Source of the DNA: Thermoguttaceae bacterium
GTDB taxonomy: Bacteria; Planctomycetota; Planctomycetia; Pirellulales; Thermoguttaceae
Direction of reading: 5' to 3'
NCBI GenBank assembly: GCA_017405595.1
Contig: JAFRAC010000009.1
Coordinates: 1-64,000, forward strand
DNA: 64,000 nucleotides
This document shows positions 1 to 64,000 of the stretch, piece by piece; the first letter of the stretch is position 1; each line of letters starts with the position of its first letter. The translations under genes and the position numbers were made by a program. A model generated the notes under the pieces. The model ran no database searches. It saw only the letters and a program-made list of their open reading frames with translations, and was not told where the DNA came from.

Positions 1-434
1 CCGAGCGCGAACGAAAGAACCGCGCCGGTTGTATAGCGGCCGAAACCGGGAAGCTTTTCCGCCTGCCGGCGTTCCGCCGGAAAAACGCCCCCGTACTTTT
101 CGACGATCTGGCCGGCGGCGCGGTGTAAAAGATGGGCGCGCCTGTAGTACCCCAGCCCTTCCCAGCAGCGGAGCACTTCGGCGATATCGGCTTCGGCAAG
201 CGCCCGGACGGTCGGGAACCGGCGCAGAAAAGGAGCGAAATATCCGGCAACGGTTTCGGTGGTTGTCTGCTGGAGCATGATTTCGCTGACCCAAACCGCG
301 TACGGATCGTGCGTTCGCCGCCAGGGAAGGTCGCGCCCGTGCCGGGCGAACCAGGCGAGGATCTTCCGGCGCAGCGGGGGAAGTTCCCCGTCGGGAAAGA
401 GGGGGCGGGAAGGGGATTCAGGCTTCGCGTTCAC
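1..434 (-). CDS. mutY: A/G-specific adenine glycosylase MutY (C-terminally cut by window edge)
   Basis: Base-excision repair glycosylase that removes adenine mispaired with 8-oxoguanine. Translating the minus strand gives the classic MutY order: RDLPWRRTHDPYAVWVSEIM, then LQQT, then WEGLGYYRRAHLLHRAA, and the helix-hairpin-helix LPGFGRYTTGAVLSFALG. About 144 residues lie in the window; the Fe-S cluster and MutT-like domains are beyond the edge. I choose a GTG start at 434-432 because it overlaps the TGA stop of the upstream GTPase gene (GTGA arrangement), which implies translational coupling. No ATG in this frame lies before the conserved region. Family assignment is firm; the exact start is inferred. 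Confidence 0.9.
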   Translation of the reverse strand, partial: MNAKPESPSRPLFPDGELPPLRRKILAWFARHGRDLPWRRTHDPYAVWVSEIMLQQTTTETVAGYFAPFLRRFPTVRALAEADIAEVLRCWEGLGYYRRAHLLHRAAGQIVEKYGGVFPAERRQAEKLPGFGRYTTGAVLSFAL

Positions 435-1975
435 TCGGCATCTTTCCTCGGCGGCGCGCCGTGCAGCACCAGATCGGTCCGGGCCGAAAGCCGGTCGACA
501 ATATGTTTCGGAAGACGGCATTTGAAGAGGGCTTTGGCGGCGTTTTCGTCGTAACGACGCTCGATCATTTCCCCCTCGCGCGTGAGGTAGGCGTCGATTG
601 CGCCGTCGGCGATCGGCGCCTCGACTTCGATGGTGAGAAATTCCCGGCTTAAAAGATCGTTAACCGCCCGTGTTAATTCGTCGATTCCGTTTCCGGCGCG
701 GGCGCTGATCACGACCGCCATCGGGTACCGCTCTTTCAGGGCTTCCAGGCGTTCCGGCGGCGCCGAATCGGACTTGTTCAGAATCAGGATCGTGTCTTTT
801 TCGTCGATCCCGAGACTTTCGAGCACTTTGACCGCGCTTTTAATCTGGTTGATGACATCGGGATTTCCCGCGTCGGCAACGTGCAGAAGCAGGTCGGCGC
901 CGGTCGCCTCTTCGAGCGTGGCGCGGAAACTGGCGATGAGGTGGTGCGGCAGATCGCGGATAAAACCGACCGTGTCGCTCAGAAGGACCGGTCCCCAGCC
1001 GGGGAGGAACCAGCGGCGCGTGCGGGTGTCGAGCGTCGCGAAGAGGAGATCTTTGACGAAAACGTCGGAATCGGTCAGCCGGTTCAGAAGGGTCGATTTG
1101 CCGGCGTTCGTGTAGCCGACCAGACAGACTTTCCGCGAAAATTTCCGGCCGCTGACCTGACGCTGTTTGCGGGCGTGGATTTCGGCGAGTTCTTCTTTGA
1201 GCGCGGTAATCTTCTTTTGCGCGATCCGGCGGTCGACTTCGAGCTGCTTTTCGCCCGGACCGCGCAGGCCGACTCCGCCCCCCGCCTGACGTTCAAGGTG
1301 GGTCCACATCCGTTTCAGCCGCGGCATCGAATATTCAAGCTGCGCCAGTTCAACCGCCAGGCGCGCCTCGTGCGTCCGGGCGCGGGAAGCGAAAATGTCC
1401 AGGATCAGTTCGGTGCGGTCGATGACCTTGACCTTGAGCGTCTGTTCAAGGTTGCGCGTCTGGCCCGGCGCCAGGTCGCTGTCGAAAAGAACGACGTTCG
1501 CTTCGTTCGACTCGACAAGGAGCCGGAGCTCCTCGACCTTTCCCTTGCCGATACAGGTGGCGAAATCGGGGTGTTCGCGCCGCTGCGTCAGCCGTCCGAC
1601 CGGTTCGACCCGCGCGGCTTCGGCAAGACCGACCAGTTCGTCGAGCGGATCTTCGCCAAGCTCGGCTTTTGGGGGATAGACCCCGACGAGAATCGCGCGT
1701 TCCCGGGCCAGGCTCTCGACACGGGTCATCTGGTCGGTATGCGTCGAGGCGTCGAAACGGTCGGTGGTCCAGTCAAGGGGGGTAAAAGGAGAGTTCTGGG
1801 AAGGTTCGTTCTTTTCGCTTTGAGGGGAACCGCTCTCGCTCCGGCGTTCTTTTTCGAGCCGGCCGTCTTTTTTTTCCCGGCGCGGCTGAGGCTGAGACGA
1901 CGGGTTTCCTAAATCTTTTTTGTTCCGGTCACGGTTCCGTTCCCCCGGATTTTTCGGTTTCGCGTTATTCGGCAT
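431..1975 (-). CDS. hflX: Ribosome-associated GTPase HflX
   Basis: HflX GTPases bind the 50S subunit and rescue or split stalled ribosomes under stress. The 514-residue protein starts with a charged, low-complexity tail of about 75 residues rich in Lys, Arg, Glu, Ser and Pro. The HflX N-terminal domain follows (GKGKVEELRLLVE; LFDSDLAPGQTRNLE), then the hallmark GGVGLRGPGEKQLEVDRR. All GTPase motifs are visible: G1 GYTNAGKST, G3 SDTVGF, G4 LNKSD and G5 SARAG. The ATG at 1975 is preferred; the same frame stays open far upstream, but only as the antisense of the porin gene. mutY is coupled directly downstream. The charged N-terminal tail is longer than in typical HflX. Confidence 0.95.
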   Translation of the reverse strand: MPNNAKPKNPGERNRDRNKKDLGNPSSQPQPRREKKDGRLEKERRSESGSPQSEKNEPSQNSPFTPLDWTTDRFDASTHTDQMTRVESLARERAILVGVYPPKAELGEDPLDELVGLAEAARVEPVGRLTQRREHPDFATCIGKGKVEELRLLVESNEANVVLFDSDLAPGQTRNLEQTLKVKVIDRTELILDIFASRARTHEARLAVELAQLEYSMPRLKRMWTHLERQAGGGVGLRGPGEKQLEVDRRIAQKKITALKEELAEIHARKQRQVSGRKFSRKVCLVGYTNAGKSTLLNRLTDSDVFVKDLLFATLDTRTRRWFLPGWGPVLLSDTVGFIRDLPHHLIASFRATLEEATGADLLLHVADAGNPDVINQIKSAVKVLESLGIDEKDTILILNKSDSAPPERLEALKERYPMAVVISARAGNGIDELTRAVNDLLSREFLTIEVEAPIADGAIDAYLTREGEMIERRYDENAAKALFKCRLPKHIVDRLSARTDLVLHGAPPRKDAE

Positions 1976-2026
1976 TCGATCCTTATCTGTCTTTTGCGCT
2001 TCAAATTTCCTGAGGCTGCTCCCCCG

Positions 2027-2056
2027 ATTATACCCCATTTTGAGGCGGAGAACCAA
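2027..2056 (-). promoter_or_regulatory. Predicted sigma-70-type promoter of hflX-mutY
   Basis: On the minus strand, -35 TTGGTT (2056-2051) and -10 TATAAT (2032-2027) are 18 bp apart, about 50 bp upstream of the hflX ATG. Seen by eye only. Confidence 0.6.
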
Positions 2057-2176
2057 CGGTTCGGCGGAGCGCGGGAGCGTTTTTCTGAAAAAAACGAAAA
2101 TTCTGATAATTCCGCTTGTAATGATTAACGCGGTTCCGACGGGTTTGACGATAGAGGGAAAAGGGAGACCTCTAAA

Positions 2177-3892
2177 ATGACTATGAAAACTAAGTCGTTC
2201 CTTCGTTTTGCCGTCCTTCTTTCCTCGATGCTCGCCGCCGGCGGTTCGGCGTCGTGGGCGGGAGGGTTTCCGCACAGCGCGCTGAATTCCGGATTCACGG
2301 CAGCCGAGCCGGGATATGCCGCGGCGGGGGCTGCCGGCTATCAGCCGGTCACGATGACTTCGGCCGAAATGCCGAATTGCGGTTCGGCTCTCTCGAGTGC
2401 GCTGGCCAGTCCCGACATGCAGTACAGCGGCAGACCGATGGGAACCGCCATGGCATCGCCGGCGGAAACCGGTCAGAGCACGGCGGGAAAGGCGAAACAG
2501 GGCGGCGAGCCGCTCAACGACTATTTTGATTCGTTTGAAGTCGCTCCGCCGACCGGTATCGGGCGGGGGATGGTTTATGCCGGTGAATATTATCCAGGCG
2601 TTTCCTGCTTTCCGGCAACGGTGCAGAGCGGGCTTCTCCCCGCTGAAGCGAAGACGTTTGGGAAACTCTTTTTCGACGGCTGGGCAACCGGAAGCGTCTT
2701 CGATCACAACGAATGGCCTGTTACGAACGGGTTCGACGAGAATACCGAAGGGCGCAATTCCTCGGTTTCCCCCTATCAGCTGAGTCAGGTTTACGTGACG
2801 ATGGGCCGGGAAGTCGAATATGCCGATCATCTTTCGATCGGCGGCCGTATCGACGCCCTTTACGGGACCGATTACCTGTTGGCCAGCTCGCTCGGTTTGG
2901 AGACCGAAAATGTGACGGCGCTCGGCGCGGCGGCCTCGAACGTCTATATTTCCGATCCCCACTGGAACAAAAATTCGCTGGGGGGCCACCGCGAATACGG
3001 CCTGGCGGTTCCGCAGGCGTATGTCGAAGCGTACGCGCCGATTCTGTCGGGGTTCATTGCCAAAGTCGGGCATTTCTACTCGCCGATGGGTTACGAGTCG
3101 ATCTGTTCGCCGAATAACTTCTTCCACACCCATTCTTACACAAAGCTTTACGGCCAGCCGCAAACGGTGACCGGCGCGACCGGAAAACTCCGCCTGAACC
3201 CGGTCTTTTCGGTGATCGGCGGCGCGCATCAGGGGTGGAACGTCTTCGACGACAACAACGCCAGCTGGGACATGATCGGCGGTATCGCGCTGGAAGGGGC
3301 GCAGGGCGACTCGCTCACCTTTATCGTTTCGACCGGCGATGCGGTCATCGACAACTGGCGTCGGCCCTGTGAACACGAGTTTGACTCGATCGACGGGCGG
3401 CAGACAAGCTACAGTCTTGTCCTCGAAAAGCACCTTTGTCCCGAAGTCACCTGGGTGCTCGAGCATGATCTCGGAATCGCCGAAGAGGGCGCCTATTCGA
3501 TCGACCCCCGCGGCCGCAAGATCCGCGAAGACGCCCGTTGGTATTCCGTGGTGAACTATCTCTATTTTGCGCTCGACCCGACTCTCGAATTGGGAGCCCG
3601 CGCCGAATGGTTCTGTGACAACGGCCGTTCGCGTCTTTTGGCCGGAGAACCGACCTTGATGCAGAAGGCAAACATCGGGTATCAGTGGACCGGCGAAAAC
3701 GTGTTCGACATTTCACTCGGCCTGAACTGGCGTCCGACCCCGTTCCTGACGGTCCGGCCGGAAGTCCGCTGGGACTATTCGGATATCGAGCAGACCGACA
3801 GCTTGGGGAACACTCTTGCCAAAGGAATCTACGACAATTTCACCGATGACAACCGTCTGACCTTCGGCGGCGACGTGATTCTGCACTTCTAA
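2177..3892 (+). CDS. Outer-membrane beta-barrel porin, BBP2/OmpL-like
   Basis: Secreted 571-residue protein. It opens with a signal peptide (MTMKTKSFLRFAVLLSSMLA up to about residue 30), followed by a low-complexity Ala/Gly/Ser linker. The region FIAKVGHFYSPMGYES through FFHTHSYTKLYGQPQTVTGA is characteristic of the planctomycetal porin-2 (OmpL-like, BBP2) family. The C-terminal half alternates aromatic and polar residues and ends in a terminal Phe (GGDVILHF), as outer-membrane barrels do. It probably forms a diffusion channel; the substrate cannot be read from sequence. Two in-frame ATGs (2177, 2183) are possible; GGGAGA lies upstream. It is a stand-alone gene divergent from hflX and followed by a strong terminator. 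Confidence 0.85.
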   Translation: MTMKTKSFLRFAVLLSSMLAAGGSASWAGGFPHSALNSGFTAAEPGYAAAGAAGYQPVTMTSAEMPNCGSALSSALASPDMQYSGRPMGTAMASPAETGQSTAGKAKQGGEPLNDYFDSFEVAPPTGIGRGMVYAGEYYPGVSCFPATVQSGLLPAEAKTFGKLFFDGWATGSVFDHNEWPVTNGFDENTEGRNSSVSPYQLSQVYVTMGREVEYADHLSIGGRIDALYGTDYLLASSLGLETENVTALGAAASNVYISDPHWNKNSLGGHREYGLAVPQAYVEAYAPILSGFIAKVGHFYSPMGYESICSPNNFFHTHSYTKLYGQPQTVTGATGKLRLNPVFSVIGGAHQGWNVFDDNNASWDMIGGIALEGAQGDSLTFIVSTGDAVIDNWRRPCEHEFDSIDGRQTSYSLVLEKHLCPEVTWVLEHDLGIAEEGAYSIDPRGRKIREDARWYSVVNYLYFALDPTLELGARAEWFCDNGRSRLLAGEPTLMQKANIGYQWTGENVFDISLGLNWRPTPFLTVRPEVRWDYSDIEQTDSLGNTLAKGIYDNFTDDNRLTFGGDVILHF

Positions 3893-3915
3893 CCGTTTAG
3901 TATTCCGACTCTGAC

Positions 3916-3966
3916 GGGAGGGCCGCAGGGAGCATTCAGCACCCGGCGGCCCTCCCGCTCTTTTTT
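3916..3966 (+). terminator. Rho-independent terminator of the porin gene
   Basis: GGGAGGGCCGC (3916-3926) pairs perfectly with GCGGCCCTCCC (3946-3956), followed by GCTCTTTTTT. Confidence 0.9.
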
Positions 3967-3990
3967 AAGCTGAAAAACGGGGAAAGCCCG

Positions 3991-4018
3991 TTGCAAATCC
4001 CCGTAAATCCGTTAAATT
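3991..4018 (+). promoter_or_regulatory. Possible promoter of the alpha-CTD gene
   Basis: TTGCAA (3991-3996), 16 bp, TAAATT (4013-4018), about 85 bp before the start codon. Moderate match only. Confidence 0.4.
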
Positions 4019-4104
4019 GTACGTAGTTTGCCGAGTCGGCAGATGAAGGAGACCGAAGGTTTCACCGTCTATATTCGCGACATTCGCGCAGGAAGGAAAC
4101 AGGG

Positions 4105-4383
4105 ATGGGGACAAGAATTAAATTGAATCCGGCTGTTGTCGAAGCTCAGGACCGCCAGCGGAAACTTCAGATGAGTACCGCCGAGATCGGTCTTTCGGTC
4201 CGCACGACCAACTGTCTCGACGAGCAGGGGATCTCGACGGTCGAAGACTTGCTCAAATGCCGCCGCAGCGATCTTCTCGCGATACCGAATTTTGGGGAAA
4301 AGACGCTCGAAGAGGTCTTTAAGGCGCTCGAAAAGCTCGGATTCTATCGTACCGATAAGCCGAAGCCCCCCGCAGCCGAATAA
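4105..4383 (+). CDS. Free-standing RNA polymerase alpha C-terminal domain protein
   Basis: This 92-residue protein consists of an alpha-CTD fold with about 25 extra N-terminal residues and a short Lys/Pro tail; there is no alpha N-terminal domain. Aligned by eye to E. coli RpoA, the DNA-contacting residues are kept: VRTTNC matches VRSANC (Arg265, Asn268, Cys269), and NFGEKTLEE matches NLGKKSLTE (Gly296, Lys298, Glu302; Ser299 is Thr). It should therefore still bind UP-element-like A+T-rich minor grooves and perhaps activators. It cannot assemble into polymerase as alpha does. It may be a DNA-binding competitor or adaptor; that role is inference. The DUF3592 gene starts 13 nt after the stop, so the two probably share a transcript. 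Confidence 0.85.
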   Translation: MGTRIKLNPAVVEAQDRQRKLQMSTAEIGLSVRTTNCLDEQGISTVEDLLKCRRSDLLAIPNFGEKTLEEVFKALEKLGFYRTDKPKPPAAE

Positions 4384-4395
4384 CCAGGAGCCGCC

Positions 4396-5703
4396 GTGCC
4401 CGAAGAAAACGAGCATTCCGCCATTTCAAAGATCCTCTCAAACATCTGGAAAATTCCGGATCAGCAGGAGGCAAAACTGATCTTTAAACGCTGGCGCGCC
4501 TCGGAACTCTATCTTCTCGGGCCGCTTGTCGTCCTCGGGATTCTTTTTTCGCTGATTCACCTTTTTACGTGGGGGCTTCCGACCTGGCGCGAAGCGCGCC
4601 GGTATGTGAGTGCGCGCTGTGTCGTCGTCAATCCCTACATTCACAACCTTATCGATCAGGACGGGCATATCGGTTACCGGCCGGAAGTCCTGATCCAGTT
4701 TCAGGACCGCGCGGGCAGGGATTTCCTCTGCAAGGCTTACGACCGCACGACCCTTTCCGAGAGCGAGGGATATACCTACACCCTTGCCGAAGCCTCGAAG
4801 GCGGTGAGGGATTATCTGCCCGGAGAGACGCTTTTCTGCCGGTATCTGCCGGAAGACCCGACCCAGGTCATTCTCAAGCGGGATTTTCAGATCTGGGGCT
4901 GGCTGTTCATGGCGATCACGGTTTCGGTCGCGGTGTTCGGTACCTCGGTTCTTGTTTGGCTGGCAAAGAAAAGAAGCGTTTCGGCCGAAGAGTTCGCCAA
5001 GCCGTTCCGCAGCCGGGAACGTTATCCCACGGTTCCGACTCCCCGCCAGATCAACGAAAGTCCCGGAACCGACCTGGCGTACCGTCTTTTGATGACCTTT
5101 TCGCCGATCGTTCCGAACCTGATCGGCCTGGGACTGGCCGCTCTTTGGAGCCTGATTGCGCTGGGAACATTCATCTTTGTTCTTTCGGTCTGCGAGAACC
5201 GGCTCGAAATGGTTTTTGCCATCCTTTTCTGCCTCATCTTCTGCGGGCTCGGAGCCGCCGTGTTCTGTCTCTTTTTGCGCCGGGTCGTACGCATTATGCG
5301 CACGGGCACGTCGATACTCGAAATCTCGAATCATCCGGTCTATCCGAACCGGACCTACCGCCTTTCACTTCGGCAGAACGGTTATCTGGCGGCCAGTTCC
5401 TATACGGTCGAGGCGGTCTGCGAAGAGATCGCCCGCTACCGGCAGGGAACCAACACGCTCACAAACCGGAAAGAAGTTCTCCGGATTCCCCTCTTTTCCC
5501 GCGCCGATTTCCGCATTCCTTCCGGCGAGACCTGCCGCGAAGAGTTCTTCATGAAGATTCCGCCCGGAGCGATGCACACGTTTCACACCCATTCGAACGA
5601 TATCCGCTGGAAGATCTCGGTTCTGATCCGCACGGGCAAATCGGGCACCATCTGCCGGGAATGCCCGATTATCGTGATGCCCTATTCTCCCGACGCGGTC
5701 TGA
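4396..5703 (+). CDS. DUF3592-type membrane protein
   Basis: A 435-residue protein with a GTG start, placed by AGGAG at 4386-4390. A first membrane segment near residues 38-56 (LYLLGPLVVLGILFSLIHLF) is followed by a soluble domain resembling DUF3592 (YVSARCVVVNPYI, then RPEVLIQFQDRAGRDFLCKAY and GETLFCRYLPEDPTQVILKR). A second membrane helix lies around residue 170, and two more near 240-295. The C-terminal soluble part contains four Cys. Function is unknown; DUF3592 proteins are membrane-anchored with an extracytoplasmic beta domain. It follows the alpha-CTD gene closely, so co-transcription is likely. Confidence 0.7.
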   Translation: MPEENEHSAISKILSNIWKIPDQQEAKLIFKRWRASELYLLGPLVVLGILFSLIHLFTWGLPTWREARRYVSARCVVVNPYIHNLIDQDGHIGYRPEVLIQFQDRAGRDFLCKAYDRTTLSESEGYTYTLAEASKAVRDYLPGETLFCRYLPEDPTQVILKRDFQIWGWLFMAITVSVAVFGTSVLVWLAKKRSVSAEEFAKPFRSRERYPTVPTPRQINESPGTDLAYRLLMTFSPIVPNLIGLGLAALWSLIALGTFIFVLSVCENRLEMVFAILFCLIFCGLGAAVFCLFLRRVVRIMRTGTSILEISNHPVYPNRTYRLSLRQNGYLAASSYTVEAVCEEIARYRQGTNTLTNRKEVLRIPLFSRADFRIPSGETCREEFFMKIPPGAMHTFHTHSNDIRWKISVLIRTGKSGTICRECPIIVMPYSPDAV

Positions 5704-5751
5704 AACGCCCGAAATGCCCCCGCGGAACCCGGTATCGGCGGGGCGTTTTCC
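5702..5751 (+). terminator. Likely terminator after the DUF3592 gene
   Basis: GAAACGCCC (5702-5710) can pair with GGGCGTTTTC (5741-5751), with an inner stem GCCCCCGC/GCGGGGC. The end is T-rich. The region lies between convergent genes. Confidence 0.55.
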
Positions 5752-5802
5752 ATTCCGTCTTGTGTGATTGTCCGTGCTTTCCGGCAAAAGAGACCGGTTC
5801 GG

Positions 5803-7800
5803 CTACCTGAGCGCGTTTCCGGTAAAGTAGATGTAGATGGCCAGAATGCAGACAATCAGGCCGATGGAGGTGATCACATCCCACTTGTTCCACGCGGTGC
5901 GCTCTTCGGCCGAACGGCCTGACCACGTAAGCCGGTCCGTCTTTTCTTTCGGCGGCTTGGGTGTGACAAGACTGACTCCGATGATCGCTGCTGCCGAGGC
6001 GAGGAAAAGCCAGATGGCCATGAAAGTGAAGCTGGTCGACGTGAACCAGTGCAGCAGCGGATGGGCGGCGATCGCGTCGGCCGCCGGGCCGGAACCGCGG
6101 CTGAGAATCTCGCCGACCAGGCGCGAAACCCCCAAAAGAAAACCGACGGCCAAACCCGACATGCATCCGGCGGCATTGACCCGTTTACAGAAGATGCCGA
6201 GGAAAAAGACCGCGGCGATCGGCGGACCGATATATGACTGAACCGACTGCAGGTAGTCGTAAAGCGACCCCCTCATTAAGATGATCACGACCGGAATCCA
6301 AAGGATTCCCAAAAGGACGATGAACGCGGTGGCGGCGCGGCCGACCCAAACAAGATGTGTTTCACTCGCCTGCGGTACGAGCTTCTTGTAAATGTCGATG
6401 GTAAAGAGGGTCGAGCAGGAGTTGAAGACCGAGGCGAGCGAGCTCATCAGCGCGGCGAGCAGACCGCCGATGACGACCCCTTTCAGCCCGACCGGAAGGA
6501 CGTGTTTCACCAAAAGGGGGAACGCCTGGTTTGCGCCCCCGTCGGTGAGAACGGGAAACAGCCGCGTATCCCCCTGTGAGGCGACGCCGTAGGCGATCAT
6601 TCCGGGGACAATAAAGAGAAACACCGGGAACATCTTTAAATAGGCGCCGAAAATGGTGCCGCGCCGCGCCTGCGTCTGGTTTCGGGCGGTCAGGGTGCGC
6701 TGAACGATGTATTGGTCGGTACACCAGTACCAGAGTCCGATAATCGGCGCGCCGAAAAGGAGGCCGAACCAGGGGTAGGAAGGATGGCTGTTCGGTTTCC
6801 AGAGGTTGAAGAAGTCGAGCTTCTCCCTGGTGAGGAAGAGACGCCATCGGCGCGCCTTTTTCGGCGCGGAAGCGCCTTCCGCGGCGGCGGTTTGCCCGCG
6901 GGCCTCTTCGGCCGGCTGCAGATCGACCACGACCGATTCGGCGGGTTGGGTGGCGTCGAGCTGCAGAGCCGGTTCGGCGCCCGGCTCGATATCGATATCC
7001 AGAAACTCCTCGCCATCCTGCGCGATTTCGGGAAACTCTTCGGTTTCGGCTTGCGGCTCGATTTGGGTCAGGGTTCTTTGCGTCGATTGCGCGATTTCGA
7101 CCTCGCTGGTCACCGCAACCATGCGGGGAGTTCCCTGACAGACGTCGCGGAGCCGCTGCCACCCTCCCACCTGATGCAGGCCGATCAAAAGAACACAGCC
7201 TGCGCCGACCAGAAGAACCACGGTCTGGATCGCTTCGGTATAGAGGACGGCGCGCATTCCCCCGGCGATGGTATAAAGGCCGGTGAGGATGACCATAAAG
7301 CAGGCGCCGAACCAGAAGTTGTCGAGACCTCCGATAATCGGGTTGGGAAAGAGCGCTTTGAAGACGATTCCGCCGGCGAAGAGGGTGACCGAAATCTTGG
7401 TGAGGATGTAAGAGAGAAGCGAGAAGACCGAAAGCGCCCAGCGCGCGGCGGCGCAGTAGCGGCGTTCCAGAAATTCGGGCATGGTAAAGACGCCGCTCGC
7501 CGTGTAAAGGGGAACCATGATCCAGCCGAGAACCAGAAGACACCAGGCGTGCAGCTCGTAATGCGCCATGGCCATACCGTCGCGCGCGCCGGTTCCCGCG
7601 AGACCGACCAGGTGTTCCGAACCGATGTTCGAGGCGAAGAGGGAAGCGCCGATGACGAACCAGCCGGCGTTTTTTCCCGCGAGGAAATAGTCTTTCGAAG
7701 ACTTGTTCCGCTGCCGAACGACCCACCACGCGGTACCGAGCAGAATGGCAAAATAGACGGCCAGCGCCGTCCAGTCCCAAATACCTAATCCTTGGAGCAT
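5803..7800 (-). CDS. Sodium/solute symporter (SSS/SGLT family)
   Basis: Polytopic inner-membrane carrier of 665 residues that couples Na+ influx to uptake of a sugar or organic solute. Family features include WWVVRQRNKSSKDYFLAGKN near the start, GSEHLVGLAG in the second helix, and CTDQYIVQRTLTARNQ, a signature of SGLT-like members. The start is set at the ATG at 7800 (MLQGLGIWDW), preceded by an AGAGAG-type site; the upstream extension of the frame has no support. Unusual is a hydrophilic, Glu/Asp/Pro/Ala-rich loop of roughly 100 residues (about 6830-7130) ending in a basic patch, inserted between membrane segments. The substrate is not determinable from sequence. Confidence 0.88.
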   Translation of the reverse strand: MLQGLGIWDWTALAVYFAILLGTAWWVVRQRNKSSKDYFLAGKNAGWFVIGASLFASNIGSEHLVGLAGTGARDGMAMAHYELHAWCLLVLGWIMVPLYTASGVFTMPEFLERRYCAAARWALSVFSLLSYILTKISVTLFAGGIVFKALFPNPIIGGLDNFWFGACFMVILTGLYTIAGGMRAVLYTEAIQTVVLLVGAGCVLLIGLHQVGGWQRLRDVCQGTPRMVAVTSEVEIAQSTQRTLTQIEPQAETEEFPEIAQDGEEFLDIDIEPGAEPALQLDATQPAESVVVDLQPAEEARGQTAAAEGASAPKKARRWRLFLTREKLDFFNLWKPNSHPSYPWFGLLFGAPIIGLWYWCTDQYIVQRTLTARNQTQARRGTIFGAYLKMFPVFLFIVPGMIAYGVASQGDTRLFPVLTDGGANQAFPLLVKHVLPVGLKGVVIGGLLAALMSSLASVFNSCSTLFTIDIYKKLVPQASETHLVWVGRAATAFIVLLGILWIPVVIILMRGSLYDYLQSVQSYIGPPIAAVFFLGIFCKRVNAAGCMSGLAVGFLLGVSRLVGEILSRGSGPAADAIAAHPLLHWFTSTSFTFMAIWLFLASAAAIIGVSLVTPKPPKEKTDRLTWSGRSAEERTAWNKWDVITSIGLIVCILAIYIYFTGNALR

Positions 7801-7873
7801 GAAAACCTCTCTTAGGGGATGAACCGGTTCCGAATGAACGGCTTCCGGCCTTTTTTGAACAGGATCAGAAGAT

Positions 7874-7902
7874 AGTATAATCGGGAAAGAGGGGCCCGGC
7901 AA
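7874..7902 (-). promoter_or_regulatory. Predicted promoter of the symporter gene
   Basis: Minus strand -35 TTGCCG (7902-7897), 17 bp, -10 TATACT (7879-7874), about 70 bp upstream of the ATG at 7800. Confidence 0.55.
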
Positions 7903-8035
7903 GAGAAGGGAGACGGAACCCGGAGGGGCGGGGGCGCGTCTTGCGCCGCGGGATAATTTTCATAGAATGTTTTTAGAGAGAGAGGATTCCGCTCTCCTGA
8001 AAAGAAGCCTGCCAGAGCGTTAAAGGATCTTTACG

Positions 8036-8683
8036 ATGAAACTCGCCGACCTCGAAATCAAGACGTTCGTCAACTCCGACTTTGCCGAGAACCTTTATGT
8101 TCTCCGTGTGCGCGGCAGCCGCGACTGTGTGATTGTCGATCCGGGAATCGATCCGGAAAAGGGGATCGCCTATATTCGGAAAGAGGAGCTTCTGCCCCGT
8201 GCGGTACTGATTACCCATGGCCATTATGACCATATCGGCGGCCTGAACCGTGTGAAAGCCGAGTGGCCCGAGGCGGTTGTGATGATCGGCGAGGCCGAAC
8301 GCCCGAAACTGACGGATCCGTCGGGAAACCTTTCCGTCCATTTCGGGATTCCGCTGCGCACGATCGATGCCGACCGCTCTCTGCGCGACGGCGAAACATT
8401 TACCGCCGCCGGAATCGAATTTACCCCGGTCTTCTCTCCCGGCCATTCGTCGGGGCATTTGGTCTATAAAATCGAGGCGGAGGACGGAGTTCTTGTTTTT
8501 GTGGGGGATGTCATCTTCGCCGGAAGTATCGGGCGGACCGATTTTCCGGACGGAAACACCGAAGCGCTTCTGAACTCCATTAAAACAAACCTGCTCACCC
8601 TGCCCGACAGCACCCTCCTTTTAACCGGACACGGTCCCTCGACGAAGGTCGGCCGCGAACGGGCCGTAAATCCGTGGCTCTAA
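8036..8683 (+). CDS. MBL-fold metallohydrolase (glyoxalase II-like)
   Basis: A cytoplasmic protein of 215 residues with the metallo-beta-lactamase fold. Metal ligands are visible in THGHYDHIGG (HxHxDH), in SPGHSSGHLV and in GDVIFAGSIGRTD, with a final LTGHGPSTKVGRER. This pattern is that of the YcbL/glyoxalase II-like group, which hydrolyse thioesters such as S-lactoylglutathione. Persulfide dioxygenases share the fold but usually carry a longer C-terminus. The ATG at 8036 follows AAAGGAT. It is divergent from the symporter gene and ends at a strong bidirectional terminator. The true substrate is unknown. Confidence 0.85.
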   Translation: MKLADLEIKTFVNSDFAENLYVLRVRGSRDCVIVDPGIDPEKGIAYIRKEELLPRAVLITHGHYDHIGGLNRVKAEWPEAVVMIGEAERPKLTDPSGNLSVHFGIPLRTIDADRSLRDGETFTAAGIEFTPVFSPGHSSGHLVYKIEAEDGVLVFVGDVIFAGSIGRTDFPDGNTEALLNSIKTNLLTLPDSTLLLTGHGPSTKVGRERAVNPWL

Positions 8684-8692
8684 ACAGGTTCC

Positions 8693-8744
8693 CCGCACCA
8701 AAGAAAAAGCCGGAACGAGTGTTCCGGCTTTTTCTTTGGTGCGG
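8693..8744. terminator. Bidirectional terminator between convergent genes
   Basis: A perfect 24-bp inverted repeat around a 4-nt loop: CCGCACCAAAGAAAAAGCC... (8693-8716), loop GAGT, mirrored at 8721-8744. It has an A-run on one arm and a T-run on the other, so it can serve both the MBL hydrolase gene and the lipoprotein gene. Confidence 0.92.
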
Positions 8745-8757
8745 GAGGCGTTTTCTG

Positions 8758-9723
8758 TTATTGGGAAATGGTCCGGGTCTCCCCCGCCGAGAGGGTAAAG
8801 TCGTCGTCGAAATGGAGAGCCGGAAGGGCTTTCGGCGCGGGGGCTTCCGACGTTTCGGCAGGGGCTTCCGGCGGGGCGGGCTCTTCCTCTTTCGCCGGTT
8901 CGCCGGCGGGCGCTTCGGTTTCGGCGGCGGGTTCGGAAGTCCCCTCGGCGGGTTCTTCTTCGGCAACCAGCGTCATCATGTCGAACCCGGCTTTGCGGAT
9001 CTCTTCGAGACGGTCGAGGGCGGCCTGATCGAGCTCACGGTAAACCGCTTCGCTTCGGACGGTCGGATGATCGTCCCGCGCGACACGTTCGCCGAACCGC
9101 ATTTCCGGGGGAACATCGTCGCCGGCGATCTGGGTGGTGTCGCTGAACGAGCTCTTTCGGATCGGACCGATCCCCAGCACCCAGCGGTCGCGGACCGACG
9201 AAGTCGAGTTCTTCTGACCCGACTGCCAGACAATCGCGCCGGTTTTGATGTTGTACGCCCACATCATCAGCTTGACTTTCGCCTGCTGATCGGTCCGTTT
9301 TATCAGCGCAATTTCAGGAACCGCGCTTGCGGCGCCCATCGTGAGAAAAGAGGGGATCGAGGTCTCTTTCGTGCCGTAGATCAGTTCGTAACGGTCGGTT
9401 CCGACCGTTCCCGTTGCGACTTCGAGGATGTAGTCGGCGTCTTCCTGCTTTTCCTGCAGAAGAACGCCGTTTGCCGCCAGTTGCTGCCGGAGAAGGGTGA
9501 GAAGGTATTCCTTGTCGGTCGCCGAAACGCCGTCGGTTTTCATGAAGACTTTTCGCCCCGAAAGGGGATAGAGGTTAAACTCATCGACAGCGTCTTCCAT
9601 CGCCGAAGAGATCAGCAGCTGTTCGGTCGCGGTACGCGCGGTATCGGAAAATTTCGTGGTTCCGCACCCGCCGAGCCCCAAAAGGAGCAGCAGGAGCAGG
9701 ACCGCATCGGCTTTGAATTTCAT
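8758..9723 (-). CDS. Planctomycete lipoprotein with acidic Pro/Ala/Glu tail
   Basis: A 321-residue predicted lipoprotein. The signal peptide contains a Leu run and ends in the lipobox LGLGGC at about residue 20. The mature part begins GTTKFSDTARTATEQLLIS, a sequence I associate with planctomycete lipoproteins of unknown function (perhaps DUF6655; not verified). Residues of about 225-305 are a Glu/Pro/Ala-rich disordered segment, followed by a short C-terminal DDDFTLSAGETRTISQ. The core (residues 35-200) predicts mixed alpha/beta structure and resembles envelope proteins that interact with outer-membrane partners. It has no operon neighbour. Confidence 0.65.
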   Translation of the reverse strand: MKFKADAVLLLLLLLGLGGCGTTKFSDTARTATEQLLISSAMEDAVDEFNLYPLSGRKVFMKTDGVSATDKEYLLTLLRQQLAANGVLLQEKQEDADYILEVATGTVGTDRYELIYGTKETSIPSFLTMGAASAVPEIALIKRTDQQAKVKLMMWAYNIKTGAIVWQSGQKNSTSSVRDRWVLGIGPIRKSSFSDTTQIAGDDVPPEMRFGERVARDDHPTVRSEAVYRELDQAALDRLEEIRKAGFDMMTLVAEEEPAEGTSEPAAETEAPAGEPAKEEEPAPPEAPAETSEAPAPKALPALHFDDDFTLSAGETRTISQ

Positions 9724-9804
9724 CGCTTCTTCTTTGAATTCATTTAAAAATTCGCCGAATCGTAGCGATTTTCCCCGGGCCTGTAAAGAGAGAAGTACCT
9801 TTTT

Positions 9805-11436
9805 TTAAGCTTTTTTGCGCGCGGCTTTTTTCCTGGGCGCGGGATGGATGATCGGGTATTTCAGGTGAAATTCGGGCAGATTCAAGCGGCGCAGAAGGGA
9901 ATAGAGCATTTTGGAGTCGACGATCTTCAGCTCTTCGCAGACCGCGTTTTCCTGCCGGAAGAGATCGGTGATCGAGACCGAGTCGGCTGTCTTGAGTCTG
10001 GTTTTCAGGCGGTTGACCATTCCCTGGAACGCGGGAGCCTTTTCGGGGGCATCGTCGCGGTAAATGTAGCCTTCGCGGGTGGCAACCAGGTTGGTCAGAA
10101 CGATGGTGTTCGAGATATGTTCGTCCTGCAGGCCGAGCGACCGGCCGTAATCGCGCATCTCCTGCCGGGTAATGGGGTGATCGCTGCTGCGGACGTAGTC
10201 TTCCAAAATTTTGGCGTTCGAGATCTTCTGGCGGTTCCCCTTAAAGCCGATATAGGGGGAACGCTGAAACGTAAAACGGGAACAGTTGCGCACTTTCAGG
10301 CTTGAAAAGAGAGCGTAGACGTTCGGTATCCCCTGCGCGATACATTCCTCGGCATGTTCGTTGAAGATGCGGTTCAGCCGTACCTGCGGGACGAGGCCCT
10401 CTTTTTCGATGGCGATGAGAACCTTTTCGATCTTGCCGAGGATCGGCAGGTCGGTTTTTATGTAGTTTTTGTGAATGTAGAGGGTTTCGGTCCGGATTCC
10501 CCCCCGATCCCAGAGGAAGACTTTATCGTAGCATTGCGGGGAGTTCGATGTGGTCGACTGGATCTGTTTGATCGAGAAGGACTGTTTCGGATACATCCTT
10601 TTTAGCTCGGAAAGGATCTGCTGTTTTGTCATGGGGCGCTTGGCAATTTTCAGGACAAGGAGAACCGCCCGGTTCAGCCCCTGAAAATGAGTTGAGCGGC
10701 GAACCGTCAGCCGCTCTTGAGCCGCGCGCAGATAGGGGTCATTCTTAAAGAGCCAGAGGAAAAGCTCGGTTGAGGCCTCGTTCATCTTTGAACGGCACCG
10801 TTTGCATTCGGGGAGAACCTCTTCGAGCCTGCTCCGGACCCGGTGGGCGAACTGATCGAGCGTGATCGATTCGTCCCGCTTTTCGAGATCTTCGACCATC
10901 TCCTTTACGGTCTCTTTGAATTCGGGACAGGTCCAGCAGATATGGTCGGTCAGGGAGACATATTCGTTATCGCCCCCGACAAAGATGAATTTCTCGGAAA
11001 GAAACTCGAAAAAATGACTGAGGAGATAGCGGATTTCGCGGTCGGACCAGTGAACGCGGGTCCGGAGCGAATGGGCGACTTCGTCGACCCGCGCAAATCC
11101 GCCGTTTTTCCGGAGAATGGAAACGATCAGCGCTTCGAGCGGCTTGAGACGCCCTTTGTACTGGGCGATATGCAGCCAGATTTTCCGCTCAATCTGACGG
11201 ATCCTTTCGCGCGTGACACCGAACATTTTGCCGATTTCATCGAGGGTTTTGCCGCTGGCGTGCATGGTAATGATGTCGAGCTGGCGCTGGTCGTCGGTTC
11301 GCGCCTGGCGGAGCCCGCGCCGGAGCTGGGTAACCTCGGTAACCTGCTGGAGCAGCTTTGTGTAGAAGTTAACGGAAGAGGAATAGTCGAGTTCAAAAGG
11401 GGCGCTGTTTTCGTTGAGTTCCGGAAAGATTGTCAT
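9805..11436 (-). CDS. Large DNA-binding protein with sigma-70 region 4-like HTH
   Basis: A 543-residue protein. Residues of about 55-92 (MHASGKTLDEIGKMFGVTRE, then RIRQIERK) match sigma region 4.2, the helix-turn-helix that reads -35 elements. No region 2 is recognisable, so it is not an ordinary sigma factor. A winged-helix-like block follows (KPLEALIVSILRKNGGFARV). Two CxxC pairs (CWTC near 170, CKRC near 218) could bind zinc. Further helical repeats resemble HARE-HTH/winged-helix units (RPMTKQQILSELKRMYP). The C-terminus is a Lys/Arg/Ala tail (RKKAARKKA) typical of non-specific DNA contacts. It is probably a transcription or nucleoid factor; the role is inferred. A strong promoter and leader hairpin lie upstream. 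Confidence 0.65.
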   Translation of the reverse strand: MTIFPELNENSAPFELDYSSSVNFYTKLLQQVTEVTQLRRGLRQARTDDQRQLDIITMHASGKTLDEIGKMFGVTRERIRQIERKIWLHIAQYKGRLKPLEALIVSILRKNGGFARVDEVAHSLRTRVHWSDREIRYLLSHFFEFLSEKFIFVGGDNEYVSLTDHICWTCPEFKETVKEMVEDLEKRDESITLDQFAHRVRSRLEEVLPECKRCRSKMNEASTELFLWLFKNDPYLRAAQERLTVRRSTHFQGLNRAVLLVLKIAKRPMTKQQILSELKRMYPKQSFSIKQIQSTTSNSPQCYDKVFLWDRGGIRTETLYIHKNYIKTDLPILGKIEKVLIAIEKEGLVPQVRLNRIFNEHAEECIAQGIPNVYALFSSLKVRNCSRFTFQRSPYIGFKGNRQKISNAKILEDYVRSSDHPITRQEMRDYGRSLGLQDEHISNTIVLTNLVATREGYIYRDDAPEKAPAFQGMVNRLKTRLKTADSVSITDLFRQENAVCEELKIVDSKMLYSLLRRLNLPEFHLKYPIIHPAPRKKAARKKA

Positions 11437-11476
11437 GGGGGTTAACCTTGGATAGATTGATCTGTGACCGCGAAAG

Positions 11477-11538
11477 AAGTTTTCCGGAAAGGAAAACTTT
11501 CAAAACAACAGCATTGCGACTTATTGGAGAGATCCAAT
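11477..11538. promoter_or_regulatory. Two inverted repeats in the leader of the sigma-like gene
   Basis: AAGTTTTCC-GGAAA-GGAAAACTT (11477-11499) forms a 9-bp hairpin. ATTGGA-GAGA-TCCAAT (11523-11538) is a dyad lying at or just after the expected transcription start. They may be operator or mRNA structures; function unknown. Confidence 0.5.
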
Positions 11539-11549
11539 ATGATAAATCA

Positions 11550-11578
11550 ATTCTATCCGATAAATAGCACTCTGTCAA
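11550..11578 (-). promoter_or_regulatory. Strong sigma-70-type promoter for the sigma-like gene
   Basis: Minus strand TTGACA (11578-11573), 17 bp, TAGAAT (11555-11550). Confidence 0.75.
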
Positions 11579-11692
11579 CAATTCCGCAGGTTTTATCAGA
11601 AACTTTTCCCGCGGAAAGGCACGGAGAATAAAAGGGGTGTTTCGGCATTCCCGCCGCAGAAGCGAAAAGGAAGGAGCGCTTTCGAGCCGCAC

Positions 11693-12724
11693 TCAATTCG
11701 CGGAGCCGGCCGCCGGCGCTTCGGAATTGGAGGCTTCTTCTTCGGACCGCAGACCGGCGCGGCGTTTCCGCCAGAGGGAATAAAGCGAGGCCAGAATGAT
11801 AACCGCGCCGATCATAGAGATAAAGTAGCGGCGGGTCAGCATCCAGATCAAATTCGGGTTGGGGTGTCCGTAGAACTTCGGGAAGAATTCGGCTTTGGGG
11901 CATTCCGCCTCGTCGCATTCAGTAATGGTTTCTTCGATTGTAAGACTGTACCCTTTCGAACGCTCGTCCGGAAGGCGGGTCTCCAGTATCTTGATTCCCT
12001 TGACCGAAAAAAAGGTGTTCGCTCCGTCGCTGTATTGGTAGCTCTGTTTGGTTCGTATCGGGCAGCCGTCGTCCAGATAGTCAATGGTAAATTCAGACAT
12101 GGCCCAGTCCCTTGAGGGGAGGAGGGAGACGGTTCCGCTGATCGGATCGCCGCCGGAGGGGTCCGGATTATGGTTGATGAACTCAAAGCGGATGATTTCG
12201 GTGTCCCGGTCCGGGACGGACTCGATTCTGGTGATCTCGAAACCGGGGCGTTTGATATATTCCGCGAGGGAATGAGAACCGAGCATATAGGGGGAAAACT
12301 CCCGGACGCGGACGAGGGGGTAGCTGTTATTCCACTCGTTCCGGTTGAAAAAATCGAGGAGACTGCACTCGTACACCGTCCAGGGGTTGTCATCGCTTCT
12401 TGAAGCGAAGAAGGAATAAAACCGGTTTTTGATGCTGCGCGTCGAATAGACCTTGGCGTTTTCTTCGCGCGGGATCGATGTGTCTTTCAGAATGAAACAG
12501 TTCCCCTTGGAGTAAAAGTCCTGTTCGAACCTGGCATCTTTCCGCGAATGGATCCATTTCAGATGGAGTTTTTTCGGGAGTTTCCCCTTCTGGCGTATGG
12601 CGGGGCACCCTTCATTCATGAGGCGTGCGAGAAGCGCCGGATCGGGCGTGTCGGCGGCAAGAGGGCCGGTGCAAAAGAGCGCCGCAAAAAGGAACAACGC
12701 GGCAAAGATGGAGAAAGATTTCAT
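11693..12724 (-). CDS. Secreted/membrane-anchored protein, tandem paralogue 1
   Basis: A 343-residue protein of unknown function. It has an N-terminal signal peptide (MKSFSIFAALFLFAALFCTG), a soluble extracytoplasmic domain, one membrane helix near the C-terminus (about residues 298-316, ISMIGAVIILASLYSL) and a short basic then acidic cytoplasmic tail. The motif FFPKFYGHPNP before the helix resembles the FTLSYYG-P-P ending of the neighbouring 344-residue protein, so all three genes appear to be distant relatives. It is nearly identical over the first 62 residues and the last 70 or so to the gene immediately upstream, while the centre has diverged. It may be a planctomycete envelope family. 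Confidence 0.7.
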   Translation of the reverse strand: MKSFSIFAALFLFAALFCTGPLAADTPDPALLARLMNEGCPAIRQKGKLPKKLHLKWIHSRKDARFEQDFYSKGNCFILKDTSIPREENAKVYSTRSIKNRFYSFFASRSDDNPWTVYECSLLDFFNRNEWNNSYPLVRVREFSPYMLGSHSLAEYIKRPGFEITRIESVPDRDTEIIRFEFINHNPDPSGGDPISGTVSLLPSRDWAMSEFTIDYLDDGCPIRTKQSYQYSDGANTFFSVKGIKILETRLPDERSKGYSLTIEETITECDEAECPKAEFFPKFYGHPNPNLIWMLTRRYFISMIGAVIILASLYSLWRKRRAGLRSEEEASNSEAPAAGSAN

Positions 12725-12759
12725 TCTTTTTACCTCGGTTTTTTCGCTGAAGGAGACAG

Positions 12760-12788
12760 GCGAAAGACCGGCGGCAGAGCCGCCGGTC
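12760..12788 (-). terminator. Terminator-like hairpin between the duplicates
   Basis: GACCGGCGGC-AGA-GCCGCCGGTC (12766-12788), with CTTTC following on the minus strand. The same block recurs at 13909-13931, showing that the duplication unit included this spacer. Confidence 0.6.
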
Positions 12789-12823
12789 GAAGAGCGGGCC
12801 CCGTTCCGGGGAGTGGGGTGCGC

Positions 12824-13867
12824 CTAATCGGCGATGCCGGCAGCCGGCGCTTCGGAATCGGAGGCTTCTTCTTCGGACCGCAGACCGGCGCGGCGTTTCC
12901 GTCGGAGGGAATAAAGCGAGGCCAGAATGATAACCGCGCCGATCATAGAGATAAAGTAGCGGCGGGTCAGCATCCAGATCAAATTCGGGTTGGGGTGTCC
13001 GTAGAACTTCGGGAAGAATTCGGCTTTGGGGCATTCCGCTTCGTCGCATATCGAAATGGAATCTTCATAAGCAAGACTGGCTCCTTTGAACTGATTGTGC
13101 GGAAGAAAAATATCCCGTGCCTTGATTGCTTTGACCGAAAAAAAGGTGTTCGCCCCGTCGCTGTATTGGTAGCTCTTTTCCTGCCGGCACGGAACGTCAT
13201 CGTCCAGATAGTCCACGGTGATCTCGGAAATGCCCCAGTTCCTTGCGGGGAGAAGGGAGACGGTTCCGCTTTTGATGACCGGGTCGCCGCCGAAGGGGTC
13301 CGGGTTACGGTTGACGAACTCAAAACGGATGACTTCGGTTTCCTGATCGGGAACCAGCTCGATTCTCGTGATCTCGAAACCGGGGCGTTTGATGTATTCC
13401 GCGAGGGAATGAGAACCGAGCATATAGGGGGAAAATTCCCGGACAAGGACGAGGGGGTAACTGAACTTCCACTCGTTCCGGCTGAAATAATTGAGGAGAT
13501 AGCACTTGCCTACCGTCCAGGGCTTGTCATTGTCTCTTGAAACGCTGAAGGAATAAAACCTGTTTCTGATATAGTACGCCAAATTGGGATTGGAAGGCGG
13601 GGCATCCCCGCGGGGAAGGCTTTTGTCTTTCTGAATGCAACACATCCCCTTGACGTAAAATTCCTGTTCGAACTCGGCGTTCTTTCGCGAATGAATCCAT
13701 TTCAGATGGAGTTTTTTCGGGAGTTTCCCCTTCTGGCGTATGGCGGGGCACCCTTCATTCATGAGGCGCGCGAGAAGCGCCGGATCGGGCGTGTCGGCGG
13801 CAAGAGGTCCGGTGCAAAAGAGCGCCGCAAAAAGGAACAACGCGGCAAAGATGGAGAAAGATTTCAT
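12824..13867 (-). CDS. Secreted/membrane-anchored protein, tandem paralogue 2
   Basis: A 347-residue paralogue of the preceding protein, with the same signal peptide, soluble domain, single C-terminal membrane helix and charged tail. The ATG at 13867 is chosen because it aligns exactly with that of paralogue 1; the frame is open further upstream but without a matching signal sequence. The unit repeats with a 1143-bp offset, counted from start codon to start codon. The first 62 residues are identical between the copies, the central part differs by many substitutions and short indels, and the C-terminal block from CDEAECPKAEFF on is again nearly identical. Function unknown. Confidence 0.7.
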   Translation of the reverse strand: MKSFSIFAALFLFAALFCTGPLAADTPDPALLARLMNEGCPAIRQKGKLPKKLHLKWIHSRKNAEFEQEFYVKGMCCIQKDKSLPRGDAPPSNPNLAYYIRNRFYSFSVSRDNDKPWTVGKCYLLNYFSRNEWKFSYPLVLVREFSPYMLGSHSLAEYIKRPGFEITRIELVPDQETEVIRFEFVNRNPDPFGGDPVIKSGTVSLLPARNWGISEITVDYLDDDVPCRQEKSYQYSDGANTFFSVKAIKARDIFLPHNQFKGASLAYEDSISICDEAECPKAEFFPKFYGHPNPNLIWMLTRRYFISMIGAVIILASLYSLRRKRRAGLRSEEEASDSEAPAAGIAD

Positions 13868-13902
13868 TCTTTTTACCTCGGTTGTTTCGCTGAAGGAGAC
13901 AG

Positions 13903-13931
13903 GCGAAAGACCGGCGGCAGAGCCGCCGGTC
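13903..13931 (-). terminator. Terminator-like hairpin after the third family member
   Basis: The same GACCGGCGGC-AGA-GCCGCCGGTC stem (13909-13931) as between the duplicated genes, followed by CTTTC on the minus strand. Confidence 0.6.
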
Positions 13932-13979
13932 GAAGAGAGAGCCCCGTTTTGCCGGCATCCGCTGCTGCCGGCCGGCTTT

Positions 13980-15014
13980 TTAACGCCCGAGCAAGACCGG
14001 CGTGTTCGTTTTGGAAGGCTTTCCGCGCGGATGGGAAATTTCCACTTCGGGGGTCGGCTGACCGTAGTATGAGAGGGTAAACCGTTCGGCGGGAATCGGG
14101 GGAAGAGAAACGATATTGTACTCCGTAACCGTGTCTTCCAGAAGCTCTTTCCCGTCCAAAAAATTCCTTGTCCGGCGCTTGACCAGCTGGGGCGTTGCCA
14201 GCCCCTCGACCTCGGCATACTCGTTTTCGGTATGTATTGTGTGCTTTTCGAGCTGATCTTTGATATTGTAGGTCGTCATCATGACCAGGGATTCCTTGAC
14301 GAGAAGATCGGGACGGAACGTAACACGGCCGCTGTCTGCCAGCCATCCGAGAAAGAAACGGTCCGAATCGGAATTACGGTGGTATGCGATTGTGATCTCT
14401 TTTTCCGAATTCTCCTCAATCGAGTCGACGGTCATGCACGGATGTCTGAAAATGTCGAACGGGGTAAACTCATTGATGATGTTAAACGGGCTGAACAGCG
14501 TGGAAAAAATTCCCCGCGGATCGTCTCGGACGTCGCGGCCGGCGTCGGCGATCCACTCGGCAAACCGGAACGGTTTTTCGAAGGGAATGAACTCATAGGT
14601 CTGCCATGATTCGTCGGAGGAATCTTCCTTGAGATCGAGACCGAAGTAATAGTCCGGATTGATCCCGAAAACTTCTTGAGAAGCTTTCTCTTCGGCCCAT
14701 TTCTCACTGTCAGGGGCCTCGCCGGTTACGAAGATCCGTTCCACCACCGCACCGGTTCCATCGGTCGTCGTCGTGGTTAAGTAATGATGATTGCCGAAGT
14801 GCTTTTCGGTTGTTATCCGGCGCGGTCCCGTATTGGCCACGTAATTTTGGACCGCAGTTTCAAACTTTTCGAGAAATTCCTCAGGCGTGATTTTTGCCGG
14901 TTCGGCGGGAGGGTCCGCAGCCGCAGCGGTCAGGCAGATTAAGCCTGCGAAAACGGCGGTCAGAAAAGCGGGGAGGAAAGAGAGACAATACGGAAGGGAA
15001 GCGGTTCTTTTCAT
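13980..15014 (-). CDS. Secreted protein of unknown function, distant relative of the tandem pair
   Basis: A 344-residue protein. The start is placed at the ATG at 15014 because AAGGAG sits just upstream on the minus strand (CCAAGGAGAAACCGC before ATG) and the signal peptide begins there (MKRTASLPYCLSFLPAFLTA, cleavage after about residue 36). The open frame further upstream only translates a tandem repeat. The mature part starts ADPPAEPAKITPEEFLEKFE. The C-terminal segment PPIPAERFTLSYYGQPTPEV recalls the ending of many planctomycete secreted proteins and the FFPKFYGHPNP motif of the tandem pair. There is no membrane helix at the C-terminus. An 11-copy repeat lies directly upstream, in the leader or promoter. 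Confidence 0.65.
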   Translation of the reverse strand: MKRTASLPYCLSFLPAFLTAVFAGLICLTAAAADPPAEPAKITPEEFLEKFETAVQNYVANTGPRRITTEKHFGNHHYLTTTTTDGTGAVVERIFVTGEAPDSEKWAEEKASQEVFGINPDYYFGLDLKEDSSDESWQTYEFIPFEKPFRFAEWIADAGRDVRDDPRGIFSTLFSPFNIINEFTPFDIFRHPCMTVDSIEENSEKEITIAYHRNSDSDRFFLGWLADSGRVTFRPDLLVKESLVMMTTYNIKDQLEKHTIHTENEYAEVEGLATPQLVKRRTRNFLDGKELLEDTVTEYNIVSLPPIPAERFTLSYYGQPTPEVEISHPRGKPSKTNTPVLLGR

Positions 15015-15032
15015 TGCGGTTTCTCCTTGGTT

Positions 15033-15210
15033 AAGAATTTCTCTTGTTGAGAATTTCTCTTGTTGAGAATTTCTCTTGTTGAGAATTTCTCTTGCTGAGA
15101 ATTTCTCTTGCTGAGAATTTCTCTTGCTGAGAATTTCTCTTGCTGAGAATTTCTCTTGCTGAGAATTTCTCTTGCTGAGAATTTCTCTTGCTGAGAATTT
15201 CTCTTGCTGG
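15033..15210. repeat. 16-bp tandem repeat, 11 copies, in the leader of a secreted-protein gene
   Basis: Unit GAGAATTTCTCTTGCT, starting at 15035 and repeating every 16 bp to 15195. The copies nearest the gene carry GTT in place of GCT. Each unit holds the dyad GAGAA-T-TTCTC. The array ends about 20 bp from the start codon of the downstream minus-strand gene. On the minus strand each unit contains AAGAGAAA, similar to that gene's own AAGGAGAAA. Confidence 0.97.
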
Positions 15211-15318
15211 TTTTCGGGAAAACCATAAAACAACCTGCGCAGTTCATTGTAACTCGGTAAACCGGATTTTGCAACAAGAATCTAACCGAAAGGAATCTTA
15301 AAACCGAAAACGAGGGAT

Positions 15319-15364
15319 AAAAAACGGCGCTTTTCCGGGGCTTCCCCCGAAAGAGCGCCGTTTT
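15319..15364 (-). terminator. Terminator of the yhaN-like operon
   Basis: AAAACGGCGCT (15321-15331) pairs with AGCGCCGTTTT (15354-15364). On the minus strand the stem is followed by a T-run (TTTTTTATCC). Confidence 0.85.
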
Positions 15365-15381
15365 CGGTTCTTTAAACCGGG

Positions 15382-18300
15382 TCAGTCGAGCCCGCTGGCT
15401 TCGTCTTCGTCGTCGAAGAACTCTTTTTCGGACTCGCGGGTGAAGTAACGGCGGAGAAATTCGTTGTCCGATTCCTCTTCGCGCTCCCCGTCCGTCTCTT
15501 CGGCGCTGCCGGCGGACTCCTCTTTTTCGTCGGAACGAACAAAATCGTTCCAGGTCGAGAATGTGTAGGAATCGGCCTTTTTCGGTTCCTCTTCCGGAGA
15601 GTCGTCTTCGACGCTGATCACCTGATCGGCCGGGACCGCATCGGATTCGAAATGGTCGTCGTCCCCTTCGAAATCGGAATCGGGTGAGACCGAAAGGCCG
15701 TCGGAATCCGGAATTTCGGGAGCATCGGCGCTGAAAGAGGGAGCCGAATCGGTGTAACCGCTTCCGGCGCTGATCGGCGCGTGTTCCCGGTCCAGAGGAG
15801 CGGCCGAAGTATATTCGCCGCCGGCATCTTCGTCTTCCCGGCTGTCGTATTCCTCCTCGTCCTCTTCTTCGCCGCCGTATTCCTCATCGTCGTCCGAATC
15901 GTCGTACTCTTCGGTTTCCGAATCGTACTCACCTTCCTCGTCGTCATCCTCTTCGAGGTCGGAATCTTCGGTTTCCGAGTCGTATTCCTCTTCCTCGTCG
16001 TCGTCCTCTTCGAGTTCGGAATCTTCGGTTTCCGAGTCGTATTCCTCTTCCTCGCCGTCGTCCTCTTCGAGTTCGGAATCTTCGGTTTCCGAGTCGTATT
16101 CCTCTTCCTCGCCGTCGTCCTCTTCGAGTTCGGAATCTTCGGTCTCCGAGTCGTACTCCTCTTCCTCGCCGTCGTCCTCTTCGAGATCGGAATCTTCGGT
16201 TTCCGAGTCGTACTCCTCTTCCTCGTCATCGTCCTCTTCGAGGTCGGAATCTTCGGTCTCCGAGTCGTACTCTTCGTTGTCGTCCGAATCGTTCCCGGCG
16301 CCGGCATCTTCTCCGATGTCGTCAGCCTCATCGTCGTCATCCCACTCGTCGTCGTTGTCATCGTCGGCGAACGATGCGACGGCCGAATTGGGAATTTCGG
16401 AATCCTCTTTCCGGTTATCCCAGATTCTGCGGGGGGACGTTCCCCTGGCGTTCTCCTCTTCGCCGGCAGCGGGGGAATCGCCGTCGGCGGAATCCGCAGC
16501 GGTTTGCTTCGGGCGGGCGACGGTCACCGAAACGGGCGAGACGACACGGGGCGCGCCGTATTCCTCGGCGGCGGGAATCGGTTTCGGCTCAAACTTCTCT
16601 TCCGGCTCGTCGGGCATTTGTCGCATCGACGGGGGGAGAATCACCCGGAACTGCTTGACCTTCATTGTTTTGTCGGGAAGGACAAAGACCGGCCGGTCGA
16701 GTTTGAGGAACGTCTTGCAGATATGCTGATGGCAGGTAAAGAGGAAAATCTGCCGGCCCGCTTCGGCAAACTCGGCAAGCACGTCGGCGGCGGCCGCCGC
16801 GCGGTGATTGTCGAAGTTGACCAAAACGTCGTCGAGAATCAGCGGCAGACTGACGCCGTGTTTCTCGAACGAGGTGGCCAGCGCCAGACGGATCGCGATA
16901 AAGAGCTGTTCGCGCGTTCCGCGGGAAAGGGAACCGATATCGAGCGTCTGCCCGTCTTCGGTATCGACGTAGAGCGTGTCTTCGCCCAGCGGGGTCCAGA
17001 TTTTGATGTAAAGCCCGTCGGTGAGCCGCTTCAAGAGACGCGACGCCTCTTTGAGCGTTTCGGGCTGGCGTTCCTTTTCGTAGGCGCGGCGTATATCTTC
17101 CATCATCTTGCAGGCGACCGCGCGGCTCTGCCAGATGCGGGACATCTCGTCGATACGGCGCGAGACCGCCGCCGACTCGAACCGGTCGGCGACAAACCCG
17201 CGCTGCGCCGCCAGGTTGGCGAGCTGTTCGGCGAGCCGGCCGATCTGGAGCGTTTTCTCTTTCCTGTCGGCCGAAAGGCGTTCGATCCGTTCGGTGAGCG
17301 CCTCCATGAGGGCAGGCAGGTTCGGACGGACTTTTTCGTCGTCGAGGACTTCGGCAATTTCGGCTTCTTCGCAGTAACCGCCGATGACCCCCGCAATCTG
17401 GTCCTCGACCCCTTGAAGGCGTGCGAGGAGTTCCTGATGCGACCTGTAACGCGCGGCAAGCTCTTTGAGATGGTCAACCGATTTGGCGTCGAAAAGCGAG
17501 AGGTAATCGCTCAGATCGACGTTCATCCGGTGAATGCGCGCCAGGATTTTGTTCCGCTCTTTCCGGAACCCGCTGAGCTTTTTAAAGAGGTCGGCTCTCT
17601 CTTGGCGGACGAGCCGGACTTCGTCGAGCAGATCTTTCAGGTGGGAAATCTGGTTTGATGCCGAGGCGTGTTCGAGAGGTTCGGCGCCCGTTTCGCCCAT
17701 AAGGAGCTCGAGCCGGTCGGTAATGCTCTTTTTCTCCTGCTGATGGAGGTCGAGCAGTCCGCGCTTTTCGGCGATTTTCCGCCGGAGCGAATCGGCGAAA
17801 TCGACCCGCTGCAGCAGTCCTTTGAGATGGGAGGGTTTCAGGGTCGGCGAAAGACCGGCGGTCTTGAGCCACGCCATCCAGCGGTGATGGGCGGCCGAAA
17901 CCGACTTATGGGCGGCAGCCAGCCGCTTTTCGAGAATCTCCTGCCGGTGAACCGCGTTTTTATAGCGGGCGCTGAGGGGGAGAAGACGCTCGAACGCGGC
18001 CAGGTCGGCTTCGGCTTTCATGAGCCGGTTCTCGACCGTCTGGCCCGGCGCGGGGTACTTCTGGTCGATGGCGGCGGCCTCGGCCTTGACCTGATCGGCG
18101 CGTTTCATGACCAGCGCCAGCTGGCGCTGGTTCTCTTCCAGTTTGGCGTAGTTGCGCCGTTCGATCGTCGTCTTATAGAAGAGGATCGCGACCGCGATGA
18201 TGATGCCGAGAATGCCGATCGACGGATCGAAGGGGCCTTTCCCGAGGAAAGCAAAGATAGCCAGAAGCCCCCCGAGCGCGACGCCGATCCCGATGGCGAT

Positions 18301-20034
18301 GGTGATCGGGTAGGGGAGAGACTGGTTCGCGACCAAAAAGCCGTTCTGGCGGGTCAGTTCCCGCTTGATCTTATCGAGGTCGCCGAGCCGTTTGCCGATT
18401 TCAAGACGGCGGCGGAGCTGACCGACCAGTTCGCCGGTCGAAGAGACAGCTTCGTCGATCGACTTCTGGCCGCGCGCCGAGAGTTCCTGCTCGAGTTCGG
18501 CGGCCAGGCTCTTGACCAGCTGGGCGGTTTCGCTGTTCTGATTCCGCGTTTTTGTGTATCGTCTGCGGGCGGCAAAGACCGCGCGCGCCGGCTGGCGGAA
18601 ATCTTCGATTTCGCGCGCTTCGGGCAAAGGCGCGGCGATGCCGGCCGAATCGGCCGGCGGCAGTTCGGCGGCCGGAAGCCCTGTCGCCGGGTCGGTAATC
18701 GACTGCAGAAGCGCCGGGGTGAGGAGCGTCTTGCCGCTGCGGGCGCTGCGCAGACGCTGTTCTTCCAGTTCGAGCTCTTTTTGAACGGCGGCGATTTCGT
18801 TTCGTACCCCGGCGGCCTTCCTGTCGATGGCATCGAGATGGGGGATTTCGCCGACGAGCATGTCGATCAGCGGGGCGCTGCGCCAGATGTTTCTGTTATA
18901 CGGTGTGTTTTTGAGGGTTTTGCGCGTCTGCTTGAACTGCGCGCCGAGTTCCGAAAGAGAACGCCGCACATCGGCGATGGCGGCCTGTTTTGTTTCGGCT
19001 TCGGCAACCGCTTCGGGTTTGACTTCCAGAACGTTTCCGTATTCGCCAAGCTCGATTCGGAGCGAGGCGCGGTGGTCCCAATGCGGGGCGACGCGGGTCG
19101 AAATGTCGTAAATCCGCTGCTGGCGCGTGTGCATTGCGAGCTTGTCTTCGAGCTGGCGGACGGCTTCTTCGGCTTCGATCTGTTCGGAACGCAGTTCGGT
19201 ATACTCGCGCAGGTTGCCGGAGGCAGAAAGGGACTGTTCGTTAAGCCGGTCGCGCTGGGCGAGAAGCGCGTCGAGGATGGCCGGTTTCCCCTTGATGTCG
19301 AAAATCTCGTTCCGCTCTTCGACGATCTGATGAAGAACCTGAATGAGCGAGACGCGGTCGACGCCGACACTCAGACGGTAGAGCATCTGCGCGGCATCGG
19401 TCTCGTTCAGGCTGCCGAGCCGCTGGAGTTCGTCCAGCCCGATCGCGAAGACGTTGTTGAAGGTCGATTCATCGACATTGTTGACGATCGACTGGATGAA
19501 ATGGTCGCTCAGCCGCTGGCCGTCGTCCCCCGAAATGATGAGCGACTCGGCAATTCCGGTGCCCGGAATCGGGAAGAAACGTCCGCTCCACGCCGCCAGA
19601 CCGCCGGTGACGATGAACCCGGCTTTCTGCTCGAGGCTGCTGGCGCCTAAAAGGGCCGAAGCGCTTTTGCGCACATACCGCCTTTCGAGACGATGAGTGC
19701 CGTATTCATCCTGAACGGTGAGCACGCCGCCGATCCAGCGCGTTTCGTCGGACGATTCCTTTTTGCGGGCCTGCGGCTCTTCGGTGTCGATTTCGGTCGG
19801 GGAAAGACGGTTCTCGGCGAAGGGGGACTCGACGCGGGGGTAAAGCGCCATCTGAATGTAACGCGCCCGTTCGGGATTCGCACAGCCGTACAGGCCGCTG
19901 CGGATAAACTGCATGAGGGTTGTCTTGCCGGCTTCGTTCGGGCCGTAGAAGACGTTGATCCCGCGTCTGATTTTCGGAAGGTAAAGGTTTTCCCAAACGC
20001 CGAACCGCTCGATTTCCAGGGAAGTGATACGCAT
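15382..20034 (-). CDS. YhaN/SbcC-like SMC-type ATPase with long acidic repeat tail
   Basis: A 1550-residue ATPase of the Rad50/SbcC superfamily, closest in layout to YhaN. It has an N-terminal ATPase half (MRITSLEIERFGVWENL; Walker A GPNEAGKTT at 31-38), extended coiled coils interrupted by two hydrophobic segments near residues 575-620 (ITIAIGIGVALGGLLAIFAF), and a C-terminal ATPase half with signature LSRGTREQLFIAIR (about 1038) and Walker B LPLILDDVLVNFD (about 1062). After about residue 1210 comes a roughly 340-residue Asp/Glu-rich tail containing six 19-residue repeats, unlike usual YhaN, which ends soon after the ATPase. The gene starts 3 nt after the SbcD-like gene, so the two form an operon and probably a complex. 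Confidence 0.88.
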   Translation of the reverse strand: MRITSLEIERFGVWENLYLPKIRRGINVFYGPNEAGKTTLMQFIRSGLYGCANPERARYIQMALYPRVESPFAENRLSPTEIDTEEPQARKKESSDETRWIGGVLTVQDEYGTHRLERRYVRKSASALLGASSLEQKAGFIVTGGLAAWSGRFFPIPGTGIAESLIISGDDGQRLSDHFIQSIVNNVDESTFNNVFAIGLDELQRLGSLNETDAAQMLYRLSVGVDRVSLIQVLHQIVEERNEIFDIKGKPAILDALLAQRDRLNEQSLSASGNLREYTELRSEQIEAEEAVRQLEDKLAMHTRQQRIYDISTRVAPHWDHRASLRIELGEYGNVLEVKPEAVAEAETKQAAIADVRRSLSELGAQFKQTRKTLKNTPYNRNIWRSAPLIDMLVGEIPHLDAIDRKAAGVRNEIAAVQKELELEEQRLRSARSGKTLLTPALLQSITDPATGLPAAELPPADSAGIAAPLPEAREIEDFRQPARAVFAARRRYTKTRNQNSETAQLVKSLAAELEQELSARGQKSIDEAVSSTGELVGQLRRRLEIGKRLGDLDKIKRELTRQNGFLVANQSLPYPITIAIGIGVALGGLLAIFAFLGKGPFDPSIGILGIIIAVAILFYKTTIERRNYAKLEENQRQLALVMKRADQVKAEAAAIDQKYPAPGQTVENRLMKAEADLAAFERLLPLSARYKNAVHRQEILEKRLAAAHKSVSAAHHRWMAWLKTAGLSPTLKPSHLKGLLQRVDFADSLRRKIAEKRGLLDLHQQEKKSITDRLELLMGETGAEPLEHASASNQISHLKDLLDEVRLVRQERADLFKKLSGFRKERNKILARIHRMNVDLSDYLSLFDAKSVDHLKELAARYRSHQELLARLQGVEDQIAGVIGGYCEEAEIAEVLDDEKVRPNLPALMEALTERIERLSADRKEKTLQIGRLAEQLANLAAQRGFVADRFESAAVSRRIDEMSRIWQSRAVACKMMEDIRRAYEKERQPETLKEASRLLKRLTDGLYIKIWTPLGEDTLYVDTEDGQTLDIGSLSRGTREQLFIAIRLALATSFEKHGVSLPLILDDVLVNFDNHRAAAAADVLAEFAEAGRQIFLFTCHQHICKTFLKLDRPVFVLPDKTMKVKQFRVILPPSMRQMPDEPEEKFEPKPIPAAEEYGAPRVVSPVSVTVARPKQTAADSADGDSPAAGEEENARGTSPRRIWDNRKEDSEIPNSAVASFADDDNDDEWDDDDEADDIGEDAGAGNDSDDNEEYDSETEDSDLEEDDDEEEEYDSETEDSDLEEDDGEEEEYDSETEDSELEEDDGEEEEYDSETEDSELEEDDGEEEEYDSETEDSELEEDDDEEEEYDSETEDSDLEEDDDEEGEYDSETEEYDDSDDDEEYGGEEEDEEEYDSREDEDAGGEYTSAAPLDREHAPISAGSGYTDSAPSFSADAPEIPDSDGLSVSPDSDFEGDDDHFESDAVPADQVISVEDDSPEEEPKKADSYTFSTWNDFVRSDEKEESAGSAEETDGEREEESDNEFLRRYFTRESEKEFFDDEDEASGLD
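15915..16275. repeat. 57-bp coding repeat (acidic tail of the YhaN-like ATPase)
   Basis: Six units encode EYDSETEDSxLEEDDxEEx (19 residues), followed by a degenerate partial unit. High sequence similarity between units suggests recent expansion. Confidence 0.93.
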
Positions 20035-20037
20035 GGA

Positions 20038-21570
20038 TTATTTCTCCTTCCTTTCGTTGTAATCGAGAGCACCGCGCTTTTCCTGTTCGATACGCGGGTC
20101 TTTCAGGATCGCGGGCGCCGACTGGCGGCGGATCTCTTCGGGCTGACCTGTGAGAAGCTCGGTTCCGAGAATCGCGGCCTCTTTCAGGGCTTCGCTGCGA
20201 AGGTAAGCGATCCGTTTGAGCCATTCCCCCGTACGCCGTTCTTTGAGGTCGTTGAATGTCTTGCGGTATCCTTCCTGTTCGTCGATCGAAAGGGAAAGGA
20301 GACGGATGATTTCGGGGATTTCGGGCCGGAAATGCTTGTCTTCGGGAAGTTCGTCGGGGAGCGTGTTGTCGGGCGTTTCCTGGGAAGCGCGCTCTTCGTT
20401 TTTCGCCTTGATCTTTTCGATCAGAAGGCGGTTTTCGAGATACTCTTTGACATCTTCGGGGAAGAAGTCGGAAAGCGCGATCGCCTGATCCGGATTTTCG
20501 CGGTAGAAGTGGGTGATCCGGAGAAAGTCGCCGAGGATCGTCTGCTGGTCGTAGAGGGACAGGTTGAGCGTATCGGGAATGACCGGCTCGATATCAACAG
20601 AGTAGATAATCGGCTCCTCTTTGCCGAAATCGCTCCGCAGGTCGCGCAGGAGACTCGGCACCAGGTTCCCGTAACGCAGTTCGGGAATCTGTTCGACCGG
20701 CAGTTCAATGCGCCAGCTGACAAACAGAAGCGTTCCTTCTTCCTGAGCTTTGCGGTGTCCGCGCAGGCGCAGGCGCATTTCGGCGAGCAGATCGTCTTCT
20801 TTGATCGAATCGGCATGCAGGACGATCCGCTCGTTAGCCCAGGCGATCGGTGTGGTACGGATCGGCCGGATGACGGTCCGGCCGAACTCGTTGACTTCGA
20901 CCAGCGAGCAGCCGCAGTCGTCGCGGTCGGCGGCCGAACGGGCGAGCGTCGTGCCGGGATAGTGGATGACCGACGGCGTTTGCGAAAGGGTTTCGCGCAG
21001 AGGGCTTCCCCCCAGCGCCCAATACTGCATTCCGGTCGTTTTGAGTGTGTCGAGGGGCGGTTTTCCGTAAAAGACGCCGATCGAATAGAGCCCTTCCGGA
21101 TCGGCCAGGTAACTGGCGGGATTGACGATGGTCTGACCCTTGCTCAGGCTGGTGCCGAGTATGCGCGCGTAAGGGATACCCTCTTTCCGGTAGATGATCT
21201 CTTCGATTTCGTCGACCGGGAACCGATGGACGTTGTCGGGAAGAGGGAAGACGCCCGGCCAGGACGGGCCGTCGTCGTCGGGCCCGCACGCCCAGAAAAC
21301 GGGGATCCCTTCGAGACGGAGCTTTTCGAACTGTTCGAGAAGAAAGAGGGGGCCCCAGGCTCCGGTTTTCAGCGGGTCGAGAACTCCGCCGACCAGAAGG
21401 AGGAAGTCAACTTTTTCGGCGAGGGCCTCTTTAAAAAGATTTTCGGCGGCTTCCCTGGGCGCGTTTAAGACCTTCTCGCGCAGATGTTCGGGAAGGTGCG
21501 ACAGCCCCGTTACCGGGACATCCAAACGCAAATCAGCCGCATGGATAAATCGAAAAGGATGGTTGGTCAT
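20038..21570 (-). CDS. SbcD/Mre11-like protein with degenerate metal sites
   Basis: A 510-residue protein in the place normally held by the nuclease partner (SbcD/YhaO) of an SbcC/YhaN ATPase. The scaffold is recognisable: FIHAADLRLDVPV, DFLLLVGGVLDP, GIPVFWACGPDDDGP, YSIGVFYG, QYWALGGSPLRE. Each metallophosphoesterase motif is altered: DxH becomes D13-L-R15, GD becomes G61-G62, GNHD becomes GPDD (96-99), the usual His of the LH motif becomes Y168, and GHxH becomes GGSP (187-190). Catalysis by the normal two-metal mechanism is therefore unlikely, and a structural or DNA-binding role is inferred. The C-terminal half is helical and ends in a Lys/Glu-rich tail. It is the first gene of the operon. 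Confidence 0.82.
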   Translation of the reverse strand: MTNHPFRFIHAADLRLDVPVTGLSHLPEHLREKVLNAPREAAENLFKEALAEKVDFLLLVGGVLDPLKTGAWGPLFLLEQFEKLRLEGIPVFWACGPDDDGPSWPGVFPLPDNVHRFPVDEIEEIIYRKEGIPYARILGTSLSKGQTIVNPASYLADPEGLYSIGVFYGKPPLDTLKTTGMQYWALGGSPLRETLSQTPSVIHYPGTTLARSAADRDDCGCSLVEVNEFGRTVIRPIRTTPIAWANERIVLHADSIKEDDLLAEMRLRLRGHRKAQEEGTLLFVSWRIELPVEQIPELRYGNLVPSLLRDLRSDFGKEEPIIYSVDIEPVIPDTLNLSLYDQQTILGDFLRITHFYRENPDQAIALSDFFPEDVKEYLENRLLIEKIKAKNEERASQETPDNTLPDELPEDKHFRPEIPEIIRLLSLSIDEQEGYRKTFNDLKERRTGEWLKRIAYLRSEALKEAAILGTELLTGQPEEIRRQSAPAILKDPRIEQEKRGALDYNERKEK

Positions 21571-21882
21571 ACGATTCTGTTCCTCGAAAATGGCGCCCGC
21601 TCTGCCGCGGCGGCCCGAACCGGTTCGGAGGCCGGCGGCAAAAGGCGCGTTCGCGCTGATATTGGCTCCTTAAAACGGGGGGCAAACGCCGGAATCCGAA
21701 ACGATTTGCCGTTTCGGCCGGACGTGCGCATTTTTCCCCGTCTGCTTAACCGGAATAATTATAATATAAAAGCGGTAAAAGAGGAAGATTAGGTTTTTTA
21801 AAACGGAATAAAAAGATTTGCCGGCAGACCTGTTCCCCCGGTTCAATGGGAAAAGGGGGGCAGAAAGCGGCCCCCATCTTAT
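21571..21882. other. Intergenic region, no gene seen
   Basis: About 310 bp between two minus-strand genes. A short A+T-rich patch at 21757-21785 contains TATAAT on the minus strand and may hold the promoter of the SbcD-like/YhaN-like operon; no convincing -35 box. Nothing else recognised. Confidence 0.5.
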
Positions 21883-23142
21883 TTATGTCTTTTCGCGCTT
21901 CCGGCGGTCGATCGTGAGCTCTTCCCCCTCGGTTTTCGCGATGCAGACGGCGCAGCAGGTGTCGCCGTAAACGTTGACCACGGTCCGGAGCATATCCAGA
22001 AAACGGTCGACGATCAGCACGATTCCCAGCCCGTCGAGCGGCAGACCGACCGCGCCGAGGATGATGGTGATCATCACCAGGCTTGCCATCGGGATTCCCG
22101 CGGTTCCGATCGCCGAAAGGAGGGCTGTCAGCACAATGGTCGCCATCTGAACGAAATCCATTTCGATTCCGTGCGCCTGCGCCAGAAAGAGGACCACGAC
22201 GCATTCGTAAAGGCTGGTTCCGTTCATATTGACCGTCGCGCCGAGAGGAACCACGAACGAGGCCGTTTCTTTCGAGACTCCTTCCTCTTCGAGGAGCTTG
22301 AGCGAGACGGGAATCGTGGCGTTCGAGGTCGCAGTCGAAAAACCGGTGATCAGCGTCAGAAACATTTTGCGCAGATGTTCAAACGGGCGGAGCCGGAACA
22401 GGAGGAGAATCACCGACATTGTCACGAACATGTGCAGCCCGAGTCCCGAAATGACCGTGACCAGATAGATTCCGAGCGACTCGGTCAGCTTGGCGAGCAT
22501 ATGGGGATCCCCCCCCATCTGGCCGATCTGGGCGGCGATCATCGCGAAGATTCCCAGCGGAGCCGTTTTAATTACGAGCTCGGTAATTTTCATCAGCAGT
22601 TCCGACACCGCTTCGAAGAAACGGACGAGCAGCTCGGCTTTTTCGCCCCGCATCCGCGAAAGAACCGCGCCGAGGAGTACCGCCATAAAGACGATCGCGA
22701 GCATCTCCTGCCGGGCGAACGCGCCGATGGGATTGTCGGGCACAATTTCGATCAGAATCTGCGAAACGCTGCGCGGACCGGCGCCGAGTACCGATTCGGG
22801 GAGCCGGGCGGCATTTCCCAGATCGACCCCCGCACCGGGACGGAGCGCCGAGACAAGGGCAATACCGGTCAGGATCGCCAAAAGTGTGGTTCCGCAGTAA
22901 AAGAGGAGCGCTTTCAGGCCGAGAACCCCGAGGTTTCCTTTCTTGCCCGCACCGGCGATCGACGAAGTGATCAGGAAAAAGACGAGGGGAATCGCGACCA
23001 TCTTCAGAAGCCGCAGAAAGATATCCCCCATCCAGGCGACCCAATGAACGCGGCCGGGGAGAAAAATCCCGTAGAGAACGCCCGCGATAACCGCGACGAT
23101 AATCTGCTGATAGAGGGGGAACCTCGGTTTGAAACGCTTCAT
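21883..23142 (-). CDS. gltP: Dicarboxylate/glutamate:cation symporter (DAACS family)
   Basis: Inner-membrane carrier of 419 residues that imports dicarboxylic amino acids or C4-dicarboxylates with H+ or Na+. The family core is complete: the serine-rich stretch STATSNATIPVSLKLLEEEG (re-entrant hairpin 1), GATVNMNGTSLYECV (TM7 with NMNGT) and IGTAGIPMASLVMITIILG (hairpin 2). Length and about eight membrane segments match the family. The start ATG at 23142 is preceded by a weak ribosome-binding site. It is a stand-alone gene with a dyad symmetry overlapping its likely -10 region. The symbol reflects family, not proven substrate. Confidence 0.9.
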   Translation of the reverse strand: MKRFKPRFPLYQQIIVAVIAGVLYGIFLPGRVHWVAWMGDIFLRLLKMVAIPLVFFLITSSIAGAGKKGNLGVLGLKALLFYCGTTLLAILTGIALVSALRPGAGVDLGNAARLPESVLGAGPRSVSQILIEIVPDNPIGAFARQEMLAIVFMAVLLGAVLSRMRGEKAELLVRFFEAVSELLMKITELVIKTAPLGIFAMIAAQIGQMGGDPHMLAKLTESLGIYLVTVISGLGLHMFVTMSVILLLFRLRPFEHLRKMFLTLITGFSTATSNATIPVSLKLLEEEGVSKETASFVVPLGATVNMNGTSLYECVVVLFLAQAHGIEMDFVQMATIVLTALLSAIGTAGIPMASLVMITIILGAVGLPLDGLGIVLIVDRFLDMLRTVVNVYGDTCCAVCIAKTEGEELTIDRRKREKT

Positions 23143-23193
23143 TAAAATGCCCGGATTCTTTAATACCGTTCCCCAACCGCCGGGGAACCATCT

Positions 23194-23208
23194 CTGTTAC
23201 TATAACAG
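23194..23208. promoter_or_regulatory. Dyad in the promoter region of the gltP-like gene
   Basis: CTGTTA-N3-TAACAG (23194-23208) overlaps a minus-strand -10-like TATAGT, about 55 bp upstream of the ATG. TTCCCC/GGGGAA (23169-23187) forms a leader hairpin. Confidence 0.5.
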
Positions 23209-23266
23209 ATAATCGGTTGAGAAAACAGTAACGGCGTCTCTTTTTCGGCAGTCCCTTTGCCGGCCG

Positions 23267-25231
23267 CTATTGCGAAATCCGGCGGGGGCGGGCGGGTTTG
23301 AAGACGGTGATCCCGAGCGGGGGGACGAGAATCTCGATGGAAAACTCGCGGCCGTGCGCGCCGATCGGTTCGGCGTGTACCAGACCGTTTCCGGTTCGGC
23401 TGCCGCCGTAGTAGGGGGCGTCGCTGTTGAAGATCTCCTGGAACGGGACCTGTTCCGGGACGCCGAACCGGCGCCGGCGGGGGACCGGAGTCCAGTTGAG
23501 CGCGATCACGAGGTAGTCCGAAGGGTCTTCGGCGCGGCGGATGTATGAAAAGAGGGATTCGTCGGCGTTGTTGCAGTCGATCCATTCGAATCCGCGCCCG
23601 TCGAAATCGAGCTGGTGCAGCGCTTTCTCTTCGGTATAGAGGCGGTTCAGGTCGGCGATGCATTTTAACAGTCCGCCGTGAGTGTCTTCGTTAACCAAAA
23701 GGTCCCAGTCGAGACTCATGTTGAAGTTCCATTCGCGCCATTGGCCGAAATCGCTCCCCATGAAGAGGAGTTTCTTGCCCGGATGGGTCCACATGTAGCC
23801 GTAGAGAAGACGTGCGGCGGCGAATTTCTGCCAGAGGTCGCCCGGCGCCGAGCTGATGATGGTTCCTTTTCCGTGCACGATTTCGTCGTGGGAAATCGGC
23901 AGGACAAAATTTTCGCTGAACGCGTAGCAGAGGCTGAACGTCATCTGGTTGTGATGGTATTTGCGGTAGACCGGGTCTTTCTTGAAATACGAAAGGGTGT
24001 CGTTCATCCACCCCATGTTCCATTTCATCGAAAAGCCGAGTCCGCCGGCGTAGACGGGACGCGTTACGCCGCCCCACGCGGTCGATTCTTCGGCGATTGT
24101 CATCACGCCCTTGTACTGGCCGTGTGTCTGCTGGTTCATCTCTTTGAGGAATTCGATCGCCTCTAAGTTTTCGCGGCCGCCGTATTTGTTCGGGATCCAT
24201 TCCCCCTCGTCCCGGCTGTAGTCGAGGTAGAGCATCGAGGCAACCGCGTCGACCCGGAGTCCGTCGATGTGGTACTGGTCGAGCCAGAAGAGGGCGTTCG
24301 AAATGAGGTAGTTCGAGACCTCGTTCCGTCCGTAATTAAAGATGAGGGTACCCCAATCCTTGTGTTCGCCGAGACGCGGGTCGGCGTGCTCGTAGAGGGC
24401 GGTTCCGTCGAACCGGCGCAGGCCGTGGTCGTCTTTCGGGAAATGGGCCGGTACCCAGTCGAGGATGACGCCGATTCCGTTCTGATGGCAGAGGTCGATC
24501 AGATACCGGAAATCGTCGGGGGTGCCGAACCGGCTCGTAACGGCGTAGTAGCCGATCACCTGGTATCCCCAGCTTGCCGAAAGGGGATGTTCGGCGATCG
24601 GAAGGAGTTCGATGTGCGTGTATCCGTTCTCTTTGACGTAGTTGACCAGCGGTTCGGCGATTTCGCGGCACGAAAGGAACCGTTCCGGATTCGAGGGGTC
24701 GCGCCGCCAGCTGCCGAGATGCACTTCGTAGATCGAAACCGGCGCGTGAAGCCAGAACAGGTCGTTGCCTGCACGCCGCTCGAGCCAGTCGGCGTCGTTC
24801 CATTGGTATTGTGACAGATCGGTGACGATCGACGCGGTTCGGGGGGGAACTTCCGCCCAGAAGCCGAACGGGTCGGCCTTTTCGACTGTGCCGGAAGAGG
24901 ATTCGACCCGGTACTTGTAGAGTGTGCCCGGCCCGATTCCCGGAACGAAAGTTTCCCACAGGCCGGAGGGATAATGTTTGACCATCCGGTTCTTACTGCC
25001 GTCCCAGCCGTTGAAGTTGCCGACCACCGAAACGCTACCGGCGTTCGGCGCCCAGACCAGGAAATTGACCCCGTCGACACCGTCGACGGTGCGCGGGTGC
25101 GCTCCGAGCTTTTCGTACGATTTCCAGAACTTTCCTTCCCCGAAAAGGTAGAAATCCAGGTCGGAAAGGATGGTCGAGAAGGAGGAGTTCTTTTCGGCTT
25201 GCGGCGGGTTCGGATTCTTTTTCGAGAACAT
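23267..25231 (-). CDS. glgB: 1,4-alpha-glucan branching enzyme GlgB
   Basis: Introduces alpha-1,6 branches into glycogen (GH13). In 654 residues it has a CBM48 domain ([20 protein letters not shown]), the GH13 barrel with [13 protein letters not shown], nucleophile region [12 protein letters not shown], acid/base region [11 protein letters not shown] and transition-state stabiliser region [10 protein letters not shown], and a C-terminal beta domain. The ATG at 25231 ([11 protein letters not shown]) is the likely start; an upstream ATG at 25312 would add 27 basic residues without family support. No other glycogen genes are nearby, which is common in planctomycetes. Confidence 0.95.
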
Positions 25232-25442
25232 GGCGCACTCTTTTTTGCGGATAGAAGGGGACGGCTGCTGCCGGAGCTGCGGCGTGCGGCGGAAAGACCG
25301 CCGGTCTGCCATTCCTGATCGGGTAACCCCTCTAGTATAAGCGGGCGGAACGGGAGAAGCCAGAGTTTAGCGGTCAGGCGGCTTAAAAAAGAAAAAAGAA
25401 ATGGGTAAATTGTAACGGTTGTAACGAAGGGGCGGCCGAACG

Positions 25443-26177
25443 CTACGATTTGGGGACCGCGTTGGCGTTTTCCGGGTTGATGAGAACGGGCGCGTTCTGG
25501 AACCGCCAGGCCATCTCCTGCAGGATGTAATCTTCCATGTCGGTGTTCCGGCCGGTCGGAATCCACCCTTCGTGGCGGGGGACTTCGCCGGCGGGATATT
25601 CGAGGGCCGAAAGATCGTCGAAGAAGAGAAGGTTGCTCCCGTTGGCCCCGGCGTTCATCGGCTGCGCCATATCTTCGATCTCATTGTAGACCGCGACGTG
25701 AATCGAGTAACCGGTTTTTTCGGGGACAACGCGTACCACGGCGCTGCGGCGGATTGTCTGGAAGGTCGCTTCGGTACGCTGCTGGCAGGTGACCGAGTTC
25801 CTTTTCCACGGCTCGAAAAGACCGGCGGCAATGACCGGATCGGTGTCGATGCGGCCCTCGGTCTGGGTGGAGTGAACCGAGCCGTCTTCGCCCATATAGC
25901 GGTACGTTTGGATGGGGTACTCGTGCGGGATCGGGAAATAGTTGTCGATGACATCGACGATCGATTCCCAGAGGTAATCGGGATCTTCGGTCTGGACAAA
26001 GAGGGGGTTCAGCTTTTCGCCCGCGGTAACGGTGACCTTCGGCACATCGGCGTACGAACCGACGCGGCCGCTGTCGTTCAGACAGCAGCAGCCGGCGCAG
26101 AAGACCGCGATCCCGAGCAGACAAAGGAGTGAACGCAATGAACTCTCCCGCAAAACGGTTAAAGACCCGGTTCTCAT
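25443..26177 (-). CDS. Lipoprotein of unknown function
   Basis: A 244-residue predicted lipoprotein. A basic N-terminus and hydrophobic stretch (LLCLLGIAVFCAG) end in a cluster of three cysteines (AGCCC), the first of which fits a lipobox. The mature domain (DYLWESIVDVIDNYFPIPHE; then ATFQTIRRSAVVRVVP) has an alpha/beta pattern shared by planctomycete envelope lipoproteins of unknown role. The start is uncertain: the ATG at 26177 gives a 30-residue signal region, but a TTG codon 11 codons later with GGGAG just upstream would give a more compact one. Stand-alone gene. Confidence 0.65.
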   Translation of the reverse strand: MRTGSLTVLRESSLRSLLCLLGIAVFCAGCCCLNDSGRVGSYADVPKVTVTAGEKLNPLFVQTEDPDYLWESIVDVIDNYFPIPHEYPIQTYRYMGEDGSVHSTQTEGRIDTDPVIAAGLFEPWKRNSVTCQQRTEATFQTIRRSAVVRVVPEKTGYSIHVAVYNEIEDMAQPMNAGANGSNLLFFDDLSALEYPAGEVPRHEGWIPTGRNTDMEDYILQEMAWRFQNAPVLINPENANAVPKS

Positions 26178-26306
26178 CCGAAAGAACCGGACGGGGAATC
26201 ATCGTCTTTTTTCGGGAAAGGGGCAAGAGGAAATTTTGGGGTGCGGGGGTGGGTGCTGTTCCCGGGGGGTGCCGGTGGGCGCGAACGGAAAAAGGGGAGA
26301 TTTTTG

Positions 26307-26529
26307 ACTTTCGAAACTTCAAAAATTTTTAAGTTTTGAAAGTAAGTCGCGCGTTTCATTGAAATTTTCGCGGAATGGGAGCACGGCGGGTTTAGGAAAA
26401 TTGAGCGGGGAGTGATTTAAAATAACCTAAAATAAGATATTAAAGCGGTTTGCCCCCTTGAACATTTGCCGTTTTTCAAGTAAATTTTGATCAGTTTCAA
26501 AACTTCAAAAATTTTTCATTTTTGAAAGT
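26307..26529. repeat. Pair of 37-bp palindromic A+T-rich repeats upstream of the AAA/DUF4143 gene
   Basis: Copies at 26307-26343 and 26493-26529 share AAACTTCAAAAATTTTT and similar outer arms. The first is an inverted repeat, ACTTTCGAAACTT/AAGTTTTGAAAGT with one mismatch. The second ends 14 bp before the start codon at 26544, so a bound protein could block promoter or ribosome access. The rest of the 366-bp gap shows no gene. Confidence 0.85.
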
Positions 26530-26543
26530 GAACAGGTGCCGCG

Positions 26544-27746
26544 ATGAAATTGATCGAAAGACCGCGTTATTTGGACCGGCTGATTGGGTTAAGGGGAACG
26601 CCCGATATCAAAATCATTACCGGAATGAGAAGATCGGGGAAATCGAAACTTCTTGAAGCGTTTTCGCAGCGGGTGAAAGAGGAATCGCCGGGACAAAACC
26701 TGATCTATATCGACCTTGTTGATTTCGAGAACGAATCGCTCAAGGAAGCGGCGGCGCTTCACCGCTATATCGAAAACCGATATCGGGAAGGGGTTGAGAA
26801 TCTTCTTTTTATCGATGAGATTCAGCTGTGCCGGGGTTTTGAACGGGCTGTCAACAGCCTCCATGCAAAGGGAAAATACGACATCTACCTGACGGGTTCG
26901 AACGCGTTTCTGCTGAGCGCCGACCTTGCCACCCTCTTTACGGGCCGGTTCATTGAAGTGCATGTTTTCCCCTTCAGCTTCACCGAATATTGCGCCTACC
27001 ACAGCTATCGAAATGCTGATGCCGATACGCTTTTCGATTCCTACGCCGAAGAGGGAGGGCTTGCCGGTTCCTACCTCTACCGTTCCGAACGGGATCGGAA
27101 GACCTATATCGAAGATGTTTATAAAACAATCCTCTACCGCGACCTTGTGGAAAAATACAATGTTGTCGACCGAACCGCCCTCGAAAGGCTTTCCGAGTTC
27201 CTTCTCGATAACATCGGCAATGTCACATCGCCGAACAAGGTCAGCAATACGCTCGTTTCCGGACAGGTCTCGACATCTCACGTTACCGTCGGCAACTACA
27301 TCAGATATCTGTGTCACGCGTATCTGTTTTATAAAGTGAAACGGTTCGACGTCAAGGGCAAACGGTATCTGACCAGCGCCGAAAAATACTATTTGTGCGA
27401 TACCGGTATCCGTCAAGCCGTTCTCGGCACGCGGAACAAGGATTACGGCCGGATATACGAAAACATCGTCTGCATTGAGCTGTTGCGGCGCGGTTACGAA
27501 GTTTACATCGGAAAACTCTACGAAAAGGAGATCGATTTCGTTGCGAAACGTGGCGGCGAACAGCTCTATATCCAAGTCAGCGACGATATCAGCCGGCCCG
27601 AGACGTTTCGGCGGGAATACGAGCCGCTCTTAAAGATCAGAGACGCTTACCCCAAAATGATCGTCGCGCGCACCAAACACGAAACGTATTCCTACGAGGG
27701 AATTTCGGTTGTCGATCTTCCCCGCTGGCTGAAAGAAGGAGAATGA
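26544..27746 (+). CDS. AAA-family ATPase with DUF4143 domain
   Basis: A 400-residue protein of the AAA_14 plus DUF4143 family. Walker A IITGMRRSGKSKLL lies near residue 28-41, Walker B ENLLFIDEIQL near 88-98, and sensor-type DIYLTGSNAFLLS near 118. The C-terminal DUF4143 part includes KVSNTLVSGQVSTSHVTVGN (a helix-turn-helix-like segment), YYLCDTGIRQAV and the nuclease-like ending GYEVYIGKLYEKEIDFVAKR with IQVSDD. Families of this type are abundant in gut anaerobes, often as multiple paralogues, and their function is unsettled. It is flanked upstream by paired palindromes and downstream by a structured repeat, which hints at a mobile or accessory origin. Confidence 0.9.
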   Translation: MKLIERPRYLDRLIGLRGTPDIKIITGMRRSGKSKLLEAFSQRVKEESPGQNLIYIDLVDFENESLKEAAALHRYIENRYREGVENLLFIDEIQLCRGFERAVNSLHAKGKYDIYLTGSNAFLLSADLATLFTGRFIEVHVFPFSFTEYCAYHSYRNADADTLFDSYAEEGGLAGSYLYRSERDRKTYIEDVYKTILYRDLVEKYNVVDRTALERLSEFLLDNIGNVTSPNKVSNTLVSGQVSTSHVTVGNYIRYLCHAYLFYKVKRFDVKGKRYLTSAEKYYLCDTGIRQAVLGTRNKDYGRIYENIVCIELLRRGYEVYIGKLYEKEIDFVAKRGGEQLYIQVSDDISRPETFRREYEPLLKIRDAYPKMIVARTKHETYSYEGISVVDLPRWLKEGE

Positions 27747-27795
27747 CCGCCAGCCGGGGGTTGGAAAACCGCGGCGGAGCTTGCCCGCGGGCGTG

Positions 27796-28030
27796 CGGGA
27801 AGGCGCGTTGCTGTTCCCGGAGGGGATTTCGGCGGGCCGGGGTTATCGGATCCAATACCCCCACTTGAAGAGTGGGGGTTTAGGGAGGGTGTGTTTCAGC
27901 TTTCCGAAGGCGGCGGGGATTCCTCCCCCGTTTATAGAACGGGGGGTTCCTCCGCCGCACCAAGCTGATCGGCTGTTGAGTAGAGGAGCTTGGGGAGAGT
28001 GTGCGGGAAGGCGCGTTGCTGTTCCCGGAG
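27796..28030. repeat. Two-hairpin dispersed repeat, copy 1
   Basis: Contains GGTTATCGGATC, hairpin 1 CCCCCACT/AGTGGGGG (27858-27878), TTTCAGCTTTCCGAAGGCGG, hairpin 2 CCCCCGTT/AACGGGGG (27925-27945) and the trailer GCTGATCGGCTGTTGAG... (27964-27993). GCGGGAAGGCGC...CTGTTCCCG occurs on both sides. It fills the 374-bp gap between convergent genes. Confidence 0.85.
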
Positions 28031-28120
28031 GGCTGGTAGAGCGACCGTTTGGACAGAGGGAAAACTGGTGCGACCGCGGAGCCGGGAGCCGGATTAAAAG
28101 CGCCCAGGGCGCTTCGCGGC

Positions 28121-31100
28121 CTAGCGGCCCGGTTTGACCGGGTCGGCGGGACGGGTCGGGCGGACCGGGGGATCGGCCTTGATACGGTTCAGGACTTCGG
28201 CGATTCCCCGTTCGAGCTGCGGGTCGTGCCCCTGCGCGACCGCTTTCGGGTCTTGCGGTACGACGATGTCCGGATCGACCCCGTGCCCCTCGATGATATA
28301 TTCGCCGTCGGGCGCGTTCGTTGCCGAAAGGGGAACGTAAACGGTACCGCCGTCCAAAAGGGTGCCGCGGTCAGAAATCCCGACGACGCCGCCCCAGGAA
28401 CGCTTTCCGATAATCGGGCCGAGACCCGCTTCCCGGAAATAGTAGGGGAAGATATCGCCGTCGCTGGCGCTCGTCTCGTTGATGAGGCAGACCATCCGCG
28501 CGGCACAGGCGTTGTAGGGATAGGTTTCGGGGGTGTCGCGGTCGTTCCCCAGCCGGGTGCCGAGCACTTTCTGGTTCAGACGCATCAGAATCCATTGGGA
28601 AATGTTTCCGCCTCCGTTGTTCCGGTCGTCGATGATCAGCCCGTCCATCTGACGCTGCGGATAGTACCATTTCAGGAACTCATAGGAACCTTCGGCGCCC
28701 ATATCGGGAACATGGATGTAGCCGACTTTGCCGCCGGTCGCTTCGAGAACCCGGTCGCGCCGGTCGAGGACGAACTCCAGGTAGCGCAGGTTCGCCTCGC
28801 TGGCGATCGGCTTGTAGACGATTTCGCGCGCGTCGGCGCCGTCGGCGGTTTTCGCGATCTTCCAGGTGACCTGGCCGCTTTTGCCGCGCAGAAGACGGTA
28901 GGGGTTATCGCTGCCCAGAAGCTCAACGCCGTCGATCTCGAGAATGTAGTCGCCGACCGCGGCATCGATTCCCGGTTCGGTCAGGGGGCTTCGGTATTTC
29001 GGCTCTTCGTTCTGGCCCTTGTATATCTTGGCGATCCGGTATCGGTTTGCGGTTTGGTCGAGTTCAAAGAGCGCACCCGCCAGACCGACCGGTGTCCGTT
29101 TCGGCTGGGCGAAATCGCCCCCCTCGATATAGGTGTGACCGCAGTTGAGTTCCGAAACCATCTCGGAAAGGATGTAGTTCAGATCGCTCCGGTGCGCTGC
29201 GTACGGCAAAAGGGAACTGTACCGCTGGCCGACCTCCTGCCAGTCGCAGCCGTGCATGTTCGAAACGTAGAAGTAGTCGCGGTACCGCCGCCAGACCTCG
29301 TTAAAGATCTCGACCCATTCCCGGCGCGGGTTGATTTCGGTTACCAGTTCGGTCGAAACGGGTTTCGCTTCGCCCGGCGCGGCGGCGGCGTCCCCGACTT
29401 TAAACACGGGACCTTCGCGGTAGATCACGTTTTTCCCGTCGGGGGAAAGGGCGAAGACCGGCGTCTCTTCGGAATAGCATTCCGCCTTCTTCTTGGCGAG
29501 GTCGTAGACCATCACCTTGTCGGGCGTCTCTTCGCTTCGGCCGTAGTAGGGCGCCGACGCGGATTCCCAGAAAAGGAACCCCTCGGCGGCGGCTAAATGC
29601 GCGTAGTTGCCGCTCTCGATATCGAGACGGAACACGCGGCCGGCAAGCCCGTCGAAGTCGATCTCTTTTTTCTCGTCTTTTTCGGACTCTTTTTTGCTTT
29701 CGTCTTCCGCAGACTGTTTTTTCCCGGCGGTTTTGGCGTCGCCGGCGTCCGCCTCTTCGGAGGATGAGCCTTCCTCCTTCTCATCGTCGGCGATTTCGGC
29801 TTCGTCACTTTCGGGGGCGACGGGAGACTGGACATCGGGCCGGAGTGTTACACCGAAGATGCCGGTCATCCGGTTCCCGGCGAAATTCCATTCGATCTGG
29901 CTGATCTGCGGGTAGAATTCGCGGGTGCCGAGGAAATAGAGGATGCCGCCGTCGGGACTCCATGCCGGGGAGAAATGATCGAAGAGGGAATCGGTGACCT
30001 GACGGGACTGCCGTGTTTCGGAATCCCAAATGTAGATGGTGTTGTAATCGACCCCGTTCTGCAGGTTATACGCCAGATAGCGCCCGTCGGGGGACCAGAC
30101 CGCCGAAAACTCGGTTCCGCTGGTGTTGTGCGCGACGAGAACCTTTTCGAACGGAGCGGGCGTGCCGCTGTCCCCCTTCCTTTCGAGGAGGGCGTAGAGG
30201 TTGTTTTTCGCATCGCGTACCGCGAGCTTCTTCGAGTCGCCCGACCAGACAAGGTCGTTGAGCATCGAGGTCATCGAGTCGGTGACCTGAACGCGGTTTT
30301 CGCCGAGCTGGTCGCAGAGCCAGACCTGGTCTTCCCCGGTCTCGTCTGAAATGAAAGCGATCCGTTTTCCGTCTTTCGACCAGACCGCGCCCCGTTCGTG
30401 CGCGTTCGAGGTACGGGTCAGGTTGCGGGGAACGCCCTTTTCGAGCGGAACGGTCCAGACATCGCCCCGGGCGACGAAAAGAGCGCGTTTTCCGCCCGGC
30501 GCCAGTTCAAAGAATTCGATATTGTTTCCGGCGTCGACGCGGGTCGGCCGCGCGTCGAGCGCGTCGGTCGGCACGTGGATCGGAATCGGCCTTTCCTGGT
30601 TCGAGGCGGTATCGAAATATTTCAGTTCGCCGGCCACCTCGTAGACGATCTTCGAGACCCCGTCGGAACTCGCCCAGCGGACGTCCCAGTCGCGGTACGA
30701 GGTTTTCTGTTCAACGGTGTCTTTTTGCGGGTCGTACCGGTAAAGGTTCAGGGCGCCGCTGCGGTCCGAAACGAACCAGGCGGTTCCCCCCGCCCACATC
30801 GGGTCGCGGTCGGTGCGCGGCGTGGTCGGGATCGGCCGGTATGTATCGCTGGTCTGGTCGTAGATCATTAAGTATTGCGCCCAGCCCCCTTCGTACCGTT
30901 TCCAGCTGCGGAAATCGCGAAACAGAGGAGAGAAGACGATATAACGCCCGTCGAGCGCCATGTCGCCCGCGCCCGCCGAGGGGATCGGCAGCGGCCGCGC
31001 CAGTCCGCCGTCGAGCGGGATCAGGAAGAGGCGCGTGAGCGATTCGACACTGTTCGAAAGGCGCGCCGAACGGAACATGACCGATTTGCTGTCGGGCATC

Positions 31101-31567
31101 CAGCCCATGACCTGGCAGTCGTAACCGTGGCGCGGAGCGCGCGGTTTCGGCGTCGGATACCAGGTCAGCTGGCGCGGCTCGCCCCCGTCGGCGGGAATCA
31201 CGTAGACCTGTTCATCGCCGTCGTACTGGCTTGTAAACGCGATCCATTTGCCGTCGGGAGAAAATTTCGGAAAGAGTTCCTGACCCGGATGGGCGGTCAG
31301 CCGGCGGGCGTTTCCCCCTTCGAGCGGCGCTTTCCAAAGGTCGCCGCCGTAACAGAAAACGACCTCGTTCCCCCGGATATCGGGGTAACGGAGGAGTTTC
31401 GTCGGGCCGGCAGGGAAGGGAAGCTGCGCCGCGGTTTCGATCGCGGAGGTTTTCTGAAAGGGAAGCTGTTCGGCGTGAACCGCCGGAAGCGCGCAGACCG
31501 AAAAGAGAAACGCGGCGGCGAACAGGAGGAACGATTTCTGCGGTAATCGAATTGAGTTTTGAGACAT
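28121..31567 (-). CDS. Exported tricorn-like S41 protease
   Basis: A 1148-residue secreted peptidase. The signal peptide (QKSFLLFAAAFLFSVCALPA) follows the ATG at 31567; the open frame upstream runs into the repeat region and is not used. Domain order: TolB-type beta-propeller (LFPKFSPDGKWIAFTSQYDG; AVWSKDGKRIAFISDETG), a second propeller with a Glu/Ser/Lys-rich insertion near residues 595-640, a tricorn core domain (EVWRRYRDYFYVSNMHGCDW), a PDZ domain (AAVGDYILEIDGVELLG) and an S41 protease domain (DGLIIDDRNNGGGNISQWIL; NETSASDGDIFPYYFREAGL). The H of CGHTYIEGGD and S of SASDGD match catalytic positions. Likely periplasmic peptide degradation. The C-terminus is proline-rich. Confidence 0.92.
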   Translation of the reverse strand: MSQNSIRLPQKSFLLFAAAFLFSVCALPAVHAEQLPFQKTSAIETAAQLPFPAGPTKLLRYPDIRGNEVVFCYGGDLWKAPLEGGNARRLTAHPGQELFPKFSPDGKWIAFTSQYDGDEQVYVIPADGGEPRQLTWYPTPKPRAPRHGYDCQVMGWMPDSKSVMFRSARLSNSVESLTRLFLIPLDGGLARPLPIPSAGAGDMALDGRYIVFSPLFRDFRSWKRYEGGWAQYLMIYDQTSDTYRPIPTTPRTDRDPMWAGGTAWFVSDRSGALNLYRYDPQKDTVEQKTSYRDWDVRWASSDGVSKIVYEVAGELKYFDTASNQERPIPIHVPTDALDARPTRVDAGNNIEFFELAPGGKRALFVARGDVWTVPLEKGVPRNLTRTSNAHERGAVWSKDGKRIAFISDETGEDQVWLCDQLGENRVQVTDSMTSMLNDLVWSGDSKKLAVRDAKNNLYALLERKGDSGTPAPFEKVLVAHNTSGTEFSAVWSPDGRYLAYNLQNGVDYNTIYIWDSETRQSRQVTDSLFDHFSPAWSPDGGILYFLGTREFYPQISQIEWNFAGNRMTGIFGVTLRPDVQSPVAPESDEAEIADDEKEEGSSSEEADAGDAKTAGKKQSAEDESKKESEKDEKKEIDFDGLAGRVFRLDIESGNYAHLAAAEGFLFWESASAPYYGRSEETPDKVMVYDLAKKKAECYSEETPVFALSPDGKNVIYREGPVFKVGDAAAAPGEAKPVSTELVTEINPRREWVEIFNEVWRRYRDYFYVSNMHGCDWQEVGQRYSSLLPYAAHRSDLNYILSEMVSELNCGHTYIEGGDFAQPKRTPVGLAGALFELDQTANRYRIAKIYKGQNEEPKYRSPLTEPGIDAAVGDYILEIDGVELLGSDNPYRLLRGKSGQVTWKIAKTADGADAREIVYKPIASEANLRYLEFVLDRRDRVLEATGGKVGYIHVPDMGAEGSYEFLKWYYPQRQMDGLIIDDRNNGGGNISQWILMRLNQKVLGTRLGNDRDTPETYPYNACAARMVCLINETSASDGDIFPYYFREAGLGPIIGKRSWGGVVGISDRGTLLDGGTVYVPLSATNAPDGEYIIEGHGVDPDIVVPQDPKAVAQGHDPQLERGIAEVLNRIKADPPVRPTRPADPVKPGR

Positions 31568-31658
31568 TCGTGAAAACTCCTTGCGGGGATCCGGTATCAT
31601 CAATCTTCTTCGGGGCAGGCCGGACAGTGCGGACTTGCCCCAAAAGCGTATCTTGCTC

Positions 31659-31687
31659 ATTATACCAGGAATGAGGGAGAGGAACAA
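31659..31687 (-). promoter_or_regulatory. Predicted promoter of the tricorn-like gene
   Basis: Minus strand TTGTTC (31687-31682), 17 bp, TATAAT (31664-31659). A GGGGCA...TGCCCC hairpin (31612-31641) lies in the leader. Confidence 0.65.
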
Positions 31688-31734
31688 GGAAACTTTCCGG
31701 GATCCGGGGGGGAAGCGGCGGGAAGGCCTGCAGC

Positions 31735-31905
31735 GAAGCTTGCAGGTTATATCGGGCCTAAATCCCCCGTCTGAAGACGGGGGCGATATGCTGGAGTATT
31801 TTAGCTTTCCGAGGGCGGGAGGGGACCCCCATCCGACTAAAGTCGGAGGATCCCTTGCCCGCTGATAGTGCTGATCGGCTGGGGAGCAGAGGAGCCTGGG
31901 TTGGT
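31735..31905. repeat. Two-hairpin dispersed repeat, copy 2
   Basis: Hairpin 1 CCCCCGTC/GACGGGGG (31764-31783), GGAGTATTTTAGCTTTCCGA, hairpin 2 TCCGACT/AGTCGGA (31832-31847), and the trailer GCTGATCGGCTGGGGAGCAG (31870 on). Located between two minus-strand genes. The remainder of the 380-bp gap holds only the promoter above. Confidence 0.85.
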
Positions 31906-31947
31906 TCGGAGGGCGGCAGGCAGCGCGAAGAAAACCGGGGGCGATAA

Positions 31948-34368
31948 TCACTGCAAGGCCGGGAGCGGGACCTTTTCCCCCTGCAGCTGTTCGGCTTGCT
32001 GGCCGCGGTCGTAAACCCCGTAGAAAGGCGCGTTCGCGTCGAGCCACAGGTAGATTGTCCGGCGGTCCGCGTCGGAAAGGGAAATCTTTTCACCGTGGTT
32101 TTCGTCGTCCAGGATTTTCGTCAGCGGACTCATATCGGCGCCGCACATCCCCGGAAGGGTCGACATGTAACGGATGTTGTTCCCCCCCCACTCGTAATAC
32201 CGGACGTAAGGACGAAGCCCGTGATAGGAGTCGGTAAAGACACCGCTGACCGCGCCGGTAAGGTTCGGCGACGGCCGGCCTTCCTCTCCGCTGTGGCACG
32301 AGATGCAGTTCCGGTCGAGAATCGGCTGAATCAGGCGCGGATAGGAAATCGGAGCCATGTCGGCGGGAGGAGGCGTGACGGCGGAAGGACGGCGGCGCGA
32401 GGCGATCGATACCGCCGCGGCGTTCTTGCCGATCGTCTGAGCCTGTTCGTGGCAGCCGACGCATCCCCGGTTTTCACCCGGCTGGAGATAGACTTCGCTC
32501 CGCATCGACTGGACGGCTTTTCCCTGCGCGTCGACGGCCTGGAAGTAGAGCGGTTTTTCCGCCGGCGCGGTGAAATACGCCGATCCGTCCTCTTCGACCG
32601 GAACGGTACCGATCAGCAGACGGGCATTCTGGCTGTTCGCGTAACCGATCTGCGGATAGTTCGACTGATGGTCGGGAAATTTCGGCAGAATCTGGAAAAT
32701 GCGCAGTTCCTTGATTGGCCGGTCTTCCGGCAGGGGGGTCAGCGATTCGTAAACGTCGGTAAGCATAAAGGTTCCGTCGGCCGGCTTTTCGCCTCCCTTC
32801 GGCAAAGACGAGGGGATGACCGGCGGAACGGGGGTTTCGGCAACCGGGATCGGATACTGGCTCGAGTAGACGCCGTCTTCGTACATCAGTTCCAGGTTTC
32901 CGAACCGGTCGCGGTAATAAAGGCCGGTCTTGCCGGTCGTGTTCGGCTTATGCGGGTAAAGCATTCCCCCGATCGGGTCGTGGCTGTAGGCGGTAAGGTA
33001 AAAATCTTCGGAAAGCGGGAACGGGCTGAAGTAGTACTGATCGCACCGGGATTCGGGTGTGTCTTCGGCCGTTTCGGGGAACGGGAGTTCCGGGGTCAGC
33101 CGCTGGATACAGTCGAGCGTGTCTTCCGATTTTTCGGGGTCGTAACGGACAAGCTGCGGGTCGAGCATAACGAGCGGGCCGCCAACGTCGAGATGATGGG
33201 CGCCCGCGACGAACAGGATCTTGTTCGAGCCGGGAACCGCCTTCGGCTGGTAGAAGGCGCAGATGTCGACCGTGTAATTCCCGAAAAGCGAAACCGCTCC
33301 GGTTCCGTCGGGATTGGAAAGCCAAAGCCCGTGATGGCGGGCCGCGTCCCGGTCGACGTAGTCCCAGCGGCAGTAGATGATCCGGCCGTCGTGCGTGACC
33401 GAGGGCTGCCATTCGTTCGTCTCGTGCCAGGAAAGGGTGGTTACGGTTCCGTCGGCGTTAAGGCGGTGAAGCGTATGCGCCGCCAGCGGTTCCCACGGGC
33501 CGTTGCAGCGGATGAATCCCCCGCGCCGGGTCGACAGAAACACAAGGTCTCCGTCCGGCAGTTCGACCGGGTCGAGATCGTCGTCGCAGCCGGACGTGAG
33601 CTGGGTGATTTCGCGCGTGGCGAGATCCATCTTGTAGAGGTGGAATTTTCCCTCTTCCTCGTTCATGAATTTCGTAACGTAGTCGGCGGAATAATCTTCG
33701 AACCCGGCGCCGTAGAGCTTGACCGGCTGAGTCCCGTCGGTGAATTGCGAGAGATCGGCATAGGCGAAGTAAACCGTTTTCGCATCGTAGGAAAGGCTCA
33801 TCGTCGAGATCGTGCCGAGCGGAAGTTTTCCTTCGGTCAGGTCTTCCGTTTCGAAAGAAAAGCCGGGTTCTTTCAGCAGGAAAATTCCGCCGCCGCAGAT
33901 TCCGGAATGGCGGTAAAAGTACGAAAGGTATTCATGGAGCATCTGGCAGACGAACCGTTCGCGTTTGACAAAAAGAAGCGGCCGGTTCGCGAACAGGGAG
34001 TTCCGGAAAAGGAGATTACGGAGTTCCCAGCGAAGCGACAGATAAAGTTCGCGCCGCTGCTGGTCCGAAAGTGTTTCGACGGCGCTGCGGTCGACGGCAC
34101 CGAACCGGGCTTTCGCCTTTTCGAGCGCTTCTTCGGGAACAAGTTCCTCCTCGCCGAGCCGGTCGATGACGGCATCGCCCCGCTGCAGGAGCGCGCTGAG
34201 CGCGTCGGGCGAATCGACAGAACGGCCGAAATGGGATTCCTGAAGCTGCCAGTCGCTTTCGATCTTGGAACGGAACGCGTCGCCGGCCGGCAGGTTTCCC
34301 GCGAAAATCAAAAGGACGAAAGCGGCGTGGAAGAGGGCGCGGGTGAGGGCGGCGGGGCTGTTTTTCAT
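31948..34368 (-). CDS. HzsA-like dihaem c-type cytochrome with beta-propeller
   Basis: An 806-residue exported protein with signal peptide (FHAAFVLLIFAGNLPAG). The central part carries TolB/PD40-like propeller strands (LSYDAKTVYFAYAD; LPDGDLVFLSTRRGG). The segment from there through WEPLAAHTLHRLNADGTVTT to VTHDGRIIYCRWDYVDRD is the conserved core shared with hydrazine synthase alpha subunits and their many non-anammox planctomycete relatives. Two haem c sites are present: CVGCH near residue 638 and CISCH near 690. Ending in a cytochrome-like domain, it is probably a periplasmic electron-transfer or substrate-binding protein. Nothing suggests hydrazine synthesis, since HzsB/C are absent. Structured repeats flank it on both sides. 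Confidence 0.87.
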   Translation of the reverse strand: MKNSPAALTRALFHAAFVLLIFAGNLPAGDAFRSKIESDWQLQESHFGRSVDSPDALSALLQRGDAVIDRLGEEELVPEEALEKAKARFGAVDRSAVETLSDQQRRELYLSLRWELRNLLFRNSLFANRPLLFVKRERFVCQMLHEYLSYFYRHSGICGGGIFLLKEPGFSFETEDLTEGKLPLGTISTMSLSYDAKTVYFAYADLSQFTDGTQPVKLYGAGFEDYSADYVTKFMNEEEGKFHLYKMDLATREITQLTSGCDDDLDPVELPDGDLVFLSTRRGGFIRCNGPWEPLAAHTLHRLNADGTVTTLSWHETNEWQPSVTHDGRIIYCRWDYVDRDAARHHGLWLSNPDGTGAVSLFGNYTVDICAFYQPKAVPGSNKILFVAGAHHLDVGGPLVMLDPQLVRYDPEKSEDTLDCIQRLTPELPFPETAEDTPESRCDQYYFSPFPLSEDFYLTAYSHDPIGGMLYPHKPNTTGKTGLYYRDRFGNLELMYEDGVYSSQYPIPVAETPVPPVIPSSLPKGGEKPADGTFMLTDVYESLTPLPEDRPIKELRIFQILPKFPDHQSNYPQIGYANSQNARLLIGTVPVEEDGSAYFTAPAEKPLYFQAVDAQGKAVQSMRSEVYLQPGENRGCVGCHEQAQTIGKNAAAVSIASRRRPSAVTPPPADMAPISYPRLIQPILDRNCISCHSGEEGRPSPNLTGAVSGVFTDSYHGLRPYVRYYEWGGNNIRYMSTLPGMCGADMSPLTKILDDENHGEKISLSDADRRTIYLWLDANAPFYGVYDRGQQAEQLQGEKVPLPALQ

Positions 34369-34474
34369 TGTTTTGGTTCCTTTCCCGGGGGGAGGTGCGC
34401 CGGAGGGGGGCGGAGGTTCTGGCCGTGCGGGGGCGAAAAAAAGGGGGGCCGCCGGCGGGTTTCTCTAGGATTAC

Positions 34475-34502
34475 ACTTTACACTTTCCGAAACGTATGTC
34501 AA
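34475..34502 (-). promoter_or_regulatory. Predicted promoter of the HzsA-like gene
   Basis: Minus strand TTGACA (34502-34497), 16 bp, TAAAGT (34480-34475). Confidence 0.6.
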
Positions 34503-34554
34503 GTTTTTCGCGCGCCGGGGATTCAGGGTTGGGGGGTGTTCGGGAAGCCAGTAT

Positions 34555-34975
34555 TGAGATTTTCCGAGGTTATCGGATCGAAATCCCCCGACTGAAGTCG
34601 GGGGCGATAAGTTGGAGTATTTCAGCTTTTCGAGCGCGGTCGGATACCTCCCCCGACTACCCGGTAGCACCGGTTGGCAAATTTCGGCTCCCGGCTACGC
34701 GGTCGCAAAAGCTGGTGCGGCTGCGAAGCCTGCCGCCAAAATCGTCTACCGCGACTCGCGGATCGGAGGGTTCCTTGACCGCTACCGAACCGATCAGCTG
34801 TTGAGCAGGGGAGCCTGGGGTGGTTTGGTGTGGCGGGAAGGCGCTTCGCTGTTCCCGCAATTGGTAGAGCGACCAACGGGAGCGAACGGCAAGGGTGGAA
34901 CAAGAGGGGGTAAAGTTGCCCGCGGGGGCTGGCCCGCCGGGAAGCTGATTAGCTGTTGAGCAGAGGAGCTTGGCC
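34555..34975. repeat. Two-hairpin dispersed repeat, copy 3 (expanded)
   Basis: GGTTATCGGATCGAAAT, hairpin 1 CCCCCGACT/AGTCGGGGG (34585-34604), GGAGTATTTCAGCTTTTCGA, then a second arm split by about 110 bp of extra sequence, and two trailer copies (ending near 34820 and at 34943-34973). GCGGGAAGGCGC...CTGTTCCCG occurs at 34831-34858. No gene lies in the 623-bp gap. Confidence 0.85.
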
Positions 34976-34991
34976 CGCAGAGGGCGGGGGA

Positions 34992-35441
34992 TTAGAGGAT
35001 GTTTTTGACCCGGGGATTCTTCTTTTGGATTTCTTTGGCGTTCCTGAGCAGGTCAGCGAGGGTGATGTTGTCAACGACGTCGTTGATGGCGGCGTAGAGC
35101 TTCTTCCAGACACCGAGCGTGACACACTCTTGCGAGCGGGGACAGATGTTCTCTTCGTGTTCCAGACAGGAAACCGGCGCGAGACTCCCTTCGGTGAGCC
35201 GGAGAATCATTCCGACGGTGTACTCTTCGGGTTTTTTGGCAAGCATGTATCCGCCGCCGGTTCCCCGGATACTCCGCACATAACCGGCCCGGTTCAGAAT
35301 CGAAAAGATCTGTTCGAGGTATTTGATGCTGATCTCCTGACGCTCGGCGATGTCTTTAAGGGGAATGTAGTTCCCGTCCTGATTCAGCGCCAGATCGAGC
35401 ATCGTTCGAACGGCATAACGTCCTTTGGTTGAGATTTTCAT
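34992..35441 (-). CDS. Rrf2-family transcriptional regulator with three-cysteine motif
   Basis: A 149-residue winged-helix regulator. It starts MKISTKGRYAVRTMLDLALN (ATG at 35441), has the recognition region IAERQEISIKYLEQIFSILN and wing SIRGTGGGYMLAKKPEEYTV, then SCLEHEENICPRSQEC, i.e. C-x7-C-x5-C. This resembles the [2Fe-2S]-binding loop of IscR/NsrR-type proteins, so iron-sulfur or thiol sensing is likely. Its closest neighbours are cysK and metY, which suggests a CymR/IscR-like role in cysteine and sulfur supply. Its promoter contains a dyad filling the spacer between -35 and -10, consistent with autorepression. A second Rrf2 gene with the same Cys spacing lies at 48055-48561. Confidence 0.92.
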   Translation of the reverse strand: MKISTKGRYAVRTMLDLALNQDGNYIPLKDIAERQEISIKYLEQIFSILNRAGYVRSIRGTGGGYMLAKKPEEYTVGMILRLTEGSLAPVSCLEHEENICPRSQECVTLGVWKKLYAAINDVVDNITLADLLRNAKEIQKKNPRVKNIL

Positions 35442-35481
35442 GCTTGTTCTCTCCCGGCTCTTTTCCCGCCCCTTTCCTCTT

Positions 35482-35510
35482 AATGTAACCAATCCCATCG
35501 GATTTGTCAA
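35482..35510 (-). promoter_or_regulatory. Rrf2 promoter with operator in the spacer
   Basis: Minus strand TTGACA (35510-35505), 17 bp, TACATT (35487-35482). The dyad AATCC-N4-GGATT (plus-strand AATCCCATCGGATT, 35491-35504) sits exactly between the boxes. Confidence 0.75.
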
Positions 35511-35537
35511 GTTATTCGGGAAGGGCAGAAGGAAAGG

Positions 35538-35567
35538 GAGCGGGAAGGAAACCCTTTCCTTCCCGCT
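35538..35567 (-). terminator. Hairpin downstream of cysK
   Basis: GAGCGGGAAGGAAA (35538-35551) pairs with TTTCCTTCCCGCTC (to 35567). Long stem but only a pyrimidine-rich tail. Confidence 0.6.
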
Positions 35568-35576
35568 CTCAGAAGG

Positions 35577-36509
35577 CTATTCCGTAAAGAGCGGAGTGGA
35601 GTAATAGCGGTCGCCGCTGTCGGGCAGAAGCGCCACAATGACTTTCCCTTTGTTTTCGGGACGGTCGGCAAGGAGGATCGCGGCGTGGAGCGCGGCGCCG
35701 GACGAAATCCCGACCGAAATCCCCTCTTTTTTGGCGAGGTCTTTGGCTCTGTCGAAGGCGTCGCTGTTCGCGACGGGGATCACTTCGTCATAGATTTTGG
35801 TGTCGAGTACGTCGGGAACGAATCCCGCGCCGATCCCCTGGATTTTGTGCGCGCCGGATCTCCCTTCGGAAAGGACGGGAGAATCGGCCGGTTCGACCGC
35901 GACAACCTTGACCGAGGGCATCTTTTCTTTGAGGTATTCGCCGACACCGGTGATGGTGCCCCCGGTTCCGACACCCGCAATGAAGATGTCGACCGCGCCG
36001 TCGGTATCGTTCCAGATTTCCGGACCGGTGGTCGCCTTGTGGATCGCCGGATTCGCGGGATTGACGAACTGGCCCGGAATGAATCCGCCCGGAATCTCTT
36101 TGGCGAGTTCGGCGGCTTTGGCGATCGCGCCTTTCATTCCTTTCGCGCCTTCGGTCAGGACGAGTTCGGCTCCGTAGGCTTTGAGGATGTTCCGCCGTTC
36201 GGCGCTCATCGTTTCGGGCATGGTAATGATAATCCGATACCCTTTTGCCGCGGCGATGGCCGCAAGGCCGATCCCGGTGTTGCCGGACGTCGGTTCGATG
36301 ATGACCGAACCTTCTTTCAGAAGGCCTTTCTCTTCGGCATCTTCGATCATCGCTTTGGCGATGCGGTCTTTGACGCTTCCCGCCGGATTGAAGTATTCGA
36401 GTTTGGCCAGAAGGGTCGCTTCGAGTCCGAGTGCCTTTTCGACATTAACCAACTCGACCAGAGGGGTGTTTCCAATGAGTCCCAGTGTTCCTTTGTAGAT
36501 GTGAGGCAT
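35577..36509 (-). CDS. cysK: Cysteine synthase A (O-acetylserine sulfhydrylase)
   Basis: PLP enzyme that makes cysteine from O-acetylserine and sulfide. The 310 residues show IGNTPLVEL, the PLP lysine in [11 protein letters not shown], the substrate loop [11 protein letters not shown], the phosphate-binding [15 protein letters not shown] and C-terminal [15 protein letters not shown]. These are all hallmarks of CysK rather than cystathionine beta-synthase. It lies 21 nt after metY and is co-oriented, so the two probably form an operon that supplies cysteine and homocysteine from sulfide. A stable hairpin follows. No serine acetyltransferase gene is present in the window. Confidence 0.97.
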
Positions 36510-36530
36510 GTGTTTTCTCCTTGATGATTT

Positions 36531-37811
36531 TTAACGAATTGCCGCGAACCCTTTTTCGAGGTCAGCGATAATATCGTCGATATGTTCGGTTCCGATTGAC
36601 AGACGAATGGTGTTTTGATGAATGCCCTGCTCGTTGAGCTCTTCTTCCGAAAGCTGCGAGTGCGTGGTCGAAGCGGGGTGAATCACCAGTGATTTGACAT
36701 CGGCGACGTTTGCCAGCAGCGAGAAGATTTCGAGCGCGTCGATAAACTTCCACGCTTCCGTTTTACCCCCTTTGATGTCGAAGGTAAAGATCGAACCGCC
36801 GCCGTTCGGGAAGTATTTCTGATAGAGCTTATGCTGCGGATGATCGGGGATTGCCGGGTGGTTCACTTTCTCAACGAGAGGGTGCTTACACAAGAAGTCG
36901 AGAACTTTGACGGTGTTTTCGATATGGCGTTCAAGACGGAGCGAGAGGGTTTCAACCCCCTGAAGGAGGAGGAACGCGTTAAAGGGGGAGATGGCGGCGC
37001 CCATGTCGCGCAGAAGGATGGCGCGGACATAGGTGACAAACGCGGCCGGGCCCGCGGCGTCGGTAAACGCGACCCCGTGATAACTCGGGTTCGGCGCGGC
37101 GATGTTCGGGTAGCGTTCGGGATCCCACTTGAATTTGCCCGAATCAACAATGATTCCGCCGAGGGTGGTTCCGTGCCCGCCGATGAACTTGGTGGCGGAA
37201 TGGACGACGATATCGGCGCCGTATTCGATCGGACGGATCAGATAAGGGGTTCCGAAAGTGTTGTCGATGACCAGCGGAATGTTATGCGCGTGCGCCAGTT
37301 CGGCGAGCGCCTTAATATCGGGAATGTCGCTGTTCGGGTTGCCGAGCGTTTCGATGAAGATGGCTTTGGTTTCGGGACGGATCGCGGCCTTGACTTTTTC
37401 GAGGTCGTGAATGTCGACCAGGCTGGTCTCGATTCCGTAACGGGGGAGTGTGTGGGCGAAGAGGTTGAACGTGCCGCCGTAGATCGTCTGCTGGGCGACG
37501 ATATGTTCCCCCTCCTGGGCGAGCGCCTGTATCGCGTACGTGATGGCGGCCGCCCCGGCCGAAACCGCGAGAGCCCCCACGCCCCCTTCGAGGGCGGCGA
37601 GCCGTTTTTCGAGAACTTCCTGCGTCGAGTTGGTGAGCCGGCCGTAGATGTTTCCCGCGTCGGCCAGGCCGAAGCGCGCCTGGGCGTGTTCGGAATTGTG
37701 AAAGACGTACGAGGTGGTCTGGTAGATCGGTACTGCCCGTGCATCGGTGGAGGGATCAGCTTTTTCTTGCCCGACATGGAGCTGAAGCGTTTCAAATTTA
37801 TATGGACTCAT
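36531..37811 (-). CDS. metY: O-acetylhomoserine sulfhydrylase
   Basis: PLP enzyme of the Cys/Met metabolism family, forming homocysteine from O-acetylhomoserine and sulfide. The 426 residues include ETLQLHVGQ, YGRLTNSTQEVLEKRLAALE, FIETLGNPNSDIPDI, the PLP lysine in DIVVHSATKFIGGHGTTLGG and a family-typical C-terminus (SIGTEHIDDIIADLEKGFAA). The ATG at 37811 is chosen because AAAGGAGG lies 6 nt upstream; a TTG one codon earlier is less likely. Length over 420 and the GGHGTTLGG region favour MetY over MetB/MetC. It is the first gene of a metY-cysK operon with an inverted repeat in its promoter. Confidence 0.95.
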   Translation of the reverse strand: MSPYKFETLQLHVGQEKADPSTDARAVPIYQTTSYVFHNSEHAQARFGLADAGNIYGRLTNSTQEVLEKRLAALEGGVGALAVSAGAAAITYAIQALAQEGEHIVAQQTIYGGTFNLFAHTLPRYGIETSLVDIHDLEKVKAAIRPETKAIFIETLGNPNSDIPDIKALAELAHAHNIPLVIDNTFGTPYLIRPIEYGADIVVHSATKFIGGHGTTLGGIIVDSGKFKWDPERYPNIAAPNPSYHGVAFTDAAGPAAFVTYVRAILLRDMGAAISPFNAFLLLQGVETLSLRLERHIENTVKVLDFLCKHPLVEKVNHPAIPDHPQHKLYQKYFPNGGGSIFTFDIKGGKTEAWKFIDALEIFSLLANVADVKSLVIHPASTTHSQLSEEELNEQGIHQNTIRLSIGTEHIDDIIADLEKGFAAIR

Positions 37812-37900
37812 CAAGGGCCTCCTTTGGGGTAACGGCTTTTCTCTTGGTGCAGAGGCGGCACTGTGCGGCTGACCTCTTCTATTTTCGGCGAATCGGCAAG

Positions 37901-37933
37901 ATTATACCAGAAAATCCTACTATGCCAATAGGA
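37901..37933 (-). promoter_or_regulatory. metY promoter with inverted repeat
   Basis: Minus strand TTGGCA (37928-37923), 16 bp, TATAAT (37906-37901). TCCTA-N9-TAGGA (37915-37933) overlaps the -35 box and is a plausible repressor site. Confidence 0.7.
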
Positions 37934-37975
37934 AATATAGGATAATTTTTCAATTTTTCCGAAAAAAACGGATTT

Positions 37976-40072
37976 CTACCGGTCCCAACCGAGAAGGCGG
38001 CGTTTGGCTTTCATGTCGCCGACGATCTTTTCCCCCAGACGGACCGGGTCGGTATCGACGTTCATTGAGGAGCCGAGCGTCTCAAGCGTTCCGTGCTTTA
38101 AGAATTCAATCACATTTTTAGAACCGTAAATCGGCGCTTCGACGCAGTGGTACGAGCTGATGCCGTTGAGGCGGAATCCGAGCGCGGCATCGATTCCCTT
38201 TTCGTTTCCCCATTCGGGAGAGGAGAACGCGAAAGGCATTTCGTACATTTTCCGCCCCAGAGCGCCTGCCAGGCCCGCGAAGATTCCTGACGAACGGGTG
38301 TTGTCGATGCATTCCCCCACATGCCAGACCGGAGGAAGGTCGGGTTCCAGGAAAGCCCGGAGCGACGGACCGGCTTTTTCCTTTCCCGAGACGGCGCAGT
38401 AGCCGAGTTTCATCAGCGGGAACGAGGCGCATCCGTTCGAAAGGATCAGAACATTGTTCTTCAGCAGGACATCGGCAACGTCGATGATGCACTTTTCGTA
38501 AAGGACTTTCGGGTTATTGCACCCGACCATATTGACAACGCCCAAAATCTGTCCGCTGCGAATCGCCTCGGCCAGGGGCGCCATGCTGCCGAACCGTTTA
38601 TGGATATATTCCACCGAAAAGCCGACTTCGGCTTCCACCTCGTAGGAGGGAATGTAAACCGGCAGGCCCTTTCGCGTCTCGAAACTTTCGATTGCGCGGC
38701 GGACGATCTTTTCGGCCAGAGCTTTCGTCTCGCCGATATTCGAGTGGCGGTGGTCGTACTCGAAGCGTTCGGCGCCGGGGAGCCGGGCCGATTCGCTTGT
38801 GGTGATCACGGCGGTTTTAAAGCACTTTGCCACTTCCATGATCGACGGGAAGACGTCCTGAACATCGGCGACCCACAGGTCGAGCGCGCCGGTTCCGAGA
38901 ACCAGTTCCGCCGAGACGGCGTTCGAGAGGGGAATAACGCCGGCGTACCGGTACATCGCCGACAGGCCGCTGCAGCAGATTCCGTAGAAGCGGATTCCTT
39001 TGGCTCCCGCTTTTTTTGCCAGAGCGAGCATCGGTTCGCTTTTTCCCGCTTCGACGATCCGGCTGACCAGGAGGGGCAGGTGGCCGTGAACGGCAATATT
39101 CACGTATCCTTTTTGAAGCGCGCCGATATTCACCTTCGAGGTTACGCGGTCGCCGACTCCAAAGAGGGAGTCGGTGGCCAGCGAAGCGCCGACAACCCCC
39201 GAAAAGGTGAACGCCAGTCCGCAGCGCAGAAACTGCTGCATGACCGAACGCCAATCGCCGTCGGTGCCGCATCCCGATTTGTGGTACGCTTCGAAGACTT
39301 CGTGATACGCGCTGATCGGAAGGATGTCGAGTTCTTTCCAGACCTTTTGCCGTTCGGGCGCGGCGCAGGCGGCAATCGTTTTGTACTCGCCGGGAACGGT
39401 GCGCGAAAGATCTTCCAGCAGGGCGTCGGCGAGATCTTTCGCAACGTCGCTGAGCGGACGGTCCTTTTGAGGAATCCCGAACGCTTCGGCCGTCGAACGG
39501 ATTTTCTGTTCGCCGAGGATCGGTACATCAAGCTTCCCCTCGGCCGCCCATTTGAGCGCGAGCATGACTTCGCGGGCGTGCATGCCGTGCTGAGCCGCCC
39601 CGGCGGCGGCACTGCGCAGAAGGTTCCGGGCAACGATCAGATCGGCATCGGCCCCGCAAACGCCGCGCGGGGCTTTCTGGGTGATCCGGCAGGGCCCCAT
39701 GTTGCAGATTCTGCAGCAGATTCCGGCAAGACCGAAACTGCATTGGGGCTTCTGTTTGTCGAAACGGTCGAAAGCCGTATCAACCCCCAGCTGTTCCAGA
39801 CGGAGAAGCATTTCGCGCACAGCCGGATCGGGGGTCTGGTCGATGACGTTCTGTTTTGCGGGGAAGGTTTTCCGGTATTCCGCCACCGCATTGGTGTAGT
39901 CTTTGATGAACGCCTGCGGATCATCGGCCTCTTCCTGCCCATGACCCGCTTTGAGGATGACGGTCGGAATGCCGTGTTCATCGAATCCGATGATGTTCCG
40001 GTGAGAGTGGATGCCCGCCGGCGCATCGGAAGCGCCTCGGGAATGATGATGGGAATGGGGAATTTCTGCCAT
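37976..40072 (-). CDS. CODH-like protein (CooS family) lacking one C-cluster cysteine
   Basis: A 698-residue protein with the CooS scaffold. The D-cluster cysteines (111, 119) and B-cluster cysteines (120, 123, 128, 139; QCSFGLAGICCRICNMGPC) are present. C-cluster ligands match His329 (AVHGHLP), Cys367 (GICCSG), Cys518 (VGCNNP), Cys548 (SNGCA) and Cys588 (VGECIDN). However, the position of the canonical Cys in DYQC is Asp406 (ADVQDVFPS). Deviant CooS-V of Carboxydothermus also lacks a canonical ligand and is reported to hold an Fe-S-O hybrid cluster with no CO activity. A His-rich N-terminus (HSHHH; HSH) is unusual. It ends an ABC-importer operon, and no cooF, cooC or acetyl-CoA synthase gene is near. 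True CO oxidation is doubtful. Confidence 0.88.
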   Translation of the reverse strand: MAEIPHSHHHSRGASDAPAGIHSHRNIIGFDEHGIPTVILKAGHGQEEADDPQAFIKDYTNAVAEYRKTFPAKQNVIDQTPDPAVREMLLRLEQLGVDTAFDRFDKQKPQCSFGLAGICCRICNMGPCRITQKAPRGVCGADADLIVARNLLRSAAAGAAQHGMHAREVMLALKWAAEGKLDVPILGEQKIRSTAEAFGIPQKDRPLSDVAKDLADALLEDLSRTVPGEYKTIAACAAPERQKVWKELDILPISAYHEVFEAYHKSGCGTDGDWRSVMQQFLRCGLAFTFSGVVGASLATDSLFGVGDRVTSKVNIGALQKGYVNIAVHGHLPLLVSRIVEAGKSEPMLALAKKAGAKGIRFYGICCSGLSAMYRYAGVIPLSNAVSAELVLGTGALDLWVADVQDVFPSIMEVAKCFKTAVITTSESARLPGAERFEYDHRHSNIGETKALAEKIVRRAIESFETRKGLPVYIPSYEVEAEVGFSVEYIHKRFGSMAPLAEAIRSGQILGVVNMVGCNNPKVLYEKCIIDVADVLLKNNVLILSNGCASFPLMKLGYCAVSGKEKAGPSLRAFLEPDLPPVWHVGECIDNTRSSGIFAGLAGALGRKMYEMPFAFSSPEWGNEKGIDAALGFRLNGISSYHCVEAPIYGSKNVIEFLKHGTLETLGSSMNVDTDPVRLGEKIVGDMKAKRRLLGWDR

Positions 40073-40089
40073 TGTCCGGCCCAGCCAGC

Positions 40090-40860
40090 TTAAATGTAGT
40101 ATTCGATATACGAATCGCTTTTGAGGTTGAACAGTTCAAAAATCTTGTCCCGCACATGCAGGAATTCTTCGCCGGTCCGGTCCCGCTGGTCGGGGAGCGG
40201 AACTTTGACGATACTCTTGATCCGGCCGGGATCGGCCATCATGACCACGATGCGGTCGGCAAGAAAGACGGCCTCTTCAATATCGTGTGTGACAAAAATG
40301 ACGGTCTTTTTTTCGTTGCGGGAGATGTTCAGGATGTCGTCCTGAAGTTTCATCCGCGTGATGGCGTCGAGCGCGCCGAACGGCTCGTCCATGAAGATGA
40401 TTTCCGGATCGACCGCCAGGCCGCGGGCAATCGAAACCCGCTGCTGCTGGCCTCCGGAAAGCTGCAAGGGATGACGCTTCTCAAAGTCGGTCAGGCCGAC
40501 GAGGTCGATATACTTCTTTGCGCGTTCGGCGCGCTCTTCTTTGGAAAGGCCAAGCGATTCCAGACCGAGTTCCACGTTCTTCTGGACGGTGCGCCAGGGA
40601 AGGAGACCGTAGTTTTGAAAAATCGTGATCCTTTTCGGCGAGGGGCCGGCAACCTCTTCCCCGTCGATTTTGACCGAGCCGCTTTCCAGCTTTTCGAAAC
40701 CGGCGAGTACGTTCAAAAGGGTGCTCTTGCCGCAGCCGGAAGGCCCCAGGAGACAGATGAACTCGCCCCGCTCGACGCTGAGCGTCACGCGGTCGAGCGC
40801 AACGAATTCTTTTCCGCCGAGTTTAAAGCGCTTGCAGGCGTCTTTGACTTCGATCTGCAT
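40090..40860 (-). CDS. ABC transporter ATPase, SsuB/TauB/NrtD type
   Basis: A 256-residue ATP-binding subunit. Walker A LLGPSGCGKSTLLNVLAGF, Q-loop NYGLLPWRTVQKN, signature LSGGQQQRVSIARGLA, Walker B IIFMDEPFGALD and the H-loop FVTHDIEEAV are all present. The LPWRTV pattern and short C-terminus match importers for sulfonates, taurine, nitrate or related small anions. It overlaps the stop of the permease gene by one base and is 17 nt from the CODH-like gene, so four genes form one operon. The substrate is not proven; the sulfur context favours an organosulfur compound. Confidence 0.92.
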   Translation of the reverse strand: MQIEVKDACKRFKLGGKEFVALDRVTLSVERGEFICLLGPSGCGKSTLLNVLAGFEKLESGSVKIDGEEVAGPSPKRITIFQNYGLLPWRTVQKNVELGLESLGLSKEERAERAKKYIDLVGLTDFEKRHPLQLSGGQQQRVSIARGLAVDPEIIFMDEPFGALDAITRMKLQDDILNISRNEKKTVIFVTHDIEEAVFLADRIVVMMADPGRIKSIVKVPLPDQRDRTGEEFLHVRDKIFELFNLKSDSYIEYYI

Positions 40861-41621
40861 CAGACCCTCCCTCCCCAGGCTGCGAGAATCCGGTTTTCAA
40901 TGAGACGGAGCAAGCCGTCGAGAAAGATACCGATGATACCGATGACCAGAATTGTTGCCAGGAGGATGTCGGCGCGGATGTTGTTCCGGGCATCGATGAT
41001 CTGATAGCCGAGTCCTGACTGGGCGCCGACCATTTCGCCGGCAACCAGAAAGATCCAGGCGGTGCCCAGAGCCAGGTGAATGCCGCTGGCGATCTGCGGG
41101 AACGCCGCCGGAAAGATCACTTTCCAAGTGAGCGCCGGCTGGCGGATTCCGTAGTTGCGGGAGACCTTGATGTATATCGGATCGATGTTGCCGACGGCCG
41201 CGACGGTCGAAAGGAGAACCGGGAAAAACGCGGCGATGAAAATGATGACCACCGCCGGAATGTCGCCGATTCCAAAAAGGAGAACGATGAACGGCATCCA
41301 TGCCGTCGGCGAGATCGGCCGCAGAAGCTGAACCGCCGGGTTAATGAACTGAAAGAGTTTCGGCAGACGGCCGAGGATCAGTCCTAACAGAACCGCCGCC
41401 GCGACCGCGCTCAGATAGCCGGCGGCGAAACGGTACAGGCTTGTTTTGATGCTTTCAAGAAGCTGGCCGTTTCGCGTCATTTCCAGCAGCGCGTCGAACG
41501 CCATTTTCGGCGAGGGGAAGAGGGCCTTGTCGTAATGGCTGAAATGAAAAAGGAGCTGCCAAATCAGAATGACCGCGGTAACGGAAACGACGGTGTTTCT
41601 GAGAGAAATCAGTCTTTTCAT
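40860..41621 (-). CDS. ABC transporter permease, SsuC/TauC type
   Basis: A 253-residue inner-membrane permease with about six hydrophobic segments. It starts with MKRLISLRNTVVSVTAVILI. The ATPase-docking EAA-like loop is VIFPAAFPQIASGIHLALGT. It belongs to the binding-protein-dependent permease family of sulfonate/taurine/nitrate/pyrimidine importers. It lies 13 nt after the binding-protein gene and overlaps the start of the ATPase gene, so the operon order is binding protein, permease, ATPase, CODH-like protein. Confidence 0.92.
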   Translation of the reverse strand: MKRLISLRNTVVSVTAVILIWQLLFHFSHYDKALFPSPKMAFDALLEMTRNGQLLESIKTSLYRFAAGYLSAVAAAVLLGLILGRLPKLFQFINPAVQLLRPISPTAWMPFIVLLFGIGDIPAVVIIFIAAFFPVLLSTVAAVGNIDPIYIKVSRNYGIRQPALTWKVIFPAAFPQIASGIHLALGTAWIFLVAGEMVGAQSGLGYQIIDARNNIRADILLATILVIGIIGIFLDGLLRLIENRILAAWGGRV

Positions 41622-41634
41622 GGGCGCTCCTTCC

Positions 41635-42558
41635 TCAGAAATCAGATTTGACGAAATCTTCGTACGCGGGCGGTTCGTCGGAAAGACCGTATTTTTTGAC
41701 CCGGTCGACGAGGGCGCTATACGTCTCTTCGGTGATTTCGGGATCGTTATACGAAATCCATTGGAGGGAAATGTCGAGGACTTCGTCCTTCTGATTCAGG
41801 AACTTTTCGGCAACCTGTTTTGCCGTCTCTTTGGTGAGAGAGGAACAGGCGGTCTTATAGCTTTCGACAAATTCCTTTGCCGTTTCGGGACGGGTCTCGA
41901 TGAACTTGTCGTTGAAGACCAGCGCGCAGCAGAGGGAATCTTTCCAGAGCTCTTCCGAGCCGAAAAGAACCTTGCCGACACCGAGGGAAACCCCCATCGC
42001 GCCGAACGGTTCCGCGACACAATAGCCGTCGATCTGCTTGGAGGCAAGCGCCGAAGGCATTTCGGTCGGGGCCAGTTCGGTAATCTTGACATCGTCGGCG
42101 GAAAGGCCGGCCGCGGCGAGCGCGTCGAGCAGAAGGATGTAGTGCGAAGACTGCCGGTGCGGAATGGCGAACGTCTTTCCTTTGAGGTCGGCGGCGGAGC
42201 CGATCTCGTTCGAGACGATCAGCACGTTCCCGTCGCGGTGACCGAGCGCCGCGGCTTTGAGACCGATCCCCTGCTGTTTCGATTTCATCGCCAGCTCGAT
42301 CAGCACCGAGGCGCCGTCGACCCGGCCGGCATTCAGGGCATCGAGAAGTTCCGACCAGGAGCCATATTTCACCAGTTCGACCCGGACGCCTTGGGCATTT
42401 TCGAGTTGTTGGGCTTCCTGAAGAACGGCCAGCGCGTGGGTAATCGGCAGGTAGGCAATCTTCACGGTTTGGCGGCCGTCCGGTTTCACCGCGCAGCAGC
42501 ATGAGGTCAAGAGAGCTGTCAGGGTCAGCACGACAACGATCGATAATCTTCTTTTCAT
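41635..42558 (-). CDS. ABC substrate-binding lipoprotein, SsuA/TauA/NrtA-like
   Basis: A 307-residue lipoprotein with lipobox LLTSC followed by CC (near residue 19). The start at 42558 (MKRRLSIVVV) follows AAAGGAT on the minus strand. The mature domain begins TVKIAYLPITHALAVLQ and continues with GSWSELLDALNAGRVDGASV and GKTFAIPHRQSSHYILLLD, the fold of nitrate/sulfonate/bicarbonate binding proteins (type II periplasmic). EMPSALASKQIDGYCVAEPF is the typical hinge and second-domain motif. It is the first gene of the operon with a structured leader and an Rrf2-like operator upstream. Ligand unknown. Confidence 0.9.
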   Translation of the reverse strand: MKRRLSIVVVLTLTALLTSCCCAVKPDGRQTVKIAYLPITHALAVLQEAQQLENAQGVRVELVKYGSWSELLDALNAGRVDGASVLIELAMKSKQQGIGLKAAALGHRDGNVLIVSNEIGSAADLKGKTFAIPHRQSSHYILLLDALAAAGLSADDVKITELAPTEMPSALASKQIDGYCVAEPFGAMGVSLGVGKVLFGSEELWKDSLCCALVFNDKFIETRPETAKEFVESYKTACSSLTKETAKQVAEKFLNQKDEVLDISLQWISYNDPEITEETYSALVDRVKKYGLSDEPPAYEDFVKSDF

Positions 42559-42581
42559 AGCAAACCATCCTTTCTCTCTAC

Positions 42582-42712
42582 GGCGGAACTCAAAGTCTGT
42601 TCCGCCTTGACCTTGTTCCAAAGGGGGGATTCTGAAAGAATAATGAAATCATTAATCCCCCGCCCGGGAGGTGAAATCCTTCGCCAAACGGCATTGCCGC
42701 TGACCGCGGCAA
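42582..42712 (-). promoter_or_regulatory. Structured 5' leader of the ABC/CODH-like operon
   Basis: Three stems lie between the promoter and start codon: GGCGGAAC/GTTCCGCC (42582-42606), GGGGGATT/AATCCCCC (42624-42661) and TTGCCGC/GCGGCAA (42694-42712). The one nearest the gene could mask translation signals. I do not recognise a known riboswitch class. Confidence 0.55.
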
Positions 42713-42737
42713 CGGAGTTCTTTCTTAATTTTCATAA

Positions 42738-42749
42738 ATCCTATCGGAT
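42738..42749. promoter_or_regulatory. Rrf2-like operator upstream of the ABC/CODH-like operon
   Basis: ATCC-TATC-GGAT is a near-perfect dyad matching the sites in both Rrf2 promoters (AATCCCATCGG). It overlaps a minus-strand -10-like TAGGAT. Confidence 0.65.
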
Positions 42750-42970
42750 AAGTAGACTATTCTAATGAAGATAAAAATTTCGTCAAGAGGAATCGGCTTG
42801 CCGGCAGGAGCTTTCTGTCCGCTTTTCGTGGGATTTTTTCGCCGATTCTCCGGGGCAAAAACATTGTTTCCTCCCTTAATTTAAGGCTTTTTTACCGTAC
42901 TGCCGCTTTTGCCGCGGCGGCGATGGAAGTGAAAAAAAGAGAAAATCGCCAAAATTTCCTAGAATCCCCA

Positions 42971-42998
42971 TTGACATAGTAGGTAAATATGCTTTAAT
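42971..42998 (+). promoter_or_regulatory. Predicted promoter for the sORF/ThiF-fusion transcript
   Basis: TTGACA (42971-42976), 16 bp, TTTAAT (42993-42998). The spacer holds CATAGTAGG, also found next to the metY -35 box. The start of the ThiF-fusion gene is about 310 bp downstream, so the leader is long. Confidence 0.65.
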
Positions 42999-43108
42999 GG
43001 GGAAACTTGGAACTTGCGCCGCGCAACGCGGTATCATTTCAAGGCGCACCGGAAAAGGGGTTTCGCGAAAAGCGCGAATGCCGAGTGAAAACGAGAGGAA
43101 CAGAGACG

Positions 43109-43219
43109 ATGACGCCAAACATTCAGCCGGTCTTTTCGGCAGTCGGTTTTGCGTTTTGCTCTTTCGGGCTTGCCGGGTTCCTCTGCGCGGTGCTCTCCCT
43201 CTTTGACTGCCTCTGTTGA
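43109..43219 (+). CDS. Small hydrophobic cysteine-containing peptide (leader sORF)
   Basis: A 36-residue open frame, with AGAGGA about 9 nt before the ATG. The sequence begins MTPNIQPVFSAVGFAF and continues CSFGLAGFLCAVL to a final FDCLC. It is one predicted membrane helix with four Cys, two of them at the very end. It lies between a predicted promoter and the MoaD-ThiF-rhodanese gene. It could be a small membrane protein, or a leader peptide whose translation senses cysteine-tRNA. Both are inferences and it might not be expressed. Confidence 0.45.
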   Translation: MTPNIQPVFSAVGFAFCSFGLAGFLCAVLSLFDCLC

Positions 43220-43315
43220 CGCAATGGATGCGGAAGGAAAGGATAGGGTATCTCAAAGAACTTTACAGGCCAATTAACACAAACCCGGAATTACAGGAAG
43301 GAAGAGGCGGTCTCG

Positions 43316-45055
43316 ATGAAGGTCCATGTTTCAGGGATTTTAAGCCATTATTTTGATGGAAACCGTGTTGTGGACGGCGCCGGGGAGACGGTTCGGCAGA
43401 ACCTCGACTCGATTGCCAATGAATATCCCCGCGCCGGCAGGCTTCTTTTCGATGACGGGGGGGATTTCCGGCATCTTGTTCTGATTTTCGCCGGGGAAGA
43501 GAACCGGACTTCCCCTTCCGTGTGGGATGAGCCTGTTCAGGGGGAGGAGCTTTTCCTTGTTCCCGCAATGACAGGCGAGGCTCCCGAGAGTGTCGCCGCC
43601 CGTATGGCCGGAGCCCATGAGCACCATGAGCAGGAAACCGATTCTGTTTCCGCCTGCGGTTCACCTTGTGATTCCGGCTGCGAGAGCGTTTGCGGTTCGC
43701 CTTGCGATTCCGGCTGCGAGAGCGTTTGCGGTTCCCCCTGTGATTCCGGGTGCGAGAGTGTTTGCGGTTCGCCGTGCGATTCTGGGTGCGATAGTGCCTG
43801 CGGTTCGCCGTGCGATTCCGCCTGCGGTTCCTGCCCGGCGCCGGAACTGCGCGCACCGAAACGGAAGCGGCCGCAGAGTCTCATTCCCGAATACCGCCAG
43901 GAAGCCGTTTCGTTCGGCAAGAACGACTTTCAGCGCTACCAAAACAATCTTGTTTTACGCGAGATCGGGGTTCAGGGACAGAAGCGGATTAAAGCCGCGA
44001 AGGTCGTGATCGTCGGTACCGGCGCGCTCGGATCCTCGGCGGTCCAGTATCTTGCCGCGGCCGGCGTCGGAACGATGAAGCTGATCGATCCGAACGAGGT
44101 TGCTCTCGAAAACCTGCAATGCCAGGTACTCCATACGCTGCGCGATCTTAACCGCCCGAAAGTTGCTTCGGCCAAAGACTCGATTCGGAATATCAACCGC
44201 GATATTCAGGTTGAAACGGAAAACGTTTCACTCGATGCCGGGAATGTCGAACAGCTTTTCCGGGGATACGATTTGGTTCTCGACTGCACCAACAGTTACA
44301 AATCCCGCTATCTGATCAACGATGCGGCGGTTCTGCTCGGGATTCCGTGGATCTTCGGAGCGGTTTATCACTTTGAGGCTCAGGTCGGCCTCTTTGCGCC
44401 GGATTCGGGGGTCTGCTACCGGTGCCTCTATCCGGCTCCGCCGGCAGCCGATCTTCTTCCGCCGGGGGGCGAAGAGGCGCTCTTTACGCCTCTGCCCGGA
44501 ATGGTCGGGAGTATTGAAGCGGCCGAAGCGCTGAAACTGATCATCGGGATCGGTTCCCCCCTGGCCGGAAAGCTTCTGACCATCGATTCGCTCAGTATGG
44601 AGTTCCGTTCGCTGGCCCTCGTTCACAGCGACGAGTGCCCGGTCTGCGGAAACACGCCTTCGATCAAATCGATGAGCGACTTCGACGAAGAGGATTTTGC
44701 GGTTCCGGAAGACGGGCGGGCCGACGCGCCGATTCCGACGATCGAGCCCGAAGAACTGGCCCGAATGATCGAAAGCGGCGAACGTGTGACGGTCGTCGAC
44801 GTCCGGGAACCGCACGAAAGATCGGCGCTCCGCTTCCCCAACGCGAAGGTGGTGCCGATTGGCCAGATCGAACGCCGCTGGCGGGAATTCGATCCGCAAA
44901 CCGATACGGTTTTCATTTGTAAAACAGGTAAACGAAGCGTTTTCGCCGCGCAAACCCTCAGAGAGACCGGATATCAAGGGCCCTTGTTCAGTCTCCGCGG
45001 GGGGATCGACGCGATGAAAGATATTATGTTCTCGCACGAGGGTGCCTGGCTCTAA
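43316..45055 (+). CDS. MoaD-like / Cys-ladder / ThiF-MoeB / rhodanese fusion protein
   Basis: A 579-residue fusion. Residues 1-90 have a ubiquitin-like MoaD/ThiS pattern (GETVRQNLDSIANEYP; GEELFLVPAMTGE). Residues 114-173 hold 16 Cys, 15 of them spaced exactly four apart (CGSPCDSGCESV repeated). Residues 205-450 are an E1-like ThiF/MoeB domain (VIVGTGALGSSAVQYLAAAG) with zinc pairs CYRC and CPVC; the usual NLQRQ is NLQCQ (Cys269). Residues 485-579 are a rhodanese domain with active loop CKTGKR. E1-rhodanese fusions activate and thiolate sulfur-carrier proteins. Here carrier, activator and sulfurtransferase are in one chain, with what may be a polysulfide or metal store. Encapsulin and desulfurase genes follow. 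Confidence 0.9.
   Translation: MKVHVSGILSHYFDGNRVVDGAGETVRQNLDSIANEYPRAGRLLFDDGGDFRHLVLIFAGEENRTSPSVWDEPVQGEELFLVPAMTGEAPESVAARMAGAHEHHEQETDSVSACGSPCDSGCESVCGSPCDSGCESVCGSPCDSGCESVCGSPCDSGCDSACGSPCDSACGSCPAPELRAPKRKRPQSLIPEYRQEAVSFGKNDFQRYQNNLVLREIGVQGQKRIKAAKVVIVGTGALGSSAVQYLAAAGVGTMKLIDPNEVALENLQCQVLHTLRDLNRPKVASAKDSIRNINRDIQVETENVSLDAGNVEQLFRGYDLVLDCTNSYKSRYLINDAAVLLGIPWIFGAVYHFEAQVGLFAPDSGVCYRCLYPAPPAADLLPPGGEEALFTPLPGMVGSIEAAEALKLIIGIGSPLAGKLLTIDSLSMEFRSLALVHSDECPVCGNTPSIKSMSDFDEEDFAVPEDGRADAPIPTIEPEELARMIESGERVTVVDVREPHERSALRFPNAKVVPIGQIERRWREFDPQTDTVFICKTGKRSVFAAQTLRETGYQGPLFSLRGGIDAMKDIMFSHEGAWL
43655..43834 (+). repeat. 36-bp coding repeat specifying the CX3 cysteine ladder
   Basis: The 12-residue unit CGSPCDSGCESV is repeated about four times, then degenerates to CGSPCDSACGSC. 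The Cys positions are every fourth residue from 114 to 170, then 173. Confidence 0.97.
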
Positions 45056-45163
45056 TCTCTCCCAGAGGAGTTCTCGGGGAAAGAGAGCGCTGATTTTCAC
45101 CAGTGTGAATGGTTCGATGTTTTTTGTTCAACAGAAATTCGAAAGAATTGAGGAGAGATGAGA

Positions 45164-46120
45164 ATGGCTAAAGAAATTGAAAAAGAAGTTGGCATTAACG
45201 CGTTAGGCCCCCGTGCCGCGTATAACCTGGCGAATGTCACCAAGACGCCGCCCCAATTCGGTGCGCTGACGCCGAAATGGCTGACCCGCTTTTTGGAGTT
45301 CAAAGGGCTGGAGACGGGGATCTACCGTGTGAACAAGGTTATCGAGGAGAATTCCCCCCTTGATGTGCTCTGCAGCCGCACGAAGAAGACCGATCTGATT
45401 CCGGAAGGGTTCGTCGATTATCAGACCGAACCGCGTGAGTACAAACTCAATTCCCTTTCGACGATTATCAACGTCAATACCGCGATCGAGGATGTTTACA
45501 GCTCTCCCTACGATCAGGTTCAGGAACAGCTCCGTCTGGCGATCGAGTCGCTGCGGGAACGGCAGGAAAGCCAGATCATCAACGACGACGATTACGGCCT
45601 TCTGAAAAACGCGGCCGACTCGCAGCGGATTCAGACCCGCGACGGCGCGCCGACCCCCGACGATATGGATGAGCTCCTCTCGAAGGTCTGGAAGGAACCC
45701 TCCTTCTTCCTGGCGCATCCCCGCGCGATTGCGGCGCTTCAGCGGCAGTGCACCCGCCGGGGCGTGACCCCCGTCTTCACCAATATCGCCGGCGGAACAT
45801 TTCTGACCTGGCGCGGCCTTCCGGTGATCCCGACCGACAAACTTTTGGTCGACGGCCTGAAAAATCCGAAATCCCAGAGCGGCAAAACGAATATCCTTCT
45901 CGTACGTACCGGCGAGGCGAAACGGGGTGTGATCGGCCTGTTCCAAGCCAATCTGAAGAACGAGCATTCGCGCGGCCTTTCGGTCCGGTTCCGCGGAATC
46001 GACAATAAGGGGGTCGCGTCTTACCTGCTCTCCCTCTACTGCTCGGCGGCGATCCTGGCCGATGACGCGATCGGGGTTCTCGAAGATGTTGAGGTAGGTG
46101 AATACTATGACTACGATTAA
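45164..46120 (+). CDS. Family 2A-type encapsulin shell protein (SrpI-like)
   Basis: A 318-residue predicted shell protein with an HK97-type fold, of the family 2 encapsulins. Recognised by AAYNLANVTKTPPQFGALTP near the N-terminus, VEEN-type loop followed by LDVLCSRTKKTDLIPEGFVD, and the adjoining desulfurase gene, the usual cargo of family 2A shells. The ATG at 45164 is chosen (AGGAG at 45151-45155, 8 nt spacing) over the one at 45158. It would assemble into a nanocompartment enclosing cysteine desulfurase, as shown for SrpI of Synechococcus, a sulfur-starvation-induced protein. It overlaps the desulfurase gene by 14 bp, implying coupled expression. Confidence 0.88.
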   Translation: MAKEIEKEVGINALGPRAAYNLANVTKTPPQFGALTPKWLTRFLEFKGLETGIYRVNKVIEENSPLDVLCSRTKKTDLIPEGFVDYQTEPREYKLNSLSTIINVNTAIEDVYSSPYDQVQEQLRLAIESLRERQESQIINDDDYGLLKNAADSQRIQTRDGAPTPDDMDELLSKVWKEPSFFLAHPRAIAALQRQCTRRGVTPVFTNIAGGTFLTWRGLPVIPTDKLLVDGLKNPKSQSGKTNILLVRTGEAKRGVIGLFQANLKNEHSRGLSVRFRGIDNKGVASYLLSLYCSAAILADDAIGVLEDVEVGEYYDYD

Positions 46121-48032
46121 TCCCAAAGATGAATGGCCGTTTCCCGAGGGGGGGGAGCCTTTCCCGGGCTTTCCCGCCGAACGGGCCGGCAGCATTCCCT
46201 ACGCCGGCGGGATTCCGTCCCCCGAGGGGGTTCCGGGTACCGGAAATCTCCCTTACGCGGGAAACATACCGAGTGCGGCGGGGTTCCCCTACGCGGGGAA
46301 TCTTCCCGGCGCAGCCGCGCTGCCCAATACCGGTGAGATCCGCGAAGAGGAGAGCCTTCCGGGGCTCGGTGTGTTCAGCACCCCTGCCGGGATTCCGAGC
46401 GAAGCGGAATTGAGCTCCATGGCAAACGGACTCTTTCCCGATTTGGCGCGAAATCTCGCCGCATCGGAAACGCAGACCGAAATCGTTTCTCCCCCCGAAG
46501 TCACGGGGCTGACCGCCTCCGGCGGACGAGGGGAAGAGTTCAACTGGGAACGGCCGTTCGGTTACGGTCCGGAACCGGCCGAACCGTGGCTTTCGTCGGT
46601 TCAGGCGCCTGCGGCGCCCGAGTCGGCGTTTGAAGCGGCGTCGGGCGATCTGCCCGCTCTTCCGCCGGATCCGGCTCCGAGTTATACACCGGTGGTTCTC
46701 TCGAAGGAGGAAGCGGCGGAAAGCCGCCGCGCCGTTGATGTGCCGACATCCCTTCAGGGTGAGTTTCCGGCGAAAAAGACGGTCCCTCCCGCCGGAACGG
46801 GGCGGAACGATTCGATCCGAATCGGGAGCAAGACGCTGGCCCAGATTCGGGCCGATTTTCCCATCCTTTCGGAAGAGATCAACGGCAACCCGCTGGTTTG
46901 GCTCGATAACGGCGCCACGACTCAGCGGGTGAAAAGTGTGATCGACCGGATTTCGTACTACTACCTGCACGAGAATTCGAATGTGCACCGCGGCGCCCAT
47001 ACGCTCGCCGCCCGGTCGACCGACGCTTACGAGCATGCCCGCGACATTGTCCGCAATTTTATCGGCGCCCCTTCGTCGAGCGAAATCGTTTTTGTGCGCG
47101 GAACGACCGAAGGAATCAACCTGGTCGCCAACGCGTATGTCAAGCCGCTTCTCGCGCCGGGAGATGAGATTATCGTCTCGATTCTGGAACACCACGCGAA
47201 CATTGTTCCCTGGCAGCTGATTGCCCAGCAGACCGGCGCCGTGATCAAGGTGATCCCGTGCGACGAAACCGGCCAGCTTGACCTTCACGAATACGTGAAA
47301 CTCTTTTCGAAGAGAACGCGGTTCGTGGCCGCGACCCATGTTTCGAACGCACTGGGAACGGTCACCCCGATCGAAGAGCTGATCGCGATTGCCCATCAGC
47401 ACGGCGTGCGGATTTTGATCGACGGAGCCCAGTCGGTTGCACACATTCCGGTAAACGTTTCGGTGCTCGACGCGGATTTCTTTGTCTTCTCGGGACACAA
47501 GGTTTTCGCGCCGAACGGGATCGGCGCGGTCTACGGAAAACGGGAACTCCTCGAAGCGGCGGCTCCTTACCACGGAGGGGGGAACATGATCGCCGACGTG
47601 ACGTTCGAAAGGACGATCTACAACGGCGTTCCGAACAAATTCGAGGCCGGAACCGGGAGTATCGCCGACGCGGTCGGGCTGGGCGCCGCACTCGATTACC
47701 TTTCGGCGATCGGCATGCCCGCGGTCTATCAGTGGGAGCATGAGCTTCTGCAATACGCGATCGGAGAAATGAAGAGGGTCAAGGGCCTCCATCTGGTCGG
47801 AAACGCGCTCAACAAGGCGTCGGTTTTGGCGTTTAAACTCGACGGCTATTCCGACGAAGAGGTCGGCAAACGGCTCGATCGTTACGGGATTGCTGTTCGG
47901 ACAGGCCATCACTGCGCCCAGCCGATTCTGCGCCATTTCGGGCTCGAAAGTACGGTTCGTCCGACAATCGCCCTCTATAATTCCCCCGGCGATATCGATG
48001 CGCTTGTCCGCGCGCTAAGAACATTCGCCTAG
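46107..48032 (+). CDS. sufS: SufS-type cysteine desulfurase with N-terminal encapsulin-cargo extension
   Basis: A 641-residue PLP enzyme releasing sulfur from cysteine as persulfide. The catalytic domain starts near residue 245 (LAQIRADFPILSEEINGNPL). PLP Lys465 lies in FVFSGHKVFAPNGIGA and catalytic Cys603 in AVRTGHHCAQPILRHFG. The first 240 residues are disordered-looking, rich in Pro/Gly/Ala, with repeats such as NLPYAGNIPSAAGFPYAGNL and an isolated helical motif ELSSMANGLFPDLARNLAA. Family 2A encapsulin cargo desulfurases carry such N-terminal domains for loading. The ATG at 46107 is preferred to the GTG at 46098 because of the spacing from AGGTG. It overlaps the shell gene by 14 bp. Confidence 0.93.
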   Translation: MTTINPKDEWPFPEGGEPFPGFPAERAGSIPYAGGIPSPEGVPGTGNLPYAGNIPSAAGFPYAGNLPGAAALPNTGEIREEESLPGLGVFSTPAGIPSEAELSSMANGLFPDLARNLAASETQTEIVSPPEVTGLTASGGRGEEFNWERPFGYGPEPAEPWLSSVQAPAAPESAFEAASGDLPALPPDPAPSYTPVVLSKEEAAESRRAVDVPTSLQGEFPAKKTVPPAGTGRNDSIRIGSKTLAQIRADFPILSEEINGNPLVWLDNGATTQRVKSVIDRISYYYLHENSNVHRGAHTLAARSTDAYEHARDIVRNFIGAPSSSEIVFVRGTTEGINLVANAYVKPLLAPGDEIIVSILEHHANIVPWQLIAQQTGAVIKVIPCDETGQLDLHEYVKLFSKRTRFVAATHVSNALGTVTPIEELIAIAHQHGVRILIDGAQSVAHIPVNVSVLDADFFVFSGHKVFAPNGIGAVYGKRELLEAAAPYHGGGNMIADVTFERTIYNGVPNKFEAGTGSIADAVGLGAALDYLSAIGMPAVYQWEHELLQYAIGEMKRVKGLHLVGNALNKASVLAFKLDGYSDEEVGKRLDRYGIAVRTGHHCAQPILRHFGLESTVRPTIALYNSPGDIDALVRALRTFA

Positions 48033-48054
48033 CGAAAAGCTTTCAAGGAGTTTC

Positions 48055-48561
48055 CTAGGTGCTCTTCCCCAGGTCCGGAGAGGGATGCGCCCCTTTTCTG
48101 CCGGGATCTTCCCGCTGCGGGAGTTCCGGCGGGGAAGGGGTTTTTGACTGGACGGGGTTTCGGGGAGTGAGAAGATCGCTCAGCTTTTTCCGGCAGAAGA
48201 AATCGTGCAGAAGATGATCGCACTCCGTCCACATCGGGAGTGTTTTGCAGAATGCCCTGCGGGGGCAATGGTAGTCCGGATCGGCGAGGCAGATCACCGG
48301 CGAAAGGGTGTTTTCCATCAGTTCGAGTATTTCCCAAACTGTATACTCTTCCGGTTTGCGGGCGAGTTTGTATCCGCCATTCTTGCCGCTCGAAGCCAGA
48401 AGAAGTTTTTTGGCGGAGAGTTCCCTCGCAATGGCCTCCAGGTATTTTTTCGAGATACCCTGCCGTGCGGAAACATCTTTTAACGGAATGAAATGCCCGT
48501 TATCGTTCTCCGCAAGGTCGATCATGACCCGGACGGCATACCTTCCTTTGGTTGAAATCAC
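48055..48561 (-). CDS. Second Rrf2-family regulator with three-cysteine motif
   Basis: A 168-residue regulator, convergent with the desulfurase gene. GTG start at 48561. The sequence STKGRYAVRVMIDLAENDNG, wing SSGKNGGYKLARKPEEYTVW and the cluster motif CLADPDYHC-PRRAFC (C-x7-C-x5-C) parallel the other Rrf2 protein of the locus. The C-terminus adds about 25 Pro/Ser/Lys-rich residues absent from the first. It probably senses Fe-S or thiol status and controls the sulfur locus. Its promoter carries the same AATCCCATCGG sequence as the other Rrf2 promoter. Confidence 0.9.
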   Translation of the reverse strand: MISTKGRYAVRVMIDLAENDNGHFIPLKDVSARQGISKKYLEAIARELSAKKLLLASSGKNGGYKLARKPEEYTVWEILELMENTLSPVICLADPDYHCPRRAFCKTLPMWTECDHLLHDFFCRKKLSDLLTPRNPVQSKTPSPPELPQREDPGRKGAHPSPDLGKST

Positions 48562-48605
48562 GTTAATCTGGCCTCTGCTGCTTTCGATCCGGGTGAATTC
48601 CCGGT

Positions 48606-48646
48606 AATCCCATCGGCATTCTACCCGCTTCGGCCGCAGAAGTCAA
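48606..48646 (-). promoter_or_regulatory. Promoter and operator of the second Rrf2 gene
   Basis: Minus strand TTGACT (48646-48641), 17 bp, TAGAAT (48623-48618). AATCCCATCGG (plus strand, 48606-48616) covers the expected start of transcription. Confidence 0.72.
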
Positions 48647-48695
48647 GATTGGACGGAAGGCGTCTTTTCGCGTGTCGGAAGAGCGGAGCCGTATC

Positions 48696-48748
48696 AAAAA
48701 AGCGCCGGGATCTTGATATAGGGTTTCCGGCGCGAATGGGCAGGGCCG
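48696..48748 (-). repeat. Copy of the tRNA-Phe 3' end with terminator-like hairpin (possible attachment site)
   Basis: GGCGCGAATGGGCAGGGCCG (48729-48748) is identical to 55719-55738, which spans the last 12 nt of tRNA-Phe and 8 nt beyond it. Both copies are followed, in minus-strand sense, by a GC hairpin and a T-run (GCGCCGG/CCGGCGC, 48702-48733). No rest of a tRNA is visible here. Confidence 0.7.
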
Positions 48749-48763
48749 TAAGCCGCTGAATAT

Positions 48764-48790
48764 TTGAAAATCGGGTAATTCGGCTATAAT
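48764..48790 (+). promoter_or_regulatory. Possible promoter of the beta-helix exoprotein gene
   Basis: TATAAT at 48785-48790 with TTGAAA at 48764-48769 (short 15-bp spacer). AAAGGAG at 48829-48835 is a clear ribosome-binding site for the ATG at 48844. Confidence 0.5.
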
Positions 48791-48843
48791 CTATAGTTGT
48801 ATTCTGAACAGAAACGAATTCTCGGATTAAAGGAGAACTCTTC

Positions 48844-51800
48844 ATGAACAGCCGGAAACTTCGCCTTGAATCTCTCGAAGAGAGAACCCTCTTAGCCGTA
48901 ACTGCGGGGCATATTGAATCCGCGGCCATTTCGCCCCTGCCGACCGAAGCGACGACCTGGACGGTGAACACGGCCGACGATCCGGCAAGCTGGAACTCGT
49001 CGGACACTATCCTTTCGCTGCGCGAGGCGCTCGGCCGGGCATCGGAGAGGGACAGGATTGTTTTTAGTTCGTCGCTGCGCGGCAAGACGATTTGGCTTAA
49101 CGGAGAACAGCTCCAGATTCCCAATGGAGTCACGGTTGACGCCACGAGTATCGGCGGGATGACGATCGATGCCGGCGGAAAGAGCCGGGTATTTTACATC
49201 TACGGCGGTTCGTCTTCGGTGCCGGTTGAGCTGATCGGTCTGACGATCACCGGCGGAAATGCCCCAAGAGACTTCGGCGGCGGGATTTTCAATTACGGAA
49301 CGCTGAAGATCACAGGCTCGACCGTTTTCGGGAACACGGCGAGAGACTACGGCGGCGGGATTTACAACTGGCTTTCCGGCACGGTGACGGTCACCGATTC
49401 GACCGTTTCCGGGAATTCCGCGAATATCGGCGGCGGGGTTTACAACGACACTGACAGCACTGTGACGATCACAGGCACGAGCATTTCCGGGAATTCCGCA
49501 AACATTGGCGGCGGGGTTTACAATGCCGGCGAAGCGACGGTTGCCGCCTCGACGGTTTTTGAGAATATCGCGGAGACCGGCGGCGGCTTTTTCAGTTCCG
49601 ATATGCTGACGGTTATCGGTTCGGCTATTTTCGGGAATATTGCGAACGCCGGCGGCGGGATTTACGGAAACGATTCCGGCATACTGACGATTACCTGCTC
49701 GACGATTTCCGGAAATTTTGCCGATAGCGGGGGCGGAATTTACAACGGGGGGGGCGATCTGATGGTTGCGGACTCGATCGTTTCCCTCAACGAGGCCGGA
49801 GACGGAAACAACGATATTTACAACGAGGGCGGTCCCATTTCCGGCAGCAGCAATATCGTTGGATTTGATCCCGGTTTTGTTACGGCGCCGGTATTCGAAT
49901 CGGGTGAACTGGTCAACCTTAACGAACTCGATCTTTCGCTTTCCTCAACGAGCTGGGCCATTGACCGCGGTACAAACAGTTTCGTCGAAACCGATACCGA
50001 TCTGGCGGGAAATGCGCGGATTTACGCCGCGTGGAAAACGACCGCCACGGTCGATATCGGGGCTTACGAGTATCAAGGGAAGATTGTCAAGAATGTTGAA
50101 ACACCTTCGTTAACCGTCACGACGGCGCTTGATGCTGTCAATGACACCGATGGACTGATTTCGCTGCGTGAAGCGGTCCTTTATGCGAACGCGGGCGACG
50201 TTATTACGTTCGATGCCCCGCTGGCGGGGACGGCAATCGTTCTGGACGGGACGGAATTGTTCATCGACAAGGGGATCTCGATCGATGCGGCCGGGATTAA
50301 CGGGATGACGATAGACGGCGACGGAAAAAGCCGCGTTTTCAATGTGGCGGGGGGAACCACGTCGGCGCCTGTTCAGCTGATGAATTTGACCGTGACCGGC
50401 GGGAAAACGGGCGGGGACGGAGGCGGAATTCTCAACTCCGGCGTTCTGACGGTTGCCAATTCGGTTCTGGCCGGGAATACGGCGGAGAGAGGCGGCGGGC
50501 TCGGCAATTCCGGTGAGCTGACCGTGAGGTGTTCGACCGTGACCGGGAATTCTGCGGGGGACGGCGGCGGGCTCGGCAATATCGGCAAGCTGACGATTAC
50601 CAATTCAATTGTTTCCCTGAACTATGCCGCGCCCGGGAAACAGAGAGACGTTCTCAATACCGGTAATATCACTTCAAAATCGAATCTTCTCGGAACAGAT
50701 CCCGGTTTTAACACGGCGCCGGTTTTTGACGGGGCGGGCAGCCTTACCAACTTCAGCCAGCTTGACCTCGCCCTTACGTCGACAAGCCAGGCGATCGACG
50801 CGGGAGATAACCGTTACGCCGTCGGCGATACCGATCTGGCGGGAAATACGCGTATTTTCGCCTCGTGGAAAGCGGCCGCTACGGTCGATATCGGAGCCTA
50901 TGAATATCAGGAGCGGATTGAAAAGGAGGTTGAAGATCCTTCGCTGACCGTAACGACGGCGCTCGATATTGTTGATGACACCGATTTTCAGACTTCATTG
51001 CGTGAAGCGATCCTCTATGCGAAGCTGGGCGACACTGTCACGTTCGATGCCGCGCTGGCCGGAGAGACCATTGTTCTGGACGGTTCGGAACTTTTCATCG
51101 GCGAGGCCATTTCCATCGATGCGACGGCGATCGGCGGGATGACGATCGACGGGGCCGGAAGAAGCGGCGTCTTTAATGTGGCGGCGGGAACCGAGTCGGC
51201 GCCTGTAAAACTGATGAACCTGAACATTACCGGCGGGAGCAGCTCAAGCGGCGGCGGGATCGATAATGCCGGTGTGCTGATGATCAGCGACTCGGCGATT
51301 TTCGGGAATTCCGCGAGCCGCGGCGGGGGGATTCACAATTCCGGCGGGCTGACGATTAGCGGCACGAGCGTTTCCGGGAATTCCGCGGACGACGGGGGCG
51401 GGATTTACAGCGGCTCTTCCTGCACCCTGACGGTCACCAACTCGGAAATTTCCGGGAATACCGCGAACAACAGCGGCGGCGGAATCTGCAATTCCGGCGT
51501 GCTTGAAATCACCCAATCGGACGTTTCCCTCAATTCCGCAAATGCCGGAGGCGGCGGGATTTACAACGATGAGGAGGGGAATCTGAAGGTTGCCAACACG
51601 GTTGTTTCCGGGAACTCCGCCGGGAGCGGGGGCGGGGGCGGGGTTTACAACTCCTCCTGCAACGGCCCGCCGGCGGTCATCAACTCGGCCCTTTTCGGGA
51701 ACAGAGCGGCCTACGGCGGCGGACTTTACAACACAGGGGACGGCGAAATCACGGTCGTTAATACGACGATTTCAGGGAACTCCGCAAGCGCCGAGGGGGG

Positions 51801-53832
51801 GGGCATTTTCAACGACAATTACGTTGAACCGCTGAACTCGATTGTTGCCCTTAACTACGCCGGTTCCGGCCGGCATGAGGATATTTGCGATCTCACCGGC
51901 TACCTGATACCCGACTACACCATTGTCGGCATGGATCCCGGTTTTATTGCGGGGCCGCTCTTTGACGGGGCGGGCAACCTCCTCAATTACGATACAATCG
52001 ACCTCGCTCTTCTGCCGACAAGCATGGCGATCGACTCGGGGGAAGACTCTTACATTGAGACCGAGACCGACCTTGCCGGAAAGGCCCGTTTTGTCGGCTG
52101 GGCTGTCGATATCGGAGCGTACGAATTTCTGATCTCAGATTTTACGGTTGTCACGACAAATCTTGACACAGTCAATTTTTCCGACAACCAGATTTCACTG
52201 CGTGAAGCGCTCCTTTACACGACCGAGGGAGGTCTTATCACGTTTGATTCAAGCCTGGCGGGTAAAAAAATCAGGCTTCGCGGGTCGCAGCTTGAGATCA
52301 ACGGAGGGGTCACGATTGACGCATCCGGCATTGGCGGGATAACCGTTGACGCCGGATGGGGAAGCCGCGCCTTTTATGTCAGCGGGGGAACGGAAGAAAT
52401 GCCTGTTGAGCTGATCGGCCTTACCATTGCCAACGGCTATTCCGACAACGGCGGCGGGGTCTATCACAGGAACGGAGTTCTGGTTCTTGCCGGCTGTTCC
52501 ATTACCGATAATTACACGGACGCCTACGGCGGCGGCGTTTACAGCCGGGCCGGTTCCGTAATGATGACGGATTGCTCGGTCGAATGGAATGTTGCGTCTG
52601 TCGACGGAGGGGCTGTTTTCAACCTTGATTCATTGACGATGACCGGTTGTTCTGTAACACAAAACGCGGCGTACCGGGTCGGCGGGATTTTCAACAACGG
52701 CACGGCGGCGATGATCGACTGTGTTGTGACCGGGAATGAAGCTTACGGCACCGACGGGGGCGGAATCTACAACGGCGAAACGCTGACGATGACCAACTGC
52801 AATGTTTCGGCGAACAGCGCGTTCGTTAGCGGCGGCGGGATTTATAACGCCGGCACTTTGACGATGACCAACAGCACCTTTTCGGGAAACTCCGCGCTGT
52901 CGTGCGGCGGCGGAATTTACGATGACGGCCTCAGGCTGACGATGACGAATTCCATTGCTGCACTGAACTCCGCCGACGAAGAGGGAGCGGATATCAGCAC
53001 GCGAAGCCATTCCATCTACGCTTACAACGTTCTTTCTTCTTTCACTGATTGGACGGAGTCGGAAAACTGCCTGGTTTACGATCCTTCGAAACCCCTTTTT
53101 GAGGATGCGCAAGGCGGAGATTATTCCCTGGCGGCGCATTCCCAGGCGGTGAACAAGGGGAACAACTCCTACGTTGAGACCGCGGCCGACCTGGCGGGGA
53201 ACCCGCGGATCGTCGGCGGTATTGTCGATATGGGGGCCTATGAATATCAGGGGAGCACAACAGAGCAGCTCGAAACGCCGGCAATCACCACCGGCAGCAA
53301 GAGCATCTATGTTTCCTACGGCGCGAACCGTCATCAGATCCAGTGGGGCGCGGTCGACAACGCTTCCGGCTACGAACTGGCTTACAGCACCGGCGGCGGC
53401 ACCTGGACGACCATTGCGGCCGGGGGAACGAGCGCGGTTGTCAGGGGGCTGACCTACGGGACCGACGTGACCTACCGTGTCCGCGCCCTGGGTGACGGTG
53501 TCGCCTTTACCGATTCGGATTGGAGCGCTGCGAAGACGTTCAACGTCTGCCCGATGGACATCAACAACGACGGCGATATTTCGGGCGGCGACCGCACGCT
53601 TCTGGCGAGGGCCTGGCTTGCCGAAGAGGGTGAAGACACATACCGGTACTACTGCGACATTAACGCCGACGGCGATGTCGGCGGTGCCGACCGCGCGTAT
53701 CTTTCGAACAACTGGCTCCTGAACGTGGAAGACGATGCCGACGATCTTCGGTATCCGCCGGCAAGGCGCGCCGACGCGTTCTTCGCCGAATTCGCTTCAG
53801 CGGAACCGGTCACAGGATTGGACGTGTTCTAA
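48844..53832 (+). CDS. Large secreted beta-helix protein with FnIII and dockerin domains
   Basis: A 1662-residue exoprotein. The N-terminus RKLRLESLEERTLLAVTAG is the planctomycete LEPRLLL-like sorting segment, used instead of a classic signal peptide. Four modules start near residues 37, 422, 700 and 1100, each with a SLREALLYA-type motif and the phrase IDASGIGGITVD, followed by right-handed beta-helix turns (NSGGGIYN...SGNSA). Residues of about 1475-1568 form a fibronectin III domain (VTYRVRALGDGVAFTDSDWS). Residues of about 1569-1635 are a type I dockerin pair (DINNDGDISGGDRTLLARAW and DINADGDVGGADRAYLSNNW). It is probably a cell-surface adhesin or carbohydrate-binding protein. Start supported by AAAGGAG. 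Confidence 0.9.
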   Translation: MNSRKLRLESLEERTLLAVTAGHIESAAISPLPTEATTWTVNTADDPASWNSSDTILSLREALGRASERDRIVFSSSLRGKTIWLNGEQLQIPNGVTVDATSIGGMTIDAGGKSRVFYIYGGSSSVPVELIGLTITGGNAPRDFGGGIFNYGTLKITGSTVFGNTARDYGGGIYNWLSGTVTVTDSTVSGNSANIGGGVYNDTDSTVTITGTSISGNSANIGGGVYNAGEATVAASTVFENIAETGGGFFSSDMLTVIGSAIFGNIANAGGGIYGNDSGILTITCSTISGNFADSGGGIYNGGGDLMVADSIVSLNEAGDGNNDIYNEGGPISGSSNIVGFDPGFVTAPVFESGELVNLNELDLSLSSTSWAIDRGTNSFVETDTDLAGNARIYAAWKTTATVDIGAYEYQGKIVKNVETPSLTVTTALDAVNDTDGLISLREAVLYANAGDVITFDAPLAGTAIVLDGTELFIDKGISIDAAGINGMTIDGDGKSRVFNVAGGTTSAPVQLMNLTVTGGKTGGDGGGILNSGVLTVANSVLAGNTAERGGGLGNSGELTVRCSTVTGNSAGDGGGLGNIGKLTITNSIVSLNYAAPGKQRDVLNTGNITSKSNLLGTDPGFNTAPVFDGAGSLTNFSQLDLALTSTSQAIDAGDNRYAVGDTDLAGNTRIFASWKAAATVDIGAYEYQERIEKEVEDPSLTVTTALDIVDDTDFQTSLREAILYAKLGDTVTFDAALAGETIVLDGSELFIGEAISIDATAIGGMTIDGAGRSGVFNVAAGTESAPVKLMNLNITGGSSSSGGGIDNAGVLMISDSAIFGNSASRGGGIHNSGGLTISGTSVSGNSADDGGGIYSGSSCTLTVTNSEISGNTANNSGGGICNSGVLEITQSDVSLNSANAGGGGIYNDEEGNLKVANTVVSGNSAGSGGGGGVYNSSCNGPPAVINSALFGNRAAYGGGLYNTGDGEITVVNTTISGNSASAEGGGIFNDNYVEPLNSIVALNYAGSGRHEDICDLTGYLIPDYTIVGMDPGFIAGPLFDGAGNLLNYDTIDLALLPTSMAIDSGEDSYIETETDLAGKARFVGWAVDIGAYEFLISDFTVVTTNLDTVNFSDNQISLREALLYTTEGGLITFDSSLAGKKIRLRGSQLEINGGVTIDASGIGGITVDAGWGSRAFYVSGGTEEMPVELIGLTIANGYSDNGGGVYHRNGVLVLAGCSITDNYTDAYGGGVYSRAGSVMMTDCSVEWNVASVDGGAVFNLDSLTMTGCSVTQNAAYRVGGIFNNGTAAMIDCVVTGNEAYGTDGGGIYNGETLTMTNCNVSANSAFVSGGGIYNAGTLTMTNSTFSGNSALSCGGGIYDDGLRLTMTNSIAALNSADEEGADISTRSHSIYAYNVLSSFTDWTESENCLVYDPSKPLFEDAQGGDYSLAAHSQAVNKGNNSYVETAADLAGNPRIVGGIVDMGAYEYQGSTTEQLETPAITTGSKSIYVSYGANRHQIQWGAVDNASGYELAYSTGGGTWTTIAAGGTSAVVRGLTYGTDVTYRVRALGDGVAFTDSDWSAAKTFNVCPMDINNDGDISGGDRTLLARAWLAEEGEDTYRYYCDINADGDVGGADRAYLSNNWLLNVEDDADDLRYPPARRADAFFAEFASAEPVTGLDVF

Positions 53833-53986
53833 GGGAATGATGTCAAGGGCTAAAATCGTTCAGCGGGCGGTTTCAGCCCTGACCTTCTTTCTGCTGCCCC
53901 CCAAGGTAAAAATCTTCACAGGAAACGGTTCATTTGTCAGCCGATTTATCAACGGTGGATGTCCGTCCGCCCGTCTCCCGCCTTGT

Positions 53987-55492
53987 CTATCCCAGATCAG
54001 CCGCACGGGACGTGAAAGCCGTGTGCAGAAGACGGTGGGCGTTTGTTTCTTCCTCTCCCGATTCGGTCCTGGAAAGGAACTCGTTGTAGACCGCCGCCAG
54101 AGCCTGGTTTTTGTAGCTCGACGCTTCAGAATTGCCGAGACGGTCGGCGATCGCGTACAGCCCCGCATTACGTCCGGTCCGTGCCGCTTGACCCGCGGCG
54201 CGTCCTCGAGTTTTCGGCTGGCCTCCGCCGCCGATGCACCCGCCCGGGCAGGCCATAACCTCGACGAAGTCGTAGAACACCTCTCTGGCGCGGATTTTTT
54301 CGAGAAGGGTGAAAATGTTCGCCCCGCCGCTCACCGCCGCGATTCTGACCGTTCGGTTTCCAAGTTTGACCTCGGCCTCCCGCACGGCGTCGAATCCGCG
54401 TATCGGTTCAAACCGAAGTAAATCTTCCGGAGGATCCTGGCCGGTTTCGAGGTGGTAAGCTGTCCGCAGCGCCGCCTCCATAACTCCGCCTGTATTACCG
54501 AAGATGATGCCCGCGCCGCTGCCGCGCCCCATTGCCGTGTCAAAGGGAACTTCATCGAGTGCGGAAAAGTCGATCCTCGCATCGGAGATCATCTGACCCA
54601 GTTCGCGGTTTGTCAGGGAGAAATCGACGTCACGGATATCCGGATTGGACCCGAACCGCCCCGCTGCGTTCATCTCCGGGCGCGAAATTTCAAATTTCTT
54701 TACAGTACAGGGGGCGACCGCGGCGACCTTAATCTTTGCCGGATCGATTCCGCTTTTTCGGGCAAACCAGGTTTTCACAACACTTCCCTGCATGAGAATC
54801 GGACTTTTTGCGCTCGAGAGGTTCGGAAGGAGTTCCGGATACCAGTATTCCGCCAGCTTCACCCATGCTGGGCAGCAACTGGTGAACATCGGCATCTCGG
54901 ACGTCTCGCCGTGACGGAGCCGCCCGACCAGTTCCGCTGCCTCCTCCATAATCGTCATATCGGCACCGAAAGTGACATCGAAGACATAGTCGAAACCGAG
55001 CGCTTTGAGTGCTGCAACGGTTTTTCCCTCAACATTCACACCGTGTTCCATTCCGAAAGATTCGCCGAGCGAAACGCGGGTTGAGGGAGAGACCAGCGCA
55101 ACGGTGATCCACTGCGAATCGGCCAGAAGACGTTCAACCGTCGGATAGTGAAACCGTTCGGTCACAGCTTCATGAGGACAGATCGCCGAACATTGTCCGC
55201 AATGAATGCAGATTGCCTTTCCCGTTTTCTTCGGGTCGCAGCGGTCCATGATTCCCATCATTCGGCCGCACGCCTTTTCGCAGTGATCGCATTTTTGGCA
55301 GAGCGATTCGCTGAAAACGACCGCCGGATCGTCCGGATCGATGGTTACCGGCTTTCCGTTCCCTTCCTGCTGGCCGTACCGATGCGGTCCCGGTCCGCCG
55401 CCGCGCTCCTGAGCTCCGGTTCGTATTCCCGAAAGGAGAATTCCCGCACCGGCGGTGCCGAGGAATCGCCTTCTCGACGTTGTTTCTTTCAT
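53987..55492 (-). CDS. Tat-exported single-chain [FeFe] hydrogenase
   Basis: A 501-residue hydrogenase catalysing H2 oxidation or evolution. The ATG at 55492 gives a twin-arginine signal (TTSRRRFLGTAGAGILLSG), indicating folded export to the periplasm. Two ferredoxin-type clusters follow (CQKCDHCEKACG; CIHCGQCSAICP). H-cluster motifs: L1 FTSCCPAWVKL, L2 APCTVKKFE (the common Met before Pro is Ala), L3 EVMACPGGCIGGGGQP. The C-terminal part (AVYNEFLSRT; AHRLLHTAF) corresponds to the small-subunit domain fused in one chain. Maturases HydEFG are not in the window. No partner subunit adjoins, so the electron acceptor is unknown. Confidence 0.92.
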   Translation of the reverse strand: MKETTSRRRFLGTAGAGILLSGIRTGAQERGGGPGPHRYGQQEGNGKPVTIDPDDPAVVFSESLCQKCDHCEKACGRMMGIMDRCDPKKTGKAICIHCGQCSAICPHEAVTERFHYPTVERLLADSQWITVALVSPSTRVSLGESFGMEHGVNVEGKTVAALKALGFDYVFDVTFGADMTIMEEAAELVGRLRHGETSEMPMFTSCCPAWVKLAEYWYPELLPNLSSAKSPILMQGSVVKTWFARKSGIDPAKIKVAAVAPCTVKKFEISRPEMNAAGRFGSNPDIRDVDFSLTNRELGQMISDARIDFSALDEVPFDTAMGRGSGAGIIFGNTGGVMEAALRTAYHLETGQDPPEDLLRFEPIRGFDAVREAEVKLGNRTVRIAAVSGGANIFTLLEKIRAREVFYDFVEVMACPGGCIGGGGQPKTRGRAAGQAARTGRNAGLYAIADRLGNSEASSYKNQALAAVYNEFLSRTESGEEETNAHRLLHTAFTSRAADLG

Positions 55493-55685
55493 GGTATGGT
55501 TTCCTTTTGTTATGGATGGAAAAAAGGCTCTCTTTCCGACCCGCTTTCTCCGGCAGTTTTCTCCTCCCTGTTTTTTAAACACCGTATCAAAGAAAAAGTT
55601 TCGCCTGAAAAAGGATGATTCGTTATTTTTTCTCGTTTTACGAGGAAAAAGAGGGAATTGCCGGTTCCGGCCCGGACTTTCGGAC

Positions 55686-55722
55686 ACAAAAAAACGCCAG
55701 GACCTATGTGAGGCTCCTGGCG
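55686..55722 (-). terminator. Terminator downstream of tRNA-Phe
   Basis: CGCCAGGA (55695-55702) pairs with TCCTGGCG (55715-55722). A T-run follows on the minus strand. Confidence 0.85.
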
Positions 55723-55726
55723 CGAA

Positions 55727-55799
55727 TGGGCAGGGCCGGGATTGAACCGGCGACCTACGGATTTTCAGTCCGGCGCTCTACCAACTGAGCTACCTACCC
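55727..55799 (-). tRNA. tRNA-Phe (anticodon GAA)
   Basis: A 73-nt cloverleaf on the minus strand. Acceptor GGGTAGG/CCTGCCC with one G-T pair, D-arm GCTCAGTTGGTAGAGC, anticodon loop CTGAAAA with GAA, and T-arm GCCGGTTCAATCCCGGC. Discriminator A at 55727; CCA is not encoded. Confidence 0.96.
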
Positions 55800-56753
55800 C
55801 CGATCAAATGATCAGGTCTATTATAGGGTAATCCGGGGAGCTGTCAATAAGGGGGAACGGAGAATCGGTTTTGCGGGGTCTGCTTCTCTTTTTCTTCTTT
55901 CTTCAACCTATTAAAAAACTAAAAACACCGCAAAAAACGATGTCAACTGCAAATATTCTAGCTGGACACATCGGCTCAGTCAACATCAGTTTTAGAGGGA
56001 ACTAGTTGAGGTTTTTGTCGAGAAGGGGAGGGGGAGAAGAGAAGCTGGACGGTACAAACTCTCCAAGCAAGGTAATCAAAAACTGTGCCCAAAAACTCAA
56101 ATCTGTGCCCAAAACTCCTAAAATCTGTGCCCAATCTACTACATCTAATTCAAAAAGTCAATAGAAACGACTCTTAGGTACGTTTCTTTTGGTGTTTTAT
56201 ATCTCATCTCATCACTCCCCTCTGAATCTCCGGCTCTGATTCTTAACGGTCAGCTCATTTCTGCTCAGGGAAGAAGCTGAAGAGTTGAGTAATGAAGTGG
56301 CAGTAGGAGAAAACAGAAAACAGAAAACAATATCCATCAACAGCAACCAAATCAACAAATAGCCAAGAATAGGGGAATCAAACGGAGAAACGGGATAATC
56401 ATTAATTCGCTGGCGGTAGTAAGTTCGATCTTGGTGCTATTCTGTTCTGACCGTTATGAAGATGGCCGTTGATTCTTGTGGGGTGGGAATTGGATTGAGC
56501 AGGGGTGGTTTGCTTGGGATGAGAGGGTCGGTATGTGGCTTGATGTCCGAACCGCCTATGAAAAAATGAATCACCCATTGACCGTTTCCAAGTTGATTCC
56601 GGCTGCATTTCTTTTTGAGCCAGACCGAAATATTGAGCTTGACATCCTAGTGCGGGCGGGTATAAATGGGCAGGATTTTAGTTGTTGTCTCTATCTCAAT
56701 CCGAATAGCGCCCGTTGTCCGTTTGAATGAGCGTTGGAAAGGTCTTTGAATCG
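55800..56753. other. A+T-rich intergenic stretch without a convincing gene
   Basis: About 950 bp between tRNA-Phe and the next large gene. It contains three near-repeats of AAATCTGTGCCCAA-like sequence with CTGTGCCC at 56083, 56103 and 56125. An 84-codon frame at 56476-56730 shows no recognisable family and lies in low-complexity context. Composition changes here from the G+C-rich left part. No integrase or tRNA remnant seen. Confidence 0.6.
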
Positions 56754-59700
56754 ATGAAAAACTGTAAACTTCATGTCGAATCTCTTGAAGAAAGAACGCT
56801 TCTGGCCGTTGTTGCCGGTGGAGAAGAGTCTGCCGTCGCTCTTGTTGCGCCGCCAGAACCGACAGAAGGAACGATTGTTGTTTCCTCTTTGACCCAGGCT
56901 GCTCTTCAGTCTGCGATCAATAGTGCTCCTACTGGTTCGACGATTACGTTTGCCAAGTCCGGAACGATTACCCTGACCGGAACGCAGCTGGAGATTTCAA
57001 AGAGCATCACAATCGACGCAAGCAGTGTTGGCGGGATTACTATTAATGCGAATCAAAAGAGCCGTGTGTTCTATGTGAGCGAAGGTGCGAGTGTTGAATT
57101 GAACTCGCTGACAATTACGGGTGGAAAGGTTTGTGGTGGGAATACCTATGTGTATGGCGATAATGACGGTTTGGGTGGTGGTATCTATTCTGTGGGTACA
57201 CTAACGTTGACCCACTGTTCCGTAACTGGAAATACGGCAGAAGGTTGCTGTAACAATACTAGCGGCGGCGGTTATGGTGGTGGTATCTATTCCACGGGTG
57301 CAATAACGCTGACTGACTGTGCTGTTACAGGGAATACGGCAAAAGGCGATAGAAAAGAAGGATATGAAAGAAATGGTTCTGGTGTCGGGGGTGCGATTTT
57401 CAACGAGGGTCCACTAACACTGATCGACTGTTCCGTTACAGGAAACACGGCCGAAGGTGACCTTCATGCTTCAGGCGGTGGAATTTGCTGTTATGATACG
57501 TTAACACTTACAAATTGTACCATTGAAGGAAATACAGCATTAATTCATGCCCAAGGTCATAGTGGGCAACCCACTATCGGTAGTGCTTATGGTGGAGGAA
57601 TTTATTCATTATTTTCCTTAACAACGCTTACTAACTGTACCGTAGCGGGGAACGCAGTAAGACTCCAGCAACAAGGCAAGAATCATGGTTGGGTATACTG
57701 CGGAGGTGGAGGAATTTACTCTCCGGATATAAGATGTGTGAACAGTTCCATTACTGATAATTCAGTAGAAGGTAATGCCGCAGATGTTGACGGAAATTAT
57801 ACCATTATTGTTTGCAGGGGCGGTGGAATCGAGGATCTGGGATCTTTGACACTCACAAACTGTACTGTTGCAGGAAATACAGTCAAAAGTCCTCATGACG
57901 GTTGGTGTGGTGGAATTTATGCCTATGCGGGGTACTTCTACAATACGATTTTAGTACAGAATACCGCCTCGTCTGGTGCTAACGATCTTTCTGCAGGATA
58001 TGAAATCATAAGCGAAGGTATAACCACAGGAGTTGTAGGAGAATACTATGCTTACAATACCCTATCCTCCTTTGCCGACTGGACTGAATCAACGAAATGC
58101 CCAATTTACAATCCTTCACGTCCTCTTTTTACGAATTCAGAGAGCGGTGACTATACACTTACCGAAAGATCTCAAGCAATCGATCAGGGAAATTCCAGTT
58201 ACATTTCGGGTTACAATGACGATCTGAATGGGAATCCTCGGATTGTTCGCGGAATTGTTGATCTAGGCGCGTATGAATATCAACTTGAAACTATTGTCCC
58301 AGACATTTATGTTGAACAAATCACTATTCCTAATGCAGAAACACCGATTTTTGCCGGGGAGGAAGTAAGGCTTATTGCGACGATAAAAGAAAATACAAAA
58401 GAACATAATCTTAATGATTATGAATTGAAAAACGTCGAATGGACGATCCGAAAACTTGATGAACATGGTGAGAATAGCGAAATCGTCAAAAGGGATATCG
58501 TTGTTGTAAACAGTGACAGATGGGCCAAGGTTACGATTTCGCCAGATGAATGGGAGATACATTACACAGGATGGCAGCCGCAAGTGGGTGATCACGGGGA
58601 GTATATAATCACAGCCAAATTAAATTACAAAGTGAAAGGAAATAATTGGTCTACAGATTATTCTCAATTAACATTCAGTTCAGAGGCATCCTTGTGCAAT
58701 TTTGAAGTAAAACCCAACGAACAACCGGATGTGACTGTTGAAAATATCACGATATCGTGCAATGATCCGGTTACAGCTAAAAACCATCCAGATTGGGGAC
58801 CTGTTGTCGGCAAATATGTGAGGATTGTTGCGACAATTCAAGAAAATACCGAGTATCACGATTTTAGCGACTACGAACTTAAAAACATGGAGTGGAGAAT
58901 CGAAAAGCTCAATTCTCTCGGCGATGTCGTGGAGACGGTCAAAACGGACATTGTTAGTGCAACAAGCAACCGATGGGCAAAAGTTACACTATCTGACGAT
59001 AAATGGGAGATTCATTACACGGGTTGGTTACCGAAAAAGGGAGATCACGGTTCGTATAAAATCACTTGTAATTTGAATTACGAAGTGAAAGGAACAAATT
59101 GGGTATCCACTCTATTTTCCGAAACATTCAGTTCCTCGCAGACACTGGATGAAGCAAAAGTCGATGTAACCGAATATGCCGTTGCCTGGGCAAAACCGAA
59201 ATGGGATAAAAATGGTTCACTTGTCAGAGATTTTAACGATGATGTATCAACTTTAGCGTACGATTACCTTTTTCATGTGACAGTTGATCGGGAATGGTAT
59301 GAAAACATCTATCTTGCGAATACCGGTAACAAAAAAACCAAACAAACTTTGATCTCAAAAAAGTTAGGTTTGGGGGCGGACGGCATCACGTACTGTGTTC
59401 CATCCGATTCATGTTATCTTGTTTTCGGCGCGGCCGGGAAAGACGGCAAGATTGACAACTTTTACGATCTGCTTGCGACCGAATGGAGCATCCTTTCGAC
59501 GCCGAATCGGGAAAAAGGATGTTATACGATTCTATTTGACTATTCCGACCCAGAAGCACTGTTAAAGCAGGATGATTTTGACAACTGGCAAGAGGGACAC
59601 AGGGCGACTGTCGGTAATCCGAAATTCGACATGTCAAAGCCGGAAAGTGTATCGAACCAAAAATGGATACAAACGGGTTATTTCGTCGAGAAGGAGTTTA

Positions 59701-62700
59701 ATACATCATCTGGCTTGGATGCCTTTGGTCTTTCACCGATAGACGATAATCGTAGTCCGGTACTGTTATTTCCAGGCACAGACACGCGATTTGAAGAACA
59801 GACTGGTTATTCGTGGCTCGCAGACGCTTTGTCTGATGCTAATCCCGATGGAGTCGGATACGACCAATATTCTGAAAAGAGGGTGGAAATGGAAAGTTGG
59901 GCCGTTGCTCAGAGAACATCAGGCTCTTTGGTTAATATCTACGGCTATTCACTAGGCGCTGCATTGTCACAATGGTTCGTAGCGAATTATCATGGTTCTA
60001 TTGGAGAAGTTGAGCTTTATAATGCTCCCGGCATCTCAAGAGAAGCTGTTGATTACTATAAAAACCGTCACCATTCCTTTGAGGGTGTAACGTATCACAT
60101 TGCCATTGGCGACCTTGTAAGTATGGCTGGTGAGGCATATTTGCCAGGAGGAACGGTCTATCTTTATACCAACTCAAACCAAGATTACAGCTGTATAGAT
60201 TATCATCTTGCGCCGATGGTTACTCGAGATGCGTTCGCTTTTACGAAGATAAAGGGTTCAAATCTTATCAAAGATAACGTATATAAGAATACGGCTACTC
60301 GAGTAGCCGAGATATCTTCAGAAGAATTTGGTAGTTATTGGTTTAACTATAATTCTTCTAAGTACTACGATACGTTCATAGAACCCACTATTGAAACGCT
60401 CATTCATCTGTTTAAGCCCTCACTCAACATTCCGATTTCTCTGATGAAACAACGTGTGCCGTTTTCCCATAACCTCTTTGTTAGGGGAACTACGGAGTAT
60501 GAACGTTCACATGTTGGATTACAGAGAACATTGATGTGCGCTGAATATGCTATTAGAAGTTGGGATTTGGTATCTAAAATGTCGTCAAACCCCTTATGTC
60601 CCCCCTCATTAGTATTTTTTGCCCAACTGCTGGCTAATTCCACGACAGGAGCCGCATTGGGGTCTTTCGTGAGGAATGTTATTGATGCAAAAAAACCTGT
60701 TGATTTATCTTTGTCACACGACTGGACACTAAAATACATTAATGAAAACCTATACGGTTCAGGCAATGTTCAAGGATCACCAATGGTGACAATTCGGACG
60801 CCCGACGGCATCTCTACGAAGGCGTTTGTGTCCTATGCCGGATACGGTCTTGATGAGATCAGCGTTAATCCTGGACTTTTCTACTTCTGGAACAGTGAGA
60901 ATTATAAAGTCGGCAGTGCTTCCATATGGTTACCCAATGAGAACAATGGAACACTGTCATTTACAGCATCAGATGGGAGTGCACCGATTGATGTCTACAG
61001 GGATACTGATTACATGCTTTCGGGTAATGTGAATGCGATATTCGGTTCTGCCGAATCCAGTAACAAAATGGCCGAATTTAATATTTCATCCATTGAAGCC
61101 GCGGCATCAAGTTCTACCTGGAATATTTCGGATATCAAGCTATATTATAACGGTAAGATAATTGCAGAACTGGGATCGGATGATCACGAATTCACGGCGA
61201 CAAAAAGAGGGAAACGTCTTACGGGCAATTCTGATTTGACCTTAACCATATACGACTATGTGCTGAACTCTACCGGAACGGATTATGACCTGGTTAGGTC
61301 GGAACGTACTTTTAGCGATTCAACATTAACATTCGTAAGCGGATTGCAGAAAGATCTCATCAGGATCAGTACCGATTCTGAGAATGGCGCGTTAATGTTT
61401 CAATATTCAGAGGGCAATGTTCCAATACTTATGATTGGTTCTACGTTCTATTCGTATAATCCATCTATGAATGACTGGCATACAACGGCATCGAAACCAG
61501 TCGTTCCGCAGTTGCCCCAGGAGGCAATTCTTCCTGATCCCCAACCGACCGGTTTATCGGGTTCCGTTACAGCTAATGCTTCCGGGTACGAAATCAGCGT
61601 CAAAATCCCCAAAAGCACGTTCGACAGTTATTCGTTAGTATCCTTCTATATGGACTCAAATAATTCCGGTTTTGACGGCGATTATATCACTAGCCTTGCC
61701 AAATCGGACATGACATTTAGTGACGGATGTTATACTTATTCGTTCGATTTATCAGAAACCGATGTCGAACCTGGCGCCTACTACCTGTGTGCCCATGGCG
61801 ATTTTGAGGGTGAGGAACAATCGGTCTATAGTAACAGTTTTTCGTTAACTCGGCCTTTGCGGGCGCTTACTCTTTCAGAAACGACATGTCAGTTCTCCGA
61901 TACGAATATCGGCACAGTCGATGATAGTATCGTAAAACAGTTTACCGTAACGAACTCCGGCGAGACCGACGTGACTTTTGTCATTGCGATGGCAGAGGAT
62001 TCCAATTATCTGGATTTTCTCTGTACCGCCCAGCTTCCAGACGGTTCGTACCTGACAACTCCAACCGTCACATTGTCGCCGGGTGAGACTTTATCGTTGG
62101 ACATCTATTTTGTTCCTCAAACGGTCGGCGATAAAGCGGCAGCTATCAGCCTTTTGTCCGATTCAGATGATTCCGAGCTCGGCACAATTTCTATAACCGG
62201 AAAAGCGCTGGAAATGCTTCCAGCAGATCTTGAAACATCTGCGGCTGACGCGACTGTCTCGCCGCAGTCCGTCTGCGCGGGCGATGCATTCGACGTCTCA
62301 TGCACAATCTTCAACAACAGCGCCAATACAGCCGATTGTTCATCCGTCAGCTTTTATGCCTCCCAAGACGCGTCCGATATAACGGCAGGCACTCTGATCG
62401 GCATTGTTGACATATCCGAATGGCTACTTTCCGGTGAATCAAAGACGGTAACCCTGTCCTTTGACTCGTTCCCGCAGCTTGCGGCCGGAAACTATTACAT
62501 CGGCTGGGTTGTTGAATGTAGTAACGATTCTAACCTGTCGGATAATTCAGCTGTCCTTACCAAAACGATTAGGGTTTTAGACGGTCAGCTTGCGGTGCCG
62601 ACGATTCAAACCGGAACAGGAAACAATTACGTATCCTACGGCGCGAACCGGCACCAGATCATCTGGAATGGGGTTGATAACGCCTCCAAGTACGAGCTGC

Positions 62701-64000
62701 AGTATTCCGAAAACGGAATAGACTGGATAACGGTTACAGCCTATGATACGAGTGCTGTGGTTAGTGACCTGGCCTTTGGCGCTGACGTGACTTATCGTGT
62801 TCGCGCGCTGGGAACCGGTTCTTATGCGGCTTCGGAATGGAGCGTTGAGAAGACATTTAATGTCTGTCCGATGGACATCAACGGGGATGGCGATATTTCT
62901 AGCAGTGACCGTGTGCTTTTGGCGTCCGCCTGGCTTACCGAAGAGGGAGATGATGGGTTCCTGTATGCCGCCGATATCAATGCCGACGGTGATGTTTCTA
63001 ACAGTGATAGAGCTCTCCTCTCCAATAACTGGCTTGGTGAGATCGGAGACGATGACTTGGTTTATCCTAACCCGAAACCGACAACCCCGATTCATGTTAT
63101 GGACGTTGATATTGATATTACCAATCTCAACAGTAACCCCGATTCAATCTATACGATTTACCTTGATTTCGACGGCAATACAACAACCACATGGACCAAT
63201 AACGTGAATGAGGGCGCGTCCATCGTAACTCCACGGTTTACGATTGACGGCGATACATCGAAAACGTCGTTTACCGATGTGGAAAAAGTGGCCATCTATC
63301 AAATTTGGCAGGGTGTTGCCGAAGATTTTATGCCATTCGATGTAAATGTGACGACGGCTGAGCCTTCACAGGCGGATTTTCTTGCAGGACGGGCACAAAG
63401 AGTTGCCATTGGAGGGAGTAACAAAGATTGGTATAGCAAATCAGCATCTAATACAACAGGTGTATCATATATAGGTTCATTCTCATGGCATGAAGACAAT
63501 CCCAACTTTGTTTTTTCGGAATGCTTTATTGATTCGAATCGAACGAGCGTGGACGCGGCTTCGTTAGCAGCGACTGTTTCTCATGAAGTAGGCCACGCGC
63601 TTGGATTGCGTCACATGGGATACTATGTAAACGGAAAACAACATGAGTATTTTGGGGGCGCAAACGGCTGGGGACCGCTCATGGGCAATCCCGATGGGGA
63701 GGATGTTACGCAATGGAGTCGAGGGGATTATCAGAGCGCAACCCGTGTTGAGGACGAGCTTGAAATCATAACCACGCAAAACGGATTCGGATACCGCGAC
63801 GATGATTATGCAGATTCTTTTAATGGGGCAGCAACGTTAACTATTATCAGCGGTGTAGGTGAAATATCAGGAATCATTGAACGAAATACCGATATTGATT
63901 ACTTCACATTCCAATCCGATGGTTCAGAACTGCAATTCAGAATCGGCGGAATCAAAAACGTAACGAATCTTGATGTCTTGATTACTGTTTACAATTCAAA
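56754..64000 (+). CDS. Giant multidomain exoprotein (beta-helix, lipase-like, CARDB, FnIII, dockerin, zinc protease), cut by window edge
   Basis: Reading from the ATG at 56754, I followed this frame to the window end (over 2400 residues) and met no stop. It begins CKLHVESLEERTLLAVVAGG, like the protein at 48844. In order: right-handed beta-helix (about 60-500); two Ig-like repeats (about 518 and 661, YELKNVEWTI and YELKNMEWRI); a lipase-like alpha/beta-hydrolase with GYSLGAA at 1064-1070; a CARDB-type domain (about 1820-1940); FnIII (about 1946-2033); an internal dockerin (DINGDGDISSSDRVLLASAW; about 2038-2100); a reprolysin-like zinc protease HEVGHALGLRH at 2277-2287 with PLMG following; then the start of a PPC-type domain. 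It is A+T-richer than the rest of the window, hinting at transfer. Confidence 0.85.
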   Translation, partial: MKNCKLHVESLEERTLLAVVAGGEESAVALVAPPEPTEGTIVVSSLTQAALQSAINSAPTGSTITFAKSGTITLTGTQLEISKSITIDASSVGGITINANQKSRVFYVSEGASVELNSLTITGGKVCGGNTYVYGDNDGLGGGIYSVGTLTLTHCSVTGNTAEGCCNNTSGGGYGGGIYSTGAITLTDCAVTGNTAKGDRKEGYERNGSGVGGAIFNEGPLTLIDCSVTGNTAEGDLHASGGGICCYDTLTLTNCTIEGNTALIHAQGHSGQPTIGSAYGGGIYSLFSLTTLTNCTVAGNAVRLQQQGKNHGWVYCGGGGIYSPDIRCVNSSITDNSVEGNAADVDGNYTIIVCRGGGIEDLGSLTLTNCTVAGNTVKSPHDGWCGGIYAYAGYFYNTILVQNTASSGANDLSAGYEIISEGITTGVVGEYYAYNTLSSFADWTESTKCPIYNPSRPLFTNSESGDYTLTERSQAIDQGNSSYISGYNDDLNGNPRIVRGIVDLGAYEYQLETIVPDIYVEQITIPNAETPIFAGEEVRLIATIKENTKEHNLNDYELKNVEWTIRKLDEHGENSEIVKRDIVVVNSDRWAKVTISPDEWEIHYTGWQPQVGDHGEYIITAKLNYKVKGNNWSTDYSQLTFSSEASLCNFEVKPNEQPDVTVENITISCNDPVTAKNHPDWGPVVGKYVRIVATIQENTEYHDFSDYELKNMEWRIEKLNSLGDVVETVKTDIVSATSNRWAKVTLSDDKWEIHYTGWLPKKGDHGSYKITCNLNYEVKGTNWVSTLFSETFSSSQTLDEAKVDVTEYAVAWAKPKWDKNGSLVRDFNDDVSTLAYDYLFHVTVDREWYENIYLANTGNKKTKQTLISKKLGLGADGITYCVPSDSCYLVFGAAGKDGKIDNFYDLLATEWSILSTPNREKGCYTILFDYSDPEALLKQDDFDNWQEGHRATVGNPKFDMSKPESVSNQKWIQTGYFVEKEFNTSSGLDAFGLSPIDDNRSPVLLFPGTDTRFEEQTGYSWLADALSDANPDGVGYDQYSEKRVEMESWAVAQRTSGSLVNIYGYSLGAALSQWFVANYHGSIGEVELYNAPGISREAVDYYKNRHHSFEGVTYHIAIGDLVSMAGEAYLPGGTVYLYTNSNQDYSCIDYHLAPMVTRDAFAFTKIKGSNLIKDNVYKNTATRVAEISSEEFGSYWFNYNSSKYYDTFIEPTIETLIHLFKPSLNIPISLMKQRVPFSHNLFVRGTTEYERSHVGLQRTLMCAEYAIRSWDLVSKMSSNPLCPPSLVFFAQLLANSTTGAALGSFVRNVIDAKKPVDLSLSHDWTLKYINENLYGSGNVQGSPMVTIRTPDGISTKAFVSYAGYGLDEISVNPGLFYFWNSENYKVGSASIWLPNENNGTLSFTASDGSAPIDVYRDTDYMLSGNVNAIFGSAESSNKMAEFNISSIEAAASSSTWNISDIKLYYNGKIIAELGSDDHEFTATKRGKRLTGNSDLTLTIYDYVLNSTGTDYDLVRSERTFSDSTLTFVSGLQKDLIRISTDSENGALMFQYSEGNVPILMIGSTFYSYNPSMNDWHTTASKPVVPQLPQEAILPDPQPTGLSGSVTANASGYEISVKIPKSTFDSYSLVSFYMDSNNSGFDGDYITSLAKSDMTFSDGCYTYSFDLSETDVEPGAYYLCAHGDFEGEEQSVYSNSFSLTRPLRALTLSETTCQFSDTNIGTVDDSIVKQFTVTNSGETDVTFVIAMAEDSNYLDFLCTAQLPDGSYLTTPTVTLSPGETLSLDIYFVPQTVGDKAAAISLLSDSDDSELGTISITGKALEMLPADLETSAADATVSPQSVCAGDAFDVSCTIFNNSANTADCSSVSFYASQDASDITAGTLIGIVDISEWLLSGESKTVTLSFDSFPQLAAGNYYIGWVVECSNDSNLSDNSAVLTKTIRVLDGQLAVPTIQTGTGNNYVSYGANRHQIIWNGVDNASKYELQYSENGIDWITVTAYDTSAVVSDLAFGADVTYRVRALGTGSYAASEWSVEKTFNVCPMDINGDGDISSSDRVLLASAWLTEEGDDGFLYAADINADGDVSNSDRALLSNNWLGEIGDDDLVYPNPKPTTPIHVMDVDIDITNLNSNPDSIYTIYLDFDGNTTTTWTNNVNEGASIVTPRFTIDGDTSKTSFTDVEKVAIYQIWQGVAEDFMPFDVNVTTAEPSQADFLAGRAQRVAIGGSNKDWYSKSASNTTGVSYIGSFSWHEDNPNFVFSECFIDSNRTSVDAASLAATVSHEVGHALGLRHMGYYVNGKQHEYFGGANGWGPLMGNPDGEDVTQWSRGDYQSATRVEDELEIITTQNGFGYRDDDYADSFNGAATLTIISGVGEISGIIERNTDIDYFTFQSDGSELQFRIGGIKNVTNLDVLITVYNS

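Follow-up and report, generated by a model that had tools for sequence, protein, structure and literature searches.

A cysteine-dense arm on a putative pseudo-E1 rhodanese protein encoded beside a family 2A encapsulin: a candidate accessory sulfurtransferase

Elemental sulfur is reported to be stored in a family 2A encapsulin (Benisch et al. 2024), and to our knowledge the route by which sulfur leaves such shells is apparently unsettled, the literature naming rhodaneses as likely acceptors with no mechanism given. In the thiocarboxylate pathway of Wolinella, the genes are HcyS, HcyD and HcyF. Family 2A encapsulins with a cysteine desulfurase constitute a sulfur compartment (PMC8346489; see also PMC8049743), and a survey found rhodaneses and serine acetyltransferases to be enriched as accessories of this family, the rhodaneses being proposed as sulfur acceptors (PMC8346489). 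For E1-like enzymes, we read the roles of individual residues from Uba4, where ATP hydrolysis is abolished in the R18A+R77A double mutant and the thioester forms on C202 (PMC7527816). Metallothionein-3 is a cysteine-dense protein able to hold sulfane sulfur, together with Zn (PMC12618007).

The stretch of DNA considered here (64,000 nucleotides from a Thermoguttaceae bacterium; hereinafter, the window) contains an encapsulin cassette on the plus strand. Its first gene (43316-45055) is an open reading frame for a 579-aa protein comprising a CysO-like beta-grasp domain, a cysteine-rich arm, a ThiF/MoeB-type domain and a rhodanese; below we call it the armed protein. The gene of the family 2A shell protein (45158-46120) begins 102 bases downstream and scores 473 bits on NF041162 (cut-off 380), the solved relatives being 8t6r and SrpI (6x8m). 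It is overlapped by 23 bases by the gene of a cysteine desulfurase (46098-48032), the predicted encapsulin cargo with an N-terminal extension of about 245 aa, which is above the cut-off of TIGR01979 (sufS). The shell and desulfurase cargo genes are adjacent, as in family 2A encapsulins, the match of the desulfurase to NF041166 (E = 8e-226) being below the cut-off (752 bits vs 800). In the N-terminal extension of the desulfurase (46098-46832) we observe NIPSAAGFPYAGNLPG-like repeats in a row; the same extension contains GIPSEAELSSMANGLFPDL, similar to the cargo motif LARLANEFFS.

Facing the cassette from the other strand is a gene of an Rrf2-family, IscR/CymR-like regulator (48055-48561, minus strand; above the cut-off of TIGR00738), and a similar Rrf2-type regulator gene adjoins the cassette in two congeners with an armed protein. 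On the other side, and given here for context only, lies a divergent SsuA/TauA-like ABC importer consisting of an ATPase (named by sequence), a permease and a binding protein (40090-42621, minus strand). A CooS-type CO dehydrogenase, also named by sequence (37976-40072, minus strand), separates this importer from further sulfur genes upstream, which encode a MetY-type O-acetylhomoserine sulfhydrylase and CysK.

The N-terminal domain of the armed protein (aa 1-88; 43316-43579, plus strand, as are all parts of the protein) has no Pfam match of its own, ThiS (PF02597) being matched in 14 of 22 family members. Its AF2 model (pLDDT 88) has the beta-grasp fold of the sulfur carriers ThiS, MoaD and CysO, the closest PDB structure being Mycobacterium tuberculosis CysO (3dwm, E = 1e-5), and yet the C-terminal Gly-Gly of such carriers is replaced by GE at positions 87-88, immediately followed by the arm (aa 89-187, 16 Cys; 43580-43876). 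The arm is predicted to be disordered: in the full-length AF2 model, pLDDT is below 50 and mostly 25-32 over residues 85-217, which comprise the arm. With the mean pLDDT of 61.8, the domain arrangement in that model is unusable.

The ThiF/MoeB-type domain (PF00899, 9.6e-65; aa 208-442, 43937-44641, delimited by Pfam and alignments) retains the E1-like fold with paired Zn CxxC motifs (C367/C370 and C441/C444), and the rhodanese domain (PF00581, 2.5e-13; aa 478-567, 44747-45016) has an intact catalytic loop with C535 in CKTGKRS. The active site of the ThiF-type domain, aligned with MoeB and Uba4, is eroded. Three of five nucleotide-site residues are replaced (N210 for R14 of MoeB, R18 of Uba4; C269 for R73, R77 of Uba4; N326 for D130, D134 of Uba4), K282 (K90 of Uba4) being kept, and the catalytic cysteine of the crossover loop is G384 within PPGGEEA. 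With these changes and GE in place of GG, the armed protein is probably no working E1.

An earlier note on this DNA had described a cysteine ladder inside a ThiF-type enzyme. The ladder itself was recovered exactly: the window positions 43655-43834 are codons 114-173, where Cys occurs at 114, 118, 122 and so on to 170 (n = 15, step 4) and then at 173, which makes 16 Cys within 60 residues. The placement held in part, as the ladder belongs to the same protein but lies outside the ThiF domain, in the linker between the carrier-like (1-88) and ThiF (208-442) domains; hence an insertion within the ThiF domain is ruled out by both the Pfam bounds and the AF2 model. The order claimed in the note, with the arm between the sulfur-carrier-like and activating domains and a rhodanese at the end, agrees with Pfam and the AF2 fold match.

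At the DNA level, the ladder is a tandem repeat with a 36-bp unit (Tandem Repeats Finder: 43655-43826, 4.8 copies, 87% matches; should the assembly have collapsed or expanded the array, the exact number of copies may be wrong). In the protein, it consists of CGSPCDSGCESV three times, followed by two diverged copies. The first three 12-aa units have the same protein sequence and differ at silent positions only; among units 1-4, pS = 0.58 and pN = 0.036, hence pN/pS is about 0.06. Thus, the amino-acid sequence of the repeat has been held while the silent sites drifted. The reading frame is certain, since the CysO/ThiS-like domain before the arm and the ThiF and rhodanese domains after it are all in one frame. 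When the same protein was shuffled 20,000 times, CX3 runs reached 5 cysteines at most, compared to 15 observed; together with the synonymous drift, this rules out chance or a low-complexity artefact.

Other repeats were seen as well. The window contains two more tandem arrays, at 15034-15209 (16-bp unit, 11 copies, 99% match) and 15901-16272 (57-bp unit, 6.5 copies, 94%). Elsewhere in the same genome, two unrelated proteins with CAPACEPAC-type cysteine repeats and signal-peptide-like N-termini are encoded (L108:3728-4633, plus strand; L107:4161-4997, minus strand), one of them being extremely Cys-rich. In another genome of the same order, an unrelated 606-aa protein (L097:1682-3499, minus strand; G042:C1) ends in a CHSA ladder with about 11 Cys at period four, and a radical SAM protein is encoded beside it (L097:20-1678, minus strand).

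A strict CX3 period raises the possibility that a radical SAM maturase acts on the ladder and cross-links it after translation, as in families of targets with Cys-Xaa-Xaa-Xaa repeats. The CHSA ladder protein, which adjoins a radical SAM protein and has a weak, sub-cut-off match to TIGR04117, would speak for such a role. However, the arm itself scores 8 bits on TIGR04117 (cut-off 50), the maturase models TIGR04115 and TIGR04119 have no match in the window's genome (G000, 85% complete), and the CX3 spacing is not kept in the other arms described below. Hence the maturase-target explanation is rejected on the TIGR04117 score and the missing maturase matches, and we regard it as highly improbable.

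To place the armed protein among its relatives, we use a scan of 84,980 species genomes, which yielded 32 relatives in three planctomycetes (RUG695, RGIG9609, RUG14216), in Lachnospiraceae/Pseudobutyrivibrio and in Fibrobacter, most of them of rumen or gut origin. In nearly all cases where the contig reaches far enough, the homologue is followed by the shell and desulfurase genes. Its occurrence in three phyla at 50-60% identity points to horizontal transfer. The scans of 119 family, 296 order and 392 phylum genomes added five armless Thermoguttaceae cassettes, all from one other genus. Only four species, all from the window's genus, were seen to have an arm, and they form one clade (support 100/100) with a long stem of 0.57. 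In a fifth congener (G002), the protein encoded in the cassette is armless, and no encapsulin was seen in the congeners G004 and G005.

The four arms contain 16, 11, 12 and 8 Cys in 99, 79, 69 and 65 residues, respectively, and each is acidic, with an abundance of S, G, A and D or E. The CX3 period occurs only in the window protein, the other three arms having mostly CC, CX2C, CX4C and wider gaps. Thus, the feature held across the arms is the cysteine content and not the spacing, and the strict period, which the earlier note stressed, is special to one species. The same note had asked whether relatives possess the linker without conserved cysteines; among the relatives, a long linker was never found without Cys.

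This recurrence bears on another explanation, namely that the enzyme is decaying and repeats have expanded neutrally in its linker. The tandem 36-bp array, the lost E1 residues and the long stem branch of the armed clade (0.57) could all be produced by decay, but the low pN/pS between the repeat units could hardly be, and four species with about 59% identity keep Cys-rich arms of differing sequence. Moreover, all four retain the rhodanese loop, the Zn cysteines and the C-terminal FSHEGAWL, the loop (C-x-x-G-x-R-S) and the Zn cysteines being kept throughout the family. Neutral expansion is therefore considered very unlikely.

Two features were lost along with the gain of the arm. In all four armed proteins GE stands in place of GG and the crossover Cys of the E1 is absent, with PPGGEEA or PPDGE[EA]A in the crossover-Cys region, whereas both are kept in 34/34 armless relatives with a fused carrier (28 from Lachnospiraceae/Fibrobacter, G002, and five from the other Thermoguttaceae genus). 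The ATP site behaves differently. Of the fused members, only G002 retains R73 of MoeB (R77 of Uba4), and R14 (R18 of Uba4) is Lys in many members and Asn in the four armed and five armless Thermoguttaceae proteins (G301, G304, G703, G705, G707), so that the R14 replacement is ruled out as a mark of the arm. As both residues are replaced in armless relatives too, the erosion of the ATP site is older than the arm, while the loss of GG and of the crossover Cys came with it. In particular, the loci L024-L051 and the five genomes just listed (group g21) have lost R73 and kept GG and the crossover Cys. The armless relatives thus may be impaired as well, by ATP-site changes (R14, R73) that predate the arm, and the fused E1 may depend on a second, intact ThiF found nearby at several loci. 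Since the arm was gained and the residues were lost once, in one clade, the link between them is a single correlation.

The genomic surroundings differ in a similar manner. Around the armless cassettes we observe genes of a JAB peptidase, a ThiS and enzymes of the CysE, CysK and MetY types, along with a second ThiF whose Arg residues are intact; JAB, ThiS and a stand-alone MoeB/ThiF are close to the cassette in the armless G002, G301 and G304. Such gene sets are the parts list of bacterial thiocarboxylate-dependent synthesis of cysteine or homocysteine (gene clusters in PMC1779556; the Wolinella pathway is cited in PMC5764234). Whole-genome searches of the four armed genomes (drafts, 73-86% complete) found neither Prok-JAB nor a recognisable ThiS, although the carrier domain of the armed proteins is itself too diverged to match ThiS and an equally diverged free carrier would escape the search. 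In the same searches the armed protein was the sole ThiF of MoeB type, and the remaining full-length match to ThiF in each armed genome looks TcdA-like. Gaps in the drafts alone are an unlikely cause for the absence of three linked families from all four.

Taken together, the data are best described by a pseudo-E1 that bears a poly-Cys arm and would act as an accessory sulfurtransferase of a family 2A sulfur encapsulin, a description that rests on one clade. The multi-thiol arm would carry sulfane sulfur between the encapsulin desulfurase and the rhodanese, replacing thiocarboxylate chemistry; from sequence evidence, we assign this reading a probability of about one half. The ancestor would have been a fusion of a CysO-like carrier with a MoeZ-like E1-rhodanese serving a family 2A sulfur encapsulin. 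In the armed lineage the protein thiocarboxylate would no longer be made, the beta-grasp and ThiF domains remaining as a scaffold, and the one-sulfur Gly-Gly-COSH tail would have given way, at the same place in the chain, to a long and flexible arm bearing 8-16 thiols. The encapsulated desulfurase would make sulfane sulfur from cysteine, the arm would take it as a persulfide or polysulfide and exchange it with the C-terminal rhodanese, providing a buffered pool outside the shell and delivery to the cell. The cassette, the arm and its recurrence, the lost residues and the missing partner genes are read directly from sequence; we infer the sulfur on the arm, the direction of its flow and the contact with the shell, as well as the loss of E1 activity. 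The occurrence of Cys ladders in unrelated proteins of this genome speaks against this reading. The narrowest point of the SrpI pore is 3.7 A, hence there is no ground to assume that the arm enters the shell, and its entry is not a part of the proposal.

The suggestion that a multi-thiol arm could hold sulfur had been made from the sequence alone. It has become likelier, since the arm belongs to a sulfur-encapsulin cassette with a desulfurase and three congeners have Cys-rich arms (11, 12 and 8 Cys) despite the sequence turnover, but the CX3 period did not prove general and the protein is probably no working E1.

Alternatively, the arm could be a mixed Zn-persulfide store or a metallothionein-like metal-thiolate segment for several ions of Zn, Cu or Fe, with the rhodanese alone transferring sulfur. 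Metal clusters would fit arms that are short and acidic and have 8-16 Cys, with CC and CX2C pairs among the relatives; HEHH directly precedes the ladder in the window protein; and metallothionein-3 binds both Zn and sulfane sulfur (PMC12618007). Yet CXC, characteristic of metallothioneins, occurs in none of the four arms, the histidines are not conserved, and the cassette has no metal-resistance or transport gene, its neighbours handling sulfur. We consider a purely metal-binding role or a mixed store rather unlikely, and metal binding and persulfide may coexist on the arm.

A disordered Cys-rich linker could also serve as a structural or redox tether, forming disulfides within the arm or to the shell, cargo or other chains and so assembling or regulating the complex with no stored sulfur. 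In favour of such a tether, the Cys-repeat proteins with signal-peptide-like N-termini in this genome are likely disulfide-linked outside the cell; the armed protein, in contrast, is cytoplasmic, without a signal peptide, in a likely anaerobe. Besides, 8-16 Cys are many for a switch, and a tether leaves the loss of GG and the crossover Cys unexplained, hence this role is distinctly unlikely.

If the arm does carry sulfur between desulfurase and rhodanese, the rhodanese protein beside the shell seems to have swapped thiocarboxylate chemistry for a poly-thiol arm, and it is a candidate for a protein whose single disordered chain holds many sulfane sulfurs. More tentatively, this could be a distinct type of protein-borne sulfur carriage, where a pair of E1 and sulfur carrier would have abandoned single-atom thiocarboxylate chemistry for a disordered poly-persulfide arm with many sulfurs per chain, which loads or unloads a sulfur-storing encapsulin. 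A gut bacterium in which a 16-Cys arm replaces the usual sulfur-carrying tail, beside a shell of the sulfur-storing type, suggests a different manner of carrying or holding sulfur. The older armless form in Lachnospiraceae, Fibrobacter and other Thermoguttaceae and the armed form constitute a natural before-and-after pair, which makes the question of what takes sulfur from the encapsulin testable.

Compared to the SrpI/CyD family 2A encapsulin (PMC8049743, PMC8346489), the locus has the same shell and cargo families, gene order and rhodanese accessory gene; the accessory protein here is four-part, with a carrier-like domain, a Cys arm and a ThiF domain in addition. Neither ThiF nor a poly-Cys arm is mentioned in these two papers, and no Cys-rich ThiF/rhodanese protein was found in titles and abstracts of the open-licence literature. 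The mycobacterial CysO-MoeZ-Mec-CysM system and the Wolinella pathway use the same carrier, E1 and rhodanese modules, CysO being the best fold match of the carrier domain, and the armless cassettes have JAB, CysK or MetY near; here, however, the carrier is fused to the E1, and the armed form has a poly-Cys arm and lacks GG, the crossover Cys and JAB. Uba4/MOCS3 share the order of ThiF followed by rhodanese (6yub is the top full-length fold match), but have no carrier fusion or Cys arm, and the equivalents of C202, R18, R77 and D134 are replaced here. With metallothionein-3 (PMC12618007), there is no homology and no common CXC; what is shared is a Cys-dense, flexible segment potentially able to hold sulfane sulfur and metal, in our case embedded in a putative bacterial sulfurtransferase.
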